A stretch of DNA of 30,766 bases. Source: a virus. Location of the stretch: positions 1-30,766 of the IMG/VR virus record IMGVR_UViG_3300030685_000072; one strand, 5' to 3'. The translations under genes and the position numbers were made by a program. The notes beneath the pieces were generated by a model, which saw only the letters and a program-made list of their open reading frames with translations, ran no database searches and was not told the origin of the DNA. Shown piece after piece: positions 1 to 30,766 of this stretch (position 1 is the stretch's first letter; the number at the start of each line of letters is the position of its first letter).

Positions 1-938
1 CGACCTTAAATTAGGTACCATTTAACTGCTTATCAATTTGCAAGGAAGATGCAAGTAAACTGCCGACCACGAATTAGAGTGTGAAACGGAGCAGTTCAGA
101 TGACTACTTAGGCTGAACAAAACCACTATTCAACTACTTAGAAACTATTCGTAGTGTATAAGAGAAATGAATATCCGTATAAAGTCGGATGAGTGCTCAT
201 GTAAAATATTGAGAATGTGTGGAATTAGAACCATGGCTTTGCCAACAAATACTAATGATTGGTTAAGACTGACCCGTTTTCTAGAGATAGCTTTTGGTGA
301 AACTAGATGATTAGTTAAGAACTATAGAAAGCCAGATTTCGCTGGACATATTGGATAGGGTTGAAGTTCAATTGATTGGTTAAGAACCAAAAGAGATCGA
401 CTGTCTCATCTAAACAGTCCAAATCGAGTAATAATGCACAGGCTCGACAGATAGGTGACATGCTAGGCCTATAATAACAAAGCTAACCTAAGCTCAGTGA
501 AATGCTGGAAAGAAGGTAAGGTGGCAACCCGAATATGCATTGTCCCGTCAAAGATCTGTTTGACAAACTCCTATTCTAACTATTTTTCGCGAGACAGAAA
601 GAATAGTCCGTGACGTACGAAGAACGGATAATGAGTGCAGAAACATGAAAAAACAAAGCAAAAACTAGTTAGAGAAACTAGTGTGGAATTCAAGCAAAAG
701 ATAGCAAGAAGTTATCTAATCCCGTTATAGCCGGCGAATACAGAGGGGTCTGAATACCTATTAGTAATCTTGCATAGAAAGTATCACAATTACATTGTAG
801 GCAATGCGCCCGACATTGGATAAAAAACTCTAAGTTCAAAAGATTACTACCTAGCATGAAACGGGCTTGAACGCCGCTATCCTTATCTAAACATAAGACA
901 AGTATACCCTTGATTGGGATGCTAGGAACAAATAAAAT
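1..938 (+). ncRNA. Candidate large structured RNA upstream of tRNA-Ile
   Basis: No credible open frame occurs here, but local helices are frequent: 24-30 with 90-96 (7 bp), 36-42 with 50-56 (7 bp including one wobble), 173-177 with 186-190, 376-381 with 385-390, 399-404 with 414-419, and 850-857 with 919-926 (8 bp). A 13-base motif TGATTGGTTAAGA occurs at 256 and 373, with a one-base variant at 308. The second and third copies form AAG-loop hairpins in which an A-T pair (313/323) is replaced by G-C (378/388), which is compensatory change. The last 78 bases fold as an irregular cloverleaf. Large ornate RNAs next to phage tRNA genes are known (GOLLD, ROOL); membership is a guess. The left end may lie outside the window. 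Strand is inferred from the adjacent tRNA. Confidence 0.4.
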
Positions 939-1012
939 TGGAGGATCATCTAATTTGGTTAGGATGTAACTCTGATAAAGTTATAAACCCGGTTCGAGGC
1001 CGGGCCCTCCAA
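939..1012 (+). tRNA. tRNA-Ile (GAT)
   Basis: A complete cloverleaf can be drawn. The acceptor is TGGAGGA with CCCTCCA (one A-C mismatch at the inner end). The D arm is ATCT/GGAT with GG in its loop. The anticodon stem is TAACT/AGTTA with loop CTGATAA, giving anticodon GAT. The variable loop is short, and the T arm is CCCGG/CCGGG with loop TTCGAGG. The discriminator is A, and the 3' CCA is not encoded. It sits at the 3' edge of a structured noncoding region and is probably co-transcribed with it. It would read AUC codons. Confidence 0.87.
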
Positions 1013-1020
1013 CAAATAAA

Positions 1021-1124
1021 AATAAGAGTGCGTATGGAATAACAATAATTCAGGACGCAGAGCGAAAAGCCGTAAGTCGGGAGCGATATCTCATGGGTAC
1101 ATATCTGAAAAATACACTCTTATT
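1021..1124 (+). ncRNA. Structured RNA closed by a perfect 10-bp stem
   Basis: AATAAGAGTG at 1021-1030 is exactly complementary to 1115-1124. Inside are 1037-1040 with 1048-1051 (loop of 7), CCG/CGG at 1070-1072 and 1078-1080, and GATAT/ATATC at 1085-1089 and 1101-1105, so the whole is a multi-branched junction of 104 nt. It begins 8 nt after the tRNA-Ile. There is no tRNA-type T loop. No known RNA family is recognised. Confidence 0.5.
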
Positions 1125-1132
1125 CTCTCAAA

Positions 1133-1250
1133 AAAATCAAGACTATGCGTATATGTCAGCCTAGAACAAGGTCGCACTTATTCGGAAGTTAATAGTAGAA
1201 TGTGTTCAAATCTATTATAAACATAGAATGAAAAGATTTGTCTTGATTTT
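1133..1250 (+). ncRNA. Second structured RNA closed by a perfect 11-bp stem
   Basis: AAAATCAAGAC at 1133-1143 is exactly complementary to 1240-1250. Inside, CAAATCT at 1207-1213 can pair with AGATTTG at 1234-1240, competing with the outer stem only for G1240. The spacing is like that of the element just upstream, but the interior sequence differs. Short ORF 1271-1453 starts 20 nt downstream, so this could be a leader of that gene or a separate processed RNA. Confidence 0.42.
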
Positions 1251-1270
1251 CACTTTTAAATTATAAATAT

Positions 1271-1453
1271 ATGGCAAAGAAATTAGAACAAATTAAAAGT
1301 ATTATACAATATGCAAAGAATTGTGTAAATAAAGGAAAAGAAATATATCCTTTAATCTATTATTGCGAATACAAAGAAGCTGGATGCCATTCAACTTCAC
1401 ATTGTCCATATTACAATATAAAATACAATAAACCAAAAAATGTCGCTACTTAA
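1271..1453 (+). CDS. Hypothetical 60-aa protein with Cys/His cluster
   Basis: Function unknown. A short basic protein with a lysine-rich first third and a Tyr/Cys/His-rich centre (cysteines in YYCEYKEAGCHSTSHCPYYN, residues 30-49), which might bind a metal. The ATG follows an A/T-rich leader (aaattataaatATG) without Shine-Dalgarno, like most genes here. Its end overlaps the tRNA-like element at 1442 by 12 bases, so either the ORF or that element may not be functional. Confidence 0.5.
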   Translation: MAKKLEQIKSIIQYAKNCVNKGKEIYPLIYYCEYKEAGCHSTSHCPYYNIKYNKPKNVAT

Positions 1454-1523
1454 TAGGATGATAGCCCTATTGAGGCAATGGAAACCAGCAATGGGTTGAA
1501 GGGTTCGAATCCCAAAAGCGGCG
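1442..1523 (+). tRNA. tRNA-like element with T arm but abnormal anticodon domain
   Basis: The 3' half looks like a tRNA: a GGG/CCC T stem with loop TTCGAAT at 1504-1510, followed by AAGCGGC, which pairs with GTCGCTA at 1442-1448 (6 of 7, one wobble). The middle cannot be folded into a normal D arm plus a 7-base anticodon loop; it forms AATAGG/CCTATT with an 8-base loop instead. It may be a decayed tRNA or a tRNA mimic. No anticodon is assigned. Confidence 0.28.
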
Positions 1524-1623
1524 CAAACAAAACTCAGTCGTAAGGGATATTACGAATACCTCTAGAAGCAGATATAGGGAAGCTTCTTTCAAAAAGATAT
1601 AAACATTTAATAATCAATATAAA

Positions 1624-1761
1624 ATGAGTAAAACTTTAAGATTAAGAACGAAAGAATATCAGGGTGTTCCTGAATCAGATGTAAAATCATTACGGAAAAA
1701 TGGTGCAATTCGCAAGCAAACAAAGATGACACCATATCAACCAAATAAAGAAAGGATTTGA
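1624..1761 (+). CDS. Hypothetical 45-aa basic protein
   Basis: Function unknown. Begins MSKTLRLRTKEY and ends NKERI; about one quarter of residues are Lys or Arg. The leader is an A/T-rich stretch with ATCAATATAAAATG. It ends with TGA one base before the ATG of the next gene, which suggests translational coupling. Two other short basic proteins nearby (5318 and 5458) start MSKT and MSKV, so the three may be related in role, perhaps nucleic-acid binding; this is inference only. Confidence 0.55.
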   Translation: MSKTLRLRTKEYQGVPESDVKSLRKNGAIRKQTKMTPYQPNKERI

Positions 1762-1762
1762 T

Positions 1763-2137
1763 ATGGAATGGACAAAAGAGGCATTAAATAGAACGGCCAT
1801 CCAAATAAAAAATATGGCCCATGGAAAAAGAATTCTTAAATTTTACAAATCGTATGGATTTGATACAAATGGATTCTTATCTTCAATTCCAAGTGTAAAA
1901 AACCGATATTATTGTGTTGCTTACGGAAAAGTATTATATGGAACAAACCCAATAGGATTTGAAATTATCAAACTCCCTACAAAACCTCGTCGTAAATTTC
2001 CACGAGAAATGATGATATCTAATGACAAAGAAAACTGGCAATCTTTCCCAGTAGAAGGAAAGTTCAAAAGAAAATTCCTAGTATACGTAGGATGGGGAGA
2101 ATACAAAGCATGGGAATATGCAAAAGAAATTGATTAG
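1763..2137 (+). CDS. Hypothetical phage protein, 124 aa
   Basis: Function unknown. The C-terminal half (from about residue 78) has the pattern PREMMISNDKENW, then a basic stretch, then FLVYVGWGEYKAWEYAKEI. From memory, many unrelated phage proteins contain a similar short module: a Met-rich strand, 'S-D-W', and a terminal Trp-x-x-Ala-x-Glu helix. No activity is established for it to my knowledge. The start codon lies 1 base after the stop of the preceding 45-aa gene, suggesting one transcript. The N-terminal part is basic and predicted mixed alpha/beta. Confidence 0.8.
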   Translation: MEWTKEALNRTAIQIKNMAHGKRILKFYKSYGFDTNGFLSSIPSVKNRYYCVAYGKVLYGTNPIGFEIIKLPTKPRRKFPREMMISNDKENWQSFPVEGKFKRKFLVYVGWGEYKAWEYAKEID

Positions 2138-2142
2138 TTCTC

Positions 2143-2237
2143 GCCAGGATTAATCAAAAGGTGGAACTGTTTGGTCTTACCATGCCAAATAGCCCTGGGG
2201 TATCTAGAATCGTGATTAGTCGTGAAATAGGTACCCC
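2143..2237 (+). promoter_or_regulatory. Two overlapping hairpins in the intergenic region; possible attenuator or terminator
   Basis: CCAGG at 2143-2147 can pair with CCTGG at 2194-2198, enclosing TTTGG/CCAAA (2170-2174 with 2185-2189). G2197-G2198 are also the start of a stronger 10-bp helix, 2197-2206 with 2228-2237 (one T-G pair), followed by a short T run. The two folds cannot both be complete, the arrangement expected of an attenuator. It lies 42 nt before the alanine-repeat gene. Confidence 0.38.
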
Positions 2238-2279
2238 TTTATCAGAATTTAATTTATTAATCAATAATAATTTACAAAA

Positions 2280-2813
2280 ATGAGAAAAACAATAAATAAT
2301 GAATTAATTAGGAAATTTAATCCTTGCTACGATCCAAAAGAGATAATAAAAAACGAAAAAGAATACTTAAAAATATCAAAATGGATTTCTAAGTATAGAG
2401 CAAAAGTCAAAAAACCAAATGAAATTATTTGGCTATTATGTAGAGGAGAATTTATGTCAGATAAAGATATGAGATTATTTGCCGTATGGTGCGCAAGAGA
2501 AGCAATTAAATCTCAAAAATTAGTAGATGAAAGAAGTTTGAACGCAATAGATATTGCAGAAAAATTTGCAAATGGAGAAGCCTCAGTAGAAAATTTATCA
2601 GCAGCAAGGTCAGCAGCAAGGTCAGCAGCATGGTCAGCAAGGTCAGCAGCAGGTGCAGCAGCAGAGGCAGCAGCATGTGCAGCAGCATGTGCAGCAGCAT
2701 GTGCAGCAGCAAGTGCAGCAGCATGTGCAGCAGCATGTGCAGCAGCATGTGCAGCAGCAAGTGCAGCAGCAATTGAAAAACAAATAGATAAATTGATAAC
2801 ATATTTTTATTAA
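2280..2813 (+). CDS. Imm5-like protein with alanine/cysteine repeat tail
   Basis: 177 aa. Residues about 57-105 (FMSDKDMRLFAVWCAREA, then DERSLNAIDIAEKFANGEAS) resemble the 'putative immunity protein' Imm5 family as I remember it: an Asp-x-Arg-Leu helix with a Cys-Ala pair, followed by a Gly-Glu-x-Ser turn and long alanine-rich helices. Such proteins occur in bacteria, often near toxins, and in phages; their activity is largely unproven. From residue 106 the chain is nearly all Ala with Ser, Arg, Trp, then a strict four-residue repeat A-C-A-A with every fourth unit A-S-A-A. The last 15 residues return to normal composition, so the tail is internal. The leader is A-rich without Shine-Dalgarno. 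No toxin gene is recognisable alongside. Confidence 0.8.
   Translation: MRKTINNELIRKFNPCYDPKEIIKNEKEYLKISKWISKYRAKVKKPNEIIWLLCRGEFMSDKDMRLFAVWCAREAIKSQKLVDERSLNAIDIAEKFANGEASVENLSAARSAARSAAWSARSAAGAAAEAAACAAACAAACAAASAAACAAACAAACAAASAAAIEKQIDKLITYFY
2673..2768 (+). repeat. Nested tandem repeat (8 x 12 nt, as 2 x 48 nt)
   Basis: Eight 12-base units, in frame, coding Ala-Cys-Ala-Ala or Ala-Ser-Ala-Ala. Units 1-3 and 5-7 are GCATGTGCAGCA; units 4 and 8 are GCAAGTGCAGCA. The 48-base block of four units is therefore present twice with no differences, which points to a recent duplication on top of the older 12-base expansion. Imperfect related sequence extends upstream to about 2600. Confidence 0.95.
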
Positions 2814-2838
2814 ACTTCAATTAAAACTTATTATCAAA

Positions 2839-3330
2839 ATGAATGATGTAGAAAAAGAGATTTGTCTTGAGTTGATAACTCATGCAAATAACAAAACAGA
2901 AGTAAAAAATGTAATGAATGAAACATTCAAAGCATTAAACAAAAAAGAATTGAATGTATTTATAAATGAAAGTTGGAAAAAAAGAAAACTGACAAGTAAG
3001 ATATCAATGTCTAATCTAGAATATAGAGAGAAAAGAGATTTATTGCAATCGCTACTTATTAAAAAAGCGTTTGGAGAAATTAAGCATATTTATGTAACAA
3101 TAAACAAGTGCTTAAGCAAAGATACTCCATTCGATATGTATAAGTCAATGATTGGAACTGGTAATCTTTATGTTCAAAGGAGGGAATTACAAAGAGGATC
3201 TGAAGTAGAGTTATTGAGATTCGATGAAAATGGAATCAAAATTCTAGTTGAAGATCTAAATTGGAAAGGATATGAATTCTATTTCTTAGTGTACGATATT
3301 AATTGTCGTAATTACATAAGAATAGAATAA
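2839..3330 (+). CDS. Hypothetical protein, 163 aa
   Basis: Function unknown. The N-terminal ~60 residues are charged and probably helical; the C-terminal third (ELQRGSEVELLRFDENGIKI onward) looks like beta strands ending in aromatic residues. The start is preceded by TTATCAAAATG, the leader motif shared by several genes here. It is followed by a 380-base gap containing a tRNA-like element. Confidence 0.82.
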   Translation: MNDVEKEICLELITHANNKTEVKNVMNETFKALNKKELNVFINESWKKRKLTSKISMSNLEYREKRDLLQSLLIKKAFGEIKHIYVTINKCLSKDTPFDMYKSMIGTGNLYVQRRELQRGSEVELLRFDENGIKILVEDLNWKGYEFYFLVYDINCRNYIRIE

Positions 3331-3404
3331 AGAAGTACGGCCCGCTAGGTCGTTTGATTCGTCAGGAAGACCGGGCTAGCATATGCCCGCACCTCCACCA
3401 AAAC

Positions 3405-3491
3405 TATCATGTAATACGTAATGGCAAAATCGATTATGTCATCCATAGCAATATGGTTGTATCGTTGCGGGTTTGAGTCCCGCCATGGTAG
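3405..3491 (+). tRNA. tRNA-like element, long variable region, CAT in the loop
   Basis: The acceptor TATCATG (3405-3411) pairs with CATGGTA (3484-3490), all seven positions with one wobble, and the T arm GCGGG/CCCGC has loop TTTGAGT. A D-like arm with TAATGGC in the loop pairs through ATaCG/CGAT with one bulge. The anticodon arm is weak: TTAT/ATAG around GTCATCC, placing CAT at the anticodon, though G and C at the loop ends could pair and shrink the loop. About 18 bases remain before the T arm, like a type II variable arm (AATAT with AT-c-GTT). A long variable arm with CAT would be unusual. An alternative hairpin CCATA-GCAA-TATGG also fits. It may be an odd or decayed tRNA. Confidence 0.38.
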
Positions 3492-3599
3492 CATTAAATT
3501 AATACGGGGGTGACCAGCATTGATTCGGACAAGATGATAACGAATAGGACTGCACAATGTCTATAACAGGCAATAAAACAATCCAAATCAACAACTACG

Positions 3600-3685
3600 T
3601 AGGCCTTGTAGCCTAATAGCCTAGAATGTACCTATCAGGCACGTGAGCAAATGCCGCACGTTATATTCAATTGTTACCTGATAGG
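3600..3685 (+). ncRNA. Nested hairpins before the 3710 gene
   Basis: TAGGC/GCCTA (3600-3604 with 3611-3615) is followed by a perfect 9-bp stem CCTATCAGG/CCTGATAGG (3631-3639 with 3677-3685) that encloses ACGTG/CACGT (3641-3645 with 3657-3661). The region 3492-3709 otherwise has no coding signal I can see. The nested hairpin ends 24 bases before the next start codon, so it may be a leader structure; an attenuator is possible since TTTT follows. Confidence 0.4.
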
Positions 3686-3709
3686 GTTTTATTATTAATC
3701 AATAGTAAT

Positions 3710-4405
3710 ATGGGAAAAGAACCAAGAGAATTTATTAAAAACCTAGAAATAGGAAAGACTTATATACTAGTTTGGTTTGATTTCATATTTATTGGAATAT
3801 TGAAAGATAAAACCTGGAGAAATGAGTCCTATGAAGTGCTAGTTTTCGAAAGTGAACAGCAATACATATCAAATAGAAATGAAGTATCAAAAATGCTTCA
3901 TAAAGAAGGAGGTAAAACTCAATTATATTGCACTAATTCTATTATATTCGAAAATAATATAATAGATGGAAAGTACTATGATTGGTTTATGTCAAAAATG
4001 AAGTCAGTAAATATCAGTAAAGTTAATGGCAAAAATACTATAGTCAATACAGGAATAGCAAAAAGTATGATTATAAAGGATTTATCAAAGATTTTACAGA
4101 GAAGAGAACTGTCTTTATTTGAAGATATATTAAATAGTAAAGGCGTTATACTAGTCCAAAACTATCAAAAAAAATACAGAGACATCGTTTCGTCTCAAGA
4201 AGACCAAATGCCATTTAATGTAGAATTTCCAATTAAAAAATGCGAAATGTATCCAGAATTAGATGCAGAAGTAGAATTAACCATCAATGGACAAACAATG
4301 TCTTCATCAATGAAATATGCTCATGAGTTTTTTAACGAATGGAAAGGACATATTAATGCTGGATTAGTAATTTTTAAAATGAAAAAATTATGCCAAAAAA
4401 AATAA
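3710..4405 (+). CDS. Hypothetical protein, 231 aa
   Basis: Function unknown. I chose ATG 3710 (MGKEPREF) because the frame upstream to TTG 3671 runs through the 9-bp hairpin 3631-3685, and ATCAATAGTAATATG resembles neighbouring leaders. The N-terminus (residues 10-45) is hydrophobic and beta-rich (TYILVWFDFIFIGILKD); the centre is mixed; the C-terminal ~60 residues include an acidic strand-rich stretch (DAEVELTINGQTM). The hydrophobic run is interrupted by Asp and is more likely a core strand than a membrane segment. The end overlaps a small ORF starting at 4390. Confidence 0.8.
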   Translation: MGKEPREFIKNLEIGKTYILVWFDFIFIGILKDKTWRNESYEVLVFESEQQYISNRNEVSKMLHKEGGKTQLYCTNSIIFENNIIDGKYYDWFMSKMKSVNISKVNGKNTIVNTGIAKSMIIKDLSKILQRRELSLFEDILNSKGVILVQNYQKKYRDIVSSQEDQMPFNVEFPIKKCEMYPELDAEVELTINGQTMSSSMKYAHEFFNEWKGHINAGLVIFKMKKLCQKK

Positions 4406-4515
4406 AAAAAACAATAAGCTCCGAAACTGCAATATTAGATGATAAAAGTTATTTAGTATTTCATAATTGGAAAAAAGAAGCCAAATTGAAATGGAGGTTC
4501 TGTAAAATTGATTGA
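4390..4515 (+). CDS. Possible 41-aa basic protein bridging two genes
   Basis: Reads MPKKIKKTISSE to WRFCKID; function unknown. It overlaps the end of the preceding gene by 16 bases and the start of the phosphoesterase by 8, which would fit a translationally coupled chain. The composition is lysine-rich. No independent ribosome site is evident. It could be a spurious frame over the real leader of the phosphoesterase. Confidence 0.42.
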   Translation: MPKKIKKTISSETAILDDKSYLVFHNWKKEAKLKWRFCKID

Positions 4516-5032
4516 CATAGGATTTATAGGTGATCCTCATTTTGGACATGAGGCAATAGCAAATATTCGTGGCTTTACTGATATTGATAAATACAATCAA
4601 GAAGTAATCTATCGAATTAATTCGGTATTACATAAACGGTCATTACTTTATTTAATGGGAGATATTACAATGGAAAATTCAAAGTGGTATCATTTATTAG
4701 ATGAAATAAAAGCAAGAATTGTAGTTATTGGAGGAAATCACGACTTAAGAAAAGATTTTCCAGAACTAATGAAACATGTAGAAGCCGTAATAGGGACTCT
4801 AAAATATCATGGAGCTATTTTTACGCATATACCAATTCATACTCAGGAAGTAAACAGATTTTTATTTAATGCTCATGCTCATACGCACGAAGAATTAATA
4901 AAAAGATGGGCTTATGAGGCTGGTGGATATACGGCAAGGGAAGAAATAGATAAAAGATATACATGTCTTAGTTGGGATAGACTCGAGGGCATACCTTGGT
5001 CTTGGGAACAAATACTAAATAGTAGAAAATAA
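4508..5032 (+). CDS. Calcineurin-like metallophosphoesterase, 174 aa
   Basis: Predicted two-metal phosphoesterase. The five family motifs are present in order: GDPHFGH (Asp9, His11), GD at 51-52, GNHD at 76-79, TH at 106-107 with His111, and the terminal H-x-H series in NAHAHTHEE (His123, 125, 127). The length suits small cytosolic members of the family, which hydrolyse phosphodiesters or phosphomonoesters of nucleotides or nucleic acids; the substrate here is unknown. The start is TTG, since no ATG lies before the first motif in this frame and GGAGG at 4493-4497 is well spaced from it, one of few Shine-Dalgarno sites in the window. The C-terminal Trp-rich tail (SWDRLEGIPWSWEQI) is unassigned. 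Confidence 0.9.
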   Translation: MIDIGFIGDPHFGHEAIANIRGFTDIDKYNQEVIYRINSVLHKRSLLYLMGDITMENSKWYHLLDEIKARIVVIGGNHDLRKDFPELMKHVEAVIGTLKYHGAIFTHIPIHTQEVNRFLFNAHAHTHEELIKRWAYEAGGYTAREEIDKRYTCLSWDRLEGIPWSWEQILNSRK

Positions 5033-5048
5033 TTTAAAATCATATCAA

Positions 5049-5303
5049 ATGAATGAAATCAAAGTAAAAGAGATTTACAAGATAAAGGCGTTAGTAGAAA
5101 GGCTATTAGCTATTCCTGACAAAAAGATTGTAAGAACCAAGAAAGTAAAAAAGTTGGTTAAATTAAGATCCGGTAAAACGATATTGCGAATTCAAAAAAA
5201 GCAATATACAGTGTTACAGGCACTGGGGAAAAAGCAAAATCAGCTTTTAGAAAGAAAGCAAGAACAATTGAAACAGTTGAAAATTGAATTAAAAATCTCG
5301 TAA
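5049..5303 (+). CDS. Small basic protein, 84 aa
   Basis: Function unknown. Very rich in Lys, Leu and Gln. Residues 28-52 are strongly basic (VRTKKVKKLVKLRSGK) and residues 55-84 look like an amphipathic helix or coiled coil. The start follows CATATCAAATG, the local leader motif. A nucleic-acid-binding or accessory role is plausible by composition only. It is the first of three consecutive short basic genes. Confidence 0.7.
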   Translation: MNEIKVKEIYKIKALVERLLAIPDKKIVRTKKVKKLVKLRSGKTILRIQKKQYTVLQALGKKQNQLLERKQEQLKQLKIELKIS

Positions 5304-5317
5304 AAACCACTATCAAA

Positions 5318-5443
5318 ATGAGCAAAACATTGAAGCAAAAAAGAATCTTGAAAATGAAAAAATCTTTGAGAGCTTGGGTTAGAGCCGGAAAACTAGCTAT
5401 AGCAAGAACAAAGGATCGCACCGGAGAAGTAAAACAAAATTAA
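5318..5443 (+). CDS. Small basic protein, 41 aa
   Basis: Reads MSKTLKQKRILKM to GEVKQN; function unknown. About one third of residues are Lys or Arg. The start is set by CTATCAAAATG directly upstream, 14 bases after the previous stop, and the next gene follows after 14 bases with the same leader. This regular spacing supports it as a real gene despite its size. Confidence 0.62.
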   Translation: MSKTLKQKRILKMKKSLRAWVRAGKLAIARTKDRTGEVKQN

Positions 5444-5457
5444 ATTCAATTATCAAA

Positions 5458-5706
5458 ATGAGCAAAGTAAAATGTAAACGCGCAATTAGAAGAGTTGCAA
5501 ACAGATCAAAAGTAATTGAACTTATTGAAGTTGGATTACCATTTGCCAGTAAAAAATCAATTACAAAAGGAGCGAATCCTTCTCAAGATGATAAAGACAT
5601 GGTAAAATTACTGAAATCGGAAGGAAAATCCGTTACAGAAGCATGGAAGATAGTTCGTACGTCGAACTACAAAATCAAAAAAGAGTTGAAAAAGAAAGCG
5701 GCCTAA
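5458..5706 (+). CDS. Small basic protein, 82 aa
   Basis: Function unknown. Begins MSKVKCKRAIRRVANRSKV and ends KIKKELKKKAA. Residues 40-75 (NPSQDDKDMVKLLKSEGKSVTEAWKIVRTS) could form a small helix-turn-helix-like fold: a helix, a Gly turn, and a second helix beginning SVTEAW. That reading is tentative. The leader is AATTATCAAAATG. The tRNA-Arg gene follows after 41 bases. Confidence 0.75.
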   Translation: MSKVKCKRAIRRVANRSKVIELIEVGLPFASKKSITKGANPSQDDKDMVKLLKSEGKSVTEAWKIVRTSNYKIKKELKKKAA

Positions 5707-5747
5707 AACGCATTTTAAAGCCCGCTAGAGCATTTAATCTAGCAACT

Positions 5748-5821
5748 GGACCGATAATTCAACTGAATAGAATCGTGCCCTTCTATGGCGCTTGTTGGGG
5801 GTTTGAGTCCCTCTCGGTTCA
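5748..5821 (+). tRNA. tRNA-Arg (TCT)
   Basis: The acceptor GGACCGA pairs fully with TCGGTTC (one wobble). The D stem is ATTC/GAAT. The anticodon arm GTGCC/GGCGC has loop CTTCTAT, so the anticodon is TCT, reading AGA codons that are common in these AT-rich genes. The T arm is GGGGG/CCCTC with loop TTTGAGT. The discriminator is A and CCA is not encoded. The D loop AACTGAATA lacks the usual GG. The hairpin GCTAGA/TCTAGC 22 to 3 bases upstream may guide 5' processing. Confidence 0.85.
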
Positions 5822-5836
5822 CTAAATTAATTTAAT

Positions 5837-6304
5837 ATGAAAATATCATTCGATTTTGATGGTACACTTTCAAGGAGAGACGTACAAGAGTATGCAAAAG
5901 AACTTATATTGTTAGGAATGGAAATATATGTAGTTACAAGCAGATATCAATATTTAAATAGAGAAGATGGATTGTCAGTAGATAATTCAGATCTATGGGA
6001 AATAGTAAATGAACTCGGTATCAAACCTAAAAACCTGGTATTTACAGAAATGAAATGGAAATCAGAATTCTTTAAAGATAATAATGAATTTGCATTTCAT
6101 TTAGATGATTATTATTCAGAATTAATAAGAATACAAAAAGCATCAAAAGTTCCAGCTATTTCTGTAAATGGAAATTGGAAGAAAAAATGCAATAAGGCAA
6201 TTAAAAATTATAAATCAAAACCAAATAAAGTAATTAATTATGAGGAAAAGATTAAAAACGGCTTTCACATTTATGTGGATAAAAGAAAGGTCGTTTCAGA
6301 ATAG
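5837..6304 (+). CDS. HAD-superfamily hydrolase, 155 aa
   Basis: Predicted phosphatase or nucleotidase of the haloacid dehalogenase superfamily. Motif I is at the very N-terminus, DFDGTL (Asp6 nucleophile, Asp8), motif II is VTSR at about residues 33-36, and the acidic motif is HLDD at about 88-91. The small size and near absence of a cap domain suggest a C0-type enzyme like phage-encoded HAD phosphatases; the substrate cannot be told. The basic C-terminal tail is unassigned. The ATG lies 15 bases after the tRNA-Arg, so the two are probably on one transcript. Confidence 0.85.
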   Translation: MKISFDFDGTLSRRDVQEYAKELILLGMEIYVVTSRYQYLNREDGLSVDNSDLWEIVNELGIKPKNLVFTEMKWKSEFFKDNNEFAFHLDDYYSELIRIQKASKVPAISVNGNWKKKCNKAIKNYKSKPNKVINYEEKIKNGFHIYVDKRKVVSE

Positions 6305-6425
6305 CCGTATACTGAAATAGAAGGGAGTATAGTAAGAAATTAACTACATTCCTACAAGATAAAACAAAAGTGTCACCTGCAGGCGAAGTTGTTACGGAGT
6401 CGGGGTCCCCTAAAAGACATAGATT

Positions 6426-6448
6426 AATCACTCGGGGTTGTGATTTTT
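6426..6448 (+). terminator. Weak hairpin with T run before the sigma gene
   Basis: AATCAC at 6426-6431 pairs with GTGATT at 6440-6445 across loop TCGGGGTT, followed by TTT (a run of five T including the stem end). It could be a terminator, or a leader hairpin affecting the sigma factor gene 17 bases downstream. The preceding 6305-6425 has no gene; it contains the palindrome CCTGCAGG and GGGGTCCCC. Confidence 0.4.
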
Positions 6449-6464
6449 CATTAAACTTAAAATT

Positions 6465-7010
6465 ATGAACACAAAAGAGGCAATAGAACTTGCTAAGGTG
6501 GGTTCAGAAAAAGCATTTACATACCTATATAATACGTATCATAAAGTAATTTATAGTAATATTTATTATATAGTAAAAAACAAAGATGTAGCTGATGATT
6601 TATTATCAGAGACATTTTTAAAAGCGTTCAAGAATATAGATAAATTCACAAAAGATATTTCATTTGAAATGTGGTTAAAAACCATAGCTAATAATCATAG
6701 TATTGACTTTATTCGTAGTATAAATAAAGAACAAAACAATGTTTATGTAGATGATGATTTACTAAAAGAATTTATCTATACAGATAATAGCAATCCTGAA
6801 AAGGAATTGATCAAGAAAGAAGAATATGGTAGGTTTGAACGAGGATTAGTAAGCCTTAGCAAGAAACAAGAAGAGGTATTAAGATGTAGATATAATGACA
6901 ATATGTCCTATAAGGAAATAGCTGAAAAATTAAATCTAAGTATTGGTACAATTAAACATTATATTCATCGTTACAAAAATAAATTAATTACAAATATTAA
7001 CAACCAGTAA
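6465..7010 (+). CDS. ECF-type RNA polymerase sigma factor, 181 aa
   Basis: Predicted sigma-70-family factor with regions 2 and 4 only, which should redirect host RNA polymerase to particular promoters. Region 2 spans about residues 15-85 and includes DVADDLLSETFLKAF (41-55), the core-binding helix, and FEMWLKTIANNHSIDFIRS (67-85), the region 2.3/2.4 part. Region 4 spans 130-175 with the helix-turn-helix MSYKEIAEKLNLSIGTIKHYIHR (147-169). Length and spacing match ECF factors. No anti-sigma gene is recognised, although the next gene codes for a protein with one N-terminal hydrophobic segment. It is probably an early or middle regulator. Confidence 0.9.
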   Translation: MNTKEAIELAKVGSEKAFTYLYNTYHKVIYSNIYYIVKNKDVADDLLSETFLKAFKNIDKFTKDISFEMWLKTIANNHSIDFIRSINKEQNNVYVDDDLLKEFIYTDNSNPEKELIKKEEYGRFERGLVSLSKKQEEVLRCRYNDNMSYKEIAEKLNLSIGTIKHYIHRYKNKLITNINNQ

Positions 7011-7021
7011 AACAAAACAAA

Positions 7022-7426
7022 ATGAAAACAAGACATCAAATCTTAGTTATTGGAGCGAAATTCGTTTCTTTGACTCTTTTTGCAGCTTTATTGGGGGTAG
7101 GATCTGGAAATTTTGTAAGAAATAATCAGAAATTATTAGCTGAAGCACCAACTGTAGTTGTAGTACAGAATGAAACAGCTAAAGATCTTTCTTACATACA
7201 ATTAAAAGATTCAAAATGTGTTTTGTCAAGCATCAAAACGTATACACAAAAAGAAGTAGTCATTTCTACTTTTGTAACTCCACGAGAGATTGTGATGAAT
7301 GCGATAGAAGCCAGACGGCAAGACCAACGGAAAATTTCGTTGAACAACATTTATACTCCCAGAGTAACAAACACTTATTTCCCATACAAAGCAAGGGGCG
7401 ACTCAATACATGTAAATACGAGTTAA
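7022..7426 (+). CDS. Exported or membrane-anchored protein, 134 aa
   Basis: Function unknown. Residues 1-7 are basic and 8-28 hydrophobic (ILVIGAKFVSLTLFAALLGVG), either a signal peptide or a single anchor, leaving about 100 residues outside the cytoplasm. It starts 11 bases after the sigma gene in the same transcription unit; a single-pass protein next to an ECF sigma factor is the arrangement of many anti-sigma factors, but no anti-sigma domain is visible. After the stop, another frame continues with protein-like sequence to 7497, so a frameshift near the end is possible. Confidence 0.72.
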   Translation: MKTRHQILVIGAKFVSLTLFAALLGVGSGNFVRNNQKLLAEAPTVVVVQNETAKDLSYIQLKDSKCVLSSIKTYTQKEVVISTFVTPREIVMNAIEARRQDQRKISLNNIYTPRVTNTYFPYKARGDSIHVNTS

Positions 7427-7482
7427 CTGACATAGAAGCAGTGAAACCCAGAGTACAAAAAAGAGTTAAATTATTTTCAAAC

Positions 7483-7514
7483 AATTATCAAAATTAAAAA
7501 AGGAGGTAAATAAA
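7483..7514 (+). promoter_or_regulatory. Leader motif plus strong Shine-Dalgarno
   Basis: AATTATCAAAAT (7483-7494) is followed by six A and GGAGGT (7502-7507), 7 bases before ATG 7515. The same combination precedes the gene at 11365. Elsewhere the AATTATCAAAAT motif touches the ATG directly, so here it has been separated from the start by a ribosome site. Confidence 0.7.
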
Positions 7515-8516
7515 ATGGATACGGAAAAAGCAGGACGGGGAGACCGGCCTGGAATTCAAAACCTACGCATGGATGTGAAAGACATGCTAAACTATCGTAA
7601 GGTTTTAGAGAGTAAAAGAACTGAAGCATTTGATCGTGGAGATACTGAAAAGTATACAAGATTGAGTAAACAATGCGACGTCATGGATATGGTATTCGAT
7701 ACCATTTATATCGCGACCATTGAAGACCAATTGCCTACGTTTAAGGCTTTATTAGGAAGCGATTTCGATATTAGCTCTTTAAAATTAGCGCTACCTGAAT
7801 ATAAGTCTGCAGAAATTGTGGATGACACACAGGTAAAAATAGAGTTTGTTGAAGAAAAAACAGTAGCAGAAGAGGTTAAGACAGGAAAGCCAAAAGCAAA
7901 AGCTAAGGAAATCCCTGAACCACAGAACTATATGGATCAGATCGAACGACTTATGTCAAAAAATATTGCAGATAATATTTTACCTGCAATTAAATTGTAT
8001 TTAGAAAATACTGGAAAGGAATTACTACCAAGTGATGCCTATAAAGAAATCAAAGAACTACTACCGAATTGTCGTATACCACGCGTATATGATGCTTCAT
8101 TAGCCTATGATTTCTTACACAATGGTCCATTGTCAGTATTTTGGTTCGTAAAGAAGCATATGCCAGAATTATCTGAAACCGAAGTTGGAAGATTGGTTGA
8201 AATGGCTGTTTTAAATACAATCGTAAATGAGGAAACTCCATTTACAAAAGCAAAAGAATTAGAAGATTTCTTAAAATCTGGCTTTAGTCGGAAGCAAATT
8301 AAACTCTGGAAAGAAGATCCCAAAAAGGATGAAGTGGTTAAACTTTATGTGCAGAAAGTCTCTGCAGAGACCCTTAGTACTTTGAAGATGTCTCAAGAAG
8401 AGTTTATTGATAAGCAAATCGGAAGAATTATTGCTGCAATGAGTCCAAGTCTACGGGCCGGGATAGAAAAGAAAAATGGACGTAAGCCATATGTCGAAAA
8501 TGGCTATCCTTGTTAA
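7515..8516 (+). CDS. Hypothetical protein, 333 aa, with strong ribosome site
   Basis: Function unknown. Mostly helical and charged. Residues 1-85 include a likely coiled coil (MLNYRKVLESKRTEAFDRGD); residues ~110-145 are a lysine/glutamate-rich linker (KTGKPKAKAKEIPEP); residues 150-333 look like a globular helical domain containing a hydrophobic stretch FLHNGPLSVFWFVKKH. The GGAGG seven bases before the start predicts high expression, unlike most neighbours. The C-terminus ends in Cys. Confidence 0.85.
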   Translation: MDTEKAGRGDRPGIQNLRMDVKDMLNYRKVLESKRTEAFDRGDTEKYTRLSKQCDVMDMVFDTIYIATIEDQLPTFKALLGSDFDISSLKLALPEYKSAEIVDDTQVKIEFVEEKTVAEEVKTGKPKAKAKEIPEPQNYMDQIERLMSKNIADNILPAIKLYLENTGKELLPSDAYKEIKELLPNCRIPRVYDASLAYDFLHNGPLSVFWFVKKHMPELSETEVGRLVEMAVLNTIVNEETPFTKAKELEDFLKSGFSRKQIKLWKEDPKKDEVVKLYVQKVSAETLSTLKMSQEEFIDKQIGRIIAAMSPSLRAGIEKKNGRKPYVENGYPC

Positions 8517-8559
8517 ATTAGGATTTCGACAGTGTAATCAATACATAAAAATAATCAAA

Positions 8560-8964
8560 ATGAAATCATGGATTCTTGGAATTCTATGGTTTTTAACAGT
8601 TTCAATATCAGCATATGCATACAGTGTTAATAACACTAATGTAGTTAAAGAAAATAATTTTGTAGCAGAAAATTCTACCAAAATTGAAGTTCCAAGAATT
8701 AAATTCTATAGCGATGATGGTTTTGCAAACTGTTTAGACCGGAATAGCCAACAGCAAATAAAACAGATAGTAAATCTGCCGGAAATATGTGTAAAACTAC
8801 ATATACGGAAAAGTAAAACTTTACTTAATAAAGATAAAAGTGTAGAATCAGTAGATAGAAATGAATTCGAAGAGCTAGAGACTCTTGATGTTCCGACAGT
8901 ATATCTACAAATAGATCCTATACAAATATCAAATACAGATTTAAATAATTATCTAAATACATAA
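8560..8964 (+). CDS. Predicted secreted protein, 134 aa
   Basis: Function unknown. I chose ATG 8560, which follows ATAATCAAA directly and begins a good signal peptide: MKSW, hydrophobic ILGILWFLTVSIS, then AYAYS as a likely signal-peptidase site near residue 20. The longer frame from 8476 overlaps the previous gene and would bury the signal. The mature part is about 110 residues, acidic at the end, with two Cys (CLDRNSQQQ and EICVKL) that could form a disulfide. Like the product at 7022 it is probably exported to the envelope. Confidence 0.75.
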   Translation: MKSWILGILWFLTVSISAYAYSVNNTNVVKENNFVAENSTKIEVPRIKFYSDDGFANCLDRNSQQQIKQIVNLPEICVKLHIRKSKTLLNKDKSVESVDRNEFEELETLDVPTVYLQIDPIQISNTDLNNYLNT

Positions 8965-8967
8965 ATC

Positions 8968-9324
8968 ATGACTCCTCAAATTCAGGTAATTCGCATGAAG
9001 AGTGCGAGATTAAAAAGGCTTTATGAAGCTAGAATAAAAGCGGCAGAACTCCGATATGTACAATTGTATGGAGATGAATTTCTAACAGATCCGCTAAAAG
9101 AGTTAATAAGTCGTCTTGATTCAAAAATCAAGGTGATAGAGACTGAAATACAAGGAGAAATAAAGACAATCACTGGCTATAATGATAACATACATGTAAA
9201 AGTTCACTACATAAGCCAGGCAGAAATTAAAGCCGGTATATTAAATCTATCATTGGCTGACGATGGTAAAGATTTTCTAGACCTAAACACAGGCGAAATT
9301 GTGTTATATCAATTGATCAGTTAA
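8968..9324 (+). CDS. Hypothetical protein, 118 aa, coiled coil
   Basis: Function unknown. Starts 3 bases after the stop of the secreted protein. Residues 8-55 are a long charged helix with a heptad-like pattern (MKSARLKRLYEARIKAAELRY, split by a short loop); the second half is beta-rich (TITGYNDNIHVKVHYI). It is the last gene before a 2-kb noncoding region. Confidence 0.78.
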   Translation: MTPQIQVIRMKSARLKRLYEARIKAAELRYVQLYGDEFLTDPLKELISRLDSKIKVIETEIQGEIKTITGYNDNIHVKVHYISQAEIKAGILNLSLADDGKDFLDLNTGEIVLYQLIS

Positions 9325-9332
9325 AATCTGGC

Positions 9333-9348
9333 ACCGCAGATATGCGGT
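9333..9348 (+). terminator. Tetraloop hairpin after the 8968 gene
   Basis: ACCGCA-GATA-TGCGGT, a perfect 6-bp stem, begins 9 bases after the stop codon. The T tract behind it is short, so it may be a weak terminator or a 3' end stabiliser. A second hairpin ATTCGA/TCGAAT lies at 9359-9364 and 9377-9382. Confidence 0.5.
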
Positions 9349-9429
9349 TTCAATATATATTCGAATCGAGTTATTATCGAATTAAAATAAGCAGTTAGAT
9401 AACAAAAATGAGATTACCATACTATTTTA

Positions 9430-10620
9430 GTAGAGATATGTAATTAAAATGCGGCGGGGGGCTGTCGCTATATAAAACGTCCAAAAATAATATGAAGGTT
9501 TACGTAGTTTCCCCACCTTTAAACAACGCGATAAAGGAAACAGTGTACGCAATAGCATAGTCATATTGCCCGCAGGTTTAAGCTTCTTAGCGAATCAAGA
9601 AGTAGGTGTCTAGGTTTTGAAACCGGCCCAGGCGAAAGCCGATTAAATACGAATTATTAGTACAGTAATAATTAACGGCAATCACGAATCCAAATATTAA
9701 CTTTGATTGTGAATGAGTATGCTTCTCTAAAAGCAAGTCGCTAGTGGTGGCGAAGAACATGAACCACAAACAATTCTTTAGAGTACCTTAGAAAAGTACG
9801 CGGCCTTTAATAAAGTAAGACCAAAAGAATAGTAATTAGCAAGAGATGTGAGCCGCAACTCACATAAGCAGCACATATTACAATAAATCAGCCTTCAAGT
9901 TATGGTTAGTTCATAAATTTCCTATAGGAATAAGGAAGATAATATAGATTAAGATCGTTCATGTTGGATTCGATCACAAAAGAAAAACATGAGCAGGGAG
10001 CTTTGCAGAAGCGAACCGGCTATATAACCAACAGAACTGCAAAAACCCGCGAATCAGGGAATATGATATGCGTGAGCAGAAGCAAATATAGGCTCTTTAA
10101 TATATTTCAGCCCGACAGAAATATAGATCGTCCTTAAGTGGGACTATACACTTTATTAGTCTATAAATACTACTTATGGACAGCATTTTTAGTAGGTATC
10201 TCCCTATCTCGGAGAATATTGAATAGCGAAAAACATTATGTCTGGTAGCAATGCAAGTAGAAAACATAGAACTACTATAAAAGCTTATGTCTACATTTCA
10301 AAGGATGACACGATCCAGAAGAAATGAAATACGTCCTGAAGTTTAGAATCCTTGGAAATACACGATAAAAACCAAGAAGAACACATGAAAGCAAGCCGGT
10401 CCAAACGGTACACAAACTATTAGTATTCCAATAGGAATAAGGGTAGCCCTTGCCTGATGTTAATAAAAGTAGTCACTAAATAGGGATTAAATGCAAAGTT
10501 AAGAAGTTCTTTAAAAACTTCATGTGCACAATATTCAAGGATTGTCTTAGGAATTTTAGAACACCAATAATTAAAAAAGTTAGGAGCTAATACAAGATTC
10601 GCACACAATGGTTTTTATTA
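9430..10620 (+). ncRNA. Candidate ~1.2-kb ornate noncoding RNA
   Basis: No frame longer than about 60 codons reads through, and the GC content is locally higher than in the genes. Helices visible by eye include 9451-9455 with 9464-9468 (loop of six G plus CT), 9495-9499 with 9515-9519 (loop containing CCCC at 9511-9514), GGC-GAAA-GCC at 9631-9640, 9652-9659 with 9666-9673 (8 bp), 9682-9690 with 9705-9712, 9846-9852 with 9859-9865 (7 bp), 9953-9957 with 9971-9975, 10002-10008 with 10037-10043 (7 bp), 10351-10355 with 10372-10376, and 10423-10428 with 10433-10438. The G-rich and C-rich loops could form a kissing contact. A T-rich stretch after 10610 may end the transcript. GOLLD and ROOL RNAs of phages are comparable in size and setting, but homology is not established. 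Ends are approximate; strand inferred from neighbours. Confidence 0.55.
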
Positions 10621-10785
10621 TATTTTTTCAACAAAAAGTATAAATTAATAAATAACATTTTTATATATTGCAGACAATTGTAGATAAATAAGACTATGAA
10701 TCTTATTTAAAAAAGTATATTAAAAATGATAAATTTTGGAGACTCCCATGTTTATAAATCAATTTATTAATATAACATATTAAGA

Positions 10786-10855
10786 GCGATTTAAACCACT
10801 TTTATGCAGTTATAGTAACATATATCAGTAAGACGTATAAACTGTCTTAAATCGC
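10786..10855 (+). ncRNA. Small RNA closed by a perfect 9-bp stem
   Basis: GCGATTTAA (10786-10794) is exactly complementary to TTAAATCGC (10847-10855), enclosing 52 bases. It stands in an AT-rich stretch (10621-11070) with no gene. Other hairpins there are GTAGG/CCTAC with a 7-base loop TGAAGAT at 10957-10973 and ATACTAT/ATAGTAT at 10974-10992. The strand cannot be decided from pairing. Confidence 0.38.
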
Positions 10856-11078
10856 ATGCAAATGGCCTTATTTGGCCTAAATACAGTTTGAATAGCTCTG
10901 TCCACATTGAAGAATGCCTATTTCCAAAGCATAGATAAATGTATAGGTTAACTTGAGTAGGTGAAGATCCTACATACTATAGTAAATAGTATAACTAATT
11001 ATTTTTATGAAATATAAAAATCAAATAAACACGATTTATGTAAGAACTCGGTAGAGAAAGCTTATATATTAATACAAG

Positions 11079-11166
11079 AATTACGTATCGTACTATAAAG
11101 TTGACATTGCGGCTCAGATAGATAACCGAAAGGGTTCAAAACAGGCTGAGAGTTAAGGACGTAATT
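11079..11166 (+). ncRNA. Structured RNA with nested GAAA-loop hairpin
   Basis: AATTACGT (11079-11086) pairs perfectly with ACGTAATT (11159-11166). Inside, CTCAG pairs with CTGAG and encloses AACC-GAAA-GGGTT, a GNRA-type loop. The length (88 nt) and closed form match the elements at 1021 and 1133, but the sequences are not alike. It lies 200 bases before the gene at 11365. Strand is inferred. Confidence 0.45.
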
Positions 11167-11318
11167 TATATTTTATATTTTCAGAAACTATCCAATCAAA
11201 TTCTTTAAATGTAGTTGGCAGTTATGGAAGCCCATGCGAGTGACAACAGATTTTAGCAATATTATCAAAGAGGGTGCATCATTCCAACAAATTGGATTTT
11301 CCAATACACAAACAAATT

Positions 11319-11364
11319 AATTATCAAAATAAGTAAATAATCAATATTAAAAAAGGAGGTCAAA
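11319..11364 (+). promoter_or_regulatory. Leader motif plus strong Shine-Dalgarno
   Basis: AATTATCAAAAT (11319-11330) stands 34 bases upstream of the ATG, and six A followed by GGAGGT lies just before it. This is the same combination seen before the gene at 7515 and indicates that the AATTATCAAAAT element is not merely start-codon context. Confidence 0.7.
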
Positions 11365-11838
11365 ATGAATACAAAGAACACAGCAGCGCGGAAATTATTT
11401 ATTGGCGCAGATATTTTCACGTTGAAACAAGTAGATGTAGATGACAATCATGTCCGGAAAGACAAAGAAAATCGTATCGAAGTAAAAGCGACCCTAGTTA
11501 CACCAAAAGTAATTCATGTAAATGAAGTAAAAGGTGTAAAAGGTATGGGTGGACAAGATATCATTATTGTTAATGGTGGAGAAAACAAAATCTCTATCCC
11601 AGCGAATTATCAATTCGTTGAAGATGCAAAAAACTTCGACATTGAGAAAAGCAATGAATCTCGCCCGCAATTTTTCGCAGACCATAAATCAGCCGTAGAA
11701 ATTGCAAATGCCCATAATACAGGCGAATTAATTCGCTTGCAAATTATCAAAGAAGATTTGGAAAGCCAAATCAAGGCATTGAAAGATGTCATTAATGCAA
11801 ATGTAGCCCAATCCGGTCTATATAGCAACGAAGACTAA
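11365..11838 (+). CDS. Hypothetical protein, 157 aa, with strong ribosome site
   Basis: Function unknown. The first ~85 residues look like a beta-rich domain (repeated Val/Ile strands, RIEVKATLVTPKVIHVNEV), with a glycine-rich turn GVKGMGGQD and VNGGENK; residues 110-150 are helical (TGELIRLQIIKEDLESQIKAL) and may form a coiled coil. The strong GGAGG site suggests an abundant protein. No Cys. The position directly after the large noncoding region is notable. It might be an RNA- or DNA-binding or structural protein, but nothing in the sequence decides. Confidence 0.85.
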   Translation: MNTKNTAARKLFIGADIFTLKQVDVDDNHVRKDKENRIEVKATLVTPKVIHVNEVKGVKGMGGQDIIIVNGGENKISIPANYQFVEDAKNFDIEKSNESRPQFFADHKSAVEIANAHNTGELIRLQIIKEDLESQIKALKDVINANVAQSGLYSNED

Positions 11839-11860
11839 TCATTTTAATTCATAATCAATT

Positions 11861-12379
11861 ATGAATAAGGTTAGTTTAAATGAATATGATAAACACAGAC
11901 TATCTGAGTTAATCATATTCTTACTGGACCCCTCTGGAAAATTTGCAATAAATTCGAAAGGGGAAGTTTATTTCGGTAGAGTAAATTATTTAACGCTAAT
12001 TTTTAGCCGAGGAAGTGATGATCATCATGATTTCTACGAAATAATTAAAATGCTGATTAATAAAATCATTGAAATAAAAGGGGAGAGCCCTTTTGTTAGG
12101 CAATTATGTGACAGCGCTATTGAGTCGTTTCTTGAAACGAATGATAGAGCTACCGTAATAAAATCAATCTATACTGCATATACTTTAACAGAGGAACCGC
12201 AACAGGGAAGTCAAGAACAAGAGATGCATTTTCCAGAAATAAAGATTGAGACGCAGGAGCAAAGATTACCGCTATTTGGTAGTCATACTATCTTTGAACA
12301 ACAAAATAGAACACCAGACTTAGCCCGTGATTTCGCAGCATTATTAAATCAGGCAAGAGTGGTTTTCATTAAAGAATAA
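11861..12379 (+). CDS. Hypothetical protein, 172 aa
   Basis: Function unknown. The N-terminal ~110 residues look globular and helical, with DDHHDFYEIIKM in the middle; residues 110-145 are Glu/Gln-rich (EEPQQGSQEQEMHF) and probably disordered; the last 25 residues form a short helix (RDFAALLNQARVVF). The start follows ATAATCAATTATG, 22 bases after the preceding stop. Confidence 0.8.
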   Translation: MNKVSLNEYDKHRLSELIIFLLDPSGKFAINSKGEVYFGRVNYLTLIFSRGSDDHHDFYEIIKMLINKIIEIKGESPFVRQLCDSAIESFLETNDRATVIKSIYTAYTLTEEPQQGSQEQEMHFPEIKIETQEQRLPLFGSHTIFEQQNRTPDLARDFAALLNQARVVFIKE

Positions 12380-12511
12380 TGCATTAAAAATAATATAATA
12401 GCCACAGGTAACACTTTAAAATCAAGATTTATGTTTATGGGAGTAACATCATAAAAGTAAATATAAAGAATGAATAGCTATACAAAATATATTACAATAA
12501 TGTAGCAATAA

Positions 12512-12599
12512 CATATGCATTTGGTTAGTTTTCTTAACCGAAATCAATACACCAAATGCATATGCAAATTGGACTAAGGTAGGGATATTCTTAGCCCAA
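12512..12599 (+). ncRNA. Two adjacent strong stem-loops between genes
   Basis: CATATGCATTTGG (12512-12524) pairs perfectly over 13 bp with 12552-12564; GGTTA/TAACC inside competes for its last two G. Next, TTGG-a-CTAAG (12569-12578) pairs with CTTAG-c-CCAA (12590-12599). The gap 12380-12661 has no coding signal otherwise. There is no T run immediately after, so a leader RNA or a processed small RNA is more likely than a terminator. Confidence 0.48.
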
Positions 12600-12661
12600 C
12601 ACAGGAAGACTTATATACTTTTAGATTAAGTAGTATTAATCAATAAAAATATATAATCAAT

Positions 12662-13126
12662 ATGAAAAACAATAAAAAAACATTGACTCCAGAGGAGTTA
12701 ATAACAGAACGTGTAGCATGCATTTTAGATATTAAACAATTATGGACTATTATTATCAATAATAATATTATTCCAAATGGCATGCAACAAAAATTTAATT
12801 TAAATGCTGTTTACGAGCAAATTAAAAAAGCTGAAATTAAATTAGTAGAAATTAAAACAGCGATTCAACTTGCTAATTTAGGATTTACTAATCTTACTGA
12901 GATTCCTGCAAACAATATTCAATCCTCTATTTATCTTCTTCAACAATTGAAAGAGCGAGTAGTAAAATTGAATGCCATTTCTACTAAAAAAGAAGATGGA
13001 GAATCTGTAGTTCTTACTCGAAAATTCATTAGTAAAGAAATTGAACTATTGAATAATGAAATCAGTAAAATTGAAGAAAAATTAATCGTCTTCAATTCGA
13101 AAGTAAACTTTGAAATAGCAGCATAA
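12662..13126 (+). CDS. Hypothetical coiled-coil protein, 154 aa
   Basis: Function unknown. Two long helical segments (about residues 45-75 and 95-145) have leucine/isoleucine heptads with Lys/Glu between them (EQIKKAEIKLVEIKTAIQLA). The tail NSKVNFEIAA is short. The start is ATAATCAATATG. It may be a structural or scaffold-like protein, but there is no recognised family. Confidence 0.8.
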   Translation: MKNNKKTLTPEELITERVACILDIKQLWTIIINNNIIPNGMQQKFNLNAVYEQIKKAEIKLVEIKTAIQLANLGFTNLTEIPANNIQSSIYLLQQLKERVVKLNAISTKKEDGESVVLTRKFISKEIELLNNEISKIEEKLIVFNSKVNFEIAA

Positions 13127-13214
13127 AAAAACAACAAAGAAGTAACGGTGAATATGCCTTCAGAAAGCATAGGTGAGTTCAATCCTCATAACTTTAACAA
13201 AAAGAGAGACAACC

Positions 13215-13490
13215 ATGAAAACGGAACAACTCAAAAAAATTGAAAAATTATTAAAGGATCAAAAGTCTGGTTTTTATAAGTTTATCAAAAAAAATAAAGG
13301 ACTAAAGCACCTTATGAGGGACTATATAAAAGGAGATTTAGAGTATTTATATGATTTTTATATCTCTAAAAAAGACCCAGAATGGAATAGAAGAATGGCT
13401 ACTAGTATGACCACATTCGATATGGATTGGAACCCATTAGTAGACAAAAAACTTTTAAATAGATTGAATAATGAGACCAATAATAAATAG
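13215..13490 (+). CDS. Hypothetical basic protein, 91 aa
   Basis: Function unknown. I chose ATG 13215 (MKTEQLKKIEKLL) over GTG 13173 because GAGAG lies 5-9 bases upstream and the longer frame crosses a hairpin with a tRNA T-arm-like loop. Lys-rich N-terminus, aromatic middle (DLEYLYDFYISKKDPEW). It overlaps the next gene by 20 bases at a junction reading AATGAGACCAAT. Confidence 0.75.
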   Translation: MKTEQLKKIEKLLKDQKSGFYKFIKKNKGLKHLMRDYIKGDLEYLYDFYISKKDPEWNRRMATSMTTFDMDWNPLVDKKLLNRLNNETNNK

Positions 13491-14091
13491 TATTAAAAAT
13501 TATATCAGCAGAAAATGTGCTAGTATAAAATACCAATTAGACTTCCTAAAAGTTTTAAATTCGCCATTAAAAGGATTAAGACTTAGATGGTATTTTGGAA
13601 AGATTCAAGTTGGTACGCCGTATTTTCTACCAAGAAAGTGGGTAAAAATGACTAAGGTCGATTGCGAGGAATCTTTGAATAGAGATATAAAAGGATGTTT
13701 ACCGCAATATACTCAAAATAGAACCTGGGAATATTATAAAAACCATAAAAAACCAGTGCCTATTAAATATTTTGGATTTCATTTCACAACACTTGGTTGG
13801 AAAACTAAATGGGACAATTACAGATTTGAATGGAACCCAATATTATCAATAGTAATTTTTGGAAAACAATTAGCTATTTGGATTAAACCGAATATAGATC
13901 CAAAATGCATGGATGGTATTTACTGGGAAGTCTGGTTAAATTATGAATATAAAACCAATAAACTATTAAGTAAAAAGAATAGATTATTGCAATTAAAAAA
14001 GATGTATTCATGCACATGGGGAAGCAACAAAGATGGATATATAGATTATTATCCTTACATATTAAAAAAGAAATACAATGAGACCAATTGA
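13471..14091 (+). CDS. Hypothetical phage protein, 206 aa, Trp/Tyr-rich
   Basis: Function unknown. It contains VGTPYFLPRKWVK (residues ~48-60), then FGFHFTTLGWKTKWDNYRFEWNPILSIVIFGKQLAIWI (two blocks within ~102-138). From memory, proteins of this style, with a 'PYFxPR' motif followed by an 'R-F-E-x-N-P' block before a hydrophobic segment, recur in gut Bacteroidota phages without assigned function. The segment ILSIVIFGKQLAIWI could touch a membrane. It starts inside the preceding gene and ends inside the following one, so the three are coupled. Confidence 0.85.
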   Translation: MRPIINSIKNYISRKCASIKYQLDFLKVLNSPLKGLRLRWYFGKIQVGTPYFLPRKWVKMTKVDCEESLNRDIKGCLPQYTQNRTWEYYKNHKKPVPIKYFGFHFTTLGWKTKWDNYRFEWNPILSIVIFGKQLAIWIKPNIDPKCMDGIYWEVWLNYEYKTNKLLSKKNRLLQLKKMYSCTWGSNKDGYIDYYPYILKKKYNETN

Positions 14092-14560
14092 AAGAATAGA
14101 TAACTTTATAAGAAAAGTTGATTGGGAGAAACTTTGTGAAAAGTGGGATATAGATCCAAAAAGAAATTTCTTAAACAAGAAATATTTATCTTATTGGAAA
14201 AGCCACCCAGATCAACGAATAGGCCAGGTTTTAATTAACTTAGGACTAATTGACGATTCAATGGAAAGATGGTGTATAGAAGAACATGATTTATTAATCG
14301 AACAGGGAATACAACCTGAAGATTGTATCTACTGGACTTCGATATATGATAAAGATGGCAATGTGTTAGATGAACCTTCAACTAGATTAATCAATACATT
14401 ATCAAAAGATCATGTAAAAAATATATTAGATTTCATGGAAAAACATAATGGAAGAATATCAGCGAATACAGCTCTTGCATTTCAAAATGTTTTAAATAAA
14501 GAAGAGATAACTTTTGATGAAAATTCAGAAGTACCAGAATATCTGCCAATGGCAGCGTAA
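14078..14560 (+). CDS. Hypothetical phage protein, 160 aa
   Basis: Function unknown. Residues 42-60 read WKSHPDQRIGQVLINLGLI, a pattern (Asp-x-Arg-x-x-Gln plus Asn-Leu-Gly) that I remember from small uncharacterised phage proteins, followed by an acidic WCIEEHDLLIEQG. The N-terminus MRPIER repeats that of the preceding protein because both genes start at the same 12-base junction sequence. It overlaps the preceding gene by 14 bases. Confidence 0.83.
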   Translation: MRPIERIDNFIRKVDWEKLCEKWDIDPKRNFLNKKYLSYWKSHPDQRIGQVLINLGLIDDSMERWCIEEHDLLIEQGIQPEDCIYWTSIYDKDGNVLDEPSTRLINTLSKDHVKNILDFMEKHNGRISANTALAFQNVLNKEEITFDENSEVPEYLPMAA

Positions 14561-14616
14561 TACAAATCATATCAAAATATATCAGAACTAATTTTTAACT
14601 TTAAAGTAAAAATAAA

Positions 14617-15183
14617 ATGCTGATAGAAATAGATTTGGAAGAGGCGAGACGTCTCAAAATCAACATGAATCAGTTCGTATTAATAAGTTTATTAATGTCA
14701 AATAGCGATATCAAATCGCTGCTGGATGTTATCCCCATCAGCGAAGATGACGTAAATAAACTTATATCAAAAGATATATTAACAAAAGAATCAGTTTTTG
14801 ATTCGAAAGATTTTTCAAAATTAATCATAAATGACGACTTTAAAAATAAAGTAAAAGTCAAGGATTTCTTTACTGAATTCTTTGATGCTTACCCAGCTTC
14901 AGTAACACGTACTGATGGACTTAAAGACTATTTACGGGGAGATATATCTCGTTGTAGAAAGTATTATACTAAGGAAGTTGGAAATATTCGAAGCAAACAT
15001 GACCACATGATGGAGTGTTTAAAATTCGAAGTAGAAGCAAGAAAAAGAGCAGGATCATTAGGATACATGAAAAGAATGTCCAAATGGCTACTTTCAGAAG
15101 AATGGCTTCTTTATGATGAATTTATGAAAGATAAGAAGATACAAAAACAAGCAGGAACAATATATGGAACAGATATCGAGTAA
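14617..15183 (+). CDS. Hypothetical protein upstream of DnaB, possible helicase-loading factor
   Basis: 188 aa, no family recognised. Residues ~85-165 (DFFTEFFDAYP, DYLRGDISRCRKYY, GYMKRMSKWLLSEEWLLYDEF) look helical with conserved-looking Trp/Tyr; replication-initiation or loader proteins often lie immediately before a phage DnaB gene, and this one overlaps DnaB by 20 bases, so a role in loading or initiation is a guess from position. The N-terminal 80 residues are acidic and Leu/Ile-rich with several Ser-Asp pairs. Confidence 0.8.
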   Translation: MLIEIDLEEARRLKINMNQFVLISLLMSNSDIKSLLDVIPISEDDVNKLISKDILTKESVFDSKDFSKLIINDDFKNKVKVKDFFTEFFDAYPASVTRTDGLKDYLRGDISRCRKYYTKEVGNIRSKHDHMMECLKFEVEARKRAGSLGYMKRMSKWLLSEEWLLYDEFMKDKKIQKQAGTIYGTDIE

Positions 15184-16421
15184 GAAAGTACTTGGATATA
15201 GGCACATATCAACTGCTACAAATGAAATTGTTAATTATATTCAAGATAGACGTAAAAAACGAGTAAAATCACTTGCTACACGATGGCCTAAGTTTAATAG
15301 ACTAGCCATGGGTGGTATAGAGCCAAATGTTATATATACTATAGCAGGAGTCTCTGGAAGTGGTAAATCTTCGTTTGTTAATACATTAGAGACTGATTTA
15401 ATAGATCTAAATCCAGATGAAGACATTGTCATACTTAGTTTCAGTTTTGAAATGCTAAGCTCAAGACAGGTCGGAAGAAAACTATCATATAAGCTAAAAA
15501 AGACTACTTCTGAATTATACAGTGCCTCCGAAAAGGGACTTGTTACAGAAGAAGAATATGCAGATGTAGAAAAGGAGGCGAAATCCATAATGAACTATCC
15601 AGTTTATTATGTCGATACTCCTGGGAACGTGCAAGAAATAGCAAATACAATAAAATTCTTTCAAGATACATTTGCAAAAAACAAATGGCTTGTAGTTATC
15701 ATAGATCATACCTTATTGATTAAGGGAAGTGGAACTGGTAATGAAAGAGAAATCATAGTGGATTTAGAAAAAGAACTAATAGGAGCAAAGAAAGTTGGTA
15801 AAACTTCTATTATACAAATATCACAAATGAATAGAAATATTGAATCTCCCGAGAGACTGAATAATAATTCATTGCATTATCCTCAGCGCAGCGATTTGTC
15901 ATCAAGCGATGCAGTATTTCAAGGATCTGACTATGTAATAGTAATACATAGACCAGAAGTTCTTGGTTTGCTATCTTATGGATATAATAATCTTCCTGTA
16001 AAGGATTGCATATACCTTCATTTTCTAAATAAATGGAACTTTGCTGCGTAATCAGCATCGAAAATTTGGTGAATTGCTGGAAAATCCTGAAGAGGACAAT
16101 CAGCAGCCAAGACTTATTTTAAATGGATAAGTAAGGTTCAACGACTAGATATTGAAACTGTTAAATACAGAATATATATATATCCACGAGCGCCAAACAC
16201 CCTACATGGGTGATGATATAGTCTGAACTGCAAATATAACAAAAGAAATTGCAGATATATAGGATAAAGAGCCTATATGATAACAAATTTGAAAAAATAG
16301 AGAAGGCGATATAAAGATCCTCAAGTTTATAAATGATTTAAAATATAATAATCTAAAAGAACCAGAAGAAGAGGATGAAAAGACAATAGGCCAACAATCA
16401 TTAGAATTTGAAAAAAAATAA
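15164..16421 (+). CDS. dnaB: DnaB-type replicative helicase, intron-split (join 15164-16026, 16292-16421)
   Basis: Replicative helicase, RecA-fold ATPase domain of the DnaB family, lacking the N-terminal primase-contact domain (330 aa after splicing). Walker A is GVSGSGKS (62-69), Walker B is LVVIIDH with Asp181, and QISQMNR (about 216-222) matches the family's H3-type motif. As read directly, the frame stops at 16051 after HFLNKWNFAA. Removing 16027-16291 gives HFLKNREGDIKIL, the family's C-terminal hallmark with the Lys-Asn-Arg finger that completes the active site of the next subunit. The acidic tail KEPEEEDEK ends at 16421. So the apparent truncation is an intron, not decay. The gene overlaps its upstream neighbour and leads the replication block. 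Confidence 0.92.
16027..16291 (+). ncRNA. Group I intron in dnaB (265 nt, no ORF)
   Basis: Self-splicing intron. The 5' exon end TTCT pairs with GGAA (16035-16038), placing the required U-G pair at the splice site. P2 TGCTG/CAGCA (16042-16046 with 16053-16057), P4 GCTG/CAGC (16076-16079 with 16101-16104), P5 TCCT/AGGA, P6 CTTAT/ATAAG (16113-16117 with 16127-16131), R GTTCAACGACTAGA (16136-16149), P8 CACCC/GGGTG, S with TAGTC (16219-16223) pairing GACTA (16143-16147) as P7, P9 CTGCAA/TTGCAG, P9.1 ATATAGG/CCTATAT. The last base is G16291. From memory the order and the TCGAAAA and GATATAGTCTGAAC stretches resemble the intron of staphylococcal phage Twort (subgroup IA2). It has no endonuclease gene, so it is either a minimal intron or has lost one. 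Confidence 0.92.
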
Positions 16422-16425
16422 AATT

Positions 16426-16959
16426 ATGGATAACAAAAATAAATTTGCAGTTAAACTGCCATCATTTCTTAACGACATTAATTTATTGTATAAAACTAGT
16501 TTAGTAGATACAATTATTGATAAGTATCCACATTTAACTATGGCCGGTATTGATACCCCATACGAAACATCACGTGGAAATAAGATTAATGGTGTTGAAA
16601 ATGCAAAACCAAACGATTATATTACCTTTGGAACCTCTCGTACACATGATGTGAATTGGATGAGCAAAGGAGAAGAAGATACATTTAATTATTTGAATCG
16701 TACTGGAGTTCCTGTATATGATCTGCAAAAAGATTATAGTAAGGTAATGTACAATTTGGATAAATTTGCGACCGCAAACAAACCAAAAGAAACTTGTAAT
16801 TGTGATTATTGCAATTATAATAAAGTACAGAAATTTGATGCTTTTACAAAGGTTGGATATACTATTATTCCAACACCAAAAGTGACTCCAACATATTGCT
16901 ATGGATATTTTAATCCATATTATACAGTAAGAGTGACTACAATTAGCATTAAATTTTAA
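16426..16959 (+). CDS. Hypothetical protein, 177 aa, Cys cluster
   Basis: Function unknown. The start ATG 16426 lies 4 bases after the spliced dnaB stop; the longer frame from 16408 would overlap the dnaB exon. Residues ~122-131 contain C-x-C-x-x-C (ETCNCDYCNYN), a possible metal site. The C-terminal third is Tyr/Pro/Thr-rich (TPKVTPTYCYGYFNPYYTV). Lying between helicase and Sak4 genes, it may belong to the replication unit. Confidence 0.8.
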   Translation: MDNKNKFAVKLPSFLNDINLLYKTSLVDTIIDKYPHLTMAGIDTPYETSRGNKINGVENAKPNDYITFGTSRTHDVNWMSKGEEDTFNYLNRTGVPVYDLQKDYSKVMYNLDKFATANKPKETCNCDYCNYNKVQKFDAFTKVGYTIIPTPKVTPTYCYGYFNPYYTVRVTTISIKF

Positions 16960-17050
16960 TAAAACCAAAGACGATCAAATATCAAATAATAACATATAAT
17001 ATCAAACTTTATCCAATCATGTTCGTTTTTATGTAAAAATAAAAATAGTT

Positions 17051-18925
17051 ATGATAACATTACCGATTATTAAAAGCTCGCCAAAAGCTTCTAATCCTCG
17101 ATTCTTAGTTTATTTCGGTAAACCTAAATCTGGAAAGACAACTCTAGCATCTACTTTAGAAAATAATTTAATTATTGATTTAGAAGATGGTACTGATTTC
17201 TTATCAGCATTAGTATTAAAAGCAACAAATATAACAGAATTATCTGAAATAGCAGCAGCTATAAAACAAGCAAATACACAGGCAGGAAAATTCGTTTATA
17301 ACTATATAACTATAGATAATGGAACGAAATTAGAAGAAATGTCTATGTCTCTAGCATTAAAATTATACAGAGAAACTCCACAGGGGAAGAACTATACTGA
17401 AGATGTTAGAAAATTGCCAAACGGTAAAGACCAGCGCCGTTGTAAAACCAACCTAATTGCGGGAATACTCAATGTTTATATGTACTACTAATTAATAGTG
17501 ATATATAATTAGGACCTATTGTAATGGATAGGGTATAGTAAAAACTATATAAATAAGAGGGAATCCGCAGCGAAGTCACTTACGTAAATATATTACAACA
17601 AGACAAACAAAATCTTGATAGATACGTTTACATAAGTGATATGCTCATCGACTATCGAAACCACGCAGTAGCGGAAGGGAGTAGAGTAGAGTGTATCTAG
17701 TAAATACATTCGAAACGGTTGGATTATGAAATTTGAAAAAAGTAAAGAAATAGAAGAAATATCATGTGTATATGGAATCTATAATATAAAAACAAAAAAA
17801 TGGTATATTGGATCTACCATAAATCTAAAGAATAGAATAAACAGACATTTATTTGAATTAAAAAAAGAAAAACACCACTCAAATAAATTACAAAGATCAT
17901 TTATTCTCTATGGTCCTAAGAATTTTGAATTATTTATATTGAAAAATATAGAAAAAGATAAAGTCAAGGACTTAAGCAAAGAAGAAGATTTATATATAAA
18001 GAAATTAGATTCAGTAGAAAATGGATATAACATATCACTAAATACCAACAACCCACATATTGTGAAATTATCAAAAATACAAATTGATAAAGCCGCAAAT
18101 TCACATAAAATATCAATTATAGCATTAGATTTTAATGGCAATTTTATAAAAAGATATTCAAGTATAACAGAGGCGTCAAAAGAATTAAATACTAGTTCTT
18201 CTAACATAAGTCAATGTTGCAAAAATAATGGGAATATAACATGTAAAGGGTTTTTATTTTTATATGAAAAAGATTACAATGTAAATAAAAAATACAAAAG
18301 GGAACGTTATGAAATGAATAAATCTCATAAAAATAAAATAATTTATAAAGCACAAACTCAAAAAAAAGCAAGAAAAATAAATTGTATAGATAATGACTTA
18401 AATTTCTTATCAATATCAGAATTTGAAAATTATTTTAAAATGAGAAAAGACTCATTAAGAGAAAAAATTAAAATAACGAAAAATGAAATGTATTTTACAT
18501 GGAATTCTATGAATTTTATATTATCAAAAAGTAATAGTAAGATATAGTCAGTTCAGGCTGGATGGCTTTTCGTAAGAGAAGCTTTCTTTAAGATTATAGA
18601 TATATTTAAAACACTATCACCAACATTGATATTAATATGTCACGTCAAAGACGCTATGATTAATAAAGATGGAAAAGAGTTAAGCGAAATGTCTATAGAT
18701 TTGTCAGGTAAGACTGCAAGATTAGTTGCTGCAGATGCAGATGCAATTGGTTTTGTATATAGAAAAAAGAATCAAACGATTATGAATTTTAACGGTGGAG
18801 GAGACTTTATCGTAGAAGCAAGGCAAGAACATTTAAGAGGAAAAGAGATAGTTGTTGCAGAATCTAATGAAGATAATGTGATTACTACTTATTGGGAAAG
18901 AATTTTCATACCAAGTAATGAATAA
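17051..18925 (+). CDS. Sak4-like ATPase, intron-split (join 17051-17425, 18557-18925)
   Basis: Predicted single-strand annealing/recombination ATPase of the Sak4 type (RecA-like core, AAA_24 group), 247 aa after splicing, the usual family length. Exon 1 carries Walker A GKPKSGKT (23-30), LIIDLEDG, and the Walker B region YITIDN (Asp89). As read directly it stops at 17491 after an out-of-family tail. Removing 17426-18556 joins codon 125 (Gly) to an Ala codon, giving LPNGAGWLFVREAFFKIID, then SPTLILICHVKD and DLSGKTARLVAADADAIGFVYR, which match the family's C-terminal half in order (His-x-Lys-Asp, Leu-x-Gly-Lys, Ala-Asp-Ala-Ile-Gly). In phages Sak4 works with a single-strand-binding protein; the next gene is a candidate for one. 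Confidence 0.88.
17426..18556 (+). mobile_element. Group I intron carrying a GIY-YIG homing endonuclease
   Basis: The exon end AACGGT (ending at 17425) pairs completely with GCCGTT at 17436-17441 with U-G at the splice site. P4 is GCGG (17459-17462) with CCGC (17565-17568) in AATCCGCAGCGAAG, a good Q element. R is CTCATCGACTATCGAAA, with GACTA at 17650-17654 pairing with TAGTC at 18545-18549 (S, AAGATATAGTC) as P7. The intron ends in G18556, only seven bases after S, so the P9 region is minimal. The endonuclease gene lies between R and S, that is, in the P8 part. The intron is 1131 nt. Confidence 0.9.
17726..18547 (+). CDS. GIY-YIG homing endonuclease, 273 aa
   Basis: Intron-encoded DNA endonuclease that would make intronless alleles receive the intron. 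The N-terminal domain has YGIYNI (Gly17-Ile-Tyr19), WYIGST (Tyr27-Ile-Gly29), Arg37, Glu86-Glu87 and the Asn of GYNIS (102), the family's catalytic set. Residues ~128-180 (IIALDFNGNFIKRYSSITEA, NTSSSNISQCCKNNG, TCKGFLF) match the NUMOD/helix-turn-helix DNA-binding repeats typical of these enzymes. The tail is Lys-rich. Its stop TAG (18545-18547) lies inside the intron's S element, so translation to the end would run over the P7 strand. Its codon use is even more A-rich than its neighbours. Confidence 0.93.
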   Translation: MKFEKSKEIEEISCVYGIYNIKTKKWYIGSTINLKNRINRHLFELKKEKHHSNKLQRSFILYGPKNFELFILKNIEKDKVKDLSKEEDLYIKKLDSVENGYNISLNTNNPHIVKLSKIQIDKAANSHKISIIALDFNGNFIKRYSSITEASKELNTSSSNISQCCKNNGNITCKGFLFLYEKDYNVNKKYKRERYEMNKSHKNKIIYKAQTQKKARKINCIDNDLNFLSISEFENYFKMRKDSLREKIKITKNEMYFTWNSMNFILSKSNSKI

Positions 18926-18937
18926 AAAATAAAGAAT

Positions 18938-19576
18938 ATGATATTTAGCACGCAAAACGCATTCGGCGTTGAAAAAAAAGATGTAGCTTATTTAGATGGT
19001 GGGATTCATGAAGATGCCCTATTTGTAGGTGTTAGAAAAGAAAAATCTACCAATGGAAATCTATTTATTGAATTCGAATTCAGTAAAGATGGAAGTAAAT
19101 TAACCCATACTGAATGGGAGCCAAATAAAAATGAAGGACAATCTGATGAAGATTTTAATTCAAAAGCAAACAACCAAGTTGCAAGAATATTGCAAATAAT
19201 GGGTGTATTTTATTCAAAAGAAGAATTACAGAATTTTACTTTCGAAGCGTTTGATACATTATATTCATGGGTTAAATCTCTAATGGATGTAGTAGATAAA
19301 ACAAAGAAATTAAGAATTAAAGCGGTATACGGACAATCTGGTTTTACTAGTTTGCCTAAATACGCAAAATATACTTTTATTGAAAGCATGGATATCCCTA
19401 AAGATAAGAGTAAGATAAAGGAATTAGTAATAGATACATTTAAACGACCACGATTAGGTGATACGGAAGTAAATTCATTGTCATCATCAACAGTATTTGG
19501 CGCCTCAAATGTAGAAGCAGCTACTGAAATAAATATAATGAACAAGACGGCCGATATTGTAACTTCGCCTTTTTAA
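18938..19576 (+). CDS. Probable single-strand DNA-binding protein, 212 aa
   Basis: Assignment is mainly from position between Sak4 and primase and from the domain outline. Residues ~20-125 look like an OB-type barrel region: LFVGVRKEKSTNGNLFIEFEFSKDG followed by a second set of strands, and KLRIKAVYGQSGFTSLPKY; then a linker and a Ser/Thr-rich, poorly structured tail ending with TADIVTSPF. A short flexible tail ending in Phe is typical of SSBs that recruit partners through the C-terminus, although this one lacks the acidic run of bacterial SSB. It lies 12 bases after the Sak4 stop. Confidence 0.6.
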   Translation: MIFSTQNAFGVEKKDVAYLDGGIHEDALFVGVRKEKSTNGNLFIEFEFSKDGSKLTHTEWEPNKNEGQSDEDFNSKANNQVARILQIMGVFYSKEELQNFTFEAFDTLYSWVKSLMDVVDKTKKLRIKAVYGQSGFTSLPKYAKYTFIESMDIPKDKSKIKELVIDTFKRPRLGDTEVNSLSSSTVFGASNVEAATEINIMNKTADIVTSPF

Positions 19577-19594
19577 TAAATAATAATTATTAGT

Positions 19595-20572
19595 ATGTTT
19601 AGTACTGATACGATATTACAAACACAAAAATCTAATCCAAAATTAACACAAAAAGACATATTAGAAAAAATATCAGAATATAATATATTTACTAAGTATT
19701 TAGGTGAATTTAAAATTGGGTATATATATAATAGTCCTCTTAGAGATGATGCAAATCCATCTTTTGGAATATTCACTAGTAAAAAGACTGGGAGCCTATT
19801 ATATAAAGATTTATCAAGTGATGATTGTGGAAATGTATTTAAGTTCGTAAAGAAATTAAAGAATTTAGGTACGTATGCTGAAGTCTATGAAGAAATATTA
19901 AGTAATTTTAATACGACTTTAGATAATGGACTAAAGAATACACATAACCCAACAAAAGCGAAAGAGAAGAATATCACTGTGACTAGAAAGAGATTCAATT
20001 TATTTGATATTAATTTCTGGAATAGCTTTGGAATAACAGTAGAAACATTAAAGAAGTACAATGTATCAGCAATCGCAAAATATTATGTAAATAATGAAGA
20101 GCGAGATACATATAGATTAGAAAATCCTATCTATTGCTATAAAGTATTTGATAAATTTAAAATATACAAACCATTTGGAACTAAACTATTCAAATGGAGA
20201 AGTACGCTTGGAGAGTTAGACATACAAGGGTTCGAGCAATTACCAATGAATGGAGATTTGCTTGTAATAACAAAAAGTCTTAAGGATGTCATGGTCTTAC
20301 ATGAAATGGGATATAATGCAATTGCTCCTCCGAGTGAAAGTGTTACAATTCCAGAACAAGTTATATCGAATATAAGAAATAGATTCAAAAAAATAGTATT
20401 ATTTTACGATAGAGATAAGGCAGGTGTAATGTATTCTAGAAAGATATCTAGATTATATAATTTACCAGCAATTTTTATTAATAAAAAATACAAAACAAAA
20501 GACATTAGCGATTTGGTAAAAAACATAGGGATGCAAGAAGCAAAAAATGTATTTAATCAAATGATTAATTAA
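19595..20572 (+). CDS. DnaG-type primase with TOPRIM domain, 325 aa
   Basis: Makes RNA primers for replication. The N-terminal ~100 residues carry PLRDDANPSFGIF and LLYKDLSSDDCGNVFKFV, the family's catalytic-domain N-terminal motifs, but without an obvious Cys zinc finger. The TOPRIM domain spans ~220-300: LVITKSLKDVMVLHEMGY (223-240), then LFYDRDKAG with Asp272 and Asp274. The usual TOPRIM glutamate (as in 'EGEKD') is replaced: Ile-Thr-Lys-Ser-Leu-Lys-Asp. From memory other phage primases show this ITKSLKD form, so it may still be active. It lies 18 bases after the SSB-like gene. Confidence 0.87.
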   Translation: MFSTDTILQTQKSNPKLTQKDILEKISEYNIFTKYLGEFKIGYIYNSPLRDDANPSFGIFTSKKTGSLLYKDLSSDDCGNVFKFVKKLKNLGTYAEVYEEILSNFNTTLDNGLKNTHNPTKAKEKNITVTRKRFNLFDINFWNSFGITVETLKKYNVSAIAKYYVNNEERDTYRLENPIYCYKVFDKFKIYKPFGTKLFKWRSTLGELDIQGFEQLPMNGDLLVITKSLKDVMVLHEMGYNAIAPPSESVTIPEQVISNIRNRFKKIVLFYDRDKAGVMYSRKISRLYNLPAIFINKKYKTKDISDLVKNIGMQEAKNVFNQMIN

Positions 20573-20580
20573 TAATGGAA

Positions 20581-20641
20581 GGGCATTAGCTTGGAAGTTA
20601 AATACTAGAAATAGTATAATAGGAGCGATACCTATATGCCC
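20581..20641 (+). ncRNA. Compact three-way-junction RNA element
   Basis: GGGCAT (20581-20586) pairs with ATGCCC (20636-20641) and encloses ATACTA-GAAA-TAGTAT (20602-20617, GNRA loop) and ATAGG/CCTAT (20619-20623 with 20631-20635). It lies 8 bases after the primase stop and 62 bases before the AAA+ gene. There is no T tract, so it could be a leader structure of the MoxR/VWA pair. No ribozyme or riboswitch core is recognised. Confidence 0.5.
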
Positions 20642-20702
20642 GACGGATGAGGGGCAATGATTTAAGTAATATATTAAACAAAAATTTAACAATTATATCA
20701 AA

Positions 20703-21926
20703 ATGATCATAAAATCAAATAATAATAATACTTGGTTATTGCAACCAGAAGATATTAAAGAGTTTCTAGGAATGGAAACAGAAAAATACGTAGTAATTAA
20801 CAAAGAAACAAATGAATATTCTATCGAGAATCTTAACGAATTTGTCGTTACAGAGGCTTGGGTAGATGAAGTAATTGATGGTCGAAAACTACGAAAAATT
20901 AAAAAAGACATTCTAAAAGAATTCGGCAACGAACTTCTTAAAGAATATTCAACAACAGATAAAATCTATAAATCGTTATGCGAAAGCGGGTTTATCAATA
21001 TGGCTGGACCGTCAGAAGTAATTAAAAATGCTCTGGCAAATAATATGAATTTGATTTTATATGGTCCTGGTGGTTTTGGTAAATCAGAAGTATGTGATGC
21101 CTTATTTGGTGGAACGCTACTAAAAGATCGCGTATTTGTACAATCATTGTCTGAGGCTACTACAGAGGAAGATTTATTCGGTGGAATCAAAATGAAGAAA
21201 TTCTTAGATTCTGGCGAAAAAGAATACTTAGTAGAAAACTCATTTGCAAATAAAGAAATCGTCATTTTTGAAGAAATCTTTGACGCTCCAGCTCGAGTTT
21301 TGGCTGCATTGAAAGATACATTAACTTCCAAAGAGGTTCGTAATGGAAATCAACGATTCCCAATTAAGACAAAGATCATTATTGGTCTTACTAATAAAAC
21401 TTTCGATGAAATTATTGAAGACGACTCTACTGAGGCTTTGACTCAGCGTTTTCCAATTTCATATAAATTTCAGTATGCTATCAATCGATTAAATACTGCA
21501 AGTTTAATTTTGAATCGTCATTCAGATTTCGATAAACTAAAATTAGCCGCAATCGTAGAGACTATTCAGAATATGAAAGATTTATCTCCACGTAAAATTC
21601 TTGAAATGGCTAAATATGTCAAAAATCTTGATGTTAAAAATAATCGTAATTATTCAGAAAAGATTACGAATAATCTAATGACACCAGTTATTGATTATAT
21701 CAAAATGAAAAAAACTGTTGACATGGATAAAATTCTATTCAATGAAGTAGTTGCTTTGAAGAAAGATATCAAAGACGAAAATATTCGTGATTACGACTCA
21801 TTTGTTGACGCTTACAATAATTTAGGTGTCTTACTAGCAAACTGCGCTGGAGAAGCCCCTATGACATTGCAATTGCAATCTGAAATCAATATATTGCTTG
21901 AACTTTTAGAAAACAAACTAAAATGA
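20703..21926 (+). CDS. MoxR-like AAA+ ATPase, 407 aa
   Basis: Predicted ATP-driven remodelling protein. Walker A GPGGFGKS (121-128), Walker B IVIFEE (186-191), sensor 1 region KIIIGLTNK (about 227-235), and ALTQRFP (arginine-finger-type motif, about 246-252) are in the order seen in the MoxR/CbbQ branch. An N-terminal ~100-residue extension and a C-terminal helical domain flank the ATPase. The stop overlaps the start of the VWA gene by ATGA, so the two are translated together. MoxR ATPases usually act with a VWA partner to insert metals or assemble complexes; the target in a phage is unknown. The leader is AATTATATCAAAATG. Confidence 0.88.
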   Translation: MIIKSNNNNTWLLQPEDIKEFLGMETEKYVVINKETNEYSIENLNEFVVTEAWVDEVIDGRKLRKIKKDILKEFGNELLKEYSTTDKIYKSLCESGFINMAGPSEVIKNALANNMNLILYGPGGFGKSEVCDALFGGTLLKDRVFVQSLSEATTEEDLFGGIKMKKFLDSGEKEYLVENSFANKEIVIFEEIFDAPARVLAALKDTLTSKEVRNGNQRFPIKTKIIIGLTNKTFDEIIEDDSTEALTQRFPISYKFQYAINRLNTASLILNRHSDFDKLKLAAIVETIQNMKDLSPRKILEMAKYVKNLDVKNNRNYSEKITNNLMTPVIDYIKMKKTVDMDKILFNEVVALKKDIKDENIRDYDSFVDAYNNLGVLLANCAGEAPMTLQLQSEINILLELLENKLK

Positions 21927-23191
21927 TATCAGGTCACAATTCAGATAAATGCTTTTTAGATATGAAATACAATCTGGAGGAAGAAGATGTCAAAAAGATT
22001 GTGTTAGCTAAAAAGGGAATGAAATCTCATGCTGATTATTTGGAGAAAAAGAATACGGTTTCCTTTTATAATCTTATGAATGGAATTACAGTTACACCAA
22101 ATAAGGAGGAACTTAAAGAAGCTAAGAATTTAAGATATATGCATGACCACTTTGAAGATATAATAATTCCAAGTATATATAACAATGTATCTGGATATGA
22201 ATCTCAGAGTTCTTTCTATAAGGATTCAAAAGATCCTTTAACGAAAGATATTGCATATAAAACAGAGACCTTATCTGCTTCTGCAAAATACGAAGAAGGA
22301 AGTTTTTTGAAAAAATCAATTAGTTCTTTATATAAGGAATTCTACGAACAATATTCCGTAGAAGAAGAGGAACAAAATCAACAGAATGGACAAGGAAAAT
22401 CCGAAAAAGGAGAACCTTCAAAAGAAGAAATTGAGTCCGAAGCAGAAAAAATTTCAAAAATGACAGTATGTGAAGAAAGTCCAGAAGATGATACAGAGGC
22501 GGATTTACCAGAAACAAAAGGATTAGAAAGATTAAAAGGATATAATCAATTTGAAGCCTGGTTAAAAAGTCTAAAGGGTGTAGATACATCAAAGAAAATG
22601 TTAAAACAAATAACAAAGACTTCTGATTTACAAAAAGTATCTGCTAGTCAATTAGCAATGCCAAGAGGTTTACTGATGAAAAAGATTTCTAACAAGGAAT
22701 TGTACTGTAAACAAAAAGTAGATTCAAAGAGATTTATGCATATTATGACTGATCGATCCGGTAGTATGGGAGATTATCATGAATGGAGAAATCAATTTAT
22801 TATAAAAGCTTTTGAAGATTGTATAAAAATTGGTATAGATATTGAAACTGAGTTTTGGAACACAAAACTTCATTTAGAAGGAACATTTAGCCCTCAAAAG
22901 ATAAAAACAGCAAAAGATTTAGCAGAAAAAACATTGTCAATACGTCCTGATGGAGGTGATGATATGGGTAGATGTATTCTACAGAAACTAAAACTGTTGA
23001 AGAAACAAAAAAGCACACAGTATATTTTATGTATTTCAGATGGAACTGGTTCGATAAGTTCGTACGAGCAGAAAGATGAGATATATGAAATTGCTGCATC
23101 AAAAAATATTGAATTTAAATTCGTTTTATTTTCAAAAAATAACGACATGCATGGGACAAAACAAGAAGACATGTTCTATGTGTATGAATAA
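21923..23191 (+). CDS. VWA-domain protein, partner of the AAA+ ATPase, 422 aa
   Basis: The C-terminal domain (about 268-420) is a von Willebrand A fold with the metal-ion site DRSGSMG (Asp277, Ser279, Ser281), a later Asp in PDGGDDMGRC and ISDGTGS as the other metal ligands. The N-terminal ~265 residues are helical with an acidic Glu/Gln-rich stretch (EEEEQNQQNGQGKSEKGEP) like the linker in CobT- and YehP-style partners. It overlaps the ATPase gene by 4 bases. Its likely job is to hold the substrate for the ATPase; in phages this could mean assembly of virion or transcription complexes or interference with a host system, all unproven. Confidence 0.87.
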   Translation: MISGHNSDKCFLDMKYNLEEEDVKKIVLAKKGMKSHADYLEKKNTVSFYNLMNGITVTPNKEELKEAKNLRYMHDHFEDIIIPSIYNNVSGYESQSSFYKDSKDPLTKDIAYKTETLSASAKYEEGSFLKKSISSLYKEFYEQYSVEEEEQNQQNGQGKSEKGEPSKEEIESEAEKISKMTVCEESPEDDTEADLPETKGLERLKGYNQFEAWLKSLKGVDTSKKMLKQITKTSDLQKVSASQLAMPRGLLMKKISNKELYCKQKVDSKRFMHIMTDRSGSMGDYHEWRNQFIIKAFEDCIKIGIDIETEFWNTKLHLEGTFSPQKIKTAKDLAEKTLSIRPDGGDDMGRCILQKLKLLKKQKSTQYILCISDGTGSISSYEQKDEIYEIAASKNIEFKFVLFSKNNDMHGTKQEDMFYVYE

Positions 23192-23509
23192 TATCATGCA
23201 TATGAACGCAGACAAAGATATAGATGATTACCTTTAATGGTATTCATAAAAGAATATAATTAGATTAATTAGTATATTTATTAGAATAACATAGACAATT
23301 CATGTTTATAAACTAATTTCGACGAGGATGGTTATAATAGACAGCAAGATATATAATATTATCATAATCGATTTTATTATAAGATCCGCTGGTGATATGC
23401 AGAACTGATAACAGCAAATTAAATATAAGCAAACATGGTGTAAGTCCATGATAAATAGAAACATAATATAAACATATTAAACGAGAGTGAAAATTAAAGG
23501 GTTTACTCA
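23192..23509. other. Intergenic stretch with hairpins, no gene seen
   Basis: About 320 bases without a credible frame. It includes a hairpin with tRNA T-arm proportions, CATGG-TGTAAGT-CCATG at 23434-23450, and GCTG/CAGC upstream of it. The acceptor stem for a tRNA is not visible. Otherwise it is AT-rich. Confidence 0.5.
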
Positions 23510-23547
23510 AATGGTCAATAGTCTTTTAATAGGGACTATTGACCATT
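23510..23547 (+). terminator. Strong 14-bp hairpin, likely terminator
   Basis: AATGGTCAATAGTC (23510-23523) pairs perfectly with 23534-23547 across a 10-base loop, followed by ATTATTTATTA. It is probably a terminator, working best in the plus direction; it lies 28 bases before the next gene, so it could also act as a leader hairpin for that gene. Confidence 0.7.
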
Positions 23548-23575
23548 ATTATTTATTACATTAAATAGAAAACAA

Positions 23576-23971
23576 ATGAAAAAACTATTATATAATTTCC
23601 TAATCAATTTTTTGTCAAAGAAAACTTTACTAGAAATAGAGAAAAGAAAATTTATTCTAGAAAAAGAGCTGGCTATACTTGAGTCTGACTACTATATTAA
23701 AAGGCTACGAAGTGGTTACTATACGCAACAAGATTTAACTGCTGTAGAAAAGGATTTATTCTATAAAAAAGCTGAAGTCAAAAGCCTTAATGATTCTGTC
23801 AAAGTTAAACAATTAGAACTTTCAATTCAATCAGAAAAAGATGCTATTGTTATAGCTGAACAACAAAAAAGAATTAATAATCTAGGTATTGAAAAAGATA
23901 GTTTATTAAGGATCATAGACAATCTTGTTAGACAAATCGCTCCTCAAAAAGTTGAAATAATAAAAGCATAA
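23576..23971 (+). CDS. Hypothetical coiled-coil protein, 131 aa
   Basis: Function unknown. Short N-terminal hydrophobic segment (LLYNFLINFL) and then almost entirely charged helix with Leu/Ile heptads (residues 18-60 and 68-120). The stop is 4 bases before the start of the nuclease gene, so they are probably co-translated; a role as accessory or anchor of the nuclease is only an inference. Confidence 0.78.
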   Translation: MKKLLYNFLINFLSKKTLLEIEKRKFILEKELAILESDYYIKRLRSGYYTQQDLTAVEKDLFYKKAEVKSLNDSVKVKQLELSIQSEKDAIVIAEQQKRINNLGIEKDSLLRIIDNLVRQIAPQKVEIIKA

Positions 23972-23975
23972 TATC

Positions 23976-24974
23976 ATGAAAGTTGAAATACCTTATTATG
24001 AAGACACGAGTCGTATCTCGAGATCAAGTTTAAATTGGTTTAAAGTATCTCCTAGGTATTTTAAAGACAAATTAGATGGATTGATTCCAAATGAGACTTC
24101 ATCTGCAATGGAAAATGGCACAATGAAACATGCCTATTTATTGCAACAGGATGAATTCAAAAAGATGTATAGGATATTAGATTTCGGCGTACCAACATCT
24201 GCTCAACAAAAACAATTCTGCTTAGACTATATTGCAAGTAAAGCTACTACAGTCAATTTAAAGGCTTTAGAGGCGTTTAAAAGCAATTATAGTATAAGTG
24301 GTAAGACAGATGAAGAACTAGCCTTAAAAGGGCTAGAAATGGCCTTAAAACTAAAGTCATACATAAAATGGCTTAGAGGAAATGAGACTGGTCAGAAAAC
24401 AATGACATGGGCTCAATTAAACTCATTAAAGAAGACAAAAGAAAACGTTATTCTTCACAAGAAGGCTAACGAATTATTATTTAAAAATGGAGATTCATCA
24501 GACTATTTTTCTCAAAATGAATTCCATATAAATTGGGAGATACCAATAATAGGAGGAGGAGTATTACAATGTAAATCTTTATTAGATAGAATTGTAATTG
24601 ACTATGAAAATAAGATAGTAAAACTAATAGATATCAAAACGACAATCAGTAATGCTGATTTTACTACATCATTCAAGAAATATGGATATGGCATGCAAAT
24701 GGCATTTTATTGGATGGCTATAGTTTGGTATTTTAAGAATGAACTAAATATTGACATAGAAGAATTTAAAAATGAAACATATATTATTGCCATAGAAAAT
24801 GGCAGTAATGAAGTCAGGGTTTTTGATGTTCCAGAAAATACTATTATATACGAAATAGCAAACATAACACAAACATTATCACAAATAGATTGGCATATGC
24901 GAAACAATTTGTGGAATTATTCAAGAGAATATTATGATGGTGACGGCACAGAATCGTTACTATATGATATTTAA
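23976..24974 (+). CDS. PD-(D/E)XK exonuclease (RecE/exonuclease VIII-like), 332 aa
   Basis: Predicted DNA exonuclease for phage recombination. ISRSSLNWFKVSPRYF (14-29) matches the start motif of the RecE/RecB-like nucleases ('S-x-S-x-L...SP'), GTMKHAYLL gives His52, and the catalytic core is LLDRIVID (Asp204) followed by LIDIKTT (Asp219, Lys221). Gln-x-x-x-Tyr-like motif occurs in YGMQMAFYW. Together with Sak4 and an SSB-like protein it forms a likely end-resection plus annealing module, although it is located 5 kb away. Start ATG follows AATATC. Confidence 0.88.
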   Translation: MKVEIPYYEDTSRISRSSLNWFKVSPRYFKDKLDGLIPNETSSAMENGTMKHAYLLQQDEFKKMYRILDFGVPTSAQQKQFCLDYIASKATTVNLKALEAFKSNYSISGKTDEELALKGLEMALKLKSYIKWLRGNETGQKTMTWAQLNSLKKTKENVILHKKANELLFKNGDSSDYFSQNEFHINWEIPIIGGGVLQCKSLLDRIVIDYENKIVKLIDIKTTISNADFTTSFKKYGYGMQMAFYWMAIVWYFKNELNIDIEEFKNETYIIAIENGSNEVRVFDVPENTIIYEIANITQTLSQIDWHMRNNLWNYSREYYDGDGTESLLYDI

Positions 24975-25506
24975 AGAGACAATAAATACATCGTTGCTAT
25001 TTTTATTACCATTAGTAGCACGAGAGAATGAAAATTATTTGGATTATACGCAAGCATCAAATCTATTTAGTAAAAGGGATGATAGTTTTATAAACGGATA
25101 TAATAAAGATATAAATAAACCCTGGTTAGACAGGCATGTATTTTTATTATTTAATGCGGCAATAGATCCAATGTTAAGCCAGTATTGGCTAAAAAGCAAT
25201 GAAAATTATACTTCTAATTACGCAATAAGAAAAGACGGAATATTCTATCAGATATATTCATATAGAATACCTGATAAATATGAAGACGATTATAAAAAAA
25301 TAATAGAAGGTCAATATAAAGACATATCAGATGAAACTAAAGCAGTGATAATTAATTTTTGGGAAACAAATACGAATTCCCTCCTATTTAATTCAATGTA
25401 TGGAAAATCATCGGTACTAGGGAAAATAGAATCAGAGGACATTGAAGAGGTAGATTTTATCAAATCAAAGGAAGAGATTCTAGAAAAAATAATGGAAGAT
25501 ATGTAA
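24964..25506 (+). CDS. Hypothetical protein, 180 aa
   Basis: Function unknown. I prefer ATG 24964 (MIFKETINTSLLFLLP), which overlaps the nuclease gene by 11 bases, to the tandem ATG at 24934 and 24937, which overlap by 41; neither has a ribosome site. Aromatic-rich core (DRHVFLLFNAAIDPMLSQYW, QIYSYRIPDKYEDDY) and an acidic C-terminus. It is the last plus-strand gene before the convergent terminator. Confidence 0.75.
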   Translation: MIFKETINTSLLFLLPLVARENENYLDYTQASNLFSKRDDSFINGYNKDINKPWLDRHVFLLFNAAIDPMLSQYWLKSNENYTSNYAIRKDGIFYQIYSYRIPDKYEDDYKKIIEGQYKDISDETKAVIINFWETNTNSLLFNSMYGKSSVLGKIESEDIEEVDFIKSKEEILEKIMEDM

Positions 25507-25510
25507 ATAG

Positions 25511-25548
25511 AAAAGCCATAGAAGGGGATTAGTCTTTCTATGGCTTTT
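25511..25548. terminator. Bidirectional terminator between convergent genes
   Basis: AAAAGCCATAGAA (25511-25523) pairs perfectly with 25536-25548 across a 12-base loop. T follows on the plus side (TTTTTT at 25545-25550) and the A tract at the left end gives a T run on the minus strand. It separates the last plus-strand gene (stop 25506) from the minus-strand gene (stop at 25593). Confidence 0.85.
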
Positions 25549-25592
25549 TTGTATGTACTGGCTACTAGATTTGTAGCAATCGCAACAATTTT

Positions 25593-26717
25593 TTACAGGA
25601 ATCGAGTTACCTTAGGAGGTTTTCTATGGCCTCTGGTCCTTCCTATTGAAGGGTCTTTAGGTCCTGCAATATTGAAGATTGGTCCAATATTCTTTTGCAT
25701 ATATTTTACTTTTGGTTCAAGGTCCGGATGTAAAAAATATTCATAAATACTCTTTCCTATAGGGGTCAGTTTTATAACCTGCTTTTCCCACTTTGGAAGA
25801 CCCTTGTACTGCCCCCTACCAACTGCATCTCCGTACGTTCCATCCTCGAAAGAAGATAGTATTTCTCCCATAACATCTAATTGATTAGTTGCTGCAGTTG
25901 GGCTCTTTAAGATACTTAAAGCGTCATATGGAGAATACACTGCATTTTGTTGATATAACGTTCTCATAGCTAATACATATAGTTGAGTCTCTGCAGAAGG
26001 CTTTTCTTTATCTTTATCTGGCTTACTTGGTTTAAGTAAACTACATAATAAGGCTACGCCGAACATATACTTTATTTCATTTGCAGTTTTCTTTACATTA
26101 TATACTTGATGCGCATCAGCATGATCCATAGTTTCTCTAAGGGGCTTAATTAGATTTGCTGTCAAAACATTCAGTAAACATTTAAAGCCAGTTTTAGATG
26201 TAAATGGGGTTATGTACTGACCTTCATCCATTTGCTCCTTAGCATAGCTATACATCTTCCCACTAAACTTATCCTGTGCAGCACTAAGCATCCAGCCTCT
26301 AAATAGCATTAAAGAACTGGCTATTGCATTTGTATTAATAGCATTTCTATCTGCGCTAGATAGCATACCATGTAATTTATCAGATAGAGTTCTTACTTGT
26401 AGATTTACTGCTGAAACTACTTCATCTGTAGCATATTTTCTAAATTCTGGTAATATTGTTAGTTGTCCGGACTTTTTATCTATAGTAAACGCATCCCATA
26501 AATTATTTGGCAATGCATTAAATATCTTAGTGGCTTCTTTTCTACCTAGTCCTGGATTTTCTGTCATGAATTTAGTAGCAAATTGATTTCTATTTATATA
26601 TGTGTCTCCAGATAGTTTATATCCTCTATATACAGTCTCCTGCGGTATATACATTATATACAAGATGCTCCTTTGCATAATTAATAGCTTGAATTCCATT
26701 ACTGCCCTTAGATGACT
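25593..26717 (-). CDS. C-terminal part of the giant virion protein, after a +1 frame change
   Basis: The frame is open from 26717 and has an ATG at 26699, but the sequence before IPQETVYRGYK (about residue 18 from that ATG) looks like the other frame read wrongly, so I read it as the continuation of the gene to the right rather than a new gene. It contains NQFATKFMTENPGLGRKEATKIF, then SLMLFRGWMLSAAQDKFSG, and a hydrophobic segment MFGVALLCSLLKP (about residue 215), ending with basic RTRGHRKPPKVTRFL. Charged tails and helical segments of this kind occur at the C-termini of large ejected phage proteins. Whether the frame change is programmed, a mutation or an assembly error is open. Confidence 0.75.
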   Translation of the reverse strand, partial: SHLRAVMEFKLLIMQRSILYIMYIPQETVYRGYKLSGDTYINRNQFATKFMTENPGLGRKEATKIFNALPNNLWDAFTIDKKSGQLTILPEFRKYATDEVVSAVNLQVRTLSDKLHGMLSSADRNAINTNAIASSLMLFRGWMLSAAQDKFSGKMYSYAKEQMDEGQYITPFTSKTGFKCLLNVLTANLIKPLRETMDHADAHQVYNVKKTANEIKYMFGVALLCSLLKPSKPDKDKEKPSAETQLYVLAMRTLYQQNAVYSPYDALSILKSPTAATNQLDVMGEILSSFEDGTYGDAVGRGQYKGLPKWEKQVIKLTPIGKSIYEYFLHPDLEPKVKYMQKNIGPIFNIAGPKDPSIGRTRGHRKPPKVTRFL

Positions 26718-29700
26718 CTATATCATTAATTGATATATCATTTAGCCTCATCATTGCTACTAATTTATTATTAAATCTTCTAGTAGTAAGTGAAGTAAGT
26801 GCCTCAGGAAGCGTTTTAAGGAGATCTAAGCTACTTTCTCTTAAGTCATGTCTATTTATTAACTGCGCAATATCAGCCTCTGTTTGGAGGCTTAATTCAG
26901 ACATAGTAAAGTTGGAGAATGCGACTAATGGGTTCCAGCCTAAGGTGACTGCCCTGAACCAACTATAAATTCCTCTAAGCGGCTTAGCTATATCGACAGA
27001 ATAACCAGTAAAGGGCAAATGCACTGTCATTCTAGACGATCTTATACCAAACATTTCCCTATCTACCATGCCTTGAGCCCTTCTAAGTGCGTATGTGTTG
27101 CCTGCGGCACCAGCTACTATATCTTCTTTTGATATATTCTTCTTTGCCCCAGATTCAAACATAGTCCTTAGATATGACTTATTAGAAGCAGAAGTCCTAT
27201 TCATAGCTTCCATATATACCTGAATATCAGGCAATGCTTCTGATTGTCTCCTGAAATTAGCAGCAGCAGAATAATACATAGCATACGAATGTATTAAATC
27301 TTTACTGATAGCATTAGGATTTTCTAAAGTCCTTTTATAGAATGTTGGAAGATTTTTTATAGGAGAGTTGTCCGGTCTAAATTTAGAGTCTATTTCTCCG
27401 CCAAAATCACTTTCTTCTGATTTTACAGCAACGGATCTCTTTATTTCATTCCATATGCCTTTGCCTATATTATCCTCTGCGAACATTCTTCTAAGTGAAC
27501 CTGCGGATATTTGAGGCATTTTAAGTGGATTCTGTTTATTAGCATAGCTATACATAGAATCGGCCTCGGTCTTCATATTAACCAACTTGTCATAGAAATC
27601 CTTCTTTAGTGGATCTTTGATTACATTGTTATATTCTTTGGAATTATCGTATAATGACTTCTTAGGCTGTATCCCAAATTTCTCTAATGAGTTATCGTAA
27701 TTCTTATTTAGCCAGGGCGAGTCTTCATCAAATGTAGACCATACAGAATTAGGGAAACTTCTATCTATTAGCTTTTGATCTATTGGCTCTATTTTAGTCC
27801 AATATGGTTTTGGAGTTTCAGACACTCCATCTCTACCTATTATATGGTTATTTCTAAACCATTCACTTGATATTAACTGTTCAGAAGCACTTCCAGTTGC
27901 CATTTGAGAGTATTTTTCATATTCAGATAGATATTGTTTTGTTTTTACTAACTTAGCAATATCTTTGAATTCTGGACTAGATTTTTTATCTGGGTATTGT
28001 TTGTATTTAGCTAGTAAATCATTAGCTTCATCAACCCAATCTTTAGCATTCTTATTCCCAACCCTAGAAGATTCGAGCCTATCAACTCTAACTCCCATTG
28101 TATCTGGATCTCTAAATGACTTTAGTATTGATTGTTTTTGATCATATAAAGCCTGCCACTCTGGAGCCTGCTCTGCCTTCTCTATGGCATCCAGTTGGTC
28201 CCAGAATTTCTGATCTATAAGTTCCTTAGTGTTTGCCTTAATCCATTTCTGATAGTTTTCTGGAGACAATTCTTTCTTAGCCTCGTCTCTAGCTGAATTA
28301 AATGCGTCTCTATTTACTTTGTATTTTAGATTTTCGCTTTTTACTCTATTGTATTCGGCTATTTCTTTGGCTATTTCTAAGTCGACACCAGTTTTAGGTA
28401 ATCCATTGCCCTGCTGTCTATCAGATGCCAAGAATGCCCTATCCTTCTTCAAAGTAAATAGTCTTTCTTTGTCCTCTTTTGACATACTAAATACGTCTAA
28501 TACTCCATTTTTCTTAGTGTATTTATCATATATAGCCATTATAGGGGCGTTTATCTCGTCTAATACATCAACAGCTACTGGTGATAGATTATGTTTCAAT
28601 TCATAATACTCGGGGACAAATCTTCTTTCTGAATGTTTTGAATAGAAATCATCAATTTTCTTTATGTAATTAGAATAATCAACTGGGTCTATAGGAGTAT
28701 CATACGGACTTTGTAGATTAAATTCCTCTTTTATTGAATTAAGGAATTTAGTTCTATTTAAATCAAATAATCCATACTTTAATGGAGATACTAGGAACCC
28801 GGTAAATTTACCTTCATGAGATTCCATGAATTTAGTAAATGAAGTATATGGATTGCCTTTACTAAAAGCTTTAGCAGATGCAGTAAGCTTTGGAATCCAT
28901 TGGCTATTATTTACATCATATCTAACCTGATTTTGAACATTAGTCATATACCTACTAAGAGCCCTAATCCTTTCTACTCTAGAAAATGTAGGAGACCCAA
29001 TAAATGTAGATACTAATGAAACATCTTTTGGTATTACAAATGTACCATATTTGAATTCATCTTTAGACGTTGTAGATCCAGATGCCTCTGATATATAGTT
29101 AAACCAGTTCCTAAAACTATATTCAAGTAATGGAGTAAATTTATCTCGTAGGTTTTGAAATGAAGCCTTTACCGATTGTAATTGATTCTGAAACTTCTCT
29201 AGCTCTTTCTTATCCTCGTGCTTATTGTATATACTATCCTTATTGTCGTTTATCTCATTAATAGCATCTATAGAGTGATTAAACATTTTCAAGAAGTCAT
29301 TATATAAACCCATTAGAGATTTTGCATCTATTTCGTTTCCAAGACTCATTTCTCTGGTCATATCATTAAGAGTCTTCTCTGCTATAGAACCTTGATTTAA
29401 TGCATATGAAATAAAGTCCATAGCCGCCTTGGTTTCGCTTTCTCTTTCTATATTCTTTATAGTTCTATTTAGTTCCTCTGTTACTACTTTTGATACAGAT
29501 GAATCATTCTTAAGAATATTAAGTCTTGATTTAAGTCCAGATATAATATCATCTTTTGTAGACATTGCCTTTTCAAGCATATCGCCTCTAGTCCATGATA
29601 TATCTCTAGTTCTCTGTAAATTAAATCCAGCAGCTTCTACTTTTTCATCAGATCTTACTAGATCATTTGCTACTCCTTTTATGAAGTCGTCAAGAGATTT

Positions 29701-30766
29701 AGGATTATTTTCATATAACCAATCCTTAAGCAATTCAGAGTCTTTGAAACTCAATCCGAAGTTATCTATATATTGATCTACTGTGAATCCATTATTAAGT
29801 TTATAGAATTCATCATCTCCAGCGTCTAATATCTTTCCTGCAGAATCTATAATTGACTCTCTTTCCTCTTCTCCGCCTAGTAATCTTACTTTTCCTTCTC
29901 CGTATAGCGCCCACTTAGCTATATCGCTTAATGTAACGTCCTTGTTAAGTATATCTACCTCATCTGAATCAATCCCAAAGATATGCTTAATAGTGTCTGT
30001 AAATGCCTTAAAATAGCCTTTAACGGCTTCTACGAATCCTACATTCTTTTCGTGGTCTATAAGAGACTTAAATTCCTTATCAAGAGCGGCATTTATTATC
30101 TCATCATTTAATATATCTGTAGATAAATTGTCATTCTTATATAAATCAGTAATCTCAGCCTCATGACCCTCTATAAGCTTAGATTGCTTTAGCAGATTAT
30201 CATATACAGATCTTAAACTGTCGTCATTTCTAAGTGACTCTAGAAATGGATGCCCAAATATCTCATGCAGAGCAGTAGTCTCGTTAGCATAATCGCTAAC
30301 TATATATGCTGATTTAGTCTTTGGATCGTATATACCAGGGATTCCATCTTCATATTCTGGAAATATAGTTTTTGCTTCTATTGCATTTATTGCTTTATAG
30401 TTAATTCCGGTTCTATCGCTAAGATTATCTGCAATAGAGAATACGGCCATTTTAGTATCTGGGCTAACTCGCCTTAATTTAGATACATTTTCAGTAAGAT
30501 CTAATGTTCGCTTAGCATTATCCTCTACGGAATATATTTTAGGAGCAGATTCGCTTACTACAGTATCACTTTTTGACTCTAGTCCACTAAATTTATTAGT
30601 AAAATCAAATTGCTGTTGTGGTGTATATGATTTTGACTCCTTTAATGTCTTTAAAGCCTCTATAGACGCATCATTGTATGGAGCTTCAGATCTAGCAGAG
30701 AGTCTACTAATTTTACCTTCAATATCGGCAGGTTTATTTACCTTTATTAATGACCATCCATTTTTA
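26626..30766 (-). CDS. Giant polyvalent virion protein with zincin-like motif (partial, continues past the right edge)
   Basis: 1379 residues are visible in this window and the frame is open at the right edge: upstream of ATG 30450 it continues with no stop as KNGWSLIKVNKPADIEGK and beyond. Residues 167-172 of this fragment, HEIFGH within TALHEIFGHPFLESLRND, fit the HExxGHxxL signature seen in large phage polyvalent proteins, suggesting a metallopeptidase. The middle (about 400-900) is long, charged and helical; near the end MTVHLPFTGYSVDIAKPLRG then WFRAVTLGWNPLVAFSNFTM resembles the conserved closing segment of such proteins. They are thought to travel in the virion and enter the host with the DNA. 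It ends at TAG 26626 after an overlap with the frame at 25593. The strand is opposite to all other genes. Confidence 0.82.
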   Translation of the reverse strand, partial: KNGWSLIKVNKPADIEGKISRLSARSEAPYNDASIEALKTLKESKSYTPQQQFDFTNKFSGLESKSDTVVSESAPKIYSVEDNAKRTLDLTENVSKLRRVSPDTKMAVFSIADNLSDRTGINYKAINAIEAKTIFPEYEDGIPGIYDPKTKSAYIVSDYANETTALHEIFGHPFLESLRNDDSLRSVYDNLLKQSKLIEGHEAEITDLYKNDNLSTDILNDEIINAALDKEFKSLIDHEKNVGFVEAVKGYFKAFTDTIKHIFGIDSDEVDILNKDVTLSDIAKWALYGEGKVRLLGGEEERESIIDSAGKILDAGDDEFYKLNNGFTVDQYIDNFGLSFKDSELLKDWLYENNPKSLDDFIKGVANDLVRSDEKVEAAGFNLQRTRDISWTRGDMLEKAMSTKDDIISGLKSRLNILKNDSSVSKVVTEELNRTIKNIERESETKAAMDFISYALNQGSIAEKTLNDMTREMSLGNEIDAKSLMGLYNDFLKMFNHSIDAINEINDNKDSIYNKHEDKKELEKFQNQLQSVKASFQNLRDKFTPLLEYSFRNWFNYISEASGSTTSKDEFKYGTFVIPKDVSLVSTFIGSPTFSRVERIRALSRYMTNVQNQVRYDVNNSQWIPKLTASAKAFSKGNPYTSFTKFMESHEGKFTGFLVSPLKYGLFDLNRTKFLNSIKEEFNLQSPYDTPIDPVDYSNYIKKIDDFYSKHSERRFVPEYYELKHNLSPVAVDVLDEINAPIMAIYDKYTKKNGVLDVFSMSKEDKERLFTLKKDRAFLASDRQQGNGLPKTGVDLEIAKEIAEYNRVKSENLKYKVNRDAFNSARDEAKKELSPENYQKWIKANTKELIDQKFWDQLDAIEKAEQAPEWQALYDQKQSILKSFRDPDTMGVRVDRLESSRVGNKNAKDWVDEANDLLAKYKQYPDKKSSPEFKDIAKLVKTKQYLSEYEKYSQMATGSASEQLISSEWFRNNHIIGRDGVSETPKPYWTKIEPIDQKLIDRSFPNSVWSTFDEDSPWLNKNYDNSLEKFGIQPKKSLYDNSKEYNNVIKDPLKKDFYDKLVNMKTEADSMYSYANKQNPLKMPQISAGSLRRMFAEDNIGKGIWNEIKRSVAVKSEESDFGGEIDSKFRPDNSPIKNLPTFYKRTLENPNAISKDLIHSYAMYYSAAANFRRQSEALPDIQVYMEAMNRTSASNKSYLRTMFESGAKKNISKEDIVAGAAGNTYALRRAQGMVDREMFGIRSSRMTVHLPFTGYSVDIAKPLRGIYSWFRAVTLGWNPLVAFSNFTMSELSLQTEADIAQLINRHDLRESSLDLLKTLPEALTSLTTRRFNNKLVAMMRLNDISINDIESSKGSNGIQAINYAKEHLVYNVYTAGDCI

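Follow-up and report, generated by a model that had tools for sequence, protein, structure and literature searches.

The closest described counterparts of the locus analysed here are GOLLD, a giant RNA of phages and prophages that in many cases exceeds 800 nt and forms a 14-mer nanocage, and ROOL, a phage RNA of about 660 nt that forms a nanocage of eight chains (PMC12286853). Like the RNA considered in this study, GOLLD is phage-encoded, very large, heavily structured and noncoding; GOLLD has been described near tRNAs. ROOL is likewise phage-encoded, large and ornate, with pseudoknots and conserved loops. OLE and HEARO are large structured noncoding RNAs of bacteria. OLE is a bacterial and not a phage RNA, and HEARO would have a TnpB-like protein alongside. 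A sequence-only reading had proposed that positions 9430-10620 of the DNA studied here hold one giant structured RNA, and the existence of a large, structured, noncoding phage RNA locus is borne out by its conservation and covariation across six lineages.

The window, that is the whole stretch of DNA analysed, is a complete IMG/VR virus record of 30,766 bases. Its DnaB-like helicase shares 58-65% protein identity with uncultured crAss-like phages, the nearest being cr118_1 (Suoliviridae, Uncouvirinae), and the window is a fragment of a crAss-like phage (Crassvirales) nearest to the Suoliviridae. The gene order agrees with that of its relatives: a sigma factor, a few small genes, the gap, the gene that we call dn, and replication genes, which include a 188-aa condensin-like gene and DnaB (14617-16051). 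The gap and its landmarks are as follows:

6465..7010, + strand: sigma-70-family factor (Pfam Sigma70_r2/r4), which anchors the synteny on the upstream side in the Suoliviridae examined
8968..9324, + strand: the conserved up gene, 118 aa, directly upstream of the gap; helical, with no database match
9325..11364, + strand: gene-free interval and RNA locus (2,040 nt) between the genes at 8968-9324 and 11365-11838, with a gap at the same place in all relatives examined
11365..11838, + strand: the conserved dn gene, 157 aa, directly downstream of the gap; a beta domain and a long C-terminal helix

AlphaFold models of the up and dn proteins are fairly confident, yet gave no significant fold match. 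Promoter and terminator scans returned nothing that exceeds shuffles. The closeness to tRNAs, known from other giant phage RNAs, holds only loosely: a single tRNA-Arg lies 3.5 kb upstream of the gap and single tRNAs, as opposed to tRNA islands, lie 1-6 kb from it in some relatives. Elsewhere in the window, a compact group I intron (RF00028, 16016-16254, 80 bits) splits the DnaB-like gene (15164-16959); at the place corresponding to this intron, the related contigs L010/L011 carry a 197-aa ORF that appears GIY-YIG-like by eye. The replication module also encodes a MoxR-type AAA ATPase (20703-21926; Pfam bpMoxR, E 5.6e-14), as in related crAss-like phages.

The earlier statement that 9430-10620 lacks a plausible gene is correct, but those coordinates are too short, the gene-free interval being 9325-11364. 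The longest ORF in the window's gap has 62 aa and lies on the minus strand, and recoding of TAG to Q or of TGA to W gave nothing convincing and no frame above 108 aa, the 108-aa recoded frame running into the dn gene on the opposite strand. In the gaps of the relatives the longest ORFs have 45-129 aa, and their strand and position differ from relative to relative; no conserved ORF was found in these gaps, nor in that of the window in standard or recoded frames. The enrichment in G and C amounts to a modest rise (about 0.36, compared with 0.31-0.33 on the upstream side and 0.26-0.29 within 10.5-11 kb). Local hairpins and a GNRA loop are present as had been noted, for example GGC-GAAA-GCC at 9631-9640. 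Unusual stability of 9430-10620 was not found: its folding energy lies at z = -1.7 relative to dinucleotide shuffles, and z-values of -4 to -8 show that this phage's coding segments form more stable folds. Hairpins in one sequence therefore prove nothing by themselves and a comparison is needed.

Such a comparison was made possible by a search with the neighbouring proteins and conserved DNA motifs, which yielded 12 IMG/VR contigs representing five further lineages (L010/L011; L019/L021 with L022; L023 with L015, L016 and L017; L027; and L026/L028, equal to L038/L039). A direct blastn search of phages with the gap gave only short matches at chance level, a 3' motif scan of the genome collection gave no match, and a search with the dn protein alone found nothing, whereas one with the dn alignment succeeded. 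Each lineage keeps both flanking protein families, enclosing a gap of 1.83-2.30 kb without a conserved ORF. In the alignment, collinear blocks are kept across lineages, for example AGGTTTAAGC..GTAGGTGTC, CTGAAGTTTAGAA, GGTCCAAACNGTACACAAA and GTCACTAAATAG, and the flanking proteins of the lineages that share these blocks are only 40-47% identical. All six lineages have the main blocks in the same order, and indels between helices are frequent. Among the relatives, three records matched the RNA, each with one copy. In L023 its version (3077-5378) has several extra peripheral insertions of about 30-90 nt each, resembling expansion segments.

Selection on base pairing was assessed with RNAalifold on the real alignments and on 24 phylogeny-preserving nulls for each, in which tree-inferred substitutions were redistributed and the structure was predicted anew. 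Clean compensatory pairs numbered 64 against a null of 22±4 (maximum 30) for the six lineages, 66 against 20±4.5 (maximum 28) for four close lineages, 90 against 23±4.7 for the gut Loutivirinae and 125 against 58±7 for the Boorivirinae; these nulls carry no site-rate variation, and coding controls, which do have such variation, show no excess (12 against 12.3, and 3 against 5.6). Within the most conserved domain, 10326-10493 (168 nt), 15 of 34 pairs changed on both sides and none of 500 shuffles matches any observed measure, the cells counted here being sequences and not independent events and the core structure having been picked partly by eye from the same sequences. The locus has homologues and covaries beyond what phylogeny accounts for, and we regard it as close to certain that it is under selection for RNA structure. 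Column-shuffle energy z-scores were set aside as evidence, since they are low for the RNA on both strands but also low for one coding control.

The strand was addressed with helices defined from Watson-Crick pairs alone, on either strand. Cells with G-U outnumber those with A-C by 21:9 in the window clade, 31:7 in the Loutivirinae and 10:4 in the Boorivirinae, an excess that is expected of RNA from the + strand, and the aligned sequences fit an RNA read from that strand. Energies from alifold show a slight preference for the + strand in the three sets tested.

The end at 10620 given in the sequence-only reading is no conserved boundary, as helices are conserved to at least 10754. The elements of the RNA are:

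9333..9348, + strand: 5'-most conserved hairpin, ACCGCA-GATA-TGCGGT, kept in five of six lineages (alignment)
9451..9482, + strand: putative H-type pseudoknot, GCGG 9451-9454 with UCGC 9465-9468 and GGGC 9459-9462 with GUCC 9479-9482
9582..9603, + strand: hairpin GCUUCUU/AAGAAGU, three covarying pairs, within the conserved block AGGUUUAAGC...GUAGGUGUC
9631..9640, + strand: GNRA hairpin GGC-GAAA-GCC (alignment); L019 and L023 have a longer extension in its stead
10159..10181, + strand: covarying hairpin GUCUAUA/UAUGGAC, four covarying pairs
10196..10219, + strand: covarying hairpin GUAUCUCCC/CGGAGAAUAU, six covarying pairs, the best single helix
10326..10493, + strand: core domain, the most conserved, with outer helix 10332-10337/10483-10488
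10341-10346/10476-10481, + strand: helix GUUUAG/CUAAAU within the core domain
10392-10395/10449-10452, + strand: helix CAAG/CUUG within the core domain
10396-10408, + strand: hairpin CCG-GUCCAAA-CGG within the core domain
10551..10600, + strand: 3' domain closed by GAAUU/GAUUC and UUAG/CUAA, three covarying pairs, one bad cell in nine pairs
10678-10686/10718-10726 and 10730-10739/10746-10754, + strand: further helices, four covarying pairs each, past the end given earlier
10760..11165, + strand: lineage-specific 3' part with long stems, for example GCGATTTAA from 10786 with TTAAATCGC, and little alignment

The hairpin at 9333-9348 may possibly mark the 5' end of the RNA or a processing site, and 10760-11165, a second stretch with long stems, may or may not belong to the main RNA. 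A kissing interaction had been suggested between a six-G loop (9456-9461) and a CCCC loop (9511-9514). Both are present in the window, but the pair is not conserved: GGGG is kept in all six lineages and CCCC is missing in four of them, which leaves the GGGG/CCCC contact unsupported. The G-run can instead pair with GYCC 20 nt downstream, and an H-type pseudoknot is compatible with all six lineages. Across 9451-9482, 95.8% of cells are paired and one pair changed on both sides, with no excess over shuffles, so this pseudoknot is suggestive only. Covariation revealed neither a kissing contact nor one between molecules.

Four subfamilies of gut Suoliviridae, represented by 13 records, also have a gap of 1.9-2.5 kb in this position (cr118, cr115, cr55, cr1, cr50, cr10, cr4, cr53, cr109, cr52, cr113, cr56 and cr6). 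These gaps are blank in the annotation save for one short ORF each in cr10_1, cr109_1 and cr113_1. In cr109_1 (L049, 4593-5030) and cr113_1 (L051, 4366-4803) the annotated ORF has about 145 aa and lies on the minus strand inside the gap, where the RNA was probably mistaken for a gene. The gut gaps are homologous to one another across subfamilies (nhmmer, down to 1e-27) and share a conserved structured RNA: a covariance model of 161 positions, R2, finds all 13 gut records including cr118 (E 1e-15 to 1e-24) and neither crAss001 nor crAss002. At the corresponding locus no 2-kb gap was seen in crAss001 (Steigviridae) or crAss002 (Intestiviridae) in the parts read, which for crAss001 exclude 50,001-61,999. 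In a separate observation, Gp96 of crAss001 (L054, NC_049977; 34871-36289) is a TROVE/Ro60-type protein (Pfam E 5.5e-13), adjoined by an unannotated gap of 906 nt (record 95965-96869). Ro60 proteins are binders of noncoding Y RNAs, and for this reason that gap may hold another RNA. In cr55_1 (L040), 2249-2449 is a RAGATH-22 RNA above the gathering score.

We regard a common origin of the window and gut RNAs as likely. The covariance models R1 and R2 each detect their own clade only, and the window and gut clades were never cross-detected. The comparison of dn with the downstream protein of the gut clade (hhalign E 2.5e-5, probability 75%) makes homology of these proteins probable. Between window and gut RNA, blastn gave eight blocks, against a shuffle mean of 0.5 and maximum of 4, and a coding control gave two. 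A hairpin consisting of AAAC, a stem and a [GA]UUGUAA loop is common to L010, L019, L023, L027 and most Loutivirinae. It is on synteny, size, dn, the blastn excess and this hairpin that the suggestion of a common origin is based.

Base-pairing selection, conservation, synteny, a + strand bias and the absence of conserved coding are observed at this locus, and the explanation that we favour, with a probability of roughly 0.55, is a gene for a giant structured + strand noncoding RNA, most likely a trans-acting scaffold. The RNA would span at least about 1.4 kb (roughly 9330-10760) inside the 2.0-kb locus. Its position, on the replication side and thereby probably in the early region, is constant in this phage lineage and probably across the Suoliviridae. 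It would fold into several covarying domains with A-rich linkers between them, and its conserved loops may make docking contacts with one another, with other copies of the RNA or with a protein, by analogy with GOLLD and ROOL. We infer a single transcript, action in trans and assembly, possibly into an oligomer. A bolder version is offered tentatively, its odds being on the low side: a Suoliviridae-wide giant RNA of single origin, which would rank with the largest structured noncoding RNAs known for bacterial viruses, would assemble during infection into an ordered particle, made of RNA only or of RNA and protein, and the phage would need it to grow normally.

Among the alternatives, the one that survives best, unlikely as we consider it, is that the locus serves dn and its operon as a cis-acting leader (5' UTR) of great length, whose fold would control expression, for example by sensing the state of phage or host or by delaying translation. 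The locus always lies directly upstream of dn or its probable homologue on the same strand, and conservation reaches the dn start codon; however, it spans the whole locus with no concentration by dn. Several other window genes have short leaders similar to the sequence beside the dn start (AATTATCAAAAT...), so that dn may be expressed independently, and known leaders are far shorter than 1.4-2.4 kb. That the locus is a set of smaller structured RNAs, each with its own function and side by side by chance, appears similarly doubtful. Since indels between helices are frequent, the gap could hold a series of such RNAs, and mostly local helices, variable linkers and lineage-specific insertions between conserved blocks, the lineage-specific 10760-11165 and a gap length varying from 1.83 to 2.30 kb all agree with this; the main blocks, however, keep their order and presence in six of six lineages, and the helix that closes the core domain spans about 150 nt.

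A DNA element, be it a replication origin or a packaging or termination site with inverted repeats acting as DNA, would fit a single copy at a fixed place beside the replication module and the low energy z-scores on both strands. We consider it very improbable, as pairing at the DNA level would not yield an excess of G-U over A-C cells of about 3:1, no GC-skew switch occurs at the locus, and known origins do not resemble 60-90 compensatory pairs over 2 kb. Even less credit can be given to a ribozyme, such as a self-splicing intron that is degenerate or went unrecognised: the same window does carry the group I intron at 16016-16254, and ribozymes typically have GNRA loops and a pseudoknot, but the gap has no Rfam group I or II match at E<=10 where the real intron scores 80 bits, its flanks are two separate intact genes and not exons, and no endonuclease or reverse transcriptase ORF lies inside. 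Protein coding through small ORFs or a recoded frame is the least credible proposal, for although phages of the Crassvirales sometimes recode stops and three gut gaps contain one short annotated ORF each, the inconsistent strand and place of the longest ORFs and the result of recoding TAG and TGA exclude conserved long frames.

Few viruses of the human gut are as abundant as the crAss-like phages, and much in their genomes is unexplained. A conserved 2-kb RNA gene that is nearly blank in every Suoliviridae annotation examined would represent a large and testable piece of missing biology. As a further giant phage RNA unrelated to GOLLD and ROOL, it would also raise the question why RNAs as large as those of the ribosome evolve repeatedly in phages. 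Its covariation-supported core is an immediate target for expression and deletion studies and for cryo-EM.

Rfam was scanned at gathering thresholds over the whole window, at E<=10 over 9250-11450, and at gathering or E<=1 in several relatives. Membership of GOLLD, ROOL, OLE or HEARO, raised as a possibility by the sequence-only reading, was not upheld: none matches in the gap (E<=10), and neither GOLLD nor ROOL in the relatives. Because no Rfam family matches, we do not assign the locus to these families or to introns, and the other option considered at the time, a new class, agrees with this result. A TnpB-like protein was not seen among the neighbours of the gap. The RF00028 intron is also a structured RNA of the same phage and served as the positive control of the scan; it lies in the DnaB-like gene and scores 80 bits, whereas the gap RNA is intergenic and undetected by Rfam. 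No description of such an RNA was found in the open PMC literature, a search with preprints and most subscription papers outside its scope. Compared with GOLLD, the gap locus is larger, keeps the same gene neighbourhood in crAss-like phages and is only loosely associated with single tRNAs. Compared with ROOL (600-660 nt), the gap RNA is at least twice as long, its covarying helices running from 9582 to 10754, more than 1.1 kb, and the core of the window clade, GUUUAG/CUAAAU with the CNG-GUCCAAA-CNG hairpin, is matched by no Rfam model. The gap RNA is thus a genuine class of giant phage RNA, apparently undescribed, and an analogue and not a member of GOLLD or ROOL.
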